From assembly GCF_945882965.1 (NCBI RefSeq), contig NZ_CAMCWY010000004.1, positions 1-64,000 on the forward strand: a stretch of 64,000 nt of DNA, read 5' to 3'. The position numbers and the translations under genes were made by a program. Below are positions 1-64,000 of this stretch, piece after piece. The stretch's first letter is position 1. Each line of letters opens with the position of its first letter. The notes under the pieces are model-generated. The model saw only the letters and a program-made list of their open reading frames with translations. It made no database searches and was not told the origin of the DNA. Source of the stretch: Sphingorhabdus sp. EL138 (GTDB lineage Bacteria; Pseudomonadota; Alphaproteobacteria; Sphingomonadales; Sphingomonadaceae).

Positions 1-78
1 AACTTCATGGATGTTACCGAAGATTTTGCGGATACGCTTTTGACGCGACAGGGTCGCAGGAGCGGGACGGGATGCCAT
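1..78 (-). CDS. rpoB: RNA polymerase beta subunit, N-terminal fragment (partial)
   Basis: Reading leftwards from an ATG at 78, the first 26 codons give MASRPAPATLSR followed by QKRIRKIFGNIHEV. This matches the opening of alphaproteobacterial, especially sphingomonad, RpoB proteins, whose N-terminus carries a KRIRK-F-G-IHEV block before the first conserved domain. The rest of the gene lies outside the window. RpoB is the catalytic beta subunit of RNA polymerase. The gene is divergent from lepA; the ribosomal protein genes rplJ/rplL, which often precede rpoB, are not in the 427 bases upstream. The call rests on a short stretch, so confidence is moderate to high. Confidence 0.8.
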   Translation of the reverse strand, partial: MASRPAPATLSRQKRIRKIFGNIHEV

Positions 79-505
79 AAGGTGCTTTGCCTCAGTTAGA
101 AATGTCAGTCGCGACGTGCCATTCCACAGACAAGAAAAGGCCGCATAGCAATGGACCGAAGAATCGGGTCCTGCCGTGCAGCCGTTTCGCGTATGTGAAA
201 ACCCATATCCATCAATACGTTAGCCAAGTTGCGCGACGACAAGGCCATTCCCGATGGGTTGGATGTTGAGGCGCCTATAGGCCGCGCGGGGGCTGGGGTC
301 AAGGACTGTCCCTCGCGGTCTATCCTGTAAATCCGCTGGGAAATGTTTCACGTAAATCTATATGGCGCGACGGGCTAGCGGCTTTCGTGGTCGCTCCTGT
401 CCAGCCATAATGGTCACTTCCCCAAAAACCACCCCAACTCACAATGTCCCCTACCGCCTTTCCGCCATGCTTGATGGCGCGGGGCGGCCCTGCTAGGGGC
501 GCTTT
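79..505. other. Divergent intergenic region, rpoB / lepA
   Basis: About 430 bases without a credible gene; the short open frames here have no recognisable protein and overlap on both strands. It must hold the divergent promoters of rpoB (leftward) and lepA (rightward), but I cannot pick convincing -35/-10 pairs by eye. An AGGGG lies 7 bases before the lepA ATG and can serve as its ribosome binding site. Confidence 0.5.
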
Positions 506-2323
506 ATGACTGAACTTTCGCTTATCCGTAATTTCTCCATTATCGCACATATTGACCATGGGAAGTCGACTTTGGCCGACCGGTTGATCCAACAAACCGG
601 CGGGCTGACTGCGCGCGAAATGACGAACCAAGTCCTTGATAATATGGACATTGAGAAAGAGCGCGGCATCACAATCAAGGCGCAAACCGTCCGCCTAGAT
701 TACACCGCGAAAGACGGCATCACCTATCAACTTAACCTGATGGACACGCCGGGCCATGTCGACTTCGCTTATGAAGTCAGCCGCAGCCTCGCCGCATGCG
801 AAGGCGCGCTTCTGGTTGTCGACGCCGCGCAAGGGGTGGAGGCGCAAACGCTCGCCAACGTCTATCAATCGATTGAGCATGACCATGAAATCGTGCCCGT
901 CATTAACAAGATCGATCTGCCCGCCGCAGAAGTGGACAAGGTCAAGGCCGAGATTGAGGACATAATCGGTCTGCCTGCCGACGACGCCGTCCTGACCAGT
1001 GCGAAATCGGGAATCGGCATTGACGAAGTGCTCGAGGCCGTCGTCACCCGCATTCCCCCGCCAAAGGGGGATCGCAACGCGCCGCTCAAAGCCATGCTCG
1101 TCGATTCATGGTACGACCCCTATTTGGGCGTCGTCATCCTGATCCGCGTCATTGATGGCGTTATCAAAAAGGGCCAAGAAATTCAGTTCATGGCCGCGGG
1201 TACAAAGCATTTGGTCGACCGCGTCGGCTGCATGCGGCCAAAGCTGGAGATATTGCCCGAAATCGCCGCGGGCGAAGTCGGCATAATCACCGCGCAGATT
1301 AAGGAAGTCGCACAAACCCGCGTCGGCGACACCATTACCGATGCAAAGCGCCCCGCCGCTGAACCGCTCCCCGGGTTTAAGGAAGTGCAGCCCGTCGTAT
1401 TCTGTGGCCTATTCCCGACCGACGCCGCCGACTTTGAAAAGCTGCGCGAAAGCATCAGCAAGCTGCGCCTCAACGACGCATCGTTCAGCTTCGAAACCGA
1501 AAGCAGCGCCGCCTTGGGCTTTGGTTTCCGTTGTGGATTCCTTGGGTTGCTCCACTTGGAGATCATACAGGAGCGCCTGACCCGCGAATTTGACCTAGAC
1601 CTCATCACCACCGCGCCGTCCGTGGTCTACAAATTGAAGCTGAGCCGCAGCAAAACCGAAGATGCGCGGGATATGGAGCTGCACAACCCAGCCGACATGC
1701 CCGACGTCAACCGCATTGATGAAATTCAGGAGCCATGGATACAGGCGACGATTTACTGCCCCGATGAATATCTCGGTTCCATCTTGAAACTATGCCAAGA
1801 CCGGCGCGGCATTCAAAAGCAACTGACCTATGTCGGTGGCCGCGCGCAGATCGTTTACGAATTGCCGTTGAACGAAGTGGTGTTCGACTTTTACGACCGG
1901 CTGAAGAGCATCAGCCGTGGCTATGCCTCGTTCGATTATCACCAGATCGGCCACCGCGAAGGCGATCTTGTGAAGATGAGCATCATGGTCAATGGCGACC
2001 CGGTCGACGCGTTGAGCATGATCGTCCACCGTGGTACCGCAGAATCTCGCGGCCGCGGCATGTGCGAGCGCCTAAAAGACCTGATCCCGCGCCATTTGTT
2101 CAAAATCCCCGTGCAAGCGGCCATCGGCGGCAAAGTCATCGCCCGCGAAACCATCGCCGCGATGCGCAAGGACGTGACCGCGAAATGCTATGGCGGCGAC
2201 ATCAGCCGCAAGAAAAAGCTGCTGGAAAAGCAGAAAAAGGGCAAGGCACGGATGCGTGAGTACGGAAATGTGAGCATTCCGCAGGAAGCGTTCATCGCTG
2301 CGCTGAGGATGGGGGAGGAGTAA
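506..2323 (+). CDS. lepA: Elongation factor 4 (LepA)
   Basis: LepA/EF4 is a ribosome-associated translational GTPase that acts on stalled or mis-translocated ribosomes. The 605-residue length is usual for the family. The G1 P-loop AHIDHGKS sits at residues 14-21, the G3 motif DTPGH at 80-84 and the G4 motif NKID at 134-137. The C-terminal half has the family EF-G-like domains and ends in the LepA-specific basic tail. The start is the ATG preceded by AGGGG. The next gene begins about 95 bases downstream on the same strand. It is distinguished from TypA, which also occurs in this window, by the N-terminal [20 protein letters not shown] pattern and by length. Confidence 0.97.
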
Positions 2324-2417
2324 GCTTTCCCGCTTCCATCACCACAATGCGGTTAGGCGCTGCGATTTGCCAATTCTCTGACTGACAGCGCGCTCCCACT
2401 CTGCTACGCGGCCCTCC

Positions 2418-4283
2418 ATGCTTAATCTGAACGGTATCACCGTGCGCCTTGGCGGACGCACTATCCTTGACCGCGCCACGGCGGCTTTGCCCCCTTATGG
2501 GCGGGTCGGCCTGATCGGGCGCAATGGCGCGGGTAAATCGACATTGATGAAGGTGATGATTGGCTCGCTGGAGGCCGATGACGGGTCGCTGGATATGCCC
2601 AAGGGCACGCGCATCGGTTATATCGCGCAAGAGGCGCCTGCGGGCGAATCCTCGCCGTTTGACACGGTGCTGGCGGCGGATACCGAACGCGCGGCGTTAA
2701 TGCTCGAAAGCGAGCAAGAGGGACTTGACCCTGACCGCATGGCCGAAGTGCATGAACGGCTGATCGCGATTGACGCTTATACCGCGCCCGCGCGGGCTTC
2801 GCGGATTTTGGTTGGCCTTGGCTTTGATGAAGACATGCAGGGGCAGCCGCTCGATAGCTTCTCCGGTGGGTGGAAAATGCGGGTGGCGCTGGCGTCCTTA
2901 TTATTTTCGCAGCCGGATTTGCTGTTGCTCGATGAGCCTTCCAACCATTTGGATTTGGAAGCGACCTTGTGGCTGGAAAATTTCCTTAAGGGCTATCCGG
3001 CGATGATGGTGGTGATCAGCCATGAACGCGATTTGTTGAACAATGTCGTCGACCATATCCTGCATTTGGATAATGGTCAGGTGACATTATATTCGGGCGG
3101 CTATGACTCGTTTGAGCGGCAACGCGCCGAACGCGCTGCGCAATTGGCGGCGGCCAAGGCAAGCCAAGACGCGCAACGCGCCAAGTTGCAGGATTATGTC
3201 GCGCGTAACTCGGCGCGGGCGTCAACCGCCAAGCAGGCGCAGTCCAGAGCCAAGGCGCTGGCGCGGATGCAGCCGATTGCCGCAATGGCCGAAGACCCGA
3301 CGTTAAGCTTTGACTTCCCAAGCCCCGATGAATTGAAACCGCCCTTGGTGACACTGGACCTCGCGAGTGTCGGCTATACCGAGGGCAAACCGATATTGCA
3401 GCGGTTGAACCTGCGGATTGACCCTGATGACCGGATCGCGTTGCTGGGGCGCAACGGCAATGGCAAGACGACGCTGGCGCGGCTACTCGCGGCGCAATTG
3501 ACGCCAATGGAAGGGCAGATGAGCGCGTCAGGCAAGATGCGCGTCGGTTATTTCACGCAATATCAGGTGGAGGAACTCGACGGCAACGATACCCCGCTGG
3601 AGCATATGACTCAGCAGATGAAGGGCGCAAACCCAGGCGCGGTGCGCGCCCAATTGGGGCGCTTTGGCTTTTCCGGGCAAAAGGCGACGACGAAGGTTGG
3701 CAAGCTGTCGGGCGGTGAACGCGCGCGGTTGGCGCTGGCGCTGATTACGCGCGATGCGCCGCATATGCTGATCCTCGATGAACCAACGAACCATTTGGAC
3801 GTCGATGCGCGGGAGGCGTTAGTGCAGGCGCTGAATGAATATGAGGGCACTGTCGTGCTGGTCAGCCATGACCGCCATATGCTGGAGCTGACGGCGGACC
3901 GTCTGGTGCTTGTCGATGGTGGGACCGCGACCGAGTTTTCCGGCACGATTGAGGATTATACCGACTTCATCCTGGGCAAGGGGCCAGCCAAGGAGAAAAT
4001 GTCCAAGGCCGACCGCAAGGAAGACAAGAAAGCGGCGGCTGCATCGCGTGAGGCGCATGTGAAGCTGAAACGCGATGTGAGCGATGCGGAGGCGGACCTT
4101 GCAAAGCTTGAGGTTGTGTTGAGCGCGATTGACCGGGCAATGTTCGACCCAGCATCAGCATCAAATGAATATAAGAACCTAACGATGGGCGAACTGTCGC
4201 AACGCCGGGGCAAGATTGTCGCGGCGCAAGCGGCGGCAGAAGCGAGATGGGTTGTGGCGAGCGAGGCGTTGGAGAGAGGCTGA
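2418..4283 (+). CDS. ABC-F family ATP-binding protein (YheS/Uup-like)
   Basis: A soluble protein with two ABC ATPase domains and no membrane segments, typical of ABC-F proteins that act on ribosomes or in antibiotic protection. Domain 1 has Walker A GRNGAGKS at about 34-41, signature SFSGG at 146-150 and Walker B LLLLDEP near 167-173. Domain 2 has Walker A GRNGNGKT at 343-350, signature LSGGER at 429-434 and Walker B LILDEPTNHLD near 450-460. A charged helical linker (about 230-285) joins the domains, and a lysine-rich coiled-coil-like tail ends the 621-residue protein. It lies downstream of lepA on the same strand and could be co-transcribed. The subfamily (YheS, Uup or EttA) is not certain; the C-terminal coiled coil favours YheS/Uup. 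Confidence 0.9.
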   Translation: MLNLNGITVRLGGRTILDRATAALPPYGRVGLIGRNGAGKSTLMKVMIGSLEADDGSLDMPKGTRIGYIAQEAPAGESSPFDTVLAADTERAALMLESEQEGLDPDRMAEVHERLIAIDAYTAPARASRILVGLGFDEDMQGQPLDSFSGGWKMRVALASLLFSQPDLLLLDEPSNHLDLEATLWLENFLKGYPAMMVVISHERDLLNNVVDHILHLDNGQVTLYSGGYDSFERQRAERAAQLAAAKASQDAQRAKLQDYVARNSARASTAKQAQSRAKALARMQPIAAMAEDPTLSFDFPSPDELKPPLVTLDLASVGYTEGKPILQRLNLRIDPDDRIALLGRNGNGKTTLARLLAAQLTPMEGQMSASGKMRVGYFTQYQVEELDGNDTPLEHMTQQMKGANPGAVRAQLGRFGFSGQKATTKVGKLSGGERARLALALITRDAPHMLILDEPTNHLDVDAREALVQALNEYEGTVVLVSHDRHMLELTADRLVLVDGGTATEFSGTIEDYTDFILGKGPAKEKMSKADRKEDKKAAAASREAHVKLKRDVSDAEADLAKLEVVLSAIDRAMFDPASASNEYKNLTMGELSQRRGKIVAAQAAAEARWVVASEALERG

Positions 4284-4468
4284 GACTGCTCCGTCTAAGC
4301 CCCCGCCGCCACGAGCTGGAGCAGCTTTTGCGCTGGCAAAGCCGGGATGATATGTTCGACGCAGCCGATGATGCGACGTCATCTGCTTCTTCGAGCGAAG
4401 ACCGTCGTTCGGGTACCTTTGGTATAAGATTTTGATTTAGAAAAACTAATTTTTCAAAACGACCGAAA

Positions 4469-5206
4469 TTATGTTGACATAGCAAGCGGCACTTTTGCAG
4501 AGTTCATAGCGTGCGCATCGGCCTGCAAAGTATAGCCAAAGCCGTATAGGGCACTTAGGCTAATGCCTAATGTCGGGTCAAGTTTCAGGTTCTTGCGTAG
4601 CCGTGCGACATGCGTGTCAATGGTCCGCGATTGATAGTCGACGACCTTGCCCCATAATGTTGCCGCGAGATATTGGCGCGACAATAATCGGTTGGGGTTG
4701 CTGAAAAACAGCATCGCCATATCGAATTCCCGCTTTGGCAAGATGATGGCTTCGTCGTTGAAATACACCGTCGATATCGATGGGCGAAGAAGATATGGAC
4801 CGAGCAATAACGATTCCGGCCGCGTTCGCACATCGCCATTATAGCGGCGCAAAAGAGACTTAATCCGCAGGGAAAATACTTCTGGGTCAACCGGCTTTGA
4901 CACGAAATCGTCCGCACCCGCCTCAAGCCCGCGGATGATGTCGCGGCGATCATTGCGCGCGGTTAGCATGACCACTGGGATATCAGGATGGAATTTCCGG
5001 ATGTATTCTATCACTTCGATGCCGTTCAGGTCGGGAAATGACCAGTCGATGATCAAGAGATCACATTCTTTTTCGCGCACCGCTTTCAAGAATGTCTGCG
5101 CGGAGCTATAGCTCTTTACGGCATAACCCAATCCACTCAAAAATTCTTCGAGTTCGGCTGCAAATATGGGGTCGTCCTCGACCACGGCGATATTATAGTT
5201 GCTCAC
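4469..5206 (-). CDS. OmpR-family response regulator (orphan)
   Basis: A DNA-binding response regulator of 245 residues. The receiver domain has the acidic pocket E10-D11-D12, phosphoacceptor D54 (in LIIDWSFPD), T82 and K104. The C-terminal half is an OmpR/PhoB winged helix (RTIDTHVARLRKNL). I place the start at the GTG at 5206 (MSNYNIAVVEDD) because AAGGGA lies 6 bases upstream; an in-frame TTG at 5233 would add nine residues but has a poorer site. No sensor kinase is adjacent. The 188 bases on its upstream side contain TTACA/TGTAA half-sites that might be an operator. The target regulon is unknown. Confidence 0.88.
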   Translation of the reverse strand: MSNYNIAVVEDDPIFAAELEEFLSGLGYAVKSYSSAQTFLKAVREKECDLLIIDWSFPDLNGIEVIEYIRKFHPDIPVVMLTARNDRRDIIRGLEAGADDFVSKPVDPEVFSLRIKSLLRRYNGDVRTRPESLLLGPYLLRPSISTVYFNDEAIILPKREFDMAMLFFSNPNRLLSRQYLAATLWGKVVDYQSRTIDTHVARLRKNLKLDPTLGISLSALYGFGYTLQADAHAMNSAKVPLAMST

Positions 5207-5256
5207 AATTTGTCCCTTACTGGACCGGTCCAATGAGGACTTTTTACCCCGTTATT

Positions 5257-5293
5257 TTACATTTGTAACATTTTTTATGTGAACTAATGTAAA
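5257..5293. promoter_or_regulatory. TTACA/TGTAA half-sites upstream of the response regulator
   Basis: An inverted repeat TTACA-TT-TGTAA (5257-5268) is followed 19 bases later by a further TGTAAA (5288-5293), in an AT-rich stretch about 50-85 bases upstream of the response-regulator start. OmpR-type regulators often bind direct or inverted half-sites in their own promoters, so autoregulation is plausible. This is pattern reading only. Confidence 0.3.
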
Positions 5294-5394
5294 CTGAAAT
5301 CTGTTGTTGCAACAAACGTGACAGGTTTGGCGTTACCTTCTGTGGTGCGAATTACAAGAGAATTACAGGAGCGGGCGTTTGATGTCCATAATCT

Positions 5395-6513
5395 TCAGTT
5401 TCTCTGCGCCTTGGCGACTTGTTTTGGCTTGGGCATCGCCTCTGCTGCTTTCGCCTTTGGGTGAATATAGTCGTGGTGGCGGGTGATGGCGCGGGCGACA
5501 TTTTGCATAAAAGCATTTGTTACTTCGCTGCCGGCAGGCGTTTGCGCAATCATCACCGCCACAGGATACACGCAGCCATCTGGTGCTGTCATCACCCCAA
5601 CATCGTTGATTGCCGTAGCTATCGACTCCAGCACTTGCCCGGTCCCGGTTTTGTGCGCGAGGCGCCAGCCCGGCGCGAGGCCGGACCGCAAACGGGACCG
5701 CCCCGTATAGGTGCCAGCCATTAACTTCAGCAATTTGGCCCCCGGGTCATTGGCATCACGTTCGCTAAAACGTTTCAGCACCAGCGCGATTGTGCCGGGG
5801 GCCGCGCCGTCGAGTGGCGTTTCCAGATAGGCGTCCAGCGCAGCCTTCCTTTTGCCCATCGGGATGCGTGAACGCTGTGCTTTGAATGCATTGCCTTTGC
5901 GATATTCTGGTTGCCATTCCAAACCGGCAATCGCGCTTTGCAGCAGGACTTCGCCAGGACCAAAGCGAATGGATTGCACTTTGCGGCGGTCAAGCATTTG
6001 GTTGATCGCTTGCGGGCCTCCGGCAATGCGCAAAAGAACGTTGTTGGCGAGATTGTCGCTGGCATTGACCGAATGCGTTAGCAGTTCGCGTAACGACATG
6101 TCGAACGAGTCCCGCCCGTCGAGATAATTTTTCAGTGGCTGGCTGAAGACAACGACGTCGTCGCGGCTGACGCGAATGCGTTTATCCAGTGACAATTTAC
6201 CCGCAGCCTCTTGTTCCAAAATCGTCAGCGCGACCCACATTTTGGAGACGCTTTGTTGCGGAAAGCGCTCGGTCGGGCGCTTGCCAATAATCTCGTCGGA
6301 AAAGGGTGTGTAGATGGCGACGCCTGCGCGACCGGGGAATGTTTTCCAATAGGTATCAATTTCCGTCTTTAGCTTTTCGTCGGCTGTCGCAATCAGATCG
6401 GTCGGTAGTGTCTTTTTAGCGATATCCGCAGACGCCGTGGCCGCAATTGCCGTGAAGCTGAGGGCCGAAGTAAGAGTGAGGGTTACGGCGAATATGTTGA
6501 AAAAGCTGCGCAT
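5395..6513 (-). CDS. Class A beta-lactamase-like serine hydrolase
   Basis: A probable periplasmic class A beta-lactamase or close relative, 372 residues from the ATG at 6513. The first ~28 residues form a signal peptide ending in ATASA. Active-site motifs: SVSK at 88-91 (S70-x-x-K73), SDN at 142-144 and KTG at 278-280. A glutamate (E178) lies 36 residues after the SDN serine, the spacing of catalytic E166, and an arginine sits where R161 is expected. The position equivalent to N170 is glutamine. The protein is longer than typical class A enzymes (~290), with an insertion between the omega-loop region and KTG and a Lys/Pro/Ala-rich tail. The longer frame upstream is not signal-like and is excluded. 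Hydrolysis of beta-lactams is inferred, not shown. Confidence 0.85.
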   Translation of the reverse strand: MRSFFNIFAVTLTLTSALSFTAIAATASADIAKKTLPTDLIATADEKLKTEIDTYWKTFPGRAGVAIYTPFSDEIIGKRPTERFPQQSVSKMWVALTILEQEAAGKLSLDKRIRVSRDDVVVFSQPLKNYLDGRDSFDMSLRELLTHSVNASDNLANNVLLRIAGGPQAINQMLDRRKVQSIRFGPGEVLLQSAIAGLEWQPEYRKGNAFKAQRSRIPMGKRKAALDAYLETPLDGAAPGTIALVLKRFSERDANDPGAKLLKLMAGTYTGRSRLRSGLAPGWRLAHKTGTGQVLESIATAINDVGVMTAPDGCVYPVAVMIAQTPAGSEVTNAFMQNVARAITRHHDYIHPKAKAAEAMPKPKQVAKAQRN

Positions 6514-6804
6514 GATCCGACTTTTATGTGTCCAAGGGCTGCATAGTTTGCGCTGTAGATGCAGAAACCAAATTCCGGCAAGAGGATGCCATTTGCGGAC
6601 CTCCATCATCCGATTTATACTGCGACACCGCTGTTTTGCCCGCCAAAACTGCGCAGTACTTTGCCAGCCGTCGTTGCATGTTACGCGTTGCAGTAACTTG
6701 TCTAAAGTTTTGATATGTTTATTTGCAATTGTTAACATTGCGCGCAGTATTTGACGTAGGTCCCATGCCGTGCAATCTTTCGGATGGGAAAAGAGGAGGG
6801 GACT

Positions 6805-8562
6805 ATGGCGGGTAAAGCGGAGACAGGCAGCAGCGCGAAGGCTGACAAAAAGAAATCGCAAAAGAAAGGCGCGCCATTTTCGAGTGTCGCGGGCGCTTTT
6901 GACGCCGCCAATGATGCCACCATGGCGCTTGGTCCGCTTACCGGATTGGCACGAGAAGATTTTATTGGCGCGATTGGCCTGATGCTGCGCCAGACCGCGA
7001 CGAACCCTGATAAGGCATGGAAGGCAACGAGCCGCTTTTCCGAAGATGTTGTCAAGATTATCACCGGAAAATCAGACCTTGCGCCCGACCCCAAGGACAA
7101 GCGCTTCATGGACCCGGCATGGACGTTTAATCCGTTTTTTAAGGCAGGCGCGCAATATTATCTCGCGGTGCAAAAGGGCGTTAAAAGCTATATTGAGGAT
7201 TTGGAGCTTGATGCGCTCGAACGCGACCGCGCAAATTTCATTTCGCAAATCATCATTGATGCCATGTCACCGACCAACACCCTGATTGGGAACCCGACCG
7301 CGCAAAAGCGGCTGGTGGATTCGGGCGGCCTCAGCCTCGTAAAGGGTCTGAAAAACGCCTATAATGACATGGTTCACAACGATATGATGGTGAGCCAGGT
7401 TAACAAAAAGCCGTTCAAGCTTGGCGAGAATATCGCAACGGCAAAGGGCACCGTGGTCTATCGCGACGAACGCTTTGAACTCGTCCAATATGCGCCAACC
7501 ACGGACAAGGTGTTCGCAACGCCGCAACTCACCATCCCGCCGCAGATCAACAAAATGTATATCAATGATCTGTCCCCTGAAAAATCGATCATCAAATGGC
7601 AAACCGACCACGGGATTCAGCCATTCATGATTTCCTGGCGCAACCCTACTGATGACATGGGCGTGTGGGGCATGGCCGAATATACCGAAAGCTGCGTCAA
7701 GGCGTTGGATGTGGTGTGTGAGATTACCGGCAGCGACAAGGTCAACATTTCGGGCGGCTGTTCAGGCGGGCAGACGATGTCGGTGTTGCTGTCCAAACTC
7801 GCGTCCATGGGCGACACCCGCGCCAATGCGATCACCATGATGGTGTGCGTGTTGGAGCCCAAGCCCGGCGATACCGAGGCGTCGAGCCTTGTGTCGCACA
7901 ATGGCATCGCATTGGCCCGCCAACGCGCGGCGAAGAAAGGCGTGATTGAAGGCAGCAGCCTTGCGCGCGGCTTTGCATGGTTGCGGCCCAATGACCTGAT
8001 CTGGAACTATGTGATCAACAACTATTTGATGGGCGATGACCCCCCGGCGTTTGATATCCTGTTCTGGAATGCCGATGCGACCAACCTGTCATCGGCATTG
8101 ATGGGCGATTTCTTGGAGTTGTTTGAGGCAAATGCGTATGCCGCGCCGGGCACGTTCGACATTGCGGGACACACGCTTGACCTGACCAAGGTGACGGGCG
8201 ACCTGTTCGTTCTGGGCGGTACCACCGACCATATCACGCCATGGCGCGCATGCTATCGCTCCACGCAATTGTTCGGCGGCAAAAATGTCGAATTCATCCT
8301 CAGCCAAGCAGGCCATATGCAAGCGATCCTAAACCCGCCGGGCAACCCCAAGGCGAAATATTGGAAGCATGGCGAAGGCAAAGCGCCCGCTGATGTCACC
8401 GAATGGATGAAAGGCAGCGAAGAAGTCGCCGGAAGCTGGTGGCCACACTGGATGGAATGGCTCCACGCGCGGTCGGGTGCCGAAATTGCCGCGCCGAAGA
8501 CGCAGGGGAGCAAGGCCCATCCAGCCATGGAAGCCGCGCCCGGGCTGTATGTTTTGGAGTGA
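6805..8562 (+). CDS. phaC: Class I poly(3-hydroxyalkanoate) synthase
   Basis: PHA synthase polymerises hydroxyacyl-CoA into carbon-storage granules. The 585-residue protein has the lipase-box-like G-G-C-S-G with nucleophile C319 and the other catalytic residues D475 (in GGTTDH) and H504 (in QAGHM). The N-terminal third carries the class I PhaC_N pattern, including DPAW and NPF blocks. The start is the ATG at 6805, directly preceded by AGGAGGGG; an upstream in-frame ATG at 6784 has no such site. The N-terminal ~25 residues are Lys/Ala-rich. A PHA depolymerase homologue lies 520 bases downstream, supporting a PHA storage locus. Confidence 0.95.
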   Translation: MAGKAETGSSAKADKKKSQKKGAPFSSVAGAFDAANDATMALGPLTGLAREDFIGAIGLMLRQTATNPDKAWKATSRFSEDVVKIITGKSDLAPDPKDKRFMDPAWTFNPFFKAGAQYYLAVQKGVKSYIEDLELDALERDRANFISQIIIDAMSPTNTLIGNPTAQKRLVDSGGLSLVKGLKNAYNDMVHNDMMVSQVNKKPFKLGENIATAKGTVVYRDERFELVQYAPTTDKVFATPQLTIPPQINKMYINDLSPEKSIIKWQTDHGIQPFMISWRNPTDDMGVWGMAEYTESCVKALDVVCEITGSDKVNISGGCSGGQTMSVLLSKLASMGDTRANAITMMVCVLEPKPGDTEASSLVSHNGIALARQRAAKKGVIEGSSLARGFAWLRPNDLIWNYVINNYLMGDDPPAFDILFWNADATNLSSALMGDFLELFEANAYAAPGTFDIAGHTLDLTKVTGDLFVLGGTTDHITPWRACYRSTQLFGGKNVEFILSQAGHMQAILNPPGNPKAKYWKHGEGKAPADVTEWMKGSEEVAGSWWPHWMEWLHARSGAEIAAPKTQGSKAHPAMEAAPGLYVLE

Positions 8563-8576
8563 GGGGGGAAGGGTTA

Positions 8577-8810
8577 ATGCCCACTATCCATCGCAAAAAT
8601 GGTTACCGATTTTATTTTTTCAGCCATGAACCAAACGAGCCGCCGCACGTTCACATCGACAAGGGAGAGGCAACCATAAAGATTTGGCTTGGCAGTTTGG
8701 AGGTCTCCAAAAGCCGGGGCTTTCGTGCCCACGAAATTTCTGGCATCATTGGGATGGTGAAAGATCATCAGACTGCGTTCACGGAGAAGTGGCATGAACA
8801 TTTCAGCTAA
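8577..8810 (+). CDS. DUF4160 domain protein
   Basis: A 77-residue protein starting MPTIHRKNGYRFYFFS and containing the DUF4160 hallmark EPPHVHI with downstream W-L-G-S-L-E-V. It begins 14 bases after the phaC stop and overlaps the start of the next gene. DUF4160 proteins are usually encoded beside DUF2442 proteins, as here, in an arrangement resembling toxin-antitoxin modules, but biochemical function is not established. Its position between phaC and phaZ could be incidental insertion. The longer frame starting inside phaC is not used. Confidence 0.8.
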   Translation: MPTIHRKNGYRFYFFSHEPNEPPHVHIDKGEATIKIWLGSLEVSKSRGFRAHEISGIIGMVKDHQTAFTEKWHEHFS

Positions 8811-9057
8811 AGTCACTGACGAGCGGGTGCTCGACGTTCGCTTTGACGCGCATAGCCTAATTGTCGACCTCATGGATGGCCGGACCATTTCTGCGCCACT
8901 CGCTTGGTATCCGCGTTTGGCAAATGCGACAATCGCACAGCGCGACCATTGGGAGAAATGTGCCGGTGGCTTTGGCATCCACTGGCCAGATTTGGACGAG
9001 GATTTGAGCACTGAAGGCTTGTTGCGCGGCGCGCCAGCTGCCAAGGTTTCTGCCTGA
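8794..9057 (+). CDS. DUF2442 domain protein
   Basis: An 87-residue protein whose start overlaps the end of the DUF4160 gene by 17 bases, implying translational coupling. The DUF2442 pattern is visible: an N-terminal strand region (VLDVRFDAHSLIVDLMDGR), the core S-A-P-L-A-W-YPRL, and the C-terminal GFGIHWPDLDEDLS. DUF2442 proteins are small DNA-associated or antitoxin-like proteins of unproven role that pair with DUF4160. The pair and phaZ lie on one strand, with 29 bases before the phaZ start. Confidence 0.82.
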   Translation: MNISAKVTDERVLDVRFDAHSLIVDLMDGRTISAPLAWYPRLANATIAQRDHWEKCAGGFGIHWPDLDEDLSTEGLLRGAPAAKVSA

Positions 9058-9086
9058 ACGCATTTTTAGACTTATTAGGAACACAG

Positions 9087-9920
9087 ATGACCAAAAACCG
9101 CGCGCCCACCTTCAGTATGGAGACCGTTGACGGGCGGACATTGCGGGTGGCGGTTTGGCGGGCGAGTGCGCCGACGCACAAGCTTCCGATATTGTTCTTC
9201 AACGGCATTGGCGCGAATATTGAGGCTATGGCACCGATGGCCGAGCTGCTTGATGACCGCGACTTTATCACCTTTGATATGCCTGGCATTGGCGGTTCGC
9301 CGGACCCTGTTGTGCCCTATAATGCGATCCTGATGGCGCGGATTGCGTCGCTGTTGCTTGACCGGTTTGAAATACCCATTGTGGACGTCATGGGCGTCAG
9401 CTGGGGCGGGGCGATGGCGCAGCAATTTGCGCTGCAGAATAATGCGCGCACCAACAAGCTCATTCTCGTCGCGACCAGCGCTGGCATGTTGATGGTGCCG
9501 GGCAATCCGGCGGCGCTCGTCAAAATGGCGGACCCGCGCCGTTATATCGACCCTGACTTCATGGCGAAGCATTTCAAGACGCTTTACGGCGGTATGGTGG
9601 GCAATAAGTCGGAGCATATTGGCCGGCTAAAGCCGCCGTCGAAAACCGGATATTTCTATCAATTGATGGCGATGATGGGATGGACGAGTGCGCCGTTCCT
9701 GCCGTTTATGAAAACTGAAACGCTCATCATGATGGGTGATGACGACCAGATTGTGCCGCTGGCCAATGGCAAGTTTCTGAAATTCCTGATCCCGAACAGC
9801 GAATTGTTCGTGGTTGAAAATGGCGGGCATTTGTTCCTGTTGAGCCATGTCGCGCAAAGCATCGCGGCAATCCGGGGGTTTCTTGATCGCGATGCGAATG
9901 CGGCACGTAAAGCGGCCTAA
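9087..9920 (+). CDS. phaZ: PhaZ-like intracellular PHA depolymerase (alpha/beta hydrolase)
   Basis: A 277-residue alpha/beta hydrolase closely patterned on the medium-chain PHA depolymerase of pseudomonads: FNGIGAN near residue 38, nucleophile motif GVSWGG with S105, MVPG near 136-139, the GDDDQIVPL block holding the acid (about D219/D220) and H248 in NGGHLFL. PhaZ releases hydroxyacid monomers from intracellular granules, so with phaC this gives storage and mobilisation at one locus. A general esterase is the alternative, but the pattern of motifs and the neighbourhood favour PhaZ. Confidence 0.85.
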   Translation: MTKNRAPTFSMETVDGRTLRVAVWRASAPTHKLPILFFNGIGANIEAMAPMAELLDDRDFITFDMPGIGGSPDPVVPYNAILMARIASLLLDRFEIPIVDVMGVSWGGAMAQQFALQNNARTNKLILVATSAGMLMVPGNPAALVKMADPRRYIDPDFMAKHFKTLYGGMVGNKSEHIGRLKPPSKTGYFYQLMAMMGWTSAPFLPFMKTETLIMMGDDDQIVPLANGKFLKFLIPNSELFVVENGGHLFLLSHVAQSIAAIRGFLDRDANAARKAA

Positions 9921-10057
9921 CCCGCTGGCTGTTGCAGATACGTCACGGTTTTTTGCGAACTGTTAATATTTTTTTGAACTGTAACTTAGTGTCATCATAG
10001 TTACGCCATTCACGGGTTAGACACGCGTTTCTGTGGGCATAAAGAGGCTGCGCGCGC

Positions 10058-10738
10058 ATGTTCAAAACTGTTGGGATCATCACTGGCGTAGATGCCGAGG
10101 CCGCAGCGTTATTTCCCGGCCAGAGCGCCGATAGCGAGGCGCTGCATGGCTTCATGGTGCGGCAAGTGCCCTTTGCGGCGCGCAATATGGTGATTACCTG
10201 CAGCGGCATTGGCAAAGTGAATGCTGCGATGGCGGCAATGATGTTGGTCGAACATTATCATGCCGACTTGCTGCTGGTTGTTGGCACGGCTGGAAAGCTG
10301 AATGGCAGGGAGGGAAATTGCTTCCAAATTATTGAGGCCGTGCAGGGCGATTATGGTGCCTCGCGCGCCGGCAGCTTTGTCCATTATCGGGCAGGGGCCT
10401 GGCCCATAGGGGAGGCGCATGCCGAACCCTTCCGCGCCGCCATCATGCCCGACACTGGCCTGCCTGAGGTGCGGATCATCACCAGCGATTGTTTCGTCGA
10501 AAGCGCTGAACATGGCAGCAGGCTGCATAAGGCGCTCAGCGGCGATATCGTTGACATGGAAACCGCCGCCGTCGCGCAGGCCGCCGCGCGCATGGATGTG
10601 CCATGGGCCGCGATTATGGCGACCAGCGATGATGCCAATGGCGACAGCGCTGGCGATTTCCAGGCCAATTTGAAACGCGCCGCCCGCTTGGCCGCCGATG
10701 CCGCCGAACGGATGATAGCGCAATTGCCGCGCGGTTAA
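10058..10738 (+). CDS. Nucleoside phosphorylase/MTA-SAH nucleosidase family protein
   Basis: A 226-residue member of the PNP/UDP phosphorylase superfamily, most like 5'-methylthioadenosine/S-adenosylhomocysteine nucleosidases. Visible features: N-terminal IITGVDAEAAAL, the CSGIGKVNAA block, a VVGTAG segment, VDMETAAVAQAA (the Met-Glu pair that contacts ribose) and a final ATSDDAN in the place of the catalytic aspartate loop. It would salvage methylthioadenosine or SAH, or another nucleoside. It is convergent with the DUF445 gene; the two stop codons overlap in a TTAA. Confidence 0.75.
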   Translation: MFKTVGIITGVDAEAAALFPGQSADSEALHGFMVRQVPFAARNMVITCSGIGKVNAAMAAMMLVEHYHADLLLVVGTAGKLNGREGNCFQIIEAVQGDYGASRAGSFVHYRAGAWPIGEAHAEPFRAAIMPDTGLPEVRIITSDCFVESAEHGSRLHKALSGDIVDMETAAVAQAAARMDVPWAAIMATSDDANGDSAGDFQANLKRAARLAADAAERMIAQLPRG

Positions 10739-12015
10739 ATCCAAAGTCCGACGGAATGGATAAGGATGCCCGCCAAGCCGCCAACTAAGGTGCCGTTGAT
10801 GCGGATGAATTGCAAGTCGCTGCCAACGGCATTTTCGACGCGGTCAGTGATGGTGGATGCGTCCCAGCGGGCGACGGTGTCGGACACCAAACGGACGATG
10901 TTATCGCCGTAATTTTCGGTCGTGCCGACAATCGCACGGCGGGCGAAGCGATTGATTTGGTGTTTCAGCCGCGCGTCTTCTTGTAAATTGCCGCCAAGCT
11001 TGATGAGCGCTTCGCCAAAGCTGCCGGCCAATGCGGCATCGGGGTTACGCGCGGCCTTTAACAGGCTATCGCGGCCTTGGTCCCAGAGGCTGTTGATCCA
11101 TTTGCCCATCGCTGGATTTTCCAACAACTGCCCCTTCCAATGCGCGACCTTGGCTTGCAATTCTGTGTCATGGCGCAGGTCATGGGCCAGCTTGGCCAGC
11201 CCCTCTTCGCCCTTTTCCCGCAAAGGATGGTCGGGGTCTTGGGCCATTTCATGCAGCAACTTATTAAGGCCATTGACGATGGCATTGGCCAATCTGTCAT
11301 CAAGGCCAGTCCAGCGCATGATCGTGTTGGCGCGTTCCTCCACCATTTCGCGGATCAGATGTTCATTGGCCTCCAGCGTGGCCGATGCCCATTTAATGAT
11401 GCTGTCGAGCACAGGGATATGCCGCCGTTCGCGGATCATCGCGGTCAGCAACTGACCAAGCAAAGGCGCGATGTCGAGCTTGTCGAGTTCCTTGCGAATT
11501 GCGCCCTTGGCGATGCCGCCCAATCGTTCATCGTCAAGCGCGGCGATGATATCCCCTATCAGGCGCGATGCCCCCATGCGCATCCGGCCTTCGCCGCCCG
11601 ATGGCGCGCTTAGGAACTTGCCTATTGCGCCTGCGACATCCATGCGCTGTACGCGGCGGGCAACGACCTTAGTTGTCAGAAAATTGGTGCGCAGGAAACT
11701 GGCCAAGGTGCGGCCAAGCCGCTCCTTGTTATTGGGAATGATCGCGGTGTGCGGAATGGGTATGCCCAATGGGTGCCTGAAGAGCGCTGTGACGGCAAAC
11801 CAGTCGGCGAGGCCACCAATCATCCCAGCCTCGGCAAAGGCCCTTAAAAAGCCCCAATAGCCGTCGTAAAGGGTTTCCATATATTTGCCAAATACGAACA
11901 AAGCGGCCATGCACAGCAACAAGGCCGTTGCGATGATCCGCATCTGGCGCAGTTCGGCATCACGCTCTGTATAGCGCGCTTTTTCCGACAGACCGAGTTG
12001 GTTGACAGCTTTCAC
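10735..12015 (-). CDS. DUF445 family membrane protein
   Basis: A 426-residue DUF445 protein. An N-terminal membrane segment (about 29-45) is followed by GGLADWFAVTALFRHPLGIPIPHTAIIP, the strongly conserved DUF445 block, then a long amphipathic helical region and a C-terminal hydrophobic segment (about 410-426). Function is unknown; members are inner-membrane proteins with a large helical domain. The start is a GTG at 12015 with AAGG about 8 bases upstream. The ends of this gene and the nucleosidase gene overlap by four bases. Confidence 0.88.
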   Translation of the reverse strand: MKAVNQLGLSEKARYTERDAELRQMRIIATALLLCMAALFVFGKYMETLYDGYWGFLRAFAEAGMIGGLADWFAVTALFRHPLGIPIPHTAIIPNNKERLGRTLASFLRTNFLTTKVVARRVQRMDVAGAIGKFLSAPSGGEGRMRMGASRLIGDIIAALDDERLGGIAKGAIRKELDKLDIAPLLGQLLTAMIRERRHIPVLDSIIKWASATLEANEHLIREMVEERANTIMRWTGLDDRLANAIVNGLNKLLHEMAQDPDHPLREKGEEGLAKLAHDLRHDTELQAKVAHWKGQLLENPAMGKWINSLWDQGRDSLLKAARNPDAALAGSFGEALIKLGGNLQEDARLKHQINRFARRAIVGTTENYGDNIVRLVSDTVARWDASTITDRVENAVGSDLQFIRINGTLVGGLAGILIHSVGLWI

Positions 12016-12039
12016 ACCTCAGACCTTAACGGCGTATGC

Positions 12040-12098
12040 AAAAAAACGCCACCCATCCTCATCCCTAAACAAGTTCAGGATGACGTTCCTGTGTGGCG
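12040..12098 (-). terminator. Rho-independent terminator of the RND operon
   Basis: On the minus strand, 14 bases after the RND permease stop, a long imperfect stem (outer arms CGCCAC/GTGGCG; inner arms CATCCT/AGGGATG around an AACTTGTT loop) is followed by seven T residues. The inner part resembles the common CATCCTGAACTTGTT intergenic repeat of sphingomonads. Confidence 0.75.
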
Positions 12099-12112
12099 GC
12101 GCTGCCACCATT

Positions 12113-15100
12113 TCACTCGGCTGGCTGAAGACCGCCCAAGTCGCCTTTGCCGGGGGCGTTGTTAGTCGGTTTGACGGGTTCTGTAATAATTTCTTTATGC
12201 TTATCGGGATCATAGGTCAGCAAGCGCGTGCGCAGCCAAGGTCCAACGCGCTTTTCAAAACCGTCGGCGAGGCTGAAACCAGCAGGGACGATCAACAAGG
12301 TCAGTAAGGTCGAGACAATGAGGCCGCCGATCACGACCGTGCCCATGGGTGAGCGCCATTGGCCGTCACCGCCCAAGGCAAGCGCGGTGGGGACCATACC
12401 GGCGGTCATGGCAACGGTGGTCATAACGATTGGCTGCGCGCGTTTATGCCCGGCCTCCATAATCGCCTGAAACTTAGGCACGCCCCGCGCCATTTCCTCA
12501 ATCGCAAAATCGATCAACAATATGGAGTTTTTCGCCACAATGCCAAAAAGCATCAACACGCCAATGAATACGGGCATCGATATTGGCTGGCCAACCAAGG
12601 CAAGCCCCAGCAAGCCGCCCAAGGGCGCAAGCAACAAAGAACCCATGTTGACCAAGGGTGACATGAAGCGATGGTACAAAAGCACCAGCACCGCAAACAC
12701 CAGCAAGGTTCCGGAAACCAAGGCTACCAAGAAATCACCCTGCATTTCTTGTTCCCATTCTTGGGACCCGAAAGGTGCGCGGGACACGCCAGTCGGCAGA
12801 TTTTCCATGATGGGCAGCTTGTTGATTTTTATGTCCGCCTCGGACGACACAATACCAGGCGCAAAATCCGCGCCAATGAAGACACGGAAATTCTGGTTTC
12901 GACGTTGAACCGAGGTTGGACCCGCGCCAAAGCTAATATCCGCCACGCGGGACAGTGGCACAGATCCACCGTTCGCCAAGGGGACGGGCAGGTTGCGGAT
13001 GACATCCAAATCCTCACGCGATTCCTTGGCGAGCATCACGCGGATCGGGATTTGACGATCCGATAGCGAGAATTTTGCGCTGTTCTGGTCAATGTCACCC
13101 AGCGTCGCCACGCGGATTGTCTGGCTGAGTGCCACGGTCGATACGCCAAGCTGCGACGCAAGGTCATTACGCGGCTTGATGATCAATTCGGGTCGCTGCA
13201 AATCCGCGGAGATCCGCGGCGCGCGCAATTCGGGCAGCGTCTTCATCTGCTCGACAAGCGTTGCGGCTGTTCGGTCAAGCATTTTGGGGTCTGATCCTGA
13301 CAACATAACCGACACGTCACGGCCGGAACCACCACCGTCGCCGCCCGGGCCGTTAACCTGAAACGTTACGCGGGCGTCTGCGATTTTGGTGAGCAAAGGT
13401 GTCAGGTCTTCTTCAAATTTCTGGCTGGTCCGGGCCCGGTCCTCATGCAAGGTGATGAAAATATTGGCCCCGCCTTCGCGCACGCTTTGTAATACCGTTT
13501 TTACTTCAGGCTGCTGCTCGACGATTGCAGCGGCCTCGCTGCTGATCTCGCGCGTGCGCTCCAGCGTCGTTCCGGGAACCATTTCGATGCGAATACGGCT
13601 GAAATCGGTATCTCCATCGGGGAAGAACTGCTTTGGCAGGACGACAAGCAATGCAACTGTCAGCGCAAGCGCCAGCGCACCAATGCCCATCATCCAACGG
13701 CGGTGACCAAGCGACCAGCGCAGGATTTTCATATATCGGTTGATCCAGCTGGCCTCGCCATGTTCGGCCATGCCGTCGGCTTTCAGGAAATAGGCCGCGA
13801 TCATTGGCGTGATCATACGCGCCACGGCAAGGCTCATGAGAACGGAAGCGACCACCGTCAGGCCGAAATTCTGGAAATATTGCCCGGCGACGCCGGGCAT
13901 AAGGCCAACCGGCAAGAAAACCGCGACAATCGAAAATGTCGTTGCCACTACGGCCAGACCGATTTCGTCGGCAGCATCAATTGATGCCTGATAGGCCGAT
14001 TTGCCCATCCGCATATGCCGGACGATATTTTCAATTTCCACAATGGCGTCATCGACCAGCACCCCGGCCACAAGGCCAAGCGCCAACAGCGACATGGTGT
14101 TCAGCGTGAAACCCATCAGGTCCAAAAACCAGAAAGTTGGAATGGCCGACAGGGGAATGGCAATCGCCGAAATAATCGTTGCCCGCCAATCGCGCAGGAA
14201 CAGGAAAACGACGACGATGGCAAGCAACGCGCCTTCGATCATCGCCGCCATCGAGCTTTTATATTGGGCCTTGGTATAATCCACACTGTTGAACAAGGTG
14301 ATGAATTTTACGCCGGGATTTTCTTTTTCGATTTCGGCGATTTTGACCATCGCATCGTCAAACACCGTGACGTCGGATGCGCCCTTGGCGCGCGACATGC
14401 CGAAGGTGACGACTTGTTTGCCGCCAGCAAAGGCCATGGCTTTCTGCTCGCTGAAGCCGTCTGTAACTTCGGCGACATCGGACAGTTTGATGGAACGGCC
14501 ACCGCCAAGGCTGATCTGCGTCTGGCTAAGCGCAAAGGCATCGGTGGCGTTGCCGAGCACGCGAACCGACTGGCGCGATCCGGCAATTTGCGACTGGCCG
14601 CCCGATGCGTTGACATTTTGTTGGCGCAGCACAGAGTTAATCTGACTGGCGCTTACGCCCAGCGACTGCATTTTTGCAGGGTCAAGGACGACGCGGATTT
14701 CCCGGTTTACGCCGCCATTGCGGCTGACCGAGGCCATGCCTTCGACAGCGAGCAAACGGCGCGCAACGCTATCGTCAACAAACCAACTGAGTTGCTCCAG
14801 CGTCATGTCGCTGGCTTCAACTGCGAAATAGGCGATTGGGTCGCTGGACGTCGCGACTTTGAAAATCTGCGGCTCCAATATGCCGTCGGGCAGGTCGCTG
14901 CGGATTTGGTCGACGGCGTTTTTCACTTCGCTGACGGCGGCGTTAATATCGTCGCCAATTTCAAATTCGGCGCTGACTGTCGTGTTGCCTTCGCTTGAGC
15001 TGGCATCAATGTTGCGGACACCCTGCACACTGCGGATCGCGGATTCGACCTTTTGCGTTATCTGTGTGGTGATTTCGGTTGGCGCAGCGCCGGGTTGCGA

Positions 15101-15256
15101 AATCGAGACAACAACAACCGGGAATTCTATATCGGGGTCATTCTGCACGTCCATGTTCATGAACGACACGATTCCTGCAATGGTGAGTGCGACAAACAAG
15201 ACGATCGGCACCACCGGATTGCGGATGGACCATGCAGAAATGTTATTAAAATTCAT
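12113..15256 (-). CDS. RND efflux transporter permease (HAE-1/AcrB-like)
   Basis: An inner-membrane proton-driven pump subunit of 1047 residues, the family's usual length. Features: N-terminal membrane segment (about 12-32), first periplasmic porter loop, a cluster of membrane helices starting near 340, the proton-relay aspartate pair D402-D403 in GVLVDDAIVEIENI, a second periplasmic loop and a final helix cluster. It lies 27 bases downstream of its adaptor, in the same operon. No outer-membrane channel or TetR-type regulator is adjacent, so an unlinked TolC-like protein is presumably used. Substrate cannot be told from sequence. Confidence 0.95.
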   Translation of the reverse strand: MNFNNISAWSIRNPVVPIVLFVALTIAGIVSFMNMDVQNDPDIEFPVVVVSISQPGAAPTEITTQITQKVESAIRSVQGVRNIDASSSEGNTTVSAEFEIGDDINAAVSEVKNAVDQIRSDLPDGILEPQIFKVATSSDPIAYFAVEASDMTLEQLSWFVDDSVARRLLAVEGMASVSRNGGVNREIRVVLDPAKMQSLGVSASQINSVLRQQNVNASGGQSQIAGSRQSVRVLGNATDAFALSQTQISLGGGRSIKLSDVAEVTDGFSEQKAMAFAGGKQVVTFGMSRAKGASDVTVFDDAMVKIAEIEKENPGVKFITLFNSVDYTKAQYKSSMAAMIEGALLAIVVVFLFLRDWRATIISAIAIPLSAIPTFWFLDLMGFTLNTMSLLALGLVAGVLVDDAIVEIENIVRHMRMGKSAYQASIDAADEIGLAVVATTFSIVAVFLPVGLMPGVAGQYFQNFGLTVVASVLMSLAVARMITPMIAAYFLKADGMAEHGEASWINRYMKILRWSLGHRRWMMGIGALALALTVALLVVLPKQFFPDGDTDFSRIRIEMVPGTTLERTREISSEAAAIVEQQPEVKTVLQSVREGGANIFITLHEDRARTSQKFEEDLTPLLTKIADARVTFQVNGPGGDGGGSGRDVSVMLSGSDPKMLDRTAATLVEQMKTLPELRAPRISADLQRPELIIKPRNDLASQLGVSTVALSQTIRVATLGDIDQNSAKFSLSDRQIPIRVMLAKESREDLDVIRNLPVPLANGGSVPLSRVADISFGAGPTSVQRRNQNFRVFIGADFAPGIVSSEADIKINKLPIMENLPTGVSRAPFGSQEWEQEMQGDFLVALVSGTLLVFAVLVLLYHRFMSPLVNMGSLLLAPLGGLLGLALVGQPISMPVFIGVLMLFGIVAKNSILLIDFAIEEMARGVPKFQAIMEAGHKRAQPIVMTTVAMTAGMVPTALALGGDGQWRSPMGTVVIGGLIVSTLLTLLIVPAGFSLADGFEKRVGPWLRTRLLTYDPDKHKEIITEPVKPTNNAPGKGDLGGLQPAE

Positions 15257-15283
15257 GATATAAATCCCGAATGGCCCAAGGAC

Positions 15284-16459
15284 TTACTGCTTTTTCAACA
15301 GTTTGGGATTGATCGTTTCGTCTGGGTTGAGGAAGCCGCCCGCATATAGAACGACGCGTTCGCTGCCGTCCAAGCCTTGTTCAATAACCAAGCCTTTTGC
15401 GGTCACTGGGCCAAGCTTAACCAAGCGCTGCTGCACCTTGTTATTCTTGCCGACAATATACACAAAGCTGCCTTGGCTGCCCGTTTGAACGGCAGATTCG
15501 GGCAATACAGGTGCCGTCATCGCGCCGGATTTGATTTCAACAGAAGCAAATCCACCGGGGCGCAACGCCTTATCAAATGGCAAGGCAATGCGGGCCATGC
15601 CCTGACGGCTTTGCGCGTCAATCATCGGCGAAATCTGCCAGATATTGCCGTTAAACACGCGATCAACGCCAACAGGGGTCACGGATGCAGGAATGCCGAC
15701 CGCGATCTGCGCCAGATCAGCTTCGCTCAGCTTTGCCTGAAGCTCCAACTGGCCATCTTTGGCTATGCGGAATAATATGCCGCTGCCCGCGGACACCGTC
15801 TGTCCGGTCTCCACATTGCGTTCCAGCACATAGCCCGAAACAGGCGCACGGACGTCAAGCCGCGCATTGCGGGCGCGGGTTTCGGCCAGTTGCGCGTTGG
15901 CAACATTCACCCGCGCGCGCGCGGAGTCGCGGTTGGCGGTCTTGCGATCTACATCTGCCTTGGAAACAAAACCACGCTCAACCAACTGCATCGCGCGATC
16001 AAGTTCGTTTTGGGCAAGTTGCTGGTCAGCGCGGGCGACACCGATCTGTGCCTCAAGCGCGGCGGCCTGCTGCGTTTGTACCGAACGGTCAAGGCTCACT
16101 AAGACTTCGCCCTGTGTCACCCAATCGCCCGCATCGACATAGACCTTAAGCACGCGTCCGCCTTCGCCAACGACGCCGACGGGAATTTCGCGGCGTGCGG
16201 CCAATGTGCCAGTCGCGTTAATCGCGCGCATCACGCTATCGCGGCCCGGGGCGACGACGGTCACGGTCTGCGCTTGGCCAGCCTTATCGGCATCGGTGGG
16301 TGCAGTGGTGCGGCTACCAAAGAAATAATACGCGGCCCCCGCTATAATCAGAATCGCCATGATGATGGCTGCAATGCTGGTCCGACGCTGGTTCCGATCG
16401 CGGTTGTCCTGCAAAATCTCGCCATTTAGCGTCGCGTTCATCGTCGTTTCGTAATTCAT
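15284..16459 (-). CDS. RND efflux periplasmic adaptor (HlyD/MFP family)
   Basis: A 391-residue membrane fusion protein linking the RND pump to an outer-membrane channel. It has one N-terminal membrane anchor (about 29-48), a lipoyl-like half (RREIPVGVVGEGGRVLKVYVDAGD), a helical hairpin rich in Ala/Gln/Arg (about 125-195), the second lipoyl half (LDVRAPVSGYVLERNVETG), then beta-barrel and membrane-proximal domains. It is the first gene of the two-gene operon. The ATG at 16459 is preceded by GGAACTCCGG. An alternative ATG six codons later is possible. Confidence 0.93.
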   Translation of the reverse strand: MNYETTMNATLNGEILQDNRDRNQRRTSIAAIIMAILIIAGAAYYFFGSRTTAPTDADKAGQAQTVTVVAPGRDSVMRAINATGTLAARREIPVGVVGEGGRVLKVYVDAGDWVTQGEVLVSLDRSVQTQQAAALEAQIGVARADQQLAQNELDRAMQLVERGFVSKADVDRKTANRDSARARVNVANAQLAETRARNARLDVRAPVSGYVLERNVETGQTVSAGSGILFRIAKDGQLELQAKLSEADLAQIAVGIPASVTPVGVDRVFNGNIWQISPMIDAQSRQGMARIALPFDKALRPGGFASVEIKSGAMTAPVLPESAVQTGSQGSFVYIVGKNNKVQQRLVKLGPVTAKGLVIEQGLDGSERVVLYAGGFLNPDETINPKLLKKQ

Positions 16460-16767
16460 ACCGGAGTTCCAAATAATTTATTCAGGGAGTGCTTACGCCC
16501 CCATGTTGTTCGTATTATGGCTGTATTACCCTAATAAGTCACTGTCCGCAAGCCGCAGCACGCCAAAGGATCAAAGGTTTATAGAATATCGCAGATGCCT
16601 ATGCGCAACAAACCAGACTGACGCCGCATATGTTTCGACAAACAACGTATAAGCGCGCCGGTAAATGTTACTCCAACGCTGTTCAATCCGGCGCGACAAT
16701 ATGACTGGACGTGGGACTATCCAGAAAACTGGCAATTCATGGACGAAGCTTATAGGGATGCAAACGC
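16460..16767. other. Divergent intergenic region, RND operon / mnmA
   Basis: 308 bases without a gene. It must contain the divergent promoters for the RND adaptor/permease operon and for mnmA. I see no convincing operator palindrome, consistent with the lack of an adjacent regulator gene. Confidence 0.45.
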
Positions 16768-17892
16768 ATGACCGATGACATTTATCATTCTGATTTTCAA
16801 CTTGGCCCTGACCTGAAAGGGAAGCGGATCGTCGTTGCTATGTCGGGCGGCGTTGATTCCTCCGTTGTTGCGGCGCTGGCGGCGCGCACGGGCGCGGAAA
16901 CCATTGGCGTCACGTTACAACTTTATGATCATGGAAGCGCCGTAAAGCGGGCAGGGGCATGCTGCGCCGGACAGGACATACGCGACGCACGCGCCGTCGC
17001 CGATAAGCTTGGCATCGCGCATTATGTTTTTGATCATGAAAGCCGCTTTCGCGAATCGGTTATCGACCATTTCGCCGATGAGTATATGGCGGGCCGGACG
17101 CCCATTCCGTGCGTGCGATGCAATATGGGCGTGAAATTCACAGATCTTTTCCGCCTCGCGCGGGAATTGGGTGCAGATTGCCTTAGTACCGGCCATTATG
17201 TCCGCCGTGTTGAAGGGCCAAATGGAGCTGAACTGCACCGCGCCGCTGACCCGGCACGCGACCAAAGCTATTTTCTGTTTGCGACCACGCAAGACCAATT
17301 GGATTATCTCCGCTTTCCCTTGGGCGACATGCCTAAACCGCACGTTCGGGCCATTGCGCGGGAAATGGGGTTAATCGTGGCGATGAAGCCCGATAGTCAG
17401 GACATCTGTTTTGTACCCGATGGTGATTATGCCAGCGTTGTCCGTGAAATTCGGCCTGATGCCGAAGTCGGCGGGGACATTGTCCATCTGGATGGCCGCA
17501 TCCTTGGTCAGCACAAAGGCCTGATCCATTACACCGTTGGCCAGCGCAAAGGGCTTGAGGTTGGCGGGCAGCCAGTGCCTTTATACGTCATCCGCCTTGA
17601 TGCCACGACGCAGCGTGTGATTGTTGGGCCGCGTGCGGCGCTTGCTGTCCAAGCTGCGCGTATCATCGATGCCAACTGGCTCTCCGATATCGGCAACCGT
17701 TCCGTAATGGCAAAGGTGCGGTCTATGTCGCGCCCTGTGCCTGCGCGTTTGGATGGCGAATGGCTTCGTTTTGACGCGCCCGAATATGGCGTTGCGCCCG
17801 GACAAGCGGCTGTATTATATGACGGTGACCGCGTGCTTGGCGGCGGCTGGATCGAAGAGACATTAGCGGTGGAGATGGCCTCTGCCGCTTAA
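16768..17892 (+). CDS. mnmA: tRNA-specific 2-thiouridylase MnmA
   Basis: MnmA forms 2-thiouridine at wobble position 34 of tRNAs for Lys, Glu and Gln. The PP-loop motif SGGVDSS is at residues 26-32. The catalytic cysteines fit C118 (in PCVRCN) and C214 (in [12 protein letters not shown]). The 374 residues include the C-terminal beta-barrel domains ([10 protein letters not shown]). A short N-terminal extension precedes the conserved [10 protein letters not shown]. It ends 32 bases before the next gene, a small membrane protein on the same strand. Confidence 0.95.
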
Positions 17893-17924
17893 AAATGTGC
17901 GCTTTACTGAATGGGGGGTTCGGG

Positions 17925-18452
17925 ATGCATTTGAGGGAAGCACAACGCGATATGCGCCGGGCCTATGTCAACGGTGGGGTTGGTATTTTCGTATCCGGAC
18001 TATTGTGGGTAATCGCAGGGACGGTCACTTTCTATGTCGACCTGTTTTCTGGCATGGCCACTTTGTTTTTTGGCGGTATGCTGATCCATCCATTGTCGTT
18101 GTTTCTTGCGCGGGGGGTATATCGTCGGGGGAGGGCGCGCGCGCCGAACCCAATGGAGATGCTCGCGCTGCAATCGACGGCGTTCCTCATCATTGGCCTT
18201 GTCATCGCATATCTGGTTAGCGGGACATATGGTGATTGGTTCTTTGCCATTGCCTTGGCGGTGGTGGGGGCGCGTTATCTGGTGTTTCAGACGGTCTACG
18301 GCATGCGCCTTTATGTTATGCTCGGCCTAGCCCTAATTGCCATCGCCGCCGTCGCTTTCTGGGCCGGCATCACGCCGGCATTTGTCGCCTTTGCCGGGGG
18401 CGCGACCGAGTTGTTAATTTCGGCGTTCATTCTTGTGCCGGCAAAACGTTAG
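17925..18452 (+). CDS. Hypothetical multi-pass membrane protein
   Basis: A 175-residue protein with about five to six hydrophobic segments (roughly 20-43, 47-65, 85-101, 106-122, 130-148, 152-170) and few charged loops. I do not recognise a named family with confidence. I chose the ATG at 17925 because a run of six G lies 6 bases upstream; an ATG at 17895 would add ten residues. The TAG stop overlaps a TTAGGGTCAGGACCTAG motif that recurs in this window. The gene is convergent with the next one. Confidence 0.65.
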   Translation: MHLREAQRDMRRAYVNGGVGIFVSGLLWVIAGTVTFYVDLFSGMATLFFGGMLIHPLSLFLARGVYRRGRARAPNPMEMLALQSTAFLIIGLVIAYLVSGTYGDWFFAIALAVVGARYLVFQTVYGMRLYVMLGLALIAIAAVAFWAGITPAFVAFAGGATELLISAFILVPAKR

Positions 18453-18465
18453 GGTCAGGACCTAG
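18449..18465. repeat. Solo copy of the GGGTCAGGACC end motif
   Basis: The 17-mer TTAGGGTCAGGACCTAG occurs here and identically at 51616-51632. Its first 14 bases match the ends of the 265-bp repeat at 20011 and 40806. It spans the stop codon (TAG, 18450-18452) of the membrane protein gene and sits between two convergent genes. Confidence 0.75.
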
Positions 18466-18466
18466 C

Positions 18467-18841
18467 TTAAAGCGCCTCGATTTCCGCCGCGTTCAATTGA
18501 ACACATCCAAAAGCACCGCGCCGTTCCGCCACAGCTTCGGCCAGAAACGGCACCGACGCATAAACGCGTTTATTTTCCGGATCGTCGCTCAAACGCACCA
18601 TCTCCATGCCTTTTTCCTTGTCGGTTTCACACGACGCCATATCGCGACCTTCCATATAGCGGCATGAGCAGGTGACATGCGCGCCATAAGCGGCGCCAAC
18701 CCGCGCCTGTCCCTTGATGCTGTTCCAGTTCCACATCAACCACAGGGCCGCAATTAGGACGATGACCGCAACGACAATCTTCAACCTCTTGAACCGAGGT
18801 TGCGATGCTTTTGGTCTTTGGGTCGAAGTTGCGGTTGCCAT
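18467..18841 (-). CDS. Hypothetical single-pass membrane/periplasmic protein
   Basis: A 124-residue protein with a basic N-terminus (KASQPRFKRLK), one membrane segment at about 23-42 (IVVAVIVLIAALWLMWNW) and a periplasmic domain containing cysteine pairs (CSCRYMEGRDMASC, and a C near the end). It looks like a small conserved sphingomonad envelope protein; function unknown. The ATG at 18841 has GGAGAG three bases upstream. The longer upstream frame overlaps the divergent hydrolase gene and is not used. It is divergent from the serine hydrolase, with 22 bases between start codons. Confidence 0.7.
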   Translation of the reverse strand: MATATSTQRPKASQPRFKRLKIVVAVIVLIAALWLMWNWNSIKGQARVGAAYGAHVTCSCRYMEGRDMASCETDKEKGMEMVRLSDDPENKRVYASVPFLAEAVAERRGAFGCVQLNAAEIEAL

Positions 18842-18863
18842 AAGCTCTCCATTTGGTAAATCC

Positions 18864-20012
18864 ATGCGTTCTATGCCTAGAAACAAAATCCTCCTCGCCG
18901 CAACCGCTTTTTGCGCCATCTCTGCACTCAACCTATCTGGATGCGCTGCGGAGCCACCTGCCAAGCCTGCTGGTCCGGGTGTTAGCATGGTTGCCGATGA
19001 TGCGGTGATCAGCAAAGCAAAGCTTGCCGCTGCTATAGCGCCCTTTTTTGAAGATCCCGTGGTTGGTGAAACCCGCGCGTTGGTCGTCATGCATGGGGGG
19101 CGTGTTATCGCCGAACGCTACGCGCCGGGATATGGACCGGACTCCAGGCTCATCAGCTGGTCCATGGCCAAAAGCGTGACTGCCGTCTTGGTTGGCATGA
19201 TGGTGGCGGACGGTCGGCTGGCCTTGGATGAACCTGCAATCGTGCCCGAATGGCAAACGCCCCGCGATGGTCGTGCGGCGATAACATTGCGCCATTTGCT
19301 GCATATGTCGTCGGGTCTGGACCACACCGAAATGGCGGAAGGCAGTGTGGCGATTTTTGACGCAGACACGCCGCGCATGCTGTTTCTTGATGGCCGCGAA
19401 GATGTTGCACGCTATGCAGAAACGCGGCCCTTGGAGGCCGTTCCGGGCGAGAAGCACGAATATAGCACGGCCACCAGCCACATACTCGTCGACATCATGA
19501 CGCGGTCGTTGACGGATAGCAAAGACCCCGTTGTGCGCCGGGATGCGATGTTGGAATATGCGCGCGGCCGTTTGTTTGAGCCGCTGGGCATGACAAGCGC
19601 CTTACCTGAATTTGACCGCAATGGCACAATGCTCGGCGGAAGCTTTATCCACGCCACCGCGCGTGATTGGGCAAAATTTGGCGAATTTTTGCGGAACAAT
19701 GGCTCGGTGCGCTCTGCGCAAATGATGCCGACAAGCTGGATGCGTTTTATGAAGACGCCAAGCAAAACCGATGCAAGCTATGGCGCGCATATATGGTTGA
19801 ACCGGAAACGTAAGGAAGGCCGCGATCCAGTGCTGTTTCCCGGCAAGGCACCATCGGATGTCTTCGCCGCATTGGGACATTTGGGGCAGTTTGTAGTGGT
19901 GTCACCGCAGCATCGCCTAACGATTGTGCGGTTAGGTAATACGCCAGATAATCAGCTTGATCCTGTCAACGACCAACTGGCCAAGCTGATTTCGGCTTTT
20001 CCGAAGCCTTAG
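18864..20012 (+). CDS. Lipoprotein serine hydrolase (class C beta-lactamase/NylB-like fold)
   Basis: A 382-residue hydrolase of the beta-lactamase class C/6-aminohexanoate-dimer hydrolase group. A lipoprotein signal ends in LSGC with the lipidated Cys at 27. The catalytic S-x-x-K is SMAK at 100-103 (in SWSMAKS). The tyrosine motif fits Y-S-T in HEYSTATSH, and the third motif is GHLGQ in place of KTG, typical of esterase-like members. Likely exported and membrane-anchored, acting on an ester or amide substrate not identifiable here. The TAG stop is formed with the first bases of the 265-bp repeat. Confidence 0.85.
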   Translation: MRSMPRNKILLAATAFCAISALNLSGCAAEPPAKPAGPGVSMVADDAVISKAKLAAAIAPFFEDPVVGETRALVVMHGGRVIAERYAPGYGPDSRLISWSMAKSVTAVLVGMMVADGRLALDEPAIVPEWQTPRDGRAAITLRHLLHMSSGLDHTEMAEGSVAIFDADTPRMLFLDGREDVARYAETRPLEAVPGEKHEYSTATSHILVDIMTRSLTDSKDPVVRRDAMLEYARGRLFEPLGMTSALPEFDRNGTMLGGSFIHATARDWAKFGEFLRNNGSVRSAQMMPTSWMRFMKTPSKTDASYGAHIWLNRKRKEGRDPVLFPGKAPSDVFAALGHLGQFVVVSPQHRLTIVRLGNTPDNQLDPVNDQLAKLISAFPKP

Positions 20013-20275
20013 GGTCAGGACCACTTAAATCCACCTTCGCGGCGTCAAAATGGCAAAGATATAGAAGTAAAATGGCCGCCGCAGGCAGTCATTCTGCCTG
20101 CAAGGGCATTTTGCTTTGAGATCGAAGCCATTTTGGCGTCCTTCGGATTTGACCCATTTTGTCCATTGCCGCGTTGGCAAAGCTAGACTTAGAACCACTA
20201 AGTCCTGCGCTTACCGCCTTGCACTGAACAAAATGGCTTCAAACCGCGAAGGTGGATTTAATCGGTCCTGACCCT
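20011..20275. repeat. 265-bp inverted-terminus repeat, copy A
   Basis: A 265-base non-coding element beginning AGGGTCAGGACC and ending with the reverse complement, GGTCCTGACCCT. The ends form an inverted repeat of about 32 bases with a few mismatches. It is about 95 percent identical to the reverse complement of 40806-41070, which has exactly the same length. Inside are hairpins GCAGGCA-GTCATTC-TGCCTGC and GACTTAG-AACCA-CTAAGTC, and several CAAAATGGC/GCCATTTTG words in both orientations. It has no credible ORF. It lies precisely between two convergent genes, and each end contributes the TAG stop of its neighbour. MITE-like by structure, but no parent transposase is in the window. Confidence 0.85.
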
Positions 20276-20564
20276 AAAGCTTCGCCACGGGCGCGTCGTC
20301 GCCAAGGTCTTCAAACCATGCTTCGACCGGACCGCTGAGCTTTATCAGCAATGGGTTGCCTTTGCGATCACGCGCTTTGCCAGCCTGAACCTTGATCCAG
20401 CCTTCGGAAATGCAATATTCCTCAACTGTGGTGCGGACTTCACCCTTAAAGCGAATGCCAATGCCACGCGACAGCAGGTCGCCATCGAAATGCGCGCTCA
20501 TCGGGTTAATCGACAGGTGATCGGGCGGGGTGTTGGGGCCCGCGGATATTGTTTCTTCAGTCAT
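20274..20564 (-). CDS. DUF3297 family protein
   Basis: A 96-residue protein with the DUF3297 pattern: TPPDHLSINPMSAHFD, RGIGIRFKGEVRTTVEEYCISEGWIKVQAGK, DRKGNPLLIKLSGPVE. The family is small, soluble and of unknown function, common in proteobacteria. The ATG at 20564 begins MTEETISAG; the extra upstream codons of the open frame lie in the divergent oxidoreductase leader and are not used. The TAG stop is supplied by the right end of the 265-bp repeat. Confidence 0.85.
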   Translation of the reverse strand: MTEETISAGPNTPPDHLSINPMSAHFDGDLLSRGIGIRFKGEVRTTVEEYCISEGWIKVQAGKARDRKGNPLLIKLSGPVEAWFEDLGDDAPVAKL

Positions 20565-20628
20565 GTTGCGCGCTGTGCCGCAAAGCATAGCACTTGGCAA
20601 TATGGCGCGGGCAGTGCAGGGGGTCGAA

Positions 20629-21840
20629 ATGGCAAGTTCAAACAATTATGACGCGATTATCCTTGGGGCCGGTGGCGCAGGCCTGATGTGCGCTTTGACC
20701 GCCGGGCAACGCGCAAAGCGCGTGCTGGTGATTGATCACGCCACGGGCCCCGGCAAGAAAATCCTCATTTCCGGCGGCGGACGGTGTAATTTCACCAATG
20801 TGAATGCGACCACCACGCACGCGCAAGAACGCTATCTGTCGGCCAACCCGCATTTCGCAAAGTCAGCTTTAGGCCGATATACCCCGCAGGATTTCATTGA
20901 TCTGGTGAGCGCGCACAATATCGCTTTCCACGAAAAGACGCTTGGGCAATTATTCTGCGACGGTTCCGCGCGGCAGATTGTCGCCATGCTGATGGCGGAA
21001 TGTGACAAATCGGTGAGCTTTGGTGGTCAGGTCGATTTCGTGTTTGATGCACCCGTCGGTGAAGTGACCCATGACGGCAGCGATTATCATGTCACCTATA
21101 ATGGAGTGCACGCGCAAGGCGCGGCGCTGGTGATTGCGACCGGCGGCCCAAGCATTCCGAAAATGGGGGCTACCGCCTTTGCCTATGATCTTGCGCGACA
21201 GTTCGGTTTGAAGATTGTTGAGCCACGACCCGCTTTGGTCCCGCTAACGCTTGGCGGGGATGATGTGCTGTTCCGCGAACTATCGGGCGTATCGTCTGAA
21301 GTGGTTGCCAAGCATGGAAAGGCTGCATTCCGCGAGGCTGCGTTGTTCACCCATCGCGGGCTAAGCGGCCCGGCAGTGCTTCAAGTCAGCAGCTATTGGC
21401 GGCCGGGGGATCAAGTCGAAATTGATTTCCTGCCATCATTGGATGCGACAGAATTATTGTTATCGGAAAAACGCGCACGGCCACGTGCGACTTTGCGGTC
21501 AACGTTGGACCGAGTGTTGCCTGCGCGCTTGGCCGAAGCGCTCGCCGCCAAAATTGGTCTACTCGGCAACCTTGCCGACCAAAACGACCGGAAATTGGAG
21601 GGTGCCGGCGCGCTACTCGGCAACTGGCCATTCGTGCCCAATGGCAGTGAGGGCTATGCCAAGGCAGAGGTGACATTGGGCGGGATAAGCACCGATGGCC
21701 TGTCGCAAAAGACGATGGAGGCAAAGAAAATGCCAGGGCTATACTGCATAGGCGAGGCGGTGGACGTCACCGGTTGGCTTGGCGGATATAATTTCCAATG
21801 GGCTTGGGCCAGCGGTGTCGCGGCAGGGGAAGCCATCTAA
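20629..21840 (+). CDS. BaiN/RdsA-type NAD(P)/FAD-dependent oxidoreductase
   Basis: A 403-residue flavoprotein of the HI0933/BaiN family. The FAD-binding GAGGAG is at residues 13-18, followed by the family-specific GPGKKILISGGGRCNFTN. Further blocks are ATGGPSIPKMGATAFAYD, THRGLSGPAVLQ and the C-terminal GGISTDGL...PGLYCIGEAVDVTGWLGGYN motif. Reaction in this organism is unknown; relatives reduce various small molecules. The ATG at 20629 has AGGGGG five bases upstream. It shares a terminator with convergent typA. Confidence 0.9.
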   Translation: MASSNNYDAIILGAGGAGLMCALTAGQRAKRVLVIDHATGPGKKILISGGGRCNFTNVNATTTHAQERYLSANPHFAKSALGRYTPQDFIDLVSAHNIAFHEKTLGQLFCDGSARQIVAMLMAECDKSVSFGGQVDFVFDAPVGEVTHDGSDYHVTYNGVHAQGAALVIATGGPSIPKMGATAFAYDLARQFGLKIVEPRPALVPLTLGGDDVLFRELSGVSSEVVAKHGKAAFREAALFTHRGLSGPAVLQVSSYWRPGDQVEIDFLPSLDATELLLSEKRARPRATLRSTLDRVLPARLAEALAAKIGLLGNLADQNDRKLEGAGALLGNWPFVPNGSEGYAKAEVTLGGISTDGLSQKTMEAKKMPGLYCIGEAVDVTGWLGGYNFQWAWASGVAAGEAI

Positions 21841-21855
21841 GGCCGTTGACCAAAG

Positions 21856-21883
21856 AAAAGGGCGCCGAAACCGACGCCCTTTT
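21856..21883. terminator. Bidirectional terminator between the flavoprotein gene and typA
   Basis: A hairpin with arms AAAAGGGCG/CGCCCTTTT and a 10-base loop lies in the 45 bases between the two convergent stop codons. T runs flank it on both strands. Confidence 0.88.
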
Positions 21884-21885
21884 CT

Positions 21886-23721
21886 TTATGCAGCTTGTTT
21901 GGCGCGCGATGCTTTTTTCCGCTCATTCGGGTCAAGCAGGCGCTTGCGCAGGCGGATATTCTTCGGCGTGACCTCAACCATTTCATCGTTATCTATATAG
22001 GCAATGGCTTGCTCAAGCGTCAGGCGTTTGGGCGGGGTGAGGCGGATGGCATCGTCCTTGCCGGTCGAACGGAAGTTCGTCAGTTGCTTGGACTTCATCG
22101 GATTGACTTCAAGGTCATCTGGCTTGGCATTTTCGCCGATGATCATGCCTTCATACAAAGCTTCACCTGGTGAGACCATCAGGATGCCACGCTCTTCCAA
22201 TGGGCCAAGGGCATAAGCAACCGCTTCGCCAGCGCCGTTGGAAATCAGCACGCCATTCTTGCGGCCTTCAATATGGCCGCGATGTGGGCCATATTTTTCA
22301 AACAGACGGTTCATGATGCCTGTGCCGCGCGTGTCGGACAGAAATTCGCCATGATAGCCAATCAACCCGCGTGATGGCGCGCTGAAGGTTATACGGGTCT
22401 TGCCGCCGCCCGATGGACGCATGTCGGTAAGATCGCCCTTACGCACGGCCATTTTTTCGACGACAGTGCCCGAATATTCATCATCCACGTCAATGACGAC
22501 GGTTTCATAAGGCTCGGTCTTCTGGCCTTTTTCATCTTCGCGGAACAGCACGCGTGGGCGGCTGATGCCAAGTTCAAAGCCTTCACGGCGCATGGTTTCG
22601 ATGAGAACACCCAATTGAAGCTCGCCGCGACCAGCGACTTCAAAGCTGTCCTTGTCTTCGGCCTCAGTGATACGGACGGCGACGTTGCTTTCGGCTTCGC
22701 GCAACAGACGGTCGCGGATCATGCGGCTTGTGACCTTGGTACCTTCACGGCCAGCCATTGGGCTGTCGTTCACTGAAAAGCGCATCGACAATGTTGGCGG
22801 ATCGATTGGCTGCGCCTGAAGCGGCTCAGTCACTGACGGTTCTGCAATCGTATCGGCAACGGTTGCCGTTGTCATACCCGCAATGGAGATAATGTCGCCC
22901 GCCTTGGCTTCTTCTACGGGAACGCGCTCAAGGCCACGGAAGGACATGATCTTCGATGCACGGCCCGTTTCGACAATCTTGCCGTCAGGGTTCAATGCGT
23001 GGATCTGCTGGTTCACCTTCACGGTGCCTGACAATACAAGGCCGGTCAGTATACGGCCAAGGAAATTGTCGCGGTCAAGCAAGGTGACAAGCATTTTGAA
23101 TTCGCCGTCAACGTCTGCCTTTGGCTCTGGAACATGGCTGACGATGGTTTCAAACATCGGCGTGAGCGTGCCTTCACGTGCGCTTGGGTCAATCGAGGCA
23201 TAGCCATTACGACCCGAGGCATAGAGCACAGGGAAATCGAGTTGCTCGTCGGTTGCATCGAGCGAGACGAAAAGATCGAACACCTCGTCCAACACTTCCT
23301 GAATACGCTCGTCAGGACGGTCAACCTTGTTGACGACGACGATAGGCTTCAGGCCAAGGGCCAAGGCCTTGCCGGTTACGAACTTCGTTTGCGGCATCGC
23401 GCCTTCGGAAGAGTCAACGAGCAGAATAACGCCGTCAACCATCGAAAGGATACGTTCAACTTCGCCGCCGAAATCGGCGTGGCCTGGGGTGTCGACGATG
23501 TTGATGCGGGTCTTTTCACCCTTATGGTCGTCCCACTCAACCGAGGTGCACTTGGCAAGAATGGTGATGCCACGTTCTTTTTCGAGATCGTTCGAATCCA
23601 TGGCGCGCTCTTCGATGCGCTGATTGTCGCGGAAGGTGCCCGACTGCCGAAACAGTTGGTCAACAAGAGTGGTTTTGCCGTGATCGACGTGCGCGATGAT
23701 AGCGATGTTACGCAATGACAT
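21886..23721 (-). CDS. typA: Ribosome-associated GTPase TypA/BipA
   Basis: TypA (BipA) is a translational GTPase involved in 50S assembly and stress adaptation. From the ATG at 23721 the protein has 611 residues. The P-loop AHVDHGKT is at 10-17, with ERGITILAK switch I and [12 protein letters not shown] (G3) following, and NKVDRP (G4). The C-terminal half holds the TypA-specific [13 protein letters not shown] and [12 protein letters not shown] blocks, which separate it from EF-G and LepA. The 13 extra codons of the open frame are not homologous to the family and are dropped. Confidence 0.96.
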
Positions 23722-23856
23722 TTGGAAATGGGCCTTTTGGAAGGTCTTCATAGCAGCCACATGCCACCAGATTCTCGCGCGCCATTAACGCAATATGCGC
23801 TGCGGTGCAACATCGCTGGTGTTGCAATACGCGATTGCAACGGTCAAAGCGCTCTG

Positions 23857-24813
23857 ATGTTCGCTCGTATCTTCGCTGATCGCTTTGTCATGCTGCTGCT
23901 CGCCACGATATTGTTGGCGAGTTTCTTACCCGTTCGGGGTGCGGCGGCAGAGGTCGCGTCATTGGTTTCAATGGCGGCGATCTTTCTGCTGTTTTTCCTC
24001 AATGGCCTGCGCTTGCCGCGCCACGAAGTGGTCAATGGCGTGCGCAATTGGCGGTTGCAGGGGGCGATTTTCTTTTTCGTATTTGGCGTGATGTCGGCCA
24101 CTGGATTGGCTTTGTCATATATTTTCGACAATATCTTGCCGCCGACACTTGCCTTGGGGTTGCTGTTTACAGGTATCCTGCCTTCCACTCTGCAGTCGGC
24201 TGCGGCCTATTGCGCCTTGGCCAAAGGTAATGTGGCTGCATCGGTGGTTGCGGCAGCTTTGGTCAATCTGATCGGTGTACTGTTGTCACCTTTGCTCATG
24301 GCGGTGCTGGCGCATGTGGGGGAGGCGAATATTTCAGGTGCAGCCGTTGGGCGCATTGCACTCATCCTGCTTCTGCCATTTGCGCTCGGCCAAATGGCGC
24401 AGCGTTGGTGCAAACCATGGGTAGACCGCAACAAGGCGCTGGCGACGTGGATGGACCGTATCTCGATTGCCATTGCGGTTTATGTGGCGTTCTCAGGTGC
24501 GGTTGTGGCGGGGATATGGAGCATCGTGCGCGGTGATGAGCTTGCGTGGTTGGCCTTGGCTTTGTCGGTCATGTTGCTGATTGGCTTTGGCGGGGCTTGG
24601 GCCTTAAGCGGCCTCATGAAGCTACCGCGCGGCGACCGGATTACCATGCTGTTTTCGGGTGGACAGAAAAGCATCGCCATCGGCGCGCCGCTCGCCGCAA
24701 CATTATTCCCGCCGGCAATTGCCGGAATGGTGCTGCTGCCGACGCTGATTTATCATATGGCGCAGTTGATCTTGTCTGCGCCGTTGGCCACGCATTTGGC
24801 CAAGGATCAGTAA
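23857..24813 (+). CDS. Bile acid:sodium symporter-like membrane protein (YfeH type)
   Basis: A 318-residue protein with about nine to ten hydrophobic segments, matching the SBF-like family (PF13593 type). Conserved features include NGLRLP after the second helix, a TGILPSTLQSAAAYCALAKGN block and the distal FSGGQKSIAIGAPLAATLFP. Related proteins are putative sodium-coupled transporters of organic anions; substrate unknown. The start at 23857 (MFARIFADRF) gives a clean first helix, but no strong ribosome binding site is visible. Divergent from typA. Confidence 0.82.
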   Translation: MFARIFADRFVMLLLATILLASFLPVRGAAAEVASLVSMAAIFLLFFLNGLRLPRHEVVNGVRNWRLQGAIFFFVFGVMSATGLALSYIFDNILPPTLALGLLFTGILPSTLQSAAAYCALAKGNVAASVVAAALVNLIGVLLSPLLMAVLAHVGEANISGAAVGRIALILLLPFALGQMAQRWCKPWVDRNKALATWMDRISIAIAVYVAFSGAVVAGIWSIVRGDELAWLALALSVMLLIGFGGAWALSGLMKLPRGDRITMLFSGGQKSIAIGAPLAATLFPPAIAGMVLLPTLIYHMAQLILSAPLATHLAKDQ

Positions 24814-24818
24814 CGTGC

Positions 24819-24960
24819 CTCCCCATCGACTTGCGATGGGGAGGTGGATTGACCGAGCGCTAGCACGGGCAAGACGGAGGGGCACTCAACGCGGCGGCCC
24901 CTCCGTCATCCGAAGCTGTCGCCTCGGCTGCCACCCCCCCCATCGCAAGTCGATGGGGAG
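24819..24960. repeat. Nested inverted-repeat intergenic element
   Basis: Between convergent genes. A 30-base left arm (24819-24848) and right arm (24931-24960) are near-perfect reverse complements containing CCCCATCGACTTGCGATGGGG. Each arm is itself a hairpin. An inner inverted repeat GACGGAGGGGC/GCCCCTCCGTC (24873-24883, 24897-24907) sits inside. It resembles widespread CTCCCC/GGGGAG REP-like repeats of sphingomonad intergenic regions and could act as a transcription barrier for both genes. Confidence 0.8.
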
Positions 24961-24961
24961 A

Positions 24962-27472
24962 TTAGAGGCTCCTGAGCGCTTCCGATGGCCGCGCCGCTAA
25001 GATCGGGAGTGATCCGACGATGCCCAGCACAAAGGTCGCACCAGCGCCGCCAACAAGCGTCAACGCTAGGATCGAATAATCTGGCGCAAAGCTGAAGTCG
25101 AATATTTCGACGACGACATAATATGCCGCCGACATGCCAAGCAGCAGCGACACCAAACCGAGCACAACCGCCAATATGCCATATTCCAAAGCCTGCGCGC
25201 CCAAAATCTGCCGCCTTGTGCTTCCCAGCATTTTCATGATGACGCTGTCATAGATACGCGACTGGCGCGCAGCGGCGATAGCACCAACGAGCACTGCGAT
25301 TCCGGCCAAGATGGCGATGGATGCCGCAGCAGCAATGGCTTGCGCCATTTGTGTTAGCAATATGGTGATCTGCGCTGTGACTTCGCCCACTTCAATCAAC
25401 GACGAGGACGGGAATGTGGGTGGGATCGATTTTGCCAATATACGTTCGGCTGGCTTCGACACGGTCAAAGTCGCAACCATATTATGGGGCGCGGCGTCCA
25501 AGCTTCCCGGCGAAAACACCATGACATAATTTAAGCCGAAGTTATCCCATTTGACGGTGCGCAAGGATGCGATCTTGGCGGGAACCTCAACGCCAAGCAA
25601 GCTGATTGTCAGGGTATCGCCCACGCCGACGCCCAAGCTTTCGGCGGCTTCTGCCTCAAGGCTGACCAAGGCAGGACCATCATAATCCGCTGGCCAAAAT
25701 GTGCCCGCGACAATCTCACTGCCTTTGGGCAGGGCGCTGCTGTAGGTCAGTCCACGATCTCCGTTAAGGATCCATGCGCCTTCGGGCAGCTCTTCCAACT
25801 GATCCACACGCTGGCCACCAAATTCAACAATAGTGCCGCGTAAGGCGGGTATCATGTTGATGGTAGCTTTGGGATCGGCTTTCTTGACCATTTGCGTGAA
25901 CTGGGCAGCGCCATCGCGTGGGATGTCCAATGCAAAGAAGCTTGGCGCGCGATCCGGGACGCTGTTTTTGATCTCATTATTGATGCTTGTCTGAATTGCG
26001 GCGAGCGTTACGAACAAAGTAAGGCCAAGGCCAAGTGCCACGACCAATGCCTGCGTCTGCGCGCCGGGGCGGTGCAGGTTTGCAAGCGCGAGCCGCGGCA
26101 AGGGCGCGTTAGGCCGAGGGACGCGTAAGGCGATAAAGCGCAGTAACCAAGCAATGCCCTTGAGCAGCAACAGCAGGCCAAAGGCCGCGCCGATAAAGGC
26201 GAGCGAGAATAAAGGCTCTCGCGCCGACAGCACTGCGAGCGCGATGATCGCAAGAATGGCTGATATCGACCAAATCGCGCTGCGCCGGTCGATGCGGGCG
26301 TTGCCTTCCACAATCGCGCGGAACAGGCCAGCGGCCGGTACCGTTCGCGCACGGGCCAAGGGCGGCAATGCAAAGGCAATGGCGATCAACAGGCCATAGA
26401 TCGCGCTGACAAGCAACGGCAAAGGATGTAGGTTAAAGCCCGGCGCGACCGGCAATATGTCGCCAGCCACCCAGCCAATAACCATAGGCATGACGCTGCC
26501 CATCGCAAGGCCAGCGATAATCGCGCCTGCGGCAACGGTCAGGATTTGAAGCATATAGATACGGAATATTGTTCCACTGTCTGCGCCAGTAACCTTTAAG
26601 GTCGCAATGCTGGCGCGCTTGCTGACGAGGTAGCTGCTCACGCCATTGCCGACGCCAATGCCCGCGATGACCAAGGCAGCAAGGCCGACAAGCGTCAGGA
26701 ACTGGCCCATACGCTCAATAAAGCGCCTTGTGCCGGGGGCACCGTTGGAGCGATCCGTGACGTCCCAACCCGCGGACGGGAACTGCGCCTCAAGCGTTTT
26801 TGCGACTGCAGCGGCGTCTTCGTTCGCTGCCAGCTTGACGCGGTACTTTGCCTCATACATGCTACCCGGCTGGATGAGGCCGGTGTCTGGCAAGGCCGCC
26901 ATATTGATGATGGCAACAGGGCCAAGCGTGAAGCCCTCGCCCAAGCGGTCGGGTTCTTCGGCGATGATGCCCGCAATCTTAAATCGCGCCTCGCCAAAGC
27001 GGACAATGCCGCCGGGTTGAATGTCGAGCCGTTCGGCCAAGGTTGGCCCGATGTATATTTCGCCTTTTGCAGGCGCCATTACAGTGTCGCCATCGCGCAA
27101 TGTCAGCGTGCCATAATGCGGGTAGATATTGTCGATAGCCTTCAACTCGGCGAGCAAGCTGTCGCTGCCAGTTTGCGCGCCTATCGCCATTGCCCGCAAA
27201 CGGATGGTTTCGGACACTGTGCCTGCCTTGCGCATGGCGGCCATTTCCGCCTGCGTAGCTTCACGTTGCGCGATCCCGATTTCGATATCGCCGCCAAGGA
27301 TGGTCTGACCACGCCGTGACAGTTCATCGGCTATGCCAGCGGTCAAGCTGCCAATAGCCGCGAGCGTCGCAACGCCCAGGAATAGGCAAATCGCTAGCAA
27401 CCGGAGCCCATGGATACGCGCGGAAAGGTCACGGCGCGAAATGCGCCAAATGGCCGCGAGGGGAAGGGTCAA
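24962..27472 (-). CDS. ybbP: YbbP-like ABC transporter permease (FtsX superfamily)
   Basis: An 836-residue permease with an N-terminal membrane anchor (about 25-47), a large periplasmic domain, three central helices, a further helix cluster in the middle (about 400-445), a second periplasmic domain and a C-terminal FtsX domain of three helices. This duplicated layout is that of YbbP/LolE-like permeases. It starts with a TTG at 27472 that overlaps the TGA of the upstream ATPase gene. With that ATPase and the divergent tesA it reproduces the ybbP-ybbA-tesA arrangement of enterobacteria. The substrate is uncertain; export of lipid or hydrophobic compounds is a guess. Confidence 0.87.
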   Translation of the reverse strand: MTLPLAAIWRISRRDLSARIHGLRLLAICLFLGVATLAAIGSLTAGIADELSRRGQTILGGDIEIGIAQREATQAEMAAMRKAGTVSETIRLRAMAIGAQTGSDSLLAELKAIDNIYPHYGTLTLRDGDTVMAPAKGEIYIGPTLAERLDIQPGGIVRFGEARFKIAGIIAEEPDRLGEGFTLGPVAIINMAALPDTGLIQPGSMYEAKYRVKLAANEDAAAVAKTLEAQFPSAGWDVTDRSNGAPGTRRFIERMGQFLTLVGLAALVIAGIGVGNGVSSYLVSKRASIATLKVTGADSGTIFRIYMLQILTVAAGAIIAGLAMGSVMPMVIGWVAGDILPVAPGFNLHPLPLLVSAIYGLLIAIAFALPPLARARTVPAAGLFRAIVEGNARIDRRSAIWSISAILAIIALAVLSAREPLFSLAFIGAAFGLLLLLKGIAWLLRFIALRVPRPNAPLPRLALANLHRPGAQTQALVVALGLGLTLFVTLAAIQTSINNEIKNSVPDRAPSFFALDIPRDGAAQFTQMVKKADPKATINMIPALRGTIVEFGGQRVDQLEELPEGAWILNGDRGLTYSSALPKGSEIVAGTFWPADYDGPALVSLEAEAAESLGVGVGDTLTISLLGVEVPAKIASLRTVKWDNFGLNYVMVFSPGSLDAAPHNMVATLTVSKPAERILAKSIPPTFPSSSLIEVGEVTAQITILLTQMAQAIAAAASIAILAGIAVLVGAIAAARQSRIYDSVIMKMLGSTRRQILGAQALEYGILAVVLGLVSLLLGMSAAYYVVVEIFDFSFAPDYSILALTLVGGAGATFVLGIVGSLPILAARPSEALRSL

Positions 27473-28140
27473 GCCACGCTCTCCACCACATGGCCGTCCT
27501 GCATGGAAATCACCCGGTCACATTTGCGCGCAAGTTCGGGGTCGTGGGTGATGATCAACAAAGTCGCGCCCAATGCGGCGCGGCGGTCGAACAAGAGGTC
27601 GATAATTGCCGTGCCTGTGGACCCATCCAAATTGCCTGTTGGTTCATCGGCAAAGATGATCTTTGGCCCTGCAGCCATGGCGCGGGCTATGGCAACACGT
27701 TGCTGTTCGCCGCCGGACAATTGGGATGGATAATGGGTGAGCCGATGGCCAAGGCCGACGGCTTCGAGCTCGCTTTGTGCGCGGCCAAACGGGTCCCCCA
27801 GACCAGCCAGCTCCAAGGGGATAGCAACATTCTCAAGTGCGGTCATGGTGGGCAACAGGTGAAACGCCTGCAACACAATACCAATGCGACCACGCCGTGC
27901 GCGGGCGAGTTCGTCTTCATCCAGCTTAGTGAAATCCAGACCATCGACGAGGACAGTGCCACCGCTGGCTTGCTCCAACCCGGCCAGCACCGCCATCAAA
28001 GAAGATTTGCCTGACCCCGACGGCCCAAGCAACGCGACGCTGCTGTCATAGGGCACCTCAAGGTCTACGCCGCGTAAAATCGACACCGATGCGTCGTTGC
28101 TGCCAAGCGTGAGGGTGACATTTGCCGCGCGGATCGCCAT
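27469..28140 (-). CDS. ybbA: YbbA/LolD-like ABC transporter ATP-binding protein
   Basis: The ATPase partner of the downstream permease. From the ATG at 28140: Walker A GPSGSGKS at 39-46, Q-loop VLQAFHLLPTMTALENV, signature LSGGEQQRVAIARAMA, Walker B IIFADEPTGNLD and the H-loop THDPE. These are hallmarks of the LolD/MacB/YbbA subfamily. The stop codon overlaps the ybbP start, so the pair is translationally coupled. An in-frame TTG at 28170 has a good ribosome binding site (AAGGA, 7 bases upstream) and could be the true start, adding ten residues; the ATG gives the more family-like N-terminus. Confidence 0.9.
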   Translation of the reverse strand: MAIRAANVTLTLGSNDASVSILRGVDLEVPYDSSVALLGPSGSGKSSLMAVLAGLEQASGGTVLVDGLDFTKLDEDELARARRGRIGIVLQAFHLLPTMTALENVAIPLELAGLGDPFGRAQSELEAVGLGHRLTHYPSQLSGGEQQRVAIARAMAAGPKIIFADEPTGNLDGSTGTAIIDLLFDRRAALGATLLIITHDPELARKCDRVISMQDGHVVESVA

Positions 28141-28168
28141 ATCGGCTTTGTGAGTGATAGGAGCGTGC

Positions 28169-28182
28169 AAGGAAAAATCCTT
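28169..28182. promoter_or_regulatory. Palindrome giving ribosome binding sites on both strands
   Basis: AAGGAAAAATCCTT has AAGGA arms on both strands. The plus-strand AAGGA lies 9 bases before the tesA ATG (28183). The minus-strand AAGGA lies 7 bases before a TTG (28170) in frame with ybbA. If both are used, the two start codons are only 12 bases apart. Confidence 0.5.
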
Positions 28183-28887
28183 ATGAGAAATTTCTGGCTA
28201 TATGGGGCGTTATGCGTCGCAATCCAAGGGTTGTCGGGATGCGGGTCAAATCCTGTAGCCGAAGATAAGACTGATGTTCAGGAAACGGCAAAGGTCGCGC
28301 AATATGACCAATTGGTCGTTGCGTTCGGCGACAGCCTTTATGCCGGCTATCGCCTTGCACCAAAGGAAGGGCTTGCCCCGCAATTGCAGGCGGCATTGCA
28401 GGCAGATGGCATCAACGCACGGGTTCATAATGCCGGGGTTTCAGGGGACACCACAGCAGCCGGTAAAACGCGGCTGGCCTTCGTGCTCGATAATTTGGAC
28501 CGAAAGCCTGACCTGGTCGTGCTTGGCCTTGGCGGCAATGACATGTTGCGCGGCATCAAACCTTTAGAAACCAAAGCGAACATGGCCGCGATGATGGACG
28601 AGTTGAAACGCCGTGACATTCCGGTGGTGCTGACGGGCATGTTGGCTGCGCCAAATCTAGGTGCAGATTATGTAAATTCTTTCAACGGGATTTTCCCGGA
28701 TTTGGCCAACAATTATGGGGCTTCGCTTTATCCTTTTTTCCTCGATGGCGTGGTGACGGATGCGGCCTTAATGCTGCCGGATAACATCCATCCTAATGCA
28801 AAGGGCGTGTCGCGGGTTGTCGAAGGATTATCCCCGCTGGTCGAAGCCGCTTTGAAGCGGCAAGATGAAGCTGTATTAGAAAAATAA
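28183..28887 (+). CDS. tesA: GDSL-family lysophospholipase/thioesterase lipoprotein (TesA-like)
   Basis: A 234-residue SGNH hydrolase. It has a lipoprotein signal ending in LSGC with Cys20, so it is probably tethered to a membrane rather than free in the periplasm as in E. coli TesA. Active-site blocks: GDSL with S51, a glycine-rich block (VSGDTTAAG), LGGND (oxyanion Asn) and DNIHP carrying the catalytic Asp-His pair. Likely hydrolyses lysophospholipids, acyl-thioesters or aryl esters. Its divergent pairing with ybbA/ybbP matches the conserved tesA neighbourhood. Confidence 0.9.
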   Translation: MRNFWLYGALCVAIQGLSGCGSNPVAEDKTDVQETAKVAQYDQLVVAFGDSLYAGYRLAPKEGLAPQLQAALQADGINARVHNAGVSGDTTAAGKTRLAFVLDNLDRKPDLVVLGLGGNDMLRGIKPLETKANMAAMMDELKRRDIPVVLTGMLAAPNLGADYVNSFNGIFPDLANNYGASLYPFFLDGVVTDAALMLPDNIHPNAKGVSRVVEGLSPLVEAALKRQDEAVLEK

Positions 28888-28970
28888 TACAGCTGGGGAC
28901 GGAAGTGCTTGAAATGGTCGAGCACTCGTTCCATTTGATGTCTTATCCAATGACAGAGGGATTTTTGGCC

Positions 28971-30179
28971 ATGTCGACTGAAACCGCAACCCAGACCGTG
29001 CGAGAGCTGAAGCTTACACCGCCGGACCCTGTGCCGACCGTGACCCCGCAACAGGCGATGGGACTGGTCCCCGTAACAGATGCGCAGCAAAGCATGTTGG
29101 CACAGCGGGTTGAGGCCTATGTCACTGACCTAGTTGCGCAGGACGTTAACAGCCCTGAATTCGGGAAGCGGGTTGACCAGCTCACGAATATGGGCCGCAA
29201 GGAAATCATGGAGGCATCGGCGCAGTCGAACCGTTTTCTTGATAAACCAATCCGCCGCATGGATGCCGAGTCTGGCGTTGGGGCGGATTTGGCCGAATTG
29301 CGCCGCGTTGTTGAAGATTTGGACCCTTCCAAAAAGGGTAATTTGATGACCAAGCAGAAGCTGTTTGGCATCATCCCCTTTGGCAATAAATTACGCAATT
29401 ATTTCGACAGCTATCAAAGCTCGCAAACGCATATCAGTTCGATCCTTGGGCGGCTTGGCAATGGCAAGGACGAGCTGTTGATGGACAATGCTGCCATTGA
29501 TGTCGAACGTCAAAATCTGTGGGTCGCCATGGGCAAGCTTGAGCAGATGATCGTCATGTCAAAGCAGCTTGATTCCAAGCTTGAGGAAAAATCTGCTGAG
29601 TTGGAATTGTCTGACCCAGCCAAGTCACGCGCCATCAAGGAGAGTGCATTATTTTATGTGCGCCAGCGGACGCAGGACTTGCTGACGCAAATGGCTGTGA
29701 CGGTGCAGGGCTATCTTGCGCTTGATTTGGTGAAAAAGAACAATGTCGAGTTGGTAAAGGGCGTTGACCGCGCATCGACAACCACCGTTGGCGCGCTGCG
29801 TACGGCGATCACAGTGGCGCAGGCCATGACGAACCAGAAACTGGTGTTGGACCAAATCACGTCGTTGAACACGACAACGGCGAATATAATCGACAGCACT
29901 GGCAAATTGCTCCGCGACAATACCGCACGTATTCATGAACAAGCGGCGGGCGCAACTATTCCGCTGGAAACATTAAGCCGCGCGTTTCAGAATATTTACG
30001 ATACGATGGATGCGATCGACACTTTTAAGCTGAAGGCGCTCGACAGTATGAAGCAGACGTCGGATGCGCTTGAGAAAGAGGTCGAAAAGTCCAAGGGCTA
30101 TATCGCGCGCGCCGAAGGTCAGGCGCAGGCGGTGAAGGCTACTCAGGACAGCGGTTTGCTCGCGGCTTTGGAGGGGTGA
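28971..30179 (+). CDS. Toxic anion resistance protein (TelA family)
   Basis: A 402-residue predicted cytoplasmic, helix-rich protein of the TelA/YceH/KlaA family, linked to tellurite and cell-envelope stress but without a defined biochemical activity. Family features seen: SNRFLDKPIRRM near 100, the central FGNKLRNYFDSYQSSQTHIS block, and the C-terminal long helices. The start at 28971 (MSTETATQTV) is chosen as the first ATG giving a family-like N-terminus; ATGs at 28950 and 28905 are in frame. The next gene, an XpaC-like protein, is the usual TelA partner. Confidence 0.88.
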   Translation: MSTETATQTVRELKLTPPDPVPTVTPQQAMGLVPVTDAQQSMLAQRVEAYVTDLVAQDVNSPEFGKRVDQLTNMGRKEIMEASAQSNRFLDKPIRRMDAESGVGADLAELRRVVEDLDPSKKGNLMTKQKLFGIIPFGNKLRNYFDSYQSSQTHISSILGRLGNGKDELLMDNAAIDVERQNLWVAMGKLEQMIVMSKQLDSKLEEKSAELELSDPAKSRAIKESALFYVRQRTQDLLTQMAVTVQGYLALDLVKKNNVELVKGVDRASTTTVGALRTAITVAQAMTNQKLVLDQITSLNTTTANIIDSTGKLLRDNTARIHEQAAGATIPLETLSRAFQNIYDTMDAIDTFKLKALDSMKQTSDALEKEVEKSKGYIARAEGQAQAVKATQDSGLLAALEG

Positions 30180-30198
30180 TGCCCGGTTTGCAGATTGT

Positions 30199-30224
30199 GT
30201 CATTCCCGGATTCGCGGGAATGAC
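30199..30224. repeat. GTCATTCCCG hairpin
   Basis: A perfect 10-base stem (GTCATTCCCG/CGGGAATGAC) with a 6-base loop in the 63-base gap between the telA-like and xpaC-like genes. It resembles a very common bacterial intergenic hairpin repeat and, without a T run, is a weak terminator at most. Confidence 0.6.
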
Positions 30225-30242
30225 AATGTTTAGGGAAAGTCA

Positions 30243-30959
30243 GTGAATAACCCAGCATCCAGTTCAAATGAGACCCTCAACGCGGCTGCGCGGTCTTTGC
30301 GCAATGTGCGGATGAAGCCGATTGGCTCCAAGTCGCAGGCGCTGCGCCGTGCGCATTTTTGGGGCAAGCTGAGTAAGGCTGTGGTCGCGGTAGGGGTGGT
30401 GTTGATCGGCGCGGGTATTGTCGGCGCGATTATCGATGGCATCGGTTTTTGGGGTGTGATGATCACCGGCATACTTGGCGCGGCGGCGGCGTATGTGTTG
30501 ATGCGCTATCCCGAAATGCCCATGCCTACGACCGAAAGCCTGCGTGTCACGGATCTTGCGACTTTGGCTGGCAAAACTGAAATCTGGTTGGAGGCGCAGC
30601 GTCCGGCTCTGCCAGCGCCAGCGGTAACGTTGATGCGGGATATCGGCTTGCGGTTGGACCAGCTTGCGCCGGTATTGCAGACATTGGATGAAAACGACCC
30701 GGCGGCGCGCGAAATGCGCAAGCTGGTGGGCGAACATCTGCCCGAACTTATTAACAGCTATAGGAAAATTCCCGACAGCCTGAAACACAAAGAACATGCA
30801 GGCAAAACGCCAGCGCAGCAGCTTGTTGACGGGCTGAAAACCATTGATCGCGAAATTGAAACCATGACTGGGCAAATCTCAAGCGGGGAGCTGGATAAGC
30901 TAGCCGTGCGTGGACGTTACCTTGAGATGCGCTACGATAACAGCGAAGCACCAGGCTAG
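30243..30959 (+). CDS. XpaC-like membrane protein, TelA partner
   Basis: A 238-residue protein with a basic N-terminal region, two membrane segments at about 45-64 and 67-86, then a helical cytoplasmic domain ending LAVRGRYLEMRYD. The layout and the position after a telA-like gene fit the XpaC/5-bromo-4-chloroindolyl phosphate hydrolysis family, whose name does not reflect a proven enzyme activity. The start is a GTG at 30243 with AGGGA six bases upstream. Confidence 0.72.
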   Translation: MNNPASSSNETLNAAARSLRNVRMKPIGSKSQALRRAHFWGKLSKAVVAVGVVLIGAGIVGAIIDGIGFWGVMITGILGAAAAYVLMRYPEMPMPTTESLRVTDLATLAGKTEIWLEAQRPALPAPAVTLMRDIGLRLDQLAPVLQTLDENDPAAREMRKLVGEHLPELINSYRKIPDSLKHKEHAGKTPAQQLVDGLKTIDREIETMTGQISSGELDKLAVRGRYLEMRYDNSEAPG

Positions 30960-31018
30960 GCCGTCTCACTGGGTTCAAAGAGCCATCGACGCGGCTTGCC
31001 TTGCAAATCAGGGGCTAG

Positions 31019-31432
31019 CTTGACGCGGAAAAGCGCTTGGACGAAAAGGGCGGGCAAGTCCATGTGCAAGCACTGCCGGTGTTGTTGGAGCAAGTGTTGT
31101 TGAACCTGCTTCTCAACGCGAATGACTCGATCAGGGCACGCTACGGCACCAGCAATGCTGCCGAAGGCAGAGTTAAAATAACCGTCACGCGCCGCAACAA
31201 GCTTGCAGTCATCAACGTATAGGGTAATGGCGCAGGAATTCCTGCCAGTGCCCTTCGCAAAATATTTGATCCGTTCTACACCACAAAGGCGCCGAAAGAC
31301 GGAACGGGTCTTGGTCTATCGATCAGCTATGGCATCGTGTCCGATTTGGGCGGCGTCATCCGCGCTAGATCGAGCCGCAACGGCGCGCGTTTCACAATTG
31401 AACTGCCCTTGGCGGAAGCGGTCACCGCATAA
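31019..31432 (+). pseudogene. Decayed histidine kinase, ATPase domain remnant
   Basis: The plus strand encodes the C-terminal HATPase domain of a sensor kinase. An N box (LLNLLLNANDSI) is followed by VINV, an in-frame TAG at about 31220, then GNGAGIP (G1 box, with Asp replaced by Gly), FDPFYTTK (F box), GTGLGLSISYGI (G2 box) and a final GARFTIELPL before TAA. Nothing upstream of about 31019 continues the kinase: the dimerisation, sensor and membrane parts are gone and an in-frame stop lies just before. It looks like the tail of a PAS/NtrB-type hybrid or sensor kinase left by deletion. Confidence 0.85.
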
Positions 31433-31448
31433 GCATTTGTGCCAAAAG

Positions 31449-32201
31449 TCAGCCTACAAAGGCGCGTTCGAGAACATAGGTGCCAGGGTGCGATTGTGCG
31501 CCTTCGATGAAACCAAGGCTTTCCAGCAACGCCCCTGTCTCCTTAATCATGGCCATGCTGCCGCATAGCATGACGCGGTCAAATTCCGGGTCGAGCGGAT
31601 AATCCCCGATTTCAATTCTGTTCGTGATGCGACGTTTTTCGCCCGTCCACGTCGGACATTTGGTGACTGACGCGTCATAAATGAGCTGCGACTTTGCCTC
31701 GGCAGCAACCAGAGGGTCATTGGCCAGTTGCGATTCCAATATCTCCCGATAGGCCAGATCCTCAACCTGCCGCACGGTGTGCTGCACGGTTATTTTTTCA
31801 TAGCGCTCATATACTTCAGGGTCGCGAATGATCGACATCCATGGGGCAAGGCCCGTTCCGGTTCCAATCAAATGCAAACGCTTGCCCGGAAGCAGCGCGT
31901 CGAGCGTCAGCGTGCCCGTTGGTTTGGCACCCAACAGGATTTCATCGCCGGGTTGGATTTTGCACAATTGGCTGGTGAGCGGACCATCTGGAACAATGAT
32001 GCTTAAAAATTCAAGCGATTCATCCCAAAATGGTGAGGCCATGGAATAGGCACGCATCAACGGCTTATCATTGACCATCAGGCCAAGCATGACGAATTGG
32101 CCGCTGACAAAGCGAAATGAGGCCGGCCGTGACACCGAAAAGGAAAACAGTCCCTCGTTCCAATGATGCGTCGTCAAAACCGTAACAGTCGAAAATGCCA
32201 T
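31449..32201 (-). CDS. fpr: Ferredoxin--NADP(+) reductase
   Basis: A 250-residue FAD protein transferring electrons between NADPH and ferredoxin/flavodoxin. The FAD-binding RAYS is at 50-53, followed by the SPFWDESLEFLSI strand. The NADP part shows GTGTGLAPWMSIIRD, and CGSMAMI begins the nicotinamide-pocket segment. The C-terminal YVLERAFVG is characteristic of bacterial class FPR enzymes. It may supply reduced ferredoxin for Fe-S assembly or oxidative stress defence. Convergent with the kinase remnant. Confidence 0.93.
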   Translation of the reverse strand: MAFSTVTVLTTHHWNEGLFSFSVSRPASFRFVSGQFVMLGLMVNDKPLMRAYSMASPFWDESLEFLSIIVPDGPLTSQLCKIQPGDEILLGAKPTGTLTLDALLPGKRLHLIGTGTGLAPWMSIIRDPEVYERYEKITVQHTVRQVEDLAYREILESQLANDPLVAAEAKSQLIYDASVTKCPTWTGEKRRITNRIEIGDYPLDPEFDRVMLCGSMAMIKETGALLESLGFIEGAQSHPGTYVLERAFVG

Positions 32202-32348
32202 TATTCACTCCATGATTGAGGACGCTCTTTGACGGCAATGGAGCAATTTACAATAGGGTCATTTCTTTTATCGACAAAAGCCCGCCTTCTTTTTGGTGGA
32301 ATTGCTGCCACCGTAATTGCCCATCGTCGCACCCGCATTTGTTAATTT

Positions 32349-32464
32349 CTCCCCGGTGCGGGGAGGGGGACCGTCGCAGACGGTGGAGGGGCACGTTCAG
32401 GATATCATCATGCCAGAAGATCAGGAATGCCAGGGCGCGCGCCCCCTCCCTATTCTGGGGAGGA
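32349..32464. repeat. CTCCCC...GGGGAG REP-like element
   Basis: CTCCCCGGTGCGGGGAG hairpin, then GGGGGACCGTCGCAGACGGTGGAGGGGC, ending in CCCCCTCCCTATTCTGGGGAG. This is the familiar sphingomonad/rhizobial intergenic type, related in composition to the element at 24819 but with different inner sequence. Confidence 0.65.
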
Positions 32465-32578
32465 TTTGCAACCACAACTCGTCGTACCAGCCTGCGCTTG
32501 GGCGACGACGGCTTTTTGCAGAACGGGTTGGTTTAGGGGTTGACGCACCTGCCGCGGTAATTCCGCAATTCTCGTGCC

Positions 32579-32624
32579 TAAGTTTACAAACATATACCCA
32601 AAACGCGGTATTTCTGTAAACTTA
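32579..32624. repeat. Inverted repeat TAAGTTTACA / TGTAAACTTA
   Basis: Perfect 10-base arms separated by 26 bases, in AT-rich DNA about 270 bases before the MacA-like gene. It could be an operator pair or a cruciform; nothing decides which. Confidence 0.5.
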
Positions 32625-32797
32625 CCTCAACTTTGCGAGGTTGGCTTACCGGGTACGAAAGCCGGGCTGGAGTTCAACACGTTCAAAGAGCCGTTCGCGC
32701 AACAAATGCGGGCGTGACACACAGAATCTCAAACCAAATCCTACATTGCAAGCGAAACCTATTTAGGGGATGACGCGCCCATCACTTCCCCGCCTTA

Positions 32798-32826
32798 CCC
32801 CACAAGCACCCCACAAGCACCCCACA
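32798..32826. repeat. 11-base tandem repeat, 2.6 copies
   Basis: Unit CCCCACAAGCA at 32798-32808 and 32809-32819, then CCCCACA. It lies about 70 bases before the MacA-like start, close to where a promoter is expected. Confidence 0.7.
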
Positions 32827-32894
32827 TAACCGCTAGCCAGTTTCCATAACGCAAGATACAGCAAGTGCGAACCAAAGTGACCGGGCGGGGTAAT

Positions 32895-34175
32895 ATGCTA
32901 ACTACCTTCATTTCATGGACAAAACGCCATCCGACATGTTCGGTTCTCATCGCGCTGGTGCTGTTATTTGTCGTGTACCGGGTCGCTCGTCCGACGCCGC
33001 CTGATTATATATATATCAGCGAGGCTGTTACGCGCGGCGATGTCATTCGCAAGGTTTCCGCCAGCGGTAAAGTGCGCGCCTTGAACACGATTAAGGTAGG
33101 CGCTGAAGTTTCGGGGCAGATCACTAAGGTATATGTCGATTTCAATTCACGCGTGCGCAAGGGCCAAGTGTTGGCAGAGATTGACCCAACGCGGGTGCGC
33201 GCACGGGTCGAGCAGTCCGAGGCGCAAGTTGCCGTGGCGCGGGCCAATCTGCAACAGACGGCGGCCAATGTGGCGCGGGCGCGGGCGGAGCTGGAAATTC
33301 AAGCGCGCGATTTTGATAGGCAAAAGGCGCTGGCGGAACGCGGCTTTGTTTCAAAGGCAGGTCTTGATATCGCGCAAAGCAAGCTGAATAGCGCGCGCAA
33401 TGCCGTGCAGGTCGCATTGGCGCAAACGCAAAGCGGAAGTGCGCAGATCCGGCAGGGCAATGCCGAGCTGTCGTCGGCGACTCTTGACCTTAACCGCACT
33501 GTCATCGTCGCGCCAGCAAGCGGGGTGATCATCAACAAATTGGTCGAACCGGGTACAACGGTTGCGGCAAGTTTTCAGACGCCGAATTTGTTCGAAATCG
33601 CCGCAGATACAACGAAGATGCAGGTTGAGGCGTCGGTCGATGAAGCCGATATCGGGCAAGTACGTGCGGGGCAGATGGTCAGCTTCACCGTCGACAGCTA
33701 TCCTGATGATATATTCAAGGCAAAGGTCCGGCAAGTGCGGCAAGCGCCCGTAGAGGCGCAAAATGTCGTCAGTTATCTCGTGATTATTGACGTCGATAAT
33801 GTGAATGGAAAGCTGCTTCCCGGCATGACCGCCAATGTCGAAATCATCACTGATGTCAGGACAAATGTCACGCGGGTTCCAACCAACGCGATGCGGTTTC
33901 GTCCGCGCGTGGCCGACCGGCCAAAACCTGCGGCAGAAAAAGCGGCATCGACAAATGGCAAAAAGGCAGTCGTCCGCCCCAAAGTATATCTGGTTGGCGA
34001 CGATGCGTATCGGCCTGTGCGGAGGGTAATTCGGACAGGGTTGCAGGGCGAGGAATATACTGAGATCATCTCAGGCATAAAGGCCGGGGACAAGGTGTTG
34101 GTGCGGACAAAATCGCTGAAACCAAAGAAAGAGAGCGACGAAAGCGCGGATGAAGATGACAACGCTGCTACTTGA
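32895..34175 (+). CDS. MacA-like periplasmic adaptor (HlyD family)
   Basis: A 426-residue membrane fusion protein. One N-terminal anchor (about 13-31) precedes VRKVSASGKVRALN-type lipoyl sequence (GEVSGQI-like: VGAEVSGQITKVYVDF), a helical hairpin (about 95-195) and the second lipoyl half (TVIVAPASGVIINKLVEPGTTV), then barrel domains. The C-terminus has an insertion rich in Lys/Ala (about 340-362) and an acidic tail. It heads a three-gene operon with an ATPase and permease of the MacB type. The ATG at 32895 follows GGGG; an earlier in-frame start would add ten residues. Cargo unknown. Confidence 0.9.
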   Translation: MLTTFISWTKRHPTCSVLIALVLLFVVYRVARPTPPDYIYISEAVTRGDVIRKVSASGKVRALNTIKVGAEVSGQITKVYVDFNSRVRKGQVLAEIDPTRVRARVEQSEAQVAVARANLQQTAANVARARAELEIQARDFDRQKALAERGFVSKAGLDIAQSKLNSARNAVQVALAQTQSGSAQIRQGNAELSSATLDLNRTVIVAPASGVIINKLVEPGTTVAASFQTPNLFEIAADTTKMQVEASVDEADIGQVRAGQMVSFTVDSYPDDIFKAKVRQVRQAPVEAQNVVSYLVIIDVDNVNGKLLPGMTANVEIITDVRTNVTRVPTNAMRFRPRVADRPKPAAEKAASTNGKKAVVRPKVYLVGDDAYRPVRRVIRTGLQGEEYTEIISGIKAGDKVLVRTKSLKPKKESDESADEDDNAAT

Positions 34176-34869
34176 AACGCATGATTTGGTGAAGGATTAT
34201 GCGATTGGCGGCGAAATTGTCCACGCGGTCAACAATGTCTCGCTGTCGATTGCGCGTGGCGAATTTGTCGCAATCATGGGCGCAAGTGGGTCGGGCAAAT
34301 CGACGTTCATGAACATGATCGGGTGCCTGGATATTCCGACATCAGGCACGTTGTTGCTGGACGGGATCGACACCAAAACGCTGGATAGCGATGCGCTGGC
34401 CGAAATACGCAACCGCAAGATTGGCTTCGTGTTTCAGCAGTTCAATCTGCTTGCGCGGACCAGCGCGCTCGACAATGTCGCGGTGCCGCTGATCTATACC
34501 GGGATTGGCTATACCGAGCGGCGGCGGCGCGCGCAGGACAGGCTGGAGGCCATGGGCCTTGCCAACCGCCTGCAAAACACGCCCGCGAAGCTTTCGGGTG
34601 GGCAGCAACAGCGTGTGGCCATCGCGCGGGCATTGGTCACAGACCCGCTGATGCTGCTGGCCGACGAGCCAACGGGCGCATTGGACACCCAGATATCATT
34701 GGACATTATGGGCATTTTCCAGAAGTTGAACGATGACGGCATTACGGTTGTGCTTGTCACCCACGAACCCGATATTGCCGAATATGCCGCGCGGCGGATT
34801 GTCTTTCGCGACGGACAGGTGATTGACGACGCGGCGGTTAAGTCGCGACGCCGGGCCAGCGCAGCATGA
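34150..34869 (+). CDS. MacB-type ABC transporter ATP-binding protein
   Basis: A 239-residue ATPase. Walker A GASGSGKS at 44-51, Q-loop FVFQQFNLLARTSALDNV, signature LSGGQQQRVAIARALV, Walker B LLADEPTGALD and H-loop THEPD. Its start overlaps the adaptor gene by 26 bases and its TGA overlaps the permease ATG, so all three are probably co-translated. In E. coli MacB the ATPase and permease are one polypeptide; here they are split. Confidence 0.92.
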   Translation: MKMTTLLLETHDLVKDYAIGGEIVHAVNNVSLSIARGEFVAIMGASGSGKSTFMNMIGCLDIPTSGTLLLDGIDTKTLDSDALAEIRNRKIGFVFQQFNLLARTSALDNVAVPLIYTGIGYTERRRRAQDRLEAMGLANRLQNTPAKLSGGQQQRVAIARALVTDPLMLLADEPTGALDTQISLDIMGIFQKLNDDGITVVLVTHEPDIAEYAARRIVFRDGQVIDDAAVKSRRRASAA

Positions 34870-36116
34870 AAGACGTGCTTGGGTCGCTTGCCGGTTGGGG
34901 CGTGAATGTCGCGATTGCGCTGACGGCGCTGCGCACCAATTTGATGCGGTCAATCCTGACCACTTTGGGCGTGATGATTGGGGTATTCTCGGTCATATTG
35001 GCAGTCGCAGTCGGGAACGGCGCGCAGGTTTCGGTGTCGCAGCAAATTGCGACCTTGGGGTCGAACATGGCGATCGTGGTGCCGCAGCCCGACAGCGGCA
35101 GTGGCCCCCCACGACCAAGTGATCGCGGCAGATTAACCGAGCGGGATGGTCAGGCAATCCTGCGCGAAGTATCCGGCGTCAGCACCGTCGCCCCGCAAAT
35201 CCGCAACAGTGTTCAGATTGTTACGCCGGGACGAAGCGCAACGACGCAGGCAACGGGCGCTACCCCAGAATATGGTGTTGTCTCGAACATCACGGCCTCC
35301 GAAGGCCGGTTTTTGACGCAAAGCGACGTTGGTTCGGCGGCGCGCGTCGCCGTTATCGGTGAAACCGTGGCCAACAAATTGTTCCCCGAAACAATTCCGG
35401 TCGGCGAGACCATTCGGATTAATCGAGTGCCCTTTACGGTCATCGGTCTTCTGGAAAGCAAGGGCAGCAATTTGGGTAATGACAATGACGACCAAATCGT
35501 CGTGCCGATAACGACGTTGCGCCAGCGTTTATTGACCACCGCTGCGCAAGGGCCCGATGATGTGACGTTGATCTTTGTCGGGTTTGAGGATGAAGATTCG
35601 CTGCTTTCGGGGCAAAAGGAAATAGAGCGTTTGTTGCGCGACCGGTACCGCGTCGCGAAAGGCAAGATCAACCCGTTCACCGTCCGCACGACAACCGAAA
35701 TTGCCGAAACCACCGGCGAAGTAACGCAAATATTTCAGGCTGTGCTTGTCGCCATTGCATCGATTTCGCTGCTGGTCGGGGGGATTGGTATCATGAACAT
35801 CATGCTAGTCAGTGTCACAGAACGCACCCGTGAAATCGGGCTGCGCATGGCATTGGGCGCAAAGCGAAGCGACATTCGAAACCAGTTTTTGGTGGAGGCG
35901 GCTGTTTTGTGCGTGATCGGCGGCGCAATTGGGCTTTCGCTGGCCATATTGGCCGCCTCAATTTTTGAGCGCATCGCCGAATTCCCCGCGCCAATTGGCC
36001 TTGATACGGCGATACTGGCTGTCGCTTTTTCCGCCATTATCGGTCTGGTTTTTGGCGGCTATCCTGCCATCAGGGCATCGCGGCTATCGCCGATTGAGGC
36101 GTTGAGAAGCGAATAG
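34866..36116 (+). CDS. MacB-type ABC transporter permease
   Basis: A 416-residue permease: N-terminal helix (about 27-50) inside the NLMRSILTTLGVMIGVFSVI block typical of MacB_PCD proteins, a large periplasmic domain (about 55-285), and three C-terminal FtsX helices (about 290-315, 340-365, 375-400) with the GIMNIMLVSVTERTREIGLR motif and the final PAIRASRLSPIEALR. With the adaptor and ATPase it should form a MacAB-type efflux system that moves substrate from the periplasm to an outer-membrane channel encoded elsewhere. Confidence 0.93.
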   Translation: MKDVLGSLAGWGVNVAIALTALRTNLMRSILTTLGVMIGVFSVILAVAVGNGAQVSVSQQIATLGSNMAIVVPQPDSGSGPPRPSDRGRLTERDGQAILREVSGVSTVAPQIRNSVQIVTPGRSATTQATGATPEYGVVSNITASEGRFLTQSDVGSAARVAVIGETVANKLFPETIPVGETIRINRVPFTVIGLLESKGSNLGNDNDDQIVVPITTLRQRLLTTAAQGPDDVTLIFVGFEDEDSLLSGQKEIERLLRDRYRVAKGKINPFTVRTTTEIAETTGEVTQIFQAVLVAIASISLLVGGIGIMNIMLVSVTERTREIGLRMALGAKRSDIRNQFLVEAAVLCVIGGAIGLSLAILAASIFERIAEFPAPIGLDTAILAVAFSAIIGLVFGGYPAIRASRLSPIEALRSE

Positions 36117-36342
36117 CGGATGGAGGCGTCCTGATTCGGTGCGCCAGTCTGACCGGTTGCGGGTTAGACCTTCGCTATCATCCTCATATCAATTCTTGCT
36201 TATTTTTGACTGTTGCGGAACGCAAAGCGCAAGAGGTAATACCATAAAGGTTTTGGGTAACGCACAATCCGGTTAACCCGTCGCCTCGTGCTCCGGGTTG
36301 GGACTACCGCTACTTGGTAGTAAATGCGAAGAATTGCCGTCA

Positions 36343-37518
36343 TCATGCTGCCTCTCGTTTTTCGGAAATGGCGTCTGCGTATGTCCGGAACAGTTCGACA
36401 AAATGATCGTCGAGTGTCCGTGCCGAGGCCGCTGCGCAGTGGGCGGCAGATCGGAGTTGATGTTGATCGCGATCCAATAGGCGCTCAATCGCTAAAGCGG
36501 CGTCGTGCGCGTTGCCCGGCGTATATATTTCGCTAAAACTAGGATGGGCTATATCGGCGACTGCGCCCGCATTCGGGAGGACCAGAGGTAGCCCTGAAGC
36601 CAGAGCCTCCGAGGCGACGAGTCCAAAAGTTTCTGCGGACGAACCATGCACCAGCGCATCGCAACTTGCCATTATGGTCGCCAGCGCCGTGCGATTGCGG
36701 ACAGGTTCGAGCAACTGGATATGCGGGTTGCCATTTACATGTTCAATGACCGATGCCTGCTGATGGCCGTTGCCGATCAATACCAAGCCTACCGGACGTT
36801 TTGCGGCGACGCGCGCCACAGCATCAATGACGCAAGGCCAGCGTTTTTCAGGGGTATGGCGTCCAATACCGAGTAACAATGTGCCCGTATCGGGCAAGTT
36901 ACAGCGCGCCAACAAGTCCCGGCGGACGGAAAGATGCCTTCTATCCGGGGAGAAAACCCCTGCATCTACGCCCATGGAGATATTTACCGCGCCGGAGATG
37001 CCACCACTGGTCATCCTGTGTTCAAGGCTTGGCGACGCGCATATGGTATAGTCAAAGCTGTTGCACATGCGTCGGAGATAACGCCAGAACCATTCAAACT
37101 GCCGATCAATGGCATCGCGTGAGGCAACGGTGTCAAACCAGCGATATGCCCATGCCGACAGCGCGTCATGATGCATGAATATTGATCGCAGCGCCTTGCC
37201 CTGCCAACTGCGGGCAATCCATGCCCCGCGCCATGGGGAGGATGCCTCAAGCACATCGGGTTGTTCTGCGTCCAAAATGGCGTGAACCGGGGCGGCGTTC
37301 CAGAACATGCCGTATTTTTTGTCAAAGGGAAGCGGGGGCGCTTTTACGTAAATAATCCGGCACCCGTTTCCATATTCGACGACTTCGTCGTTATGGCCGG
37401 GCGCAATCACGGTTATGGCATGTCCAAGCCGCGCACCAATTTCGAGCTTTGCGTGGATATAGGTCCGAACGCCGCCACCTTCCGGTGCGTAAAATTCGCA
37501 GACATCGACTATCTTCAC
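36343..37518 (-). CDS. GT4-type glycosyltransferase
   Basis: A 391-residue GT-B glycosyltransferase (group 1). The N-terminal domain begins KIVDVCEFYAPEGGGVRTY, the usual nucleotide-sugar enzyme start with a Gly-rich acceptor loop. The C-terminal domain has LGIGRHTPEKRW, VLIGNG and the ExxxxxxE segment (SSAETFGLVASEALASG) that binds the sugar nucleotide. No membrane helices. The GTG start overlaps the TGA of the DUF2141 gene, so it is the last gene of a four-gene operon. It probably adds a sugar to a lipid or polysaccharide; acceptor unknown. Confidence 0.88.
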   Translation of the reverse strand: MKIVDVCEFYAPEGGGVRTYIHAKLEIGARLGHAITVIAPGHNDEVVEYGNGCRIIYVKAPPLPFDKKYGMFWNAAPVHAILDAEQPDVLEASSPWRGAWIARSWQGKALRSIFMHHDALSAWAYRWFDTVASRDAIDRQFEWFWRYLRRMCNSFDYTICASPSLEHRMTSGGISGAVNISMGVDAGVFSPDRRHLSVRRDLLARCNLPDTGTLLLGIGRHTPEKRWPCVIDAVARVAAKRPVGLVLIGNGHQQASVIEHVNGNPHIQLLEPVRNRTALATIMASCDALVHGSSAETFGLVASEALASGLPLVLPNAGAVADIAHPSFSEIYTPGNAHDAALAIERLLDRDQHQLRSAAHCAAASARTLDDHFVELFRTYADAISEKREAA

Positions 37519-38060
37519 GGCTGGCTCTCCGCCGTTTGGTTTTTGATGGGGCCAATACCAATGCCTTGGCGATATTTCATGACGATTGAGATGGACCGCA
37601 CACCCGGTCCAACCGCAAGTGCAACTGCCTTTACCTTTGGCTTACTAAAGCCCAGCTTGGGATTGTTGGCGAAACCAACGCCATCACCCGAAAGACCAAA
37701 CTTTCCATTATCGTCACGATCATGCAGCAGCGCCAAAGCATATCGTCCGGGCCCCGGCGCGCGAATGCATATCGAAACGGGGCCAGCGCTCGGTATAGTC
37801 ATCGGCACGCGGCGAAACGGTTTGCCAGCCGCGATTAAAACCTTGTCGCTTTGAAGGAAATCAGTATCATTTTCGGGGTAAAGCTCAAGGATGAGCTTAC
37901 CTTTGCGGTCCTTTAAGCCAATAACGCTCACGTTTACCGCAGGGCCGGACTCTGACGCCCGGCAATCCGCGCCATTGCGCCCGCGTTCCGCCTTGGGTGG
38001 TATGACAGCGTAGGCAGTCATGGACCACCCAAGGGCTCCGATTGCTAAAATATACTTCAT
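37515..38060 (-). CDS. DUF2141 periplasmic protein
   Basis: A 181-residue exported protein. The signal peptide is about residues 1-18 (ending TAYA). The mature part has the DUF2141 pattern: VSVIGLKDRKGKLILELYPEND, PGRYALALLHDRDDNGKFGLSGDGVGFANNP and a final strand. The family is predicted to be a beta-sandwich in the periplasm with no known biochemical role. Its start overlaps the stop of the membrane protein gene and its stop overlaps the start of the GT4 gene, four bases each. The conserved cysteines (C33, C98) may form a disulfide. Confidence 0.85.
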   Translation of the reverse strand: MKYILAIGALGWSMTAYAVIPPKAERGRNGADCRASESGPAVNVSVIGLKDRKGKLILELYPENDTDFLQSDKVLIAAGKPFRRVPMTIPSAGPVSICIRAPGPGRYALALLHDRDDNGKFGLSGDGVGFANNPKLGFSKPKVKAVALAVGPGVRSISIVMKYRQGIGIGPIKNQTAESQP

Positions 38061-38992
38061 GACGATTTGGCCTTTTTGGGGAACACGCTTGTATCTGGCG
38101 AAACCAGCGCAAGGGCGCCTAATGTTGCGGCGACCAAGACATGCATTGCCAACATCGTGGACGCAGTTAGAGTGATCAGCGTTGAAACCGCGCTGTCCTG
38201 GCCGACTAAGAATATCGCGATGACTGCGAACAGGGCTTCCTTATTGGGGAAAAACGGTAAGCGTCCGACAAGTAACCGGATCATTGACAGGACCAACCAA
38301 AAGCCAAAATGCGGTCCCGGTAAAATTATGAACCACAACAAGGCACATAAAAGTACGCCTGCCGATAATCGAACGATATGAACCCCAAAGATCCACCAAA
38401 GCTGCGGGCGCTCAAGCGTGAAAACGCGACGCGAAAACAGCAATATTAGGAACGATGACATCAACATGATGGCAGCAAAGGTGACCGATTCATCGCTATA
38501 TTGACCAAGATTTAGCTGCGATATCAGGGGGTAAGTGAGAAGCAACAGGAGCAACGCGACGAGGTTTGCCGCTAACGCTGACAGGATGTTGACGTCCTTA
38601 ATCGCTCCAAAGGGCGCTGCGCTTAGCTCCGTTCGTTTACGCGCCCATAGATAAAAATAGACTTCACCCGAATAGGATATGAGCACTTCATTGCCGATGC
38701 GTTTGGCAAGAAGGATGAGAAATCCCGAAGCAGGCAATGCCCACAGGCGCCGAAATATGATCCAGTCGGCAATGGGCAATGCGAAATATAATGCCAGTAA
38801 CACGGGCAAAAACCATAGATTTTGCGGTAAGGCATTTTGCAACTGCTTAGCGTCGATCTGTCCGAGTTGAAACACGATGGCGATCAGCAAAGCAGCGGAC
38901 AGGATACGCGACAGCCAGGTTGACCACAGCTTTCGCTCCGGCTGTAACGTCGGCAAATCCAGATGTGCCAACGGCGCAGTGGTCAATGTCAC
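38057..38992 (-). CDS. Multi-pass membrane protein, LPG-synthase-TM-like
   Basis: A 311-residue protein with about seven to eight hydrophobic segments (roughly 26-46, 57-77, 131-150, 166-186, 200-220, 222-245, 250-270, 276-298) and a basic Lys/Ser end. The overall shape resembles the membrane domain found in lysylphosphatidylglycerol synthase and related lipid-handling proteins, but this is an impression and no catalytic domain is present. Between two glycosyltransferases it could transport or present a lipid acceptor. The GTG start overlaps the TGA of the GT2 gene. Confidence 0.72.
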   Translation of the reverse strand: MTLTTAPLAHLDLPTLQPERKLWSTWLSRILSAALLIAIVFQLGQIDAKQLQNALPQNLWFLPVLLALYFALPIADWIIFRRLWALPASGFLILLAKRIGNEVLISYSGEVYFYLWARKRTELSAAPFGAIKDVNILSALAANLVALLLLLLTYPLISQLNLGQYSDESVTFAAIMLMSSFLILLFSRRVFTLERPQLWWIFGVHIVRLSAGVLLCALLWFIILPGPHFGFWLVLSMIRLLVGRLPFFPNKEALFAVIAIFLVGQDSAVSTLITLTASTMLAMHVLVAATLGALALVSPDTSVFPKKAKSS

Positions 38993-39762
38993 GCGGCGAC
39001 CCAGTTGCGTTCACGCAGAACGGTGTCGCGCTGCCCACGCGCATCGAACCTATTGGCCAAAAACTGGTAGAAGAAATCATGCTGCCGTGAACGCGGTGTC
39101 AAATGGTACGTCAGACGCTCCACCAGCGTCCAACGCACATTGCGGCGATCAACGCGCCGATCAGATGTCGTGCACCATAATCGGGAATGATAAATTTGAC
39201 GTCCCAGTTTTAGCACACGATGCATAAGCTCATGGTCTTTTAAAACATACGGCCACAACAAGGGATCATAGCCGCCCGCGGCCTTTAATGCTTCTGTGCG
39301 GAACATCTGCGCAGCACCGCTGGTATGGTTTTGATGTGGTAACATGCGTGCCACGAGCAAGCGGTGTACCATGCTCCCTAGGCCCGCGAAAAATGGCTCG
39401 CGGCGCAGATACGCGCATGCCGCAACATAATTCATGCCCTTTGAGTCAAACAGGCGCGTCGCTGTAAAAAGATAATGCGGCGGATAGTAAGTATCTGCAT
39501 CACAAACCGCCGTGAATTCAGTCTCAACTGCGGCTATTCCGGTTTGCAAGGCATAGACCTGGCCCGGCCGGGGTTCCTGCAAATATGTTACGTTGCCTTG
39601 ATAATCCGCGAGTTGGACGCGCGCTTTATCAATGCAGCCGTCGGTCGAACCGTTGTCGACAATGATCAAATCAAAAGCTGTCGTTTGCGCCGTTACCGAC
39701 TCTAACATCTGCGGGAGAAAGTCGGCCTCATTATATACAGGTATGACAATCGACCAGCGCAC
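38989..39762 (-). CDS. GT2-type glycosyltransferase
   Basis: A 257-residue GT-A enzyme. The N-terminus SIVIPVYNEADFLPQMLESV and VDNGSTDG are GT2 hallmarks; the metal-binding DxD is DAD in AVCDADTYYPP. A later GGYDPLLWPYVLKDHELMHR segment fits the ED/ catalytic-base region. Weakly hydrophobic patches may let it associate with the membrane. It is the first gene of the operon; the start is a GTG at 39762. The acceptor is unknown. Confidence 0.87.
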   Translation of the reverse strand: MRWSIVIPVYNEADFLPQMLESVTAQTTAFDLIIVDNGSTDGCIDKARVQLADYQGNVTYLQEPRPGQVYALQTGIAAVETEFTAVCDADTYYPPHYLFTATRLFDSKGMNYVAACAYLRREPFFAGLGSMVHRLLVARMLPHQNHTSGAAQMFRTEALKAAGGYDPLLWPYVLKDHELMHRVLKLGRQIYHSRLWCTTSDRRVDRRNVRWTLVERLTYHLTPRSRQHDFFYQFLANRFDARGQRDTVLRERNWVAA

Positions 39763-40114
39763 AAGCTACCCCTGACTAATCCCCCCGGCTATCAAGCTCA
39801 TTTACAAAATTACGGTGTCAGAACGGCGTCAAATTTATGACGATTAGAATTATTTGGTGTCACAAACACTTTAGCAGCGTTCTGCTCTGTTTAATTTTGT
39901 TGGGACAATGATCCTGCTACCTTAAGCGTGCCCGATTTAGAAAATGTTCGGCAAATGCCGTCTTTCTTTGCTTAAACGAATGGTAGCAGAACGTCCGCAT
40001 GCCAGCCGTAGTTGCGATCTACGCCCGACGGGGCAGACCTTTCTGCCGTCTTGGCGGTTTCGGTCACAATTATCTTCAATTCCGGAAGATAGCCGCGCAT
40101 GCAATGGGACAGAC
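39763..40114. other. Intergenic region, GT operon / TMEM175-like gene
   Basis: About 350 bases. It contains the promoter region of the leftward operon and the leader of the rightward gene. An open frame runs through 39944-40114 in phase with the TMEM175-like gene, but its translation is low-complexity and unlike any family, so I treat it as leader. Confidence 0.45.
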
Positions 40115-40801
40115 TTGACCTTAAAAACTCAACTGGACGACCGTCCGCGTCTTGATGAACATCCCGGTGACGGTGTCACGCGTGGTTCAACAAGAATGGA
40201 AATCTTTGCCGACGCCGTGTTCGCTATCGCTTTCACGCCTCCAATTGTTGAAATAACCCTGCCCGAAGTCGGTTCTGACCTTGGACGGCAATTGCTTGCA
40301 CTTTGGCCGTCTTATTTGGGCTATGCATTATCGACATTGGTAATCGGAACATATTGGGTCCAGCATCACTTTGCCGGCGCTCTTTTCCGCACAACGGGGC
40401 ATCGCTTTTTGTTAGCAACACTCATTTTTGTAGCTGCTATCGCCTCTATAGCTATCCCAACACGCGCCTTTGCAGAGCATATTCAGGATCCAATTGATCG
40501 GGTCGTTGGCGCAAAATTCTATGCCGTTGCACTTGCCGCAACTTCGGTCATATGGTGGTTCAGATGGCGAACCGCGCGCGTAACGGGTGATCTGGATGAA
40601 CGGCTTGACGCCGCCTACGTCATCCGGCTTGACCAACATTATTTGCGCGAAGCCGCCGCCATGGTTGTTGCCGCTATTTTAGTGTTTTTCAGTTGGGAAC
40701 TCGGCCTTGCGCTGGCCGGCGCGACAACGCTGTATCAACTGCGTCCCCCCGAAACGCCACTTTATGTAAATCAGGCGCCAGTTATCGAGGAAGAACTTTA
40801 G
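40115..40801 (+). CDS. TMEM175-like (DUF1211) membrane protein
   Basis: A membrane protein of about 228 residues with five to six hydrophobic segments. The signature RMEIFADAVFAIAFT near its start matches the RxxxFSDxVFAIAxT filter-helix motif of bacterial TMEM175 potassium channels, but with alanine in place of the serine in FSD. A second family block, YWVQHHFAGALFRTTGHRFLLATLIF, follows. The start is uncertain: I use a TTG at 40115, giving a family-like length; the open frame extends to 39944. The stop lies 4 bases before the second 265-bp repeat. Confidence 0.7.
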   Translation: MTLKTQLDDRPRLDEHPGDGVTRGSTRMEIFADAVFAIAFTPPIVEITLPEVGSDLGRQLLALWPSYLGYALSTLVIGTYWVQHHFAGALFRTTGHRFLLATLIFVAAIASIAIPTRAFAEHIQDPIDRVVGAKFYAVALAATSVIWWFRWRTARVTGDLDERLDAAYVIRLDQHYLREAAAMVVAAILVFFSWELGLALAGATTLYQLRPPETPLYVNQAPVIEEEL

Positions 40802-40805
40802 AAAC

Positions 40806-41070
40806 AGGGTCAGGACCACTTAAATCCACCTTCGCGGTTTGAGGCCATTTTGTTCAGTGCAAGGCGGCAAGGCGCAGGCTTAGTGGTTCTAAGTCTAGCT
40901 TTGCCAACGCGGCAATGGACAAAATGTGTCAAATCCGAAGGACGCCAAAATGGCTTCGATCTCAAAACAAAATGCCCTCGCAGGCAGAATGACTGCCTGC
41001 GGCGGACATTTTCCTGCGATATCTTTGCCATTTTGACGCCGCGAAGGTGGATTTAAGTGGTCCTGACCCT
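40806..41070. repeat. 265-bp inverted-terminus repeat, copy B
   Basis: Same length as the element at 20011-20275 and about 95 percent identical in reverse orientation. The terminal inverted repeat is perfect over about 32 bases here, beginning AGGGTCAGGACC and ending GGTCCTGACCCT. It contains the same hairpin core GCAGGCAGAATGACTGCCTGC-type stem. The open frames inside are spurious. It lies right after the stop of the TMEM175-like gene. Confidence 0.87.
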
Positions 41071-41389
41071 AAGTCTATATCGACATTACCCAGCCTGCTT
41101 GCACGCCGCAAATGTTGCCGATCACTGCCATGGTTCAACGCCTGCGTCATTCAGAAGAGGACGCTACGGTTAACCAGAACACGGCATTGGCTTAACAAAG
41201 CCACCAAAAGACTGACCCCCGGCTGTTATCGGCGCAAGCCATGTTGCATTGATGTTGCACGGAGCAGCCGAGACTGATCGTAATTGCCCGGAAACGCACA
41301 GAATTGACTAGGGAACGCAACAAACGCTGACGCGAGCGTTCCTCAATGCCGTTACCTAATAACACGCAATGAAATCAGAATTTTTAAGA
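41071..41389. other. Gene-free stretch between the repeat and tRNA-Gln
   Basis: About 320 bases with no credible ORF. A GGAACGC/GCGTTCC hairpin sits at about 41313-41343, but no T run follows it on the tRNA strand. I see nothing else in it. Confidence 0.45.
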
Positions 41390-41463
41390 TGGTTCCCCGG
41401 TAAGGATTCGAACCTCAATAGACGGAGTCAGAGTCCGTAGTCTTACCGTTAGACGACCGGGGA
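41390..41463 (-). tRNA. tRNA-Gln (anticodon CUG)
   Basis: On the minus strand, a 74-base cloverleaf including an encoded CCA (41392-41390). Acceptor arms TCCCCGG/CCGGGGA, anticodon stem ACGGA/TCCGT around a CTCTGAC loop (anticodon CTG), and T arm with GGTTCGAATCC. The discriminator base is A. It decodes CAG. Confidence 0.95.
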
Positions 41464-41632
41464 GCGAGGGGTGGGCGTATATGCCCGTGGCCATGTCCGG
41501 TCAACCCGCTGAATCGGGCGGTTGCGGGGGGTGTTCAAAAATCTTGAATCTTTGTCTCTGTGCGCGTAGCGTCACGTTCAGGTACCGGCGGCACATCCGC
41601 CCGGATAGAAAATAAAAAGTGAGTTATCGGCC

Positions 41633-42817
41633 ATGGGCGAAAATGTCGCGCCATCGCCGCAAAAAGGACGCGGACGAAAACGTAAAAAACCGTCCCGTCA
41701 CAAAAATGCGGCACCCAAGGCTGCAACGCTGCAGCAGGCTTCGGCCCATGGCGCAGCGCGTCCCGACACCCCAAAGACTGCGCCTTCGGCCAGCAACGGC
41801 AGGCCGCAGGGTGACAAGGTTGCTTCGCGCCGAAATTGGCTTGAACGGACAGCCTATGCCGCGCTTGACCTTGGCACCAATAATTGCCGGTTGCTGATCG
41901 CGCGGGCAGGTGGCGACGATTTTACGGTCGTGGACGCGTTTTCGCGTGTTGTCAGGCTGGGCGAGGGCATGACCTCCACTGGCCGAATGAGCGAGGAGGC
42001 CATGGACCGTGCGGTTGAAGCATTAACCGTATGTGCGGAAAAGCTGAAAAAACGCAATGTGGTGCTGGCCCGTTCTGTTGCGACCGAGGCCTGCCGCCAA
42101 GCGGAGAACGGGGCACAGTTTATCGAACGGGTGAAGCGAGAGACTGGCATTCACCTCGACATCATTAGTCCAAAGGAAGAAGCGCGGCTGGCGGTTATGG
42201 GCTGTTACGCTCTTTTGGAAGATGGCGCCGGACCTGCGCTGATTTTCGATATTGGCGGTGGGTCAACCGAGTTGGTGCTTGTGTCGACAAAAAATGTGAT
42301 ACCTGAAATCCTCGATTGGGTGAGCGTGCCTTGGGGCGTCGTCTCGCTTACGGAAAGCGAACGCGCAGAAGGCGACAGTCCGGAACAATTAAGGGCAAGC
42401 TACCAATCCATGCGGGACCAAGTCATGGCCAGCTTTGCCGACTTTGCAGCCCGCTTGCCCGAAGATGGCGGCGACCGCCGCCTGTTGGGGACATCAGGAA
42501 CGGTCACAACGCTCGCCAGCGTCTATTTGAAGCTTAACAGTTATGACCGGCGAGCCGTAGACGGTTTGCATCTCCAGACTTCTGCTATGCGCGATATCAG
42601 CCGCGAACTGGCACATCGCAACATTGCCGGACGCGCTGAGTTTCCGACCATTGGCCATGAGCGGGCCGATTTGGTGGTCGCCGGATGTGCGATATTGGAG
42701 TCTATTTTCGACATATGGCCTGGCGAAAGGCTAGGCGTGGCAGATCGCGGCATTCGCGAAGGTATATTGCGCGCGCTGATGGCCAGCGACGCCAAGCGCC
42801 GCAATCGGCAGAATTGA
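41633..42817 (+). CDS. Ppx/GppA family exopolyphosphatase/pppGpp phosphatase
   Basis: A 394-residue member of the ASKHA Ppx/GppA group, which hydrolyses polyphosphate or pppGpp. The first ~65 residues are a Lys/Arg/Ala/Pro-rich, likely disordered extension. The domain begins ALDLGTNNCRLLIAR (phosphate 1 loop, about 77-90), followed by SVATEACRQAENG, the IFDIGGGSTELVLV loop and GTSGTVTT. It lacks the extra C-terminal domain of long Ppx proteins. It is followed after 3 bases by rlmE, so the pair is an operon. Confidence 0.9.
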   Translation: MGENVAPSPQKGRGRKRKKPSRHKNAAPKAATLQQASAHGAARPDTPKTAPSASNGRPQGDKVASRRNWLERTAYAALDLGTNNCRLLIARAGGDDFTVVDAFSRVVRLGEGMTSTGRMSEEAMDRAVEALTVCAEKLKKRNVVLARSVATEACRQAENGAQFIERVKRETGIHLDIISPKEEARLAVMGCYALLEDGAGPALIFDIGGGSTELVLVSTKNVIPEILDWVSVPWGVVSLTESERAEGDSPEQLRASYQSMRDQVMASFADFAARLPEDGGDRRLLGTSGTVTTLASVYLKLNSYDRRAVDGLHLQTSAMRDISRELAHRNIAGRAEFPTIGHERADLVVAGCAILESIFDIWPGERLGVADRGIREGILRALMASDAKRRNRQN

Positions 42818-42820
42818 GAT

Positions 42821-43507
42821 ATGGCAGATAATCTTTTCGGTGGTAAGGACTCAGGTCGGACGCTGGCTGGCAAGCAGAAAGTCAAGACCGCAAAGCGGCG
42901 GACGGCGGGATCGACTCGTTGGCTTGAGCGGCAGTTGAATGACCCTTATGTGAAGCGCGCGCATGGTGAAGGCTATCGCAGCCGTGCGGCCTATAAGCTG
43001 GTTGAGCTTGACGAAAAATTCCATATTTTGCGCGGCAAGAAAGCTGTCGTTGATCTGGGCGTCGCGCCGGGCGGTTGGGCACAAGTGGTGCGCAGGCAAC
43101 AGCCCAAGGCCGCCATTGTCGGCATTGATCTATTGCCAGTTGACCCGATTGAGGGGGTTATCCTGCTTGAGATGGACTTCATGCAGGATCGCGCGCCAGA
43201 CCGGTTGATCGCCGAACTTGGGAGTGCGCCGGACCTGATTTTGTCAGACATGGCGGCCAACACGGTCGGGCATAAACAGACCGACCATTTGCGCACCATG
43301 GGCCTGGTTGAGGCAGCGGTGGATTTTGCGATCAAGGTGCTGCTGCCTGGTGGTGATTTTGTCGCGAAGGTCTTTGCAGGCGGCACCGATCCAGCGATGC
43401 TGAGCATTCTTAAAACGAACTTCACGACGGTGAAGCATGCAAAGCCGCCAGCAAGCCGCAAGGGCTCAGTAGAATGGTATGTGATTGCGCAAGGTAAAAA
43501 GAGCTGA
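42821..43507 (+). CDS. rlmE: 23S rRNA (uridine-2'-O)-methyltransferase RlmE (RrmJ/FtsJ)
   Basis: RlmE methylates the 2'-OH of U2552 in the ribosomal A loop. The 228-residue protein has a basic N-terminus, YRSRAAYKLVELDEKF (catalytic Lys), the SAM motif VDLGVAPGGWAQ, SDMAANTVG (catalytic Asp), FVAKVF (Lys) and SVEWYV (Glu), completing the K-D-K-E tetrad. The stop TGA abuts the stop of the convergent DsbA-like gene: TGATCA encodes both stop codons. Confidence 0.95.
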   Translation: MADNLFGGKDSGRTLAGKQKVKTAKRRTAGSTRWLERQLNDPYVKRAHGEGYRSRAAYKLVELDEKFHILRGKKAVVDLGVAPGGWAQVVRRQQPKAAIVGIDLLPVDPIEGVILLEMDFMQDRAPDRLIAELGSAPDLILSDMAANTVGHKQTDHLRTMGLVEAAVDFAIKVLLPGGDFVAKVFAGGTDPAMLSILKTNFTTVKHAKPPASRKGSVEWYVIAQGKKS

Positions 43508-44332
43508 TCAGCCGTTTCGCCGGGCCTTTTCAACCGCGCGCTTCAGGGCGTCATAGCCCAAGGCACCTTCCAATATCTGGTCACCGATGATGAATGTGGG
43601 CGTGCCGTTGAAACCGATTTGCTGCATAAACGCCAAGTTGCGTTCGATCTCTTGGTTTGCTTGCGGCGAAGTAACAAAGGCGCGGGCAGCGGCTACATCC
43701 AGCCCTGCTATGCGCGCGGCGGCAGCAATATTTGCTGCATCAGCGGGGCCACCTGCGAACAAGGCATCATGAAATGCCTTGTGCTTGCCTTGGCGCGCGG
43801 CCGCAAGCGCCCATAAGGCAGCGTCCCGGCTGGATTGGCTGAGGATCGGCAATTCGCGATAGACCAAGCGGATATTGCCATCGCTTTTTAACAGGCGCTG
43901 GACATCGGGCACGCTTGCCCGGCAGAAACCGCAATTATAGTCGGTAAACTCGACAATCGTCACATCGCCATTCGGGTTTCCGGCCTCGGCACCGGGGAAG
44001 GGCTTGGCGATGTCATTTCCCACTGCGGATAAACGTTGTGTGACTTCACGCTGCTGCAAAATGGCGACGGCGTCAGTTATGATTTCTGGATTTTCAAGGA
44101 TATAGGCTCTCACCAATGCCTCTGTCGCCTTACGGTCAGCAGGCGACATGCCCGCAGCAGCAACAGCATCATCGGCAGATTTCGTTGCGTCTCCGGCAAC
44201 TGGTGCAGCATCAGAAGGGCTAACCGCGACGGCACTTGGCCAGAAAATATAGGCCGTCAAAGCAAGCAAGATGGCTAACCCCGTAACCACGGTTGCGATG
44301 ATAATCCGGCGCGTTGATGCTTGTTCGTTCAT
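43508..44332 (-). CDS. DsbA/Com1-like periplasmic thiol oxidoreductase
   Basis: A 274-residue protein anchored by one N-terminal membrane segment (about 10-31), followed by an Ala/Asp-rich linker, a helical region with repeated catalysis-type EALVRAYILENPEII (seen in Com1/ScsC/BdbD relatives) and a thioredoxin-like domain. The active site is CGFC at 134-137 and the cis-proline loop is GTPTF. It probably oxidises or isomerises disulfides in envelope proteins. Both genes on either side of its strand partner (M48 protease upstream) are also envelope quality-control type. Confidence 0.9.
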   Translation of the reverse strand: MNEQASTRRIIIATVVTGLAILLALTAYIFWPSAVAVSPSDAAPVAGDATKSADDAVAAAGMSPADRKATEALVRAYILENPEIITDAVAILQQREVTQRLSAVGNDIAKPFPGAEAGNPNGDVTIVEFTDYNCGFCRASVPDVQRLLKSDGNIRLVYRELPILSQSSRDAALWALAAARQGKHKAFHDALFAGGPADAANIAAAARIAGLDVAAARAFVTSPQANQEIERNLAFMQQIGFNGTPTFIIGDQILEGALGYDALKRAVEKARRNG

Positions 44333-44372
44333 GGACGCTGATTAGCCGCGCCGCGTGCATTGTGCCAGCAAT

Positions 44373-45728
44373 TTAGCGGCGGCGTTTCTTTAACTGCGCA
44401 AGCTTGGCTTCGGCCACCATATTGATATCTTGTGCACGGATCCAATCGGGCGAGTATTCCGGCAACCCCGCCATTGCGGTTTGCGCGTTGGGCAAAGCAA
44501 ACTGTGGCGCGCCCTCCATCATATAGCGTTCTGCGCTGGCGAGTGCGGCGCGCGCCGTATCCCCTTTTTGTGCATAGACGACGCCAAGCTGATACCATGC
44601 AAATGGATTTTGGTTGTCTTTGGCCACTGCCGCTTTCAACACTTGCGCAGCTTCATCAAGCTGCTTTTTATCTTCCGTAGCGATCAAGGCATGTCCGAAT
44701 ATCGCGGCGATTAATGGTTGGTTTCCGGTCAGGTTTACCGCTTTGCGCAACGGCACAATCGCATCGGCAGGACGCCCAGATTCCAGCAATATCTGCCCAT
44801 ATAGTTCGAGGAAATAGGGATCGTCGGGTGCTGAGGCGACAAGGGCGGATGATTCATCCAGCGCCTTTTGCGGATAAGCGGACTTGTGCCAAGCATAAGC
44901 GCGCGCATAGCGGGCAGGCACCGATGTGTCGGGCTCTGGATAATCACGCATCGTGGCTGTGGGGTCAGCAAGATAGCCCGTCAGTTTTGCCTTAACGCGT
45001 TTGAAATCGCTTTCCCATTTGGGGTTTATCGGCGCGTTCCACGCAGGGTCGGCGGAATAGGTGTCCTCCAGCACCGAAATACGCTCACCGGATAATGGGT
45101 GCGTGCGGCCGTAGCTGTCCTCTTGCGGGATACCGAGGCGGAATTCAAAATTCTGCAGCTTTTTGAAAAAGCTGATCGAACCGCGGCCTGATATCCCTGC
45201 CTTGGAAAGATATTGTGCGCCCGATGCATCGGCTGTGCCCTCTTGCCCGCGGCTAAACGCCAAGAATTTTCCCATAGCGGCCTGTTGCCCCGCCGACAAT
45301 ATGCCCATGCCCGCTTCGCCTGCACCAGCAGCGATGGCCGCTGCTGCGAGAATGAGGCTAGCGATGCTGATACCGCTCGCCACGGCGATGCCTTCGTTAA
45401 ACCGCACGACATGCCCGCCAACGACATGGCCAAGCTCATGCGCGATCACGCCTTGGACTTCATTTGCGGACGTTGAGGCATCGATCAAGCCGCTGTGGAT
45501 GTACACCGCTTGGCCACCGGCGACAAAGGCGTTGACCGACTTGTCGTTGATCAGGATGATGTCAACGTTTTTGGGATCAAGCCCAGCTGCCTCAATCAAA
45601 GGCGCGGAAATCTCATCGAGAAAAGCCTCGGTCTCTGCATCGCGCAAAATAGACTGCGCCATGGCGGGGCGCACGGACACCAGAGCTGCAAGGAACAGGA
45701 TGAATGCTGTCCGGACGGCACGAAACAT
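44373..45728 (-). CDS. M48 family metalloprotease with TPR repeats (BepA/YfgC-like)
   Basis: A 451-residue periplasmic zinc protease resembling BepA, which assists or degrades outer-membrane proteins. Signal peptide about 1-24 (ending PAMA). The zinc motif HELGH is at 97-101, followed by GGHVVRF and the later zinc-ligand region GQEGTADASG. The M48 domain ends near 250; the rest (about 270-451) holds several TPR-like helical pairs. I start at the ATG at 45728 (MFRAVRTAF), preceded by GGA at 7 bases; an ATG at 45740 is four codons upstream. It lies 40 bases before the DsbA-like gene on the same strand, a likely operon. Confidence 0.9.
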   Translation of the reverse strand: MFRAVRTAFILFLAALVSVRPAMAQSILRDAETEAFLDEISAPLIEAAGLDPKNVDIILINDKSVNAFVAGGQAVYIHSGLIDASTSANEVQGVIAHELGHVVGGHVVRFNEGIAVASGISIASLILAAAAIAAGAGEAGMGILSAGQQAAMGKFLAFSRGQEGTADASGAQYLSKAGISGRGSISFFKKLQNFEFRLGIPQEDSYGRTHPLSGERISVLEDTYSADPAWNAPINPKWESDFKRVKAKLTGYLADPTATMRDYPEPDTSVPARYARAYAWHKSAYPQKALDESSALVASAPDDPYFLELYGQILLESGRPADAIVPLRKAVNLTGNQPLIAAIFGHALIATEDKKQLDEAAQVLKAAVAKDNQNPFAWYQLGVVYAQKGDTARAALASAERYMMEGAPQFALPNAQTAMAGLPEYSPDWIRAQDINMVAEAKLAQLKKRRR

Positions 45729-45799
45729 GAAGTTATCCATATCCAGTGAATGGCCCGAACTGCATGAACGCGCAATGAAGAAAATAGACAAAAGAAAAG

Positions 45800-45824
45800 C
45801 CCCGCCGGTTTGTGACCGGCGGGG
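45800..45824 (-). terminator. Terminator of rne
   Basis: On the minus strand after the rne stop (45852): a perfect 10-base stem CCCCGCCGGT/ACCGGCGGGG with a 5-base loop, then CTTTTCTTTTG. It separates rne from the M48 gene. Confidence 0.85.
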
Positions 45825-45851
45825 TTATGTTATCTTTATAAGAGCGGCGTC

Positions 45852-48470
45852 TTAACCGAAGGTGCGTTGCCACCAACCCGTGCGGGGCGTGCCGTCATCA
45901 GGCGCATCGTCCGTTTGCGTGGATGCTTCATCTTTTGCTACATCCTTTGCGGCGGCTTTCTTGCGTGGGGCCTTGGCTTTGGGGGCCTCACCAGCTTCTT
46001 CGGTTGCGGTTTCCGCAGCAGGCGGTGTTGCCTTTACCTTGGCGCGTGGCTTGGCCGGGGCCTTTACCTTTGCAGCAGCAACTTCGTCTGACGCTTCTGG
46101 AGCCTTGGTGGCTGGCGCATCGGCTGTCGCTTCAACCTTAACGGCATCGACCTTTGGTTTGGCACGGCTGCGGCGCTTTGGCTTGGCATCTGCTTCTTGC
46201 ACAGCTTCTGGGACTGCAGACGATTCGGCTTCGGCAGGTGCTGACGTGTCAACAATCGCATCAACGCCGGTTTCCTGACGGTCACGGTCCCTGCCACCAC
46301 GACGTCCGCGACGTGCTTTTGGCTTGGCTTCCGCATCAGCTTCGGGGGCTTGAGCGACATCACTGCCTTCAGAACTTTCCGCAGCACCTGCATTTTCGCC
46401 TCCAACGGCACCCTCAACTTCAGGGCGGCCATCACGGTCGCGACCCTTGCCACCTCGGCGACCACGACGACGCTTGCGTTTACGACCTTCGCCGCCTTCG
46501 CCTTCTTCGCGTGGGCTCTCTTCTCGGGCACGACGTGGCTCACGAGCGGTTTCCTCGACTTCTTCAACCTCATCGTCGAAATCTTCGATGTCGTCTTCAA
46601 TGTCATCATCGTCGAGATCGATAATCGGCGAGAGTTCCACCGGACGATCTGGACGCGGGCCGGAACTGGAAACAGCAAGCTTTGCGCCCTCGGTCTCGCC
46701 ATTGGGCACGATCAGCACGCGAACATGATAGCGATCTTCGATCGCCGCCAATTCGGCACGCTTGTTGTTGAGGCAATAGATGGTCGCCTCTTGGCTTGCT
46801 TGCAACACGATCTGGTTGCCTTGACCCTTTGCCGCTTCGTCTTCGATAAGGCGCAGTGCGGACAATGCGGCCGACGACGCGGTGCGGACAAGGCCAGTGC
46901 CTTCACAATGCGGACATTCGCGGGTTGATGCCTCCAGCACGCCCGTGCGCAGACGCTGACGGCTCATTTCCATCAGTCCAAAGCTGGAAATACGACCGAC
47001 TTGAATGCGGGCGCGATCATGCTTCAACGCTTCTTTCATTGCACGCTCGACTTTGCGGGCGTTCGAATGATGCTCCATATCGATGAAGTCGATGACCACA
47101 AGGCCGGCCATATCGCGCAAGCGCAACTGACGGGCAATCTCGCGCGCAGCTTCCAAATTGGTTGAAAGCGCGGTTTGTTCAATGCCATGTTCTTTGGTCG
47201 AACGGCCTGAGTTGATGTCGATCGAGACCAATGCTTCGGTCGGGTTGATAACAATATAGCCGCCGGATTTTAACTGGACGACCGGTTGATACATCGCATT
47301 CAACTGATCTTCGACATGGTAACGCTGGAACAAGGGAACTGGGTCGGCATAATGCTGCACACGCTTTGCGTGGCTTGGCATAAGCAACTTCATAAAGTCC
47401 TTGGCAGCCTTATACCCGTCGGGTCCTTCAACGAACACCTCATCAATATCCTTATTATAGATATCACGGATGGCGCGTTTAATAAGGTCGCTGTCGGTGT
47501 GGATCAGCATGGGCGCAGCACCGCGCAGCGTGCGCTCACGGATTTCGTCCCACAGGCGTGCCAGATAATCAAAATCACGCTTGATTTCAGGCTTCGTCCG
47601 GGCAAGCCCAGCGGTCCGGATGATGCAACCCATGGTTGATGGCAACGTCAGATCAGAAATAATCGTCTTCAAACGCTTACGGTCGGCTGCGCTGTGGATT
47701 TTACGGCTGATGCCACCGCCATGCGACGTGTTTGGCATCAAGACGCAATAACGGCCTGCAAGGCTCAGATATGTCGTAAGCGCAGCGCCCTTATTTCCGC
47801 GTTCTTCCTTAACGACTTGAACGAGCAAAACCTGACGACGATGAATGACGTCCTGGATTTTGTACCGGCGGCGCAAGTTCATCCGCTTTGCGCGGACTTC
47901 GTCGCTTGCCTTTGGCGCGCGGCCTTCGCCACTTCGGCGACCACGACGACGACGGTTGTTGCGGCCATTTTCGCCACGTTCGTTCTCGTCCGAATCGTCG
48001 CCATTGCCGCCAAGATCGGGTTCTTCACCCTCCGTCATGTCGATGGTGTCGATGCTATCATCGCTATCGACTTCGATGAGGTCGTTGGCGTCGTCGTCAC
48101 GTTCCGACGAACCTTGCATGATATCCGAAGGCTCGTCGCTCTCCTCTTCTTCCTGCTCACGCAGTGCAGCTTCTTCAGCAGCAGCTTCGGCTTCTTCGGC
48201 CAATAACCTGTCGCGGTCTTCGCGCGGGATCTGGTAATAATCGGGGTGAATTTCGGCAAACGCCAAAAATCCGTGGCGGTTGCCGCCATAATCGACGAAT
48301 GCCGCCTGAAGCGATGGTTCGACCCTAGTTACTTTTGCGAGGTAGATATTGCCTTTGATCTGCTTGTGCTCGGCAGACTCAAAATCGAATTCCTCAATCT
48401 GGTTTCCTGTTACGACTGCGACCCGGGTCTCTTCCCGGTGACGCGCGTCGATAAGCATACGCGTTGTCAT
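45852..48470 (-). CDS. rne: Ribonuclease E/G
   Basis: An endoribonuclease of 872 residues from the ATG at 48470. It has the S1 domain starting MTTRMLIDARHREETRVAVV, interrupted by an acidic/low-complexity insertion of about 100 residues (about 90-195), usual in alphaproteobacteria. Catalytic features: VSIDINSGRS and VVIDFIDMEHH (metal-binding Asp residues), the Zn-link CPHCEGTG and the following small domain. The C-terminal ~270 residues are disordered, Arg/Lys-rich (RKRKRRRGRR) with Ala/Glu/Pro-rich stretches, the scaffold arm for a degradosome. GGAG lies 8 bases before the ATG. Seven codons of the open frame upstream are dropped. Confidence 0.95.
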   Translation of the reverse strand: MTTRMLIDARHREETRVAVVTGNQIEEFDFESAEHKQIKGNIYLAKVTRVEPSLQAAFVDYGGNRHGFLAFAEIHPDYYQIPREDRDRLLAEEAEAAAEEAALREQEEEESDEPSDIMQGSSERDDDANDLIEVDSDDSIDTIDMTEGEEPDLGGNGDDSDENERGENGRNNRRRRGRRSGEGRAPKASDEVRAKRMNLRRRYKIQDVIHRRQVLLVQVVKEERGNKGAALTTYLSLAGRYCVLMPNTSHGGGISRKIHSAADRKRLKTIISDLTLPSTMGCIIRTAGLARTKPEIKRDFDYLARLWDEIRERTLRGAAPMLIHTDSDLIKRAIRDIYNKDIDEVFVEGPDGYKAAKDFMKLLMPSHAKRVQHYADPVPLFQRYHVEDQLNAMYQPVVQLKSGGYIVINPTEALVSIDINSGRSTKEHGIEQTALSTNLEAAREIARQLRLRDMAGLVVIDFIDMEHHSNARKVERAMKEALKHDRARIQVGRISSFGLMEMSRQRLRTGVLEASTRECPHCEGTGLVRTASSAALSALRLIEDEAAKGQGNQIVLQASQEATIYCLNNKRAELAAIEDRYHVRVLIVPNGETEGAKLAVSSSGPRPDRPVELSPIIDLDDDDIEDDIEDFDDEVEEVEETAREPRRAREESPREEGEGGEGRKRKRRRGRRGGKGRDRDGRPEVEGAVGGENAGAAESSEGSDVAQAPEADAEAKPKARRGRRGGRDRDRQETGVDAIVDTSAPAEAESSAVPEAVQEADAKPKRRSRAKPKVDAVKVEATADAPATKAPEASDEVAAAKVKAPAKPRAKVKATPPAAETATEEAGEAPKAKAPRKKAAAKDVAKDEASTQTDDAPDDGTPRTGWWQRTFG

Positions 48471-49089
48471 GTAATTTACTCCAGCGAGCACGGCAGCCGA
48501 TTGTTAGCCGAGGGCCGCTCGCTTCATTGTTGGTACGTTGCCGGACCGGACGCAAAGCGTTCCTGTCGGCATAGCGATTTGGTGGAAATGTTAAAAATGC
48601 GTCTGCTGCTTGTGCATGGCGGGCGTGTATCGCGCGCGCTTGATTTCCAACCCATGCGCCATGCCCTAACTGGGCGGCGTTGGTGGAAATATCATGCCTC
48701 ATGTAGCGTCAACCTGTTAAATTGCCGAGCGTAAACACCGAACGGCGGACTATAGGGGCATTCATTATAATTCCCTGTAGTTAATCGCTAGCACTCCTGC
48801 ATGTTTTCGGCAAGAGCAACCCGCGATTTAGCTTGGAACAACGGCTCATGGAGCGTTTTTATCAAAATATTGATTGGCAGGGGCCTTGACCCAAAGCAAT
48901 GCAGCGGTTCTACGTGTCCTGTCGTTGGTCGCAGGACAGCGCAAGGTCGCACGGACATTGTCCAATGCCATTCAAGTCCATTTCGCACGGCGGATTGTGT
49001 CACGTTAAAAGGGTGTGTGGCCAAATTTGCGTCCATTTGCTGATTTAGATTCTGGACCTGTCCGGCAAATCGGCTAGACAGGGCCTGCA
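48471..49089. other. Divergent intergenic region, rne leader / PBP1A
   Basis: 619 bases without a credible gene. It holds the leader of rne and the promoter of the PBP1A gene. RNase E commonly controls its own mRNA through a long leader, and the size fits. No small protein could be supported on either strand. Confidence 0.5.
48764..48769 (-). promoter_or_regulatory. Possible -10 box of rne
   Basis: A perfect TATAAT on the minus strand with no good -35 at 16-18 bases. If used, transcription would begin near 48757 and give rne a leader of about 285 bases. Confidence 0.3.
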
Positions 49090-51606
49090 ATGGATACCAA
49101 GCCCCCACCTGCCGAAGCCCCGACGACGATCAGTTACTGGCTGAAACGCTACGCCGAAAGTTTTCTGACCCGCTGGCAGGGATATTGGCAAAGCAAGCGT
49201 TTTCGTTTGGCCACTTACGCCGCAGGTGCGCTGTTCGTTCTGTTCCTGTTATTCTGGGCGTTGTTTGCCCGTAACCTGCCTGATGCAGAGGCGCTGATCG
49301 AATATAAATCGACGCTGCCAACGGTGGTGCGCGATTTTAACGGAGAGCCTTTTCACAGTTACGCCCGGGAACGTCGCGTTCAATTGGAATATGCTGATTT
49401 CCCGAAAACCTTGGTACATGCCTATCTCGCGGCGGAAGACAAAACGTTTTTCAGCCATGGCGGCATTGACTATCCCGGTATCGCGTCAGCCATTTTCGAC
49501 AATATTTTTAGCGACAAGCGGGCGCGTGGCGCATCGACGATCACACAACAGGTGGCGAAAAACCTGCTGTTGACCAACGAGTATAGTTACACCCGCAAGG
49601 TCAAAGAGGCGATCTTGGCCAGGCGCATTGAAAACGCGCTGACCAAGCCTCAGATTTTGTCGCTCTACCTCAATGAAATCGCGCTTGGGCGGCAGGCATT
49701 TGGCGTTGAGGCTGCAGCACAGGCTTATTTCGGAAAAAGCGTTGATCAGCTTTTACTGCATGAAATGGCGTTTCTGGCCATTCTACCAAAGGCGCCGGAA
49801 CGCTATGGGCGCGCCAAAAATGCTGACCTCGCCATGTCCCGGCGAAATTGGGTGCTTGGCGAAATGCGCGCAAACGGATGGATCACCGATGTGCAGCTTG
49901 CGACCGCGCGTGCCCAACCGCTTGGCCTTGTGACGCAACGCGGCACTGGTTATAAAAATGTTGGTGGTTATTTTGCAGAAGAAGTGCGTCGCCAGCTTAT
50001 AGAAAAATTTGGTGAAACCGACGAAGCGGGTCCCTACAGCGTATATTCGGGTGGGCTTTGGGTCCGGTCGTCCATGCATCCCCAACATCAACTTGCGGCG
50101 ACCAAGGCGTTGCGTGACGGCTTGCTGCGCTACAACGCTGGCAAGGCTTGGAAAGCCAATTTGGGCACAATTGATGTAACCGACGACAAATGGCCATCCC
50201 GCTTTGCATCGACCAATATTGGCATCGATTACGCCAATTGGCGTGCTGGCGTTGCGCTGGGCAAGGGCCGCGTTGGATTTGCAGATGGTTCAACCGCGCG
50301 CATTGACGGCGGCCCAGCCGCGATGAAGGCAGGCGACGTGATCGCCGTTGCCCCCAATGGCATCAACAGCTATGTGATCCGCAGCGTGCCAGAGGTCGGC
50401 GGCGGCATGGTCGTCCAAGACCCTTTCAACGGACGTGTGCTGGCGGTGCAGGGTGGTTTCGACAATCGTATATCCAGCTTCAACCGGGCTACACAGGCAC
50501 AGCGGCAGCCCGGATCGACCATTAAACCCTTTGTCTACGCAACTGCGCTCGACAATGGAATGACGCCCACATCGATTATCGTCGATAGTCCCTATTGCGT
50601 CTGGCAAGGTGCGAACTTAGGCCAAAAATGCTTTCGCAATTTCACAGGTAGCGGGGCAGGGCCGCAGACGATGCGTTGGGGCCTTGAACAATCACGCAAC
50701 CTGATGACGGTCCGAGCGGCAGCTGAATCGGGTATGGGCAATGTGACCGACACCTTACGGGCCTTGTCGATTGGCGATTATCCCGATTATCTTTCTTACG
50801 CGCTGGGTGCAGGCGATACGACAGTGTTGAAGATGGTCAACGCCTATTCGATGCTAGTCAATCAGGGCCGTGAATTAAAGCCGACGTTCATTGATTTCGC
50901 GCAAAATCGCAAAGGCAAGGTTATTTGGCCGGCCAAGTGGAAGCCTTGCATGGGTTGCCGTGCGCCCGATTGGAATGGCCGGCCAATGCCGCGCTTCACA
51001 GCTACGGGCAAGCAAGTCATGGACCCGATCACCGCGTATCAAGTCGTGCATATGTTGGAAGGCGTGGTTGCGCGCGGCACTGCCGTCACCTTGCGCGAAC
51101 TTGACCGACCATTGTTCGGTAAAACCGGAACAACCACGGGCCCGACAAATGTCTGGTTCGTTGGCGGATCACCGCATTTGGTAGCTGGCGTTTATCTGGG
51201 CTTTGACCAACCGCGCAATATGGGCGGATATGCCCAGGGAAGCTCACTTGCTGCGCCCATTTTCAAACAGTTTGCACGCACGGCGATGGCCGATATGCCG
51301 AAGACACCGTTCATCGCGCCTGTCGGAACACGGCTTGTCCGCGTGGATCGCAGGAGTGGCAAGCGAGTCTATGGTGCTTGGCCGAGTGATGACCCGCTAA
51401 GCCTCGTGATCTGGGAGGCGTTCAAGGCCGAGACGGAGCCAAAGCGCTCTATCCGTCAGGAGGAACTGGCTGCGCGGGGCGACAAGCCAAAGAAAGCGAC
51501 TGAAACGCAGTCTGATGGCGCTGCTGGCGCGGCCAATGCCCCAAGCGCAAGCGTCGGGACAAAGCGCGACCAGGAGTTTATCCAGCAAGAGGGCGGAATT
51601 TATTAG
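49090..51606 (+). CDS. mrcA: Penicillin-binding protein 1A (bifunctional transglycosylase/transpeptidase)
   Basis: An 838-residue inner-membrane enzyme polymerising and crosslinking peptidoglycan. A cytoplasmic tail and one membrane segment (about 40-60) precede the GT51 domain with AAEDKTFFSHGGID (catalytic E116), GASTITQQVAKNLLL and KEAILARRIENAL. The transpeptidase has the S-x-x-K STIK at 476-479 and KTGTT at 678-682. An OB-like insertion lies between (about 340-430). The C-terminus is a long Lys/Glu/Ala-rich tail. A TTAGGGTCAGGACCTAG motif follows the stop. Confidence 0.95.
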   Translation: MDTKPPPAEAPTTISYWLKRYAESFLTRWQGYWQSKRFRLATYAAGALFVLFLLFWALFARNLPDAEALIEYKSTLPTVVRDFNGEPFHSYARERRVQLEYADFPKTLVHAYLAAEDKTFFSHGGIDYPGIASAIFDNIFSDKRARGASTITQQVAKNLLLTNEYSYTRKVKEAILARRIENALTKPQILSLYLNEIALGRQAFGVEAAAQAYFGKSVDQLLLHEMAFLAILPKAPERYGRAKNADLAMSRRNWVLGEMRANGWITDVQLATARAQPLGLVTQRGTGYKNVGGYFAEEVRRQLIEKFGETDEAGPYSVYSGGLWVRSSMHPQHQLAATKALRDGLLRYNAGKAWKANLGTIDVTDDKWPSRFASTNIGIDYANWRAGVALGKGRVGFADGSTARIDGGPAAMKAGDVIAVAPNGINSYVIRSVPEVGGGMVVQDPFNGRVLAVQGGFDNRISSFNRATQAQRQPGSTIKPFVYATALDNGMTPTSIIVDSPYCVWQGANLGQKCFRNFTGSGAGPQTMRWGLEQSRNLMTVRAAAESGMGNVTDTLRALSIGDYPDYLSYALGAGDTTVLKMVNAYSMLVNQGRELKPTFIDFAQNRKGKVIWPAKWKPCMGCRAPDWNGRPMPRFTATGKQVMDPITAYQVVHMLEGVVARGTAVTLRELDRPLFGKTGTTTGPTNVWFVGGSPHLVAGVYLGFDQPRNMGGYAQGSSLAAPIFKQFARTAMADMPKTPFIAPVGTRLVRVDRRSGKRVYGAWPSDDPLSLVIWEAFKAETEPKRSIRQEELAARGDKPKKATETQSDGAAGAANAPSASVGTKRDQEFIQQEGGIY

Positions 51607-51615
51607 GTTCAGTGC

Positions 51616-51632
51616 TTAGGGTCAGGACCTAG
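51616..51632. repeat. Solo copy of the GGGTCAGGACC end motif
   Basis: Identical 17-mer to 18449-18465 (TTAGGGTCAGGACCTAG), nine bases after the PBP1A stop. No second, inverted end was found nearby, so it is not a full 265-bp element. Confidence 0.75.
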
Positions 51633-51737
51633 TAGATTTTGTGATGCGGCGGATAACTCTGGATATCGCTACCTTTGACTTGAGCGTCCAATCCGCTAAA
51701 GGCCGCGCCAGACCTTTTCATTCCCTTGGAGTTTCTT

Positions 51738-52865
51738 ATGCGCGCCGACGCAGAAGGCTATGTTGCCCGCATTGATGCCGCCCTTAACCTCGTCAAGATG
51801 TCGCTTGACTGGGATCGCGCTTTGCGCCGCTTGGATGAACTGAACGCCAAGGTTGAGGACCCGACCTTGTGGGATAATCCAAAAGCCGCTGAAGAAGTTA
51901 TGCGCGAACGCCGCCGTTTGGATGCGGCCATTGGCACTGTGCGCGAAATCGATGCCGACAAGGCAGGCACGGTTGAGTTAATCGAACTTGCCGAGATGGA
52001 AGGCGACGCCGAATTGGGCGATGAAGGCGCCGCTGCATTGAAAGCTTTGGCGAACCGGGCGGATCGCGACAAGGTTTCTGCATTGTTGTCGGGCGAAGCA
52101 GACAGCAACGACACCTTCATTGAAATTCACGCTGGCGCTGGTGGCACCGAGAGCCAGGACTGGGCCGAAATGCTGCAGCGGATGTATTATCGCTGGGCCG
52201 AACAACGCGGGTATAAGGTGGAGATGGTCGATTATCAGGCAGGTGATCAGGCAGGTATAAAATCCGCCACATTGCTGGTGAAGGGCGAGAATGCTTATGG
52301 CTATGCCAAGACCGAAAGCGGCGTCCACCGTTTGGTCCGCATTTCGCCTTATGACAGCGCGGCAAAGCGTCATACGAGCTTTTCCAGCGTCTGGGTATAT
52401 CCCGTCATCGACGATAATATCGACATTGAAATCAACGAAGGCGATTTGAAGATCGATACTTACCGCGCGTCTGGCGCAGGCGGGCAGCATGTTAACACGA
52501 CGGACTCAGCCGTCCGCATCACGCACAAACCATCGGGCATCGTCGTTGCCAGCCAGAACGACCGCAGCCAACACAAAAACCGCGCCACCGCGATGGGCAT
52601 GTTGAAGGCACGACTATACGAAGCCGAACTGCGCAAACGCGAAGAGGTCGCGAGCGGCGAATATGCGGCCAAGACCGAAATCGGTTGGGGCCATCAGATC
52701 CGCTCTTATGTGTTGCAACCCTATCAAATGGTCAAAGACCTGCGCACGGGAGTCACGTCGCCAACACCGGGCGACGTACTCGACGGCGACCTAGACAATT
52801 TCATCGCCGCCGCATTGGCACAGCGGGTTACAGGGGAAGCTGTCGCCGTTGAGGATGTGGATTAA
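51738..52865 (+). CDS. prfB: Peptide chain release factor 2
   Basis: RF2 ends translation at UGA and UAA. The 375-residue protein has GGQ at 248-250 (in GAGGQHVN) and the codon-reading region RISPYDS where E. coli has SPF. The ATG at 51738 has GGAG six bases upstream. There is no internal UGA frameshift near the start, so the programmed-frameshift autoregulation known in E. coli prfB is absent here. Confidence 0.95.
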
Positions 52866-53029
52866 CTTCCCGTCTGTTGGCCCGTCAGGCTGAACTCGTT
52901 TTAATAAGCTCCGCTCAACAATTGCTCCACGCTAAAAAGCTTAGTTGACGCTTGCGTCAAGTGCGTGGGCACCTTAGAAGACGCTGCTTAATTGGGCGGT
53001 TAAACGCCTATCGCAACGGAGCCCATTTC

Positions 53030-54187
53030 ATGACCGATACTCCCGCCAAATCCGGCCCGTTAAGTGGCATAAAGATTGTCGAACTATCTGGTATTGGGCC
53101 GGGGCCTTATGCGGGCCAGTTGCTGGCGGACATGGGTGCAGATGTGATTGTGATCGACAGGCCGGGTGGCGCAATCGTGCCCAAGGCCATTGATGCGCGT
53201 GGTAAAAAATCCATGATCCTTGATTTGAAGAAACCCGAAGCAGTTGCCGCATTGTTGAAGCTGGTTGAGTCTGCGGATGTCTTGATTGAAGGACTGCGGC
53301 CTGGCGTGACGGAACGGATGGGGGTTGGCCCTGATGTCTGTCACACGGTTAACCCTGCTCTTATTTATGGCCGGATGACTGGCTGGGGCCAAACGGGTCC
53401 GTGGAACCAAATGGCCGGACATGACATTAATTATATCGGCATGACGGGTGTTTTGAACGCGATTGGCAAGCATGGGCAGCCACCAGTTCCGCCGCTCAAT
53501 ATGGTCGGCGATTTTGGCGGCGGGTCGATGTTCCTCGTCAACGGTATCCTTGCCGCTTTGGTTGAACGCGCACGGACAGGTAAAGGCAATATAGTGGATG
53601 CGGCGATTGTTGATGGCACCAACAGCCTGATGAGCTTTGTCCATGGCATGGCTGGGCTTGGCCAGTGGCGTACGCAGCGTGCGGCAAATTTACTCGACGG
53701 GGCATCGCCATTCTACCGTTGTTATATGACATCGGACGGCAAGTTTATGGCCGCTGGTTGTATTGAACCACAGTTTTTCGCGGCGATGATGGATCGCTTA
53801 CCTATCGATAAAGATGCCTATGGCGGACAGCATGACCGGGCTGCTTGGGCTGATCAGCATGAAATGCTTGAAGACGTGTTCGCGACCAAAACGCGTGACG
53901 AATGGGAAGCGATTTTTGCCGGAACCGACGCGTGTGTTACGCCTGTGTTGGATTATGTCGAAGCGGCATCCCATCCCGCAAACGCCGCGCGGCAGGCCTT
54001 TGTGCAGGATGGTCGCTGGTTGCATCCGCAGCTTGCGCCGCGACTTGCAACGCAGCCACTGGCTACCCATTTCGATATTGCAACAAAAGGCGGCGATTAT
54101 GCCGACATCCTGACCGAGGCTGGACTCGGTGATCAAGAAATTTCCCAACTGATCGCGGCGGGAGCCGTGGTCGTAACCAAGGACTGA
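53030..54187 (+). CDS. CaiB/BaiF family CoA enzyme, alpha-methylacyl-CoA racemase-like
   Basis: A 385-residue class III CoA-transferase-fold enzyme. It matches alpha-methylacyl-CoA racemase: the GHDINY block places the catalytic His at 131 and the D161 in GDFGGG places the partner Asp. VDAAIVDGTNSL follows, as in AMACR. It would epimerise 2-methyl-branched acyl-CoA so that (S) forms enter beta-oxidation. A true CoA-transferase is less likely because the usual catalytic Asp context of that class differs. The ATG at 53030 has GGAG upstream. Two bases separate it from the thiolase gene. Confidence 0.87.
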   Translation: MTDTPAKSGPLSGIKIVELSGIGPGPYAGQLLADMGADVIVIDRPGGAIVPKAIDARGKKSMILDLKKPEAVAALLKLVESADVLIEGLRPGVTERMGVGPDVCHTVNPALIYGRMTGWGQTGPWNQMAGHDINYIGMTGVLNAIGKHGQPPVPPLNMVGDFGGGSMFLVNGILAALVERARTGKGNIVDAAIVDGTNSLMSFVHGMAGLGQWRTQRAANLLDGASPFYRCYMTSDGKFMAAGCIEPQFFAAMMDRLPIDKDAYGGQHDRAAWADQHEMLEDVFATKTRDEWEAIFAGTDACVTPVLDYVEAASHPANAARQAFVQDGRWLHPQLAPRLATQPLATHFDIATKGGDYADILTEAGLGDQEISQLIAAGAVVVTKD

Positions 54188-54189
54188 AT

Positions 54190-55404
54190 ATGACCGAAGC
54201 CTATATTTATGATGCGGTGCGCAGCCCGCGTGGCAAGGGGCGCCCTGATGGCGCGCTGCATGAAATAACGCCCATCGATCTGGCATCGCAGGTCTTGGCC
54301 GCGATCCGCGACCGCAATGGCCTGTCGGGCGAAGAAATTGAGGATGTGGCCTTTGGCTGCGTTTCCCCCGTGGGGGAACAAGGCGCAGTCATCACGCGCA
54401 CCGCGATCCTGGCCGCGGGCTATCCGCACACAACTTCGGGCATTCAAGTGAACCGCTTTTGTGGCTCAGGTCTTGAGGCGTCGAATATTGCTGCGGCCAA
54501 GGTGAAATCGGGCGAATGCGATCTGGCGGTTGGCGGCGGCATTGAATCGATGAGCCGCGTGCCCATGGGTTCAGACGGCGGCGCATGGCCGATCGACCCC
54601 CGTTCGGCGATTGCCAATTACTTCATCCCGCAAGGCATTTCTGCTGATCTCATCGCCACCAAATATGGTTACAGCCGCGACGATGTTGATGCATATGCCG
54701 TTGAAAGCCAGAAGCGCGCTGGCCGCGCATGGGCCGAGAAGCGCTTTGCGCGCTCCATCCTGCCGATCAAGGACGTCATTGGTGAGGTCGTTCTTGACCA
54801 TGACGAATTGATGCGCCCGCAAACCGATATGCAGTCCTTGGGTGCGTTGGCGCCTGCATTTCAGATGATGGGCACGATGATGCCCGGCTTTGATGACATT
54901 GCCATCATGCGTTATCCCGACGTCGAAAAGATCAATCATGTTCACCATGCTGGCAACAGCTCAGGCATTGTCGATGGCTCGGCGGCGGTGCTTATCGGAA
55001 CCAAGGCAGCTGGCGAAAAATACGGCCTTAAGGCGCGTGCGCGGATCGTATCGATGGCATCCATCGGTTCGGAACCTGCCATCATGCTTACTGGCCCCGA
55101 ATTTGCCGCGCAAAAGGCGTTGGCGCGCGCAGGCATGAACAAAGGCGACATTGACGTGTGGGAATTGAACGAAGCCTTTGCTGCGGTTGTCCTGCGTTTC
55201 ATGGAAGCGATGCACATCGATCATTCGGACATCAACGTGAACGGCGGCGCAATCGCCATGGGCCATCCTTTGGGTGCAACAGGTGCGATGATCCTAGGGA
55301 CCGTATTGGATGAACTGGAGCGGTCGGGCAAGTCGACTGCGCTCACCACCTTGTGCATCGGCGCAGGCATGGGCACCGCAACCATCATCGAACGCGTGAA
55401 TTGA
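54190..55404 (+). CDS. Acetyl-CoA C-acyltransferase (thiolase)
   Basis: A 404-residue thiolase cleaving 3-ketoacyl-CoA in beta-oxidation. The nucleophilic cysteine is C91 (NRFCGSG), the catalytic His is H359 ([14 protein letters not shown]) and the second Cys is C389 (LCIGAGMG). It is the FadA/FadI type. It lies between the racemase-like gene and the FadJ-like gene in a tight operon (2 and 14 base gaps). Confidence 0.95.
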
Positions 55405-55418
55405 TCGGGACTTCAGAT

Positions 55419-57614
55419 ATGACTTACAAAACTTTCTCCGTCGATGTTGACGCCGATGGCATCGCACTTTTGACCATCGATCTACCCGACGCCTCCATGA
55501 ATGTGTGGAACGGCGCGTTGATTGAAGAATTCGGCGCATGGGTTGACGATTTCACGACCAATGAAGCCATCAAAGGCGCGGTCATCACCTCGGGCAAGAA
55601 ATCTGGTTTCTTGGCGGGCGCGGACCTCACCATGTTGGGCGGTGCTAAAGCCGGCAGCACGAAAGAAGCCTTTGATCAGGCTTTTGCCTTGAACGCATTG
55701 TTGCGCAAAATGGAAACTGGCGGTCAGTCCGCCAAGGAGCTTAGCGCGGGTAAGGTTTCTGCAAAGCCGGTTGCTTGCGCGCTCAACGGCCTTGCCTTGG
55801 GCGGTGGTCTTGAGCTTGCCTTGGCATGCCATTATCGCGTTGTCGCAGATCATCCTAAGATCCAGCTTGGCATGCCTGAAGTCATGGTCGGACTGCTGCC
55901 CGGTGGCGGCGGAACGCAGCGGACGCCTCGCCTCATCGGCCTGCAAAACGCGGCGATGATGATCATTCAGGGCAAGGCGCTGGATCCCGCAATGGCGAAG
56001 GCGCAAGGCTTGGTCCATGACGTCGTGCCAGCGGCTGACCTGATTGCGCATGCAAAGGCATGGGCGAAAGCCAATCCAAAGGTCACGGCACCTTGGGATA
56101 AGAAGGATTTCAAATTCCCGGGCGGGGCAGGGGCAATGGACCCGCGCGCTGTCCAGTTATTTGTTGGCCTCAACGCCATGGCGCACAAGGAAAGCAAAGG
56201 CAATTTCGATGCCATAAAGGCGATTTTGTCTTGCCTGTATGAAGGCTCTATCCTGCCATTTGACACCGCGCTTCGAGTAGAATCGAAATATTTCACAAAG
56301 CTGCTTTCGGGCAGCCAAGCCAAGAATATGATCCGCACTTTGTTCATTAACAAGCAGGCTGCTGAAAAGGGCGCTGGCCGTCCCGCAGGCGTGCCGCCGG
56401 TTCAGATCAAGAAGGTTGGCGTGTTGGGTGGCGGGCTCATGGGGTCGGGCATTACGCATGTCACTGTTAAGGGCGGCATGGACGTTGTTGTTCTCGACCG
56501 CAGCTTGGAAGACGCCAACAAGGCGGTCGATTACAGCCGTAAGATCATCGACAAGGCCGTCAGCCGTGGCAAGATGACCAAGGAAGCTGGCGATGCTTTC
56601 ATGGCGCGCATTACGCCGACGGACAATTATGACGACCTTAAGGATGTCGACCTTATCATTGAGGCTGTTTTTGAGCGTCCCGATGTGAAGGCGGATGTCA
56701 TCAAGATGGCCGAAGCCGTAATTGGCCCTGATGTCGTGTTCGCATCGAACACGTCGACATTGCCGATCACAGGCCTTGCCAAAAATTCATCGCGTCCGGA
56801 GTTGTTCGTTGGGCTGCATTTCTTCTCACCCGTTGAAAAAATGCCGCTGCTCGAAATCATTCCAGGCGAATTGACGGGCCCACGTGCCTTGGCGGCAGCG
56901 TTTGATTATAATGCCAAGATCAAGAAAACACCGATTGTGGTCAAGGACGTCCGCGGCTTCTTCACCAATCGCGTTTTCCCGCCCTATATGGGTGAGGCGA
57001 TGAAGCTGGTCACTGAGGGCGTTAAGCCAGCTTTGATTGAAAACGCGGCCAAGTCGCTTGGTATGCCGATCGGTCCGTTGGCGTTGCTTGATGAAACGAC
57101 GCTGCAACTCGGGTATGACGTGATGCAGTCGACCAAGAAGGAGTTGGGCGACGCGTATCAGCCAAGCGGCACCGAAGACTTTATGGAGTTGATGGTAGTC
57201 AAGCTGGGCCGCAAGGGACGTCGTTTTGGTTCTGGCTTTTACGATTATGATGCCAAGGGCGAACGCCTTGGTCTGTGGCAGGGCATGGCGGAGCATTATC
57301 CGCTCGCCGCTGATCAGCCTTCGGTTGAAGAGGTGAAGCAGCGTTTGTTGTACATCCAGTTGATTGCCACGGCGCAATGCTTTGAAGAAGATGTAGTCAA
57401 AGACCCTCAGAGCGCGGATTTAGGAGCGATTTTTGGTTGGGGCTTCGCGCCATATACCGGCGGCCCCATGAGCTATATCGACACGGTCGGGCTGGAGAAT
57501 TTCGTCCGCACCGCCGACAATCTGGCGCAGCGTTTTGGCAGCCGGTTCGCGCCACCCAAAAGCTTCCGCGAGATGGCTGACAAGGGCGAGACCTTGTATA
57601 AAGCAGCCGCTTAA
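55419..57614 (+). CDS. Multifunctional 3-hydroxyacyl-CoA dehydrogenase/enoyl-CoA hydratase (FadB/FadJ-like)
   Basis: A 731-residue fusion. The hydratase domain (about 1-190) shows FLAGADLTMLGG (oxyanion-hole loop) and catalytic glutamates fitting E132 and E154. The dehydrogenase domain has the NAD-binding GGGLMGSG at 337-344 and LHFFSPVEKMPLLEII with the catalytic His near 467; a C-terminal 3HCDH domain follows. It performs the hydration and oxidation steps of beta-oxidation, and the thiolase next to it the final step. The start is the ATG at 55419. Confidence 0.94.
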   Translation: MTYKTFSVDVDADGIALLTIDLPDASMNVWNGALIEEFGAWVDDFTTNEAIKGAVITSGKKSGFLAGADLTMLGGAKAGSTKEAFDQAFALNALLRKMETGGQSAKELSAGKVSAKPVACALNGLALGGGLELALACHYRVVADHPKIQLGMPEVMVGLLPGGGGTQRTPRLIGLQNAAMMIIQGKALDPAMAKAQGLVHDVVPAADLIAHAKAWAKANPKVTAPWDKKDFKFPGGAGAMDPRAVQLFVGLNAMAHKESKGNFDAIKAILSCLYEGSILPFDTALRVESKYFTKLLSGSQAKNMIRTLFINKQAAEKGAGRPAGVPPVQIKKVGVLGGGLMGSGITHVTVKGGMDVVVLDRSLEDANKAVDYSRKIIDKAVSRGKMTKEAGDAFMARITPTDNYDDLKDVDLIIEAVFERPDVKADVIKMAEAVIGPDVVFASNTSTLPITGLAKNSSRPELFVGLHFFSPVEKMPLLEIIPGELTGPRALAAAFDYNAKIKKTPIVVKDVRGFFTNRVFPPYMGEAMKLVTEGVKPALIENAAKSLGMPIGPLALLDETTLQLGYDVMQSTKKELGDAYQPSGTEDFMELMVVKLGRKGRRFGSGFYDYDAKGERLGLWQGMAEHYPLAADQPSVEEVKQRLLYIQLIATAQCFEEDVVKDPQSADLGAIFGWGFAPYTGGPMSYIDTVGLENFVRTADNLAQRFGSRFAPPKSFREMADKGETLYKAAA

Positions 57615-57639
57615 ACTTAGAGCAAAAGGCACAAAAAAA

Positions 57640-57675
57640 GGGCGGCCTCCGGTTTGGAGACCGCCCTTTTTGTTT
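57640..57675. terminator. Bidirectional terminator, fad operon / TonB receptor gene
   Basis: A hairpin with arms GGGCGGCCTCC/GGAGACCGCCC (one mismatch) and a run of A before and T after it, between the convergent stop codons. Confidence 0.87.
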
Positions 57676-57686
57676 GTAATGTTGGT

Positions 57687-60320
57687 TTAGAACTTAGCGC
57701 GGACGGTCATACCGTACATGCGAGGTTCTTCAACGAAACCAATCAACGAGCGCGTACCAGCACCACCGCGCAGCGGGGTGTTAGCGGTGATGCCGCGTGT
57801 GATTTCGTTCGTCAGGTTCGTACCCCAAAGCTCGAACGTGTAACGGTCATCCGGCGTGGTAAGCCCGATGCGTGCGTTCATCTTGAAGTAGTTTTCCTGC
57901 CGAGCGAGCGGCACGGGCAGACCGTTCGTGTCGGTGTCGATTGTCCGGGTCGTGCGGCTGTCGGAATAGTTCATATTGCCGTTGACCAGCAAACTCCATC
58001 CCGAGTCATTCAAAGGACCATCGTAAGTCATACCGACTACGCCTGCAAATTTAGGCGCGTTCGTTAGATCTTGACCACAAAGTCGCAATGTAGATGGTCG
58101 GGCTGCGGCTGCTACACCATCCGCGCAGTTGCTCGGATAGCGCGCATTGGCATATGTTGCCGAGACATTCGCAGAGATTTTATCACTCAACTTACCAAAC
58201 AACTCTAGTTCAGCACCCGTCGACCGCGCCGAATTGACGTTGAAGGTCAGGAACTGGACACCTGTAAATTCAAGCACCTGGAAGTCGCTCATTTTCATAT
58301 CGAACAAAGCCAAATTGGCCTTGATGCTTCCAAACAAAGTTGCCTTTACGCCAACTTCGATCTGGTTGACCTTTTCGGATTTGAAGCTTGGATCAGCATA
58401 AACCGGCGCCACAATGACCGGACCGCCCGGTGTTGCCAAGCCACCCAGAATGGCTGCCGAGTTCTGCAAGGTTGCCGACTGCGGATCAAGGTTGAAGCCA
58501 CCCGATTTGAATCCATGGCTGTAACCACCGTAGAACAACAGATCTTCGTTCGCCTTGTACCCAAGCTGCGCGGTATAGGTGATCTCATCGTCCTTAAACT
58601 TCTGTGCCCAAACACGCGGCAACGGCAGTTTCGCACTGGCAAGACCGCCACCTACAGCTGCCGGAGCAGTAAGGGCAACCGACGTTGCAAATGGGAAGCA
58701 GTTGATACCAATCAAACCTGCACGTGCTGGGGAAGGTACGGCGCCTGTCAAAACACCATTCACACTGGCTTGGCACGCACTGGCGCCTGCACCGGTTGTT
58801 CCTGCAAGCTGGTTGAATGATGCGTCCTTGGTCTCATTCACATAGCGCGCGCCAAGCGTTAGGCTGAGCTTGTCCGTGAAACTGATGACATTATGCGTGA
58901 ACACCGAGTAGCTGCTTGCATCCTGCAGGAACCGGTTTTCGGCATAGTTGCCATTCGCATTGACTGGGACACCGGCATTGCCGAATGCGGTCAGTGTAAA
59001 CAAAGGGTTTGCGCCAAAACCATTTGGCGGACCCACCGCCGTGGCCGGACCGAAGTTAAACGCGCTACCAGTCTTCTGGAAATCGGCATTCAAAGTCATC
59101 GTTTGGTCAGCACGGATCTTCTCGCTGGAGTAGAATCCACCGACCAACCAATCAACATGATCGTTAACCGCCGTGCCCTGCAAGCGCAATTCCTGCGTAA
59201 AGGTTTTGATATGGTCACCCGACGGCAAGATTCCGACGCGCGATGTTGGTGCGCCATTACCGACCGTGTAGGTGTCGTTGGCGGTAAAACCACCAACCGT
59301 TGTCGAACTCGAATCAAACTTACGATATGCGGTGACCGAGGTAAGCTTTGCGCCACCCAAGTCCCATTTCAATTCGGCCGAAGTGCCCCATTGCTTAGAG
59401 CCGTTCTTATAAGGACCGCCGTTGATCGACAAATTCTTAAGAGCGCTCAATCCGGACTGGTCGACTCCATCGCTCAAAAGTCCGTTGGCGGCAAAGAACG
59501 GCGCAAGTTCGGTTTCGCGAACAATAACGGCTTCGCAGCATTGCTCGTCGGTTTTGGCATAATCGGCCAACAGGCGGATGCTGACATCGGCATTGGGTTC
59601 GATATACAGCTGGCCGCGCAGCATATAGCGGTCACGGTCATTGCTTTCAGCGCCTGTGGGGGATTTTAGATATCCGTCGCGCTTGCGCCATGTGCCTGAA
59701 AGCCGAACGCCAGCGACATCTTGCACAACTGGAAGGCTGACACCTCCCTGCACGTTCATGAATTTATAATTGCCATAGCTGGCATTCACGAAACCTTCCG
59801 TGGTCGAAAGGCTAGGACGCTTTGTGGAGACGTTCAAAGCACCAGCCGACGTATTGCGGCCGAACAATGTACCCTGAGGACCACGCAGAATTTCAAGACG
59901 TTCGATGTCGACAAGGTCACCCAATGCTACACCGGGGCGTGACTGATAGACACCGTCAATGAAAACGCCGACCGAGCTTTCAAGTCCGGTGTTGTTGCCG
60001 GTGGTGCCGACGCCACGTATCTTTATCGATGTGCCCTGCGTTTCGGTCTGCGATGACTGGATGTTAAAGCTTGGCGAAATGGATGCCAAATTCTTGATGT
60101 CGTTGACACCCTGACGCTCCAAAGCTTCAGGTGCGACTGCGGTCACGGCAAGCGGAATGTCTTGCACGTCCATTGCGCGCAACGTTGCGGTCACGATGAT
60201 GGGTTCATCACCGCTGTCGTCGCTAGATTGGGCTGTCTGGGCGTAAGCTGCGGGCACCAGAATGGCGCTGCATATAGTGCTGCACAAAGCAGCGGTAATT
60301 ACACGATTAAATCGACGCAT
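57687..60320 (-). CDS. TonB-dependent receptor
   Basis: An 877-residue outer-membrane active transporter. The signal peptide is about 1-27 (ending AAYA), followed by a TonB-box-like IIVTATLRAMDVQDIP near 40. The plug domain (about 50-160) holds IKIRGVGT, VFIDGVYQ and LRGPQGTLFGRNTSAGALN, and the rest is a 22-strand barrel ending in an aromatic-final C-terminus (VRAKF). The ATG at 60320 has GAGAGAGAA upstream. The substrate is unknown; proximity to the beta-oxidation operon hints at a lipid-related or xenobiotic nutrient. Confidence 0.93.
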   Translation of the reverse strand: MRRFNRVITAALCSTICSAILVPAAYAQTAQSSDDSGDEPIIVTATLRAMDVQDIPLAVTAVAPEALERQGVNDIKNLASISPSFNIQSSQTETQGTSIKIRGVGTTGNNTGLESSVGVFIDGVYQSRPGVALGDLVDIERLEILRGPQGTLFGRNTSAGALNVSTKRPSLSTTEGFVNASYGNYKFMNVQGGVSLPVVQDVAGVRLSGTWRKRDGYLKSPTGAESNDRDRYMLRGQLYIEPNADVSIRLLADYAKTDEQCCEAVIVRETELAPFFAANGLLSDGVDQSGLSALKNLSINGGPYKNGSKQWGTSAELKWDLGGAKLTSVTAYRKFDSSSTTVGGFTANDTYTVGNGAPTSRVGILPSGDHIKTFTQELRLQGTAVNDHVDWLVGGFYSSEKIRADQTMTLNADFQKTGSAFNFGPATAVGPPNGFGANPLFTLTAFGNAGVPVNANGNYAENRFLQDASSYSVFTHNVISFTDKLSLTLGARYVNETKDASFNQLAGTTGAGASACQASVNGVLTGAVPSPARAGLIGINCFPFATSVALTAPAAVGGGLASAKLPLPRVWAQKFKDDEITYTAQLGYKANEDLLFYGGYSHGFKSGGFNLDPQSATLQNSAAILGGLATPGGPVIVAPVYADPSFKSEKVNQIEVGVKATLFGSIKANLALFDMKMSDFQVLEFTGVQFLTFNVNSARSTGAELELFGKLSDKISANVSATYANARYPSNCADGVAAAARPSTLRLCGQDLTNAPKFAGVVGMTYDGPLNDSGWSLLVNGNMNYSDSRTTRTIDTDTNGLPVPLARQENYFKMNARIGLTTPDDRYTFELWGTNLTNEITRGITANTPLRGGAGTRSLIGFVEEPRMYGMTVRAKF

Positions 60321-60540
60321 TTCTCTCTCCTCCATTTAACCGGCAACCTATTGGCATTTGCTGCTCATATATGGTTGACGGCGCTCTTGACGCTTCCCGG
60401 TTGGGAAAATCCGGGAAGAACAACTCGCTGAACTGCCTATCCTATCAACGAAAATTGACAAATCCAGCAATTTAATCACGCGATTGAAAAAATCACTTTA
60501 CTGTGGCTTTTACGCCTTATGACGTTAGTTATCTTGGGCT

Positions 60541-62733
60541 ATGTTTGACCGCCCCACAATCTTGGACGAGGCATTTTCCCGCCGCGTCGCCGCGCATGAC
60601 TTTCCATCTTCGCATACCAATCACATTGCCGAAATGGTTGCGCCGCACCTGCTTGTTGATCTGTTCGATAGTCAGATTATGAGCCGCCATCTCGACCTTT
60701 GGGCGCGGCGTTCCAAGGGCAAGACTTTCTATTCCATCGGCAGTTCGGGGCATGAGGGCACAGCAGCCATGGCCGCGGCAACGCGTTCGACCGATATGGC
60801 ATTCCTGCATTACCGTGATGCTGCGTTCCTGATCCAGCGTAAGAAGCAAGCAGGCGGCCTGACGCCTTTGCACGACATGGCCTTGTCCTTCGCCGCGTCG
60901 GCAGATGACCCAATCTCAGGCGGACGGCACAAAGTATTGGGGTGCGCACACACTTTTGTGCCGCCGCAGACGAGCACGATTGCGTCCCATCTGCCTAAGG
61001 CCGTTGGCGCGGCGCATTCATTGGGCATGGCGCAGCGGTTGCAGGTTGCCGATGCTGTGCTGCCGCATGACTCGATAATCCTCTGTTCATTCGGTGATGC
61101 GTCCGCGAACCATTCAACGTCGCAAGGGGCGTTCAACGCCGCGTGTTGGGCGTCGTATCAGCATTTGCCCATGCCGATTGTCTTTCTATGTGAGGATAAT
61201 GGCATTGGCATTTCGGTGCGCACGCCAGGCGGGTGGATCGCGGCCAATTTCGCGCACAAGCCCGCTTTGCAGTATATAAGCTGCGACGGTGCGGACATGA
61301 ACGATGCCTTGCGCGGATGCGCAGAAGCGGTGACCTATGCCCGCACGCGGCGCAAGCCAGTTTTCCTGCACATGCAGACGATCCGGCTGATGGGGCATGC
61401 CGGGGCGGACGTTGAATTAAGCTACGCCCCTATTGCACAGATCGAGGCTGCCGAGGCGCAGGATCCGTTGCTACACAGCGCGCGTATTTTGTATGAACAA
61501 GCGGGCATGTCAGGCGCGGAGATAGTTGCGCGCTATGAAGAGATGCGTGCCCGGGTCGACAGCGTAGCACGCGATGCGCTGGCGAAGCCGCGACTGGTGA
61601 CAGCCGCAGAGGTTATGGCGTCGATTGAACCAGCGAAATCCGCAAAGCTGCAGCAGCCCATGCCTGATGCGGCGAAACGTGATGCCCTGTTCACACATGA
61701 CGCGCGTAACCTTGCCAAACCAGCGACCTTAGCCAAGAGCATCAATTTTGCCTTGGCGGACATCATGCTGCAATATCCCAATGTCGCGGTGTTTGGCGAA
61801 GATGTCGCGCGCAAAGGTGGCGTCTATGGCGTGACACAGGGTTTGCAGGGAAAATTCGGCGCCGCCCGCGTGTTCGACACATTGCTGGACGAACAAACGA
61901 TCTTGGGCCTTGCCATTGGCATGGCGCATAACGGCTTTGTGCCGATCCCCGAAATCCAGTTTTTGGCTTATTTGCATAATGCTGAGGACCAGATTCGTGG
62001 GGAAGCCGCGACCTTATCCTTCTTTTCAAATAAGCAATATCGCAACCCGATGGTCGTCCGCATTGCTGGCCTGCCTTATCAAAAGGGTTTTGGCGGGCAT
62101 TTCCACAATGACAATAGCTTGGCCGTCCTTACCGATATTCCCGGCATCATCGTCGCGTGTCCGTCCAGCGGGGCCGACGCGCCAGCGATGCTGCGGGAAT
62201 GCGTCCGTCTGGCGCATGAGGACGGACGGGTCGTGGTCTTTATTGAGCCCATCGCGCTCTATCATACGACCGACCTGCAACAGGCGGACGACGGCGGGTG
62301 GACTGCACCTTATGTTGCGCCAGATCAGGACAAAATTATTTCGCTTGGTGCGCTCGGTCAATTTGGCAAAGGTACTGAACTTGCCATTATAACATATGCA
62401 AATGGTTATTTTCTTTCGCGGCAGGCGGCGGATGAATTGACGGCGGGAGGGATTGATCTGCGGATTATCGATCTACGCTGGCTGCACCCGTTGAATGCCG
62501 AGGCGATTGTTGCGGCGGTAGCGGATTGCGGGAAAATTTTGATTGTCGACGAATGCCGCAGGTCGGGAAGCCTTAGCGAGAAGTTGATGAGCATATTGAC
62601 TGAGGCAGGACGCGGCGATGCGGTCAGCCGGATTACTGCCGAGGATTGCTTCATTCCGTTGGGACCAGCAGCGGAACTGGTTTTGCCCAGCAAAGCCTCC
62701 ATCATCGAAGCGGCACGGGCGGCGGTGGCATGA
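60541..62733 (+). CDS. Fused alpha/beta 2-oxoacid dehydrogenase E1-like, TPP-dependent enzyme
   Basis: A 730-residue protein joining E1 alpha- and beta-type halves of branched-chain/pyruvate-type dehydrogenases. The alpha half (about 1-350) has the TPP motif GDA at 185-187 and the terminal N of ECEDN-type segment at 220 (in CEDNGIGIS). The beta half (about 395-725) has NVAVFGEDVARKGGVYGVTQGL, RVFDTLLDEQTILGLAIGMA and the C-terminal transketolase domain. No E2/E3 genes are present, and no lipoyl domain. The TGA overlaps the ATG of the following acyltransferase-like gene. Oxoacid substrate unknown. Confidence 0.85.
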   Translation: MFDRPTILDEAFSRRVAAHDFPSSHTNHIAEMVAPHLLVDLFDSQIMSRHLDLWARRSKGKTFYSIGSSGHEGTAAMAAATRSTDMAFLHYRDAAFLIQRKKQAGGLTPLHDMALSFAASADDPISGGRHKVLGCAHTFVPPQTSTIASHLPKAVGAAHSLGMAQRLQVADAVLPHDSIILCSFGDASANHSTSQGAFNAACWASYQHLPMPIVFLCEDNGIGISVRTPGGWIAANFAHKPALQYISCDGADMNDALRGCAEAVTYARTRRKPVFLHMQTIRLMGHAGADVELSYAPIAQIEAAEAQDPLLHSARILYEQAGMSGAEIVARYEEMRARVDSVARDALAKPRLVTAAEVMASIEPAKSAKLQQPMPDAAKRDALFTHDARNLAKPATLAKSINFALADIMLQYPNVAVFGEDVARKGGVYGVTQGLQGKFGAARVFDTLLDEQTILGLAIGMAHNGFVPIPEIQFLAYLHNAEDQIRGEAATLSFFSNKQYRNPMVVRIAGLPYQKGFGGHFHNDNSLAVLTDIPGIIVACPSSGADAPAMLRECVRLAHEDGRVVVFIEPIALYHTTDLQQADDGGWTAPYVAPDQDKIISLGALGQFGKGTELAIITYANGYFLSRQAADELTAGGIDLRIIDLRWLHPLNAEAIVAAVADCGKILIVDECRRSGSLSEKLMSILTEAGRGDAVSRITAEDCFIPLGPAAELVLPSKASIIEAARAAVA

Positions 62734-63764
62734 AAAAACGGGCTTTAGTCATCTGCCCCGGGCGCGGGACATATAACGCTGCAGAGCTTGGCTATCTGCG
62801 CACGCATCATGCTGCGCGCGGGGACATAATTGCCACTGTAGACGCCGTGCGGGCGACGAAGGGGCAGGCGACTGTCGCGCAGCTGGATAGTGCAGACACA
62901 TACGCGCCATCGGTGCATATGACGGGCGATAATGCCTCGGCGTTGATCTATGCATGCGCAATGGCGGACTTCGCTGCGATTGACCGCGAACGATATGAGA
63001 TTGTCGCGATAACCGGCAATTCTATGGGCTGGTATCTGGCATTGGCGTGTGCGGGTATCGTCGATCTTGCGGGCGGGACGCGGCTCGTCAACAATATGGG
63101 CGGCATCATGCATGAGCATGGAACCGGCGGACAAATTGTCTGGTCAATCGTTGATGATGATTGGAAAATTAGCCAAGAAAAAATGCGTCTTGTCAGTGAC
63201 TTGTTGCAGGAAGTACAGACAGTTTCAAACATTAAAGTCCACATTTCCATTCGCCTGGGCGGCATGATTGTTTTTGCAGCCGACGACGCCGGGCTGAAAT
63301 GGTTGATGGAGCGGCTGCCCAAAGACGACCGTTTTCCGTTAAAGCTAATGCATCACGCCGCATTCCACAGCCCCTTGCTGAATCATATTATTCCGATGGT
63401 CCGGGCAGAGAATCCTGTGGGCGATTTCGGGGCTGGCGAAATTCCCGCGATTGATGGGCAGGGCCGGATTTGGTCTCCCCGCGCATTCAGCCGTGCGGCC
63501 ATTTATGACTACACACTCGGCGCGCAACTGACTGACAGCTATGATTTTACCCGCGCAGTTCATGTCGCAGCCGCTGAATTTGCACCCGACACGATCATCG
63601 TTCTAGGCCCCGGCACGACGTTGGGCGCGCCCACTGTGCAGGCGCTGATCGCTTCGGGCTGGCGCGGTCTGTCGAGCAAAGCGGACTTTCAGGCGCGGCA
63701 GCAGGATGAACCGATCCTTATTTCCATGGGCATGGCCGAACAGCGCGCTTGGGCGTTAAGCTAG
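62730..63764 (+). CDS. Malonyltransferase-like (FabD-fold) acyltransferase
   Basis: A 344-residue protein of the [acyl-carrier-protein] S-malonyltransferase fold. The nucleophile motif is GNSMG with S98 (in AITGNSMGWYLA), and the catalytic His is H213 in AAFHSPLLN, the FabD FHSPL signature. It differs from housekeeping FabD in the weak N-terminal motif (ICPGRGTYN instead of FPGQGSQ) and in the arginine-site region (HISIRLGGMIVF). Its ATG overlaps the E1-fusion TGA, so the two are translationally coupled and may work together. Substrate and acceptor unknown. Confidence 0.78.
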   Translation: MKKRALVICPGRGTYNAAELGYLRTHHAARGDIIATVDAVRATKGQATVAQLDSADTYAPSVHMTGDNASALIYACAMADFAAIDRERYEIVAITGNSMGWYLALACAGIVDLAGGTRLVNNMGGIMHEHGTGGQIVWSIVDDDWKISQEKMRLVSDLLQEVQTVSNIKVHISIRLGGMIVFAADDAGLKWLMERLPKDDRFPLKLMHHAAFHSPLLNHIIPMVRAENPVGDFGAGEIPAIDGQGRIWSPRAFSRAAIYDYTLGAQLTDSYDFTRAVHVAAAEFAPDTIIVLGPGTTLGAPTVQALIASGWRGLSSKADFQARQQDEPILISMGMAEQRAWALS

Positions 63765-63878
63765 GTCCTGTCCCGAAGTCTTGCATACGAATAAGCGCTA
63801 GACGCCTTCTCGCTTCGGGATAAAGGGAGGGACGAATTGCAAGGCGATTGTCTGCTGCCTTGCCAGGAGACCGACGGA

Positions 63879-64000
63879 ATGCCCAACCATAGTTCAACCT
63901 TGCTGCTGTTCGGTGCGACGGGCGACCTTTCGCGCCGGATGCTGCTGCCGTCCTTATACGCGTTGCACGCCGATGGTTTGATCGACCCGAACTTGCGGAT
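63879..64000 (+). CDS. zwf: Glucose-6-phosphate 1-dehydrogenase, N-terminal fragment (partial)
   Basis: The first 40 codons, cut by the window edge. They contain the NADP-binding GATGDLSRRMLLPSLY, the hallmark of G6PD. AGGAGA lies 8 bases before the ATG. The enzyme feeds the oxidative pentose phosphate and Entner-Doudoroff routes. Confidence 0.9.
   Translation, partial: MPNHSSTLLLFGATGDLSRRMLLPSLYALHADGLIDPNLR

Follow-up and report, generated by a model that had tools for sequence, protein, structure and literature searches.

Two copies of a short non-coding repeat were located in the window, that is, the whole 64,000-nucleotide stretch of Sphingorhabdus sp. EL138 DNA that was analysed. Copy 1 occupied positions 20012..20274 (+) and copy 2 positions 40807..41069 (-), in the opposite orientation. 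Both were 263 bp long and, when trimmed to GGG...CCC, were identical at 246 of 263 positions (93.5%). They were part of an inverted pair, the arms of which (20005-20275 and 40806-41076) were 93% complementary. A first-pass annotation of this DNA had described two inverted copies of 265 bp, about 95% identical, with terminal inverted repeats of about 32 bases. The copies, their equal length and the repeats were all confirmed, but the length of 265 bp included 2 flanking bases, the identity was lower, and the inverted repeat was found to be 31 bp long. The end-to-end match over 33 bases held at 29 positions in copy 1 and at 31 in copy 2.

From left to right, copy 1 consisted of the left terminal inverted repeat (20012..20042, +), which formed the 5' side of a stem designated P1, a long hairpin termed arm 1 (20043..20138, +), a mini hairpin TCCTTCGGA between the arms (20139..20147), a second long hairpin termed arm 2 (20148..20243, -), and the right terminal inverted repeat (20244..20274, -) as the 3' side of P1. 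The longest ORF measured 57 aa inside copy 1 and 73 aa inside copy 2, and the short frames were partly common to both copies; the absence of an ORF, as annotated previously, was confirmed in that no frame exceeded 73 aa in either copy. The element therefore has the make-up of a MITE, being short (263 bp), bounded by 31-bp repeats and devoid of a transposase.

Copy 1 bore ends of type A (see below) and exactly separated two convergent reading frames, 18714-20012 (+) and 20274-20645 (-), whose TAG stops were completed by the two outermost bases of the copy. It was flanked by TA on both sides (20010..20011 and 20275..20276). Copy 2 was bordered by TA at one end only, the other end being next to CA (window strand). 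A tRNA gene (Rfam RF00005) was also found near copy 2, at 41393-41463 (-).

Copies in this genome and in its relatives

Six near-full-length copies on five contigs, 91-95% identical to copy 1, were present in this 2.36-Mb genome (G000; 99.85% complete, 38 contigs), together with partial ones among 52 matches. The suggested search for other copies here and in relatives thus revealed a dispersed family, and the alternative that only two copies existed through a single duplication was not borne out. Matches were obtained in 26 of 61 genomes (this one included), all 26 being among the 37 of the same genus, and G020 alone accounted for 38 matches. Of 45 genus genomes, 13 contained the exact 22-base end, and 62 + 66 such ends were counted in G027. 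Two full-length copies with 91% identity to copy 1 were found in G064. A scan of named genomes returned 98 matching stretches, mostly from Sphingorhabdus among the 80 matches listed. In the family Sphingomonadaceae, 33 of 397 genomes matched, in 16 of 96 genera, which is a lower bound because two candidates at most were scored per genome. Relatives with 67-72% identity over 96-97% of the query were carried by plasmids of Sphingopyxis, Sphingobium and Novosphingobium; phage records gave no match to the element.

Further, a covariance model of arm 1 was run under strict filters against 385 Alphaproteobacteria genomes. It recovered three of them, namely this genome and two from other families, and gave no match in the four other Sphingomonadaceae of that set. 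The two distant elements (L379 and L380) were 262 and 264 bp long. Both were flanked by TA left and right, their ends matched, and the predicted three-way fold was the same. L379 was 65-68% identical to family members. For L380 the identity was about 54%, against 46% for shuffled sequence, and its kinship with the family is probable.

The set used for comparison was assembled from 77 examined loci, 70 of which passed the filter (L065, L068, L070, L071, L072, L345 and L346 were dropped). With the two window copies it comprised 72 elements, or 68 after removing repeats. The length was 262-264 bp in 58 of the 68 and 257-278 bp in the remainder, in a count that admitted 250-280 bp only, shorter forms lying outside it. 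The folded design persisted across genera of Sphingomonadaceae and rarely outside the family, with covarying stems. The high identity of the two copies had been attributed earlier to recent spread or to conservation by function. These do not form an either/or, as the copies are 91-95% identical here, yet a covarying fold is kept across genera. Among the matches listed in searches of the open-licence literature (sphingomonad MITEs, IS427/IS5 ends, the end sequence), no description of the family was found. We regard it as a new family of MITEs that has IS5-type ends and an unusual degree of structure; its mobility is well supported.

Target sites, stop codons and shortened forms

At orthologous sites free of the element, the left and right flanks overlapped by exactly 2 bases, TA. 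This was seen in the pairs L101/window, L116/L169, L149/L137 and L054/L234, for the short form L222/window, and for copy 1 against G027. A single TA in the empty sites corresponded to TA on both sides of the element, which established TA as the target duplication and answered the earlier call for target-site duplications; the preferred target was YTAR. A pyrimidine preceded TA in 361 of 373 ends, in a count limited to ends having TA. At the copy-1 site, a single TA without the element was present in one of 12 orthologous rows (L290 of G027), and in the 11 others the intergenic spacer contained 14-16 unrelated bases. For copy 2, no orthologous site was found among the loci examined. The MITE-like character proposed by the first-pass annotation was borne out by the empty sites, the TA duplication, the many copies and the IS-like ends.

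Insertion at the ends of genes was frequent. Of 113 elements, orthologous relatives included, 105 had both ends testable, and in 45 of these one end or both coincided exactly with the termination of a frame open for at least 80 codons; in 12 of them this applied to both ends. Counted per element end, the figure was 81 of 274, and for lone ends 39 of 99. As a control, an open 80-codon frame ended at 77 of 593 YTAR sites and at 666 of 3,628 TA sites of any kind in the window. Intergenic YTAR sites lay at gene stops in 19 of 91 cases, under a rule stricter than that for the elements (genes of at least 100 codons with a start). A Fisher test with counts of 46 and 59, set against these 19 of 91, gave p ~0.0008, an approximate value, as the 46 include one element with an untestable end. 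Landing on stops was hence common, yet only about twice what such sites offer, and the enrichment is indicative only. The orientation of the elements relative to genes was even (28 vs 30), which is expected also without a function. On both sides the element starts with G after the duplicated TA, and its insertion into a TAA or TAG stop would recreate TAG. We proposed that gene ends are harmless landing sites because insertion into the TA of a stop restores TAG.

Shorter forms were observed as well. At one orthologous locus the element measured 264, 159 or 80 bp depending on the genome, and at another 263 vs 177 bp; the shorter forms appear to have arisen by deletion between short repeats within the element. 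The 13-mer TAGGGTCAGGACC occurred 50 times in the 2.36-Mb genome vs 0 for the backward pattern. Among 41 distinct exact sites examined in this genome, 29 were lone ends, followed by TA in 16 cases, by CTA in 5 and by neither in 8.

Three such remnants were recognized in the window. The first, TA-GGGTCAGGACC-TA at 18452..18462 (+), had its first position completing the TAG stop of the frame 17895-18452. The 13 bp of the window were lacking in 6 of 10 orthologous sites, three others had 14-17 other bases, and one (G014) had a remnant of its own. The second, TA-GGGTCAGGACC-TA at 51619..51629 (+), corresponded to a full 263-bp element at the same TA in G027 (L171/L291), five other relatives having neither. 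The third, at 63764..63774 (-), had one mismatch and is probably a decayed 11-bp remnant; it was 13 bp longer than the single orthologous site seen (L289). We interpret the lone ends as what is left after deletion between GACC or CCTA repeats located in the two ends; short insertions that arose separately are a possible alternative. The orthologue of 51619 in G007 (L279) contained the 11-mer in reverse, without added length vs other relatives, and does not simply fit the deletion reading. It was also noted that G014 (L296) and the window share a lone end at the same stop-codon TA, absent in 6 of 10 orthologous rows, which suggests repeated use of one target. The repeat family is useful for the annotation of sphingomonad genomes, and it offers a graded series from the full copy to the 11-bp remnant.

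Element ends and the probable IS5-type partner

Several outer end types were distinguished, namely type A (GGGTCAGGACC..), type B (GGCCGTGAACTCATAA) and others starting with GGGTTCGGA.., GGGCCAGACTCC.. and GGCCATAAACC... Transposases accompanied by such ends were sought in the genus. The PF13340 domain was detected in 17 of 45 genus genomes, this genome being outside the 17. It was not found in G000, G020, G007, G003, G016 or G022, and the second transposase half was not found in G020, G007, G016, G022 or G003, though all of these carry the element. Among 30 PF13340 loci, five (L310, L321, L322, L327 and L328) contained ISs 842-886 bp long that were flanked by TA and had type-A-like ends reading GG(G/C)TCA(G/A)GA(C/T).., and two (L299 and L300) had type-B-like ends. 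A further IS in G064 (L404) had GGGTCCGGAC ends. Locus L309 had one type-A-like end beside its transposase; it was rejected as a complete IS, since the second end lay 2.2 kb away at the contig end, and it was counted as one end.

The closest type-A IS was L328, in which the outer 11 bp were identical at one end, equalling the outer 11 bp of the left repeat of copy 1, and 10 at the other. It had GGGTCAGGAC at both ends and GGGTCAGGACC at one, and the other ISs differed there by at least one letter. The closest type-B IS was L299, with 15 of 16 positions at each end; L310, L321, L322, L327 and L300 were looser. The L328 IS and two full-length element copies occurred together in G064. The frames of L328 and L299 corresponded to halves of an IS5-family transposase (PF13340, PF01609, NF033580). 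The first L328 frame alone reached 100.7 bits against the NF033580 cut-off of 110, and the other three halves were above the cut-off. The element thus resembles IS5-family ISs (NF033580 transpos_IS5_3 type) in the type-A end GG(G/C)TCAGGA.. or the type-B end GGCCGTG.ACTCATAA (best in L299) and in the TA flank, whereas those ISs have two transposase frames and about 840-890 bp.

A truncated relative was located in this genome at G000:C2:132021-132350 (L400). It was the C-terminal half of a transposase, with 59% identity, and terminated in TTA-GGGTCAGGACTCAT, the N-terminal half not being seen there. It sits between frames that were named, from the look of the sequence, glycosyltransferase-like and AMP-binding-like. 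The lack of an assigned transposase or named family in the first-pass annotation could accordingly be remedied in part: IS5-family ends were found in congeners and a broken relative here, and neither an Rfam family nor a published description was found for the element. Likewise, the full-length transposon with the same ends that had been suggested as a check took the form of IS5-family ISs with like ends in sister species, and here of the broken relative only. Judging by the ends, an IS5-type transposase probably acts in trans to cut and insert the element. As the only IS of such kind found in this genome was broken, its copies of the element are probably no longer mobile. An IS5 transposase beside the Sphingobium plasmid copy was also considered as the partner; by eye it had its own ends (GAGCCCGAT) and was taken as a neighbour.

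A parent of the IS630/Tc1-mariner group, as is thought for TA-ended MITEs such as RUP, would account for the TA target duplication. This origin is nevertheless very unlikely, as similar ends were found on IS5-family elements, and the one IS630 that was seen in the loci examined (L103) sits inside a copy, splits the core and does not supply the ends. The idea of an IS630 parent had been prompted by a 1,438-bp end-to-end pair in G027 and was rejected when an IS630-like IS (L103:4042-5479; 81.2 bits vs a cut-off of 100) was located inside that copy. The pneumococcal RUP is a MITE that also uses TA targets and presumably depends for its movement on an IS with common ends, which acts in trans; its presumed partner is IS630-Spn1 (PMC2229807), vs the IS5-family-like ends of the present element.

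An even more improbable origin is a REP-type element of a Y1 (RAYT) transposase. The end motif GGGTCAG..TTAA resembles ends that occur beside Y1 transposases, but PF01797 had no match in G000 and was present in 4 of the 45 genomes of the genus; it was missing from G027, which has the most exact ends, and a TA duplication was present. A Y1/RAYT partner was rejected on these PF01797 results.

In a tree of the 68 cores built without the ends (L067 and L368 being assigned to A by hand), label B, comprising 12 rows, needed 7 changes, at least 4 of which were forced by starred branches. Type-A cores in G016 and G032 were 92-95% identical to a type-B core of G022. The stretch behind the outer end varied among copies and matched within a copy, with a self-pairing of 0.943 and a cross-pairing of 0.600. 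The two end types resemble different IS5-type ISs. They look like related ends of this type, so that exchange by recombination has a rival explanation in fast co-divergence. An exact match to the 19-bp type-B end CTAGGCCGTGAACTCATAA was also encountered singly in plasmids of Rhizobium, Sinorhizobium and Mesorhizobium (L329 and L330; 5 records at 100%), and a Bradyrhizobium match (H6) turned up as well.

Bacterial MITEs are commonly regarded as short-lived remnants that arise by deletion from a single IS. In the present family, one folded core has retained its length and shape across genera, with ends like those of at least two different ISs. A core with varied ends makes testable what selection on a MITE acts on, i.e. 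the core RNA, the DNA fold or the ends alone. A more far-reaching proposal would be that the identity of the element resides in a long-lived core, which belongs to a 264-nt three-way junction with one RNA-optimised arm per direction of transcription and persists across Alphaproteobacteria with its ends repeatedly exchanged, riding different IS5-type transposases in turn, while its two-way RNA fold protects genes at their stops; in this full extent we consider it rather doubtful.

The three-way fold and its strand preferences

The RNA of copy 1 was predicted to fold with -145 kcal/mol (z -15.1) and the other strand with -141 kcal/mol (z -12.8), the DNA having a z of -15.5. None of 200 dinucleotide shuffles folded as well in any of the three (RNA +, RNA - and DNA), a stability well beyond chance. 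The alignment comprised 55 of the 68 elements, 13 close copies being left out by choice. Modelling by RNAalifold showed the element as a closed three-way junction with strong covariation. The consensus contained 90 pairs, 68 of them with two-sided changes, which occurred in each of the 8 helices. The paired cells amounted to 96.4%, against 78.1% in shuffled and 31-46% in slid controls, and further pair types numbered 180 vs 143. Most weight was placed on the slid control and the further pair types, because related sequences inflate covariation numbers. The unpaired stretches were conserved. Homology of arm 1 with the reversed arm 2 was considered and found unsupported, with a score of 38 against a shuffled mean of 33.8 (sd 5.0).

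The wobble pairs were then compared between strands, in the same 55 elements, which are related. Stem P1 showed no strand bias (G-U 24, A-C 27). Arm 1 contained 175 G-U and 17 A-C pairs, and its RNA was more stable on the element + strand in 52 of 55 elements. Arm 2 contained 16 G-U and 138 A-C pairs and was more stable on the - strand in 55 of 55, both arms being counted over the union of both strands' structures. The same strand direction per arm was seen in L379 and L380, with arm limits set by hand. When only pairs predicted on both strands were counted, the bias shrank to 34 vs 13 in arm 1 and 6 vs 9 in arm 2; much of it sits in pairs predicted by the fold of one strand only. Preference of the whole element for one strand was unsupported, the + strand being more stable in 20 of 55 only.

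These results bear on two other explanations. In the first, the element would be an ordinary MITE with a functionless interior, the arms of which match only through repeated correction of its imperfect palindromes by template switching during replication; the fold would then be a by-product. It is a serious contender, to which we would give somewhat less than an even chance. Stem P1 is free to vary while its arms match, without strand bias, so its arms may be matched by correction at the DNA level; forms of about 80, 159 and 177 bp, where others have 263-264 bp, indicate that the core is locally dispensable. However, the internal arms have a strong and opposite bias, which strand-blind DNA correction does not produce, and the unpaired bases are conserved and the two distant relatives have 262 and 264 bp. 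In the second, a structured non-coding RNA gene, regulatory or guide-like, would be moving by means of IS ends. The z of -15, the two-sided changes in 8 of 8 helices, the conserved unpaired stretches and the recovery of the element beyond Sphingomonadaceae by the covariance model would agree with it. It is nonetheless unlikely, since the arms prefer opposite strands, which leaves no single best transcript, and Rfam contained no family at gathering score for the element. The first-pass annotation had allowed for a known structured RNA family; the matches of copy 1 were weak, the best being FinP with 19 bits vs a cut-off of 45 (E 0.23).

We favour a non-autonomous 263-bp MITE with TA insertion, IS5-type ends and a three-way fold, which would be moved by a transposase in trans and form hairpins upon read-through; a probability of roughly 0.8 was assigned to this reading. 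The strand bias agrees with a pair of RNA hairpins, each transcribed towards the interior from the end on its own side. Asymmetric mutation, for instance by transcription-linked deamination, may account for part of it. Read-through from a neighbouring gene would meet first the arm whose wobble pairs favour that strand. Each transcript might then, at lower confidence, gain a strong hairpin at its 3' end, by which the mRNA would be protected or transcription terminated. Such a gain would lower the cost of insertion, and would explain both an arm structure that outlives its sequence and one core with different end types. A role at mRNA 3' ends was put forward as a hypothesis.

Several known elements are comparable. 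CIR of Caulobacter and Brucella is also alphaproteobacterial and TA-ended, with 5' and 3' sections that are separate long stem-loops; it is set apart by its description, which has no closing 5'-3' stem (PMC2229807). Correia/NEMIS of Neisseria is a MITE that ends in TA and has long inverted repeats as well as a core; its transcripts are cut by RNase III (PMC10969869, PMC2649163), and it differs, as described, in its 24-bp repeats and 107/155-bp forms (PMC2229807). ERIC/IRU is a 127-bp non-coding palindromic MITE of several genera of Enterobacteriaceae, which has TA at both termini, folds as RNA and was reported to alter mRNA stability when transcribed (PMC2229807, PMC10969869). Compared with this description, the present element has twice the length, a closed three-way junction, arms preferring opposite strands and several IS5-type ends.
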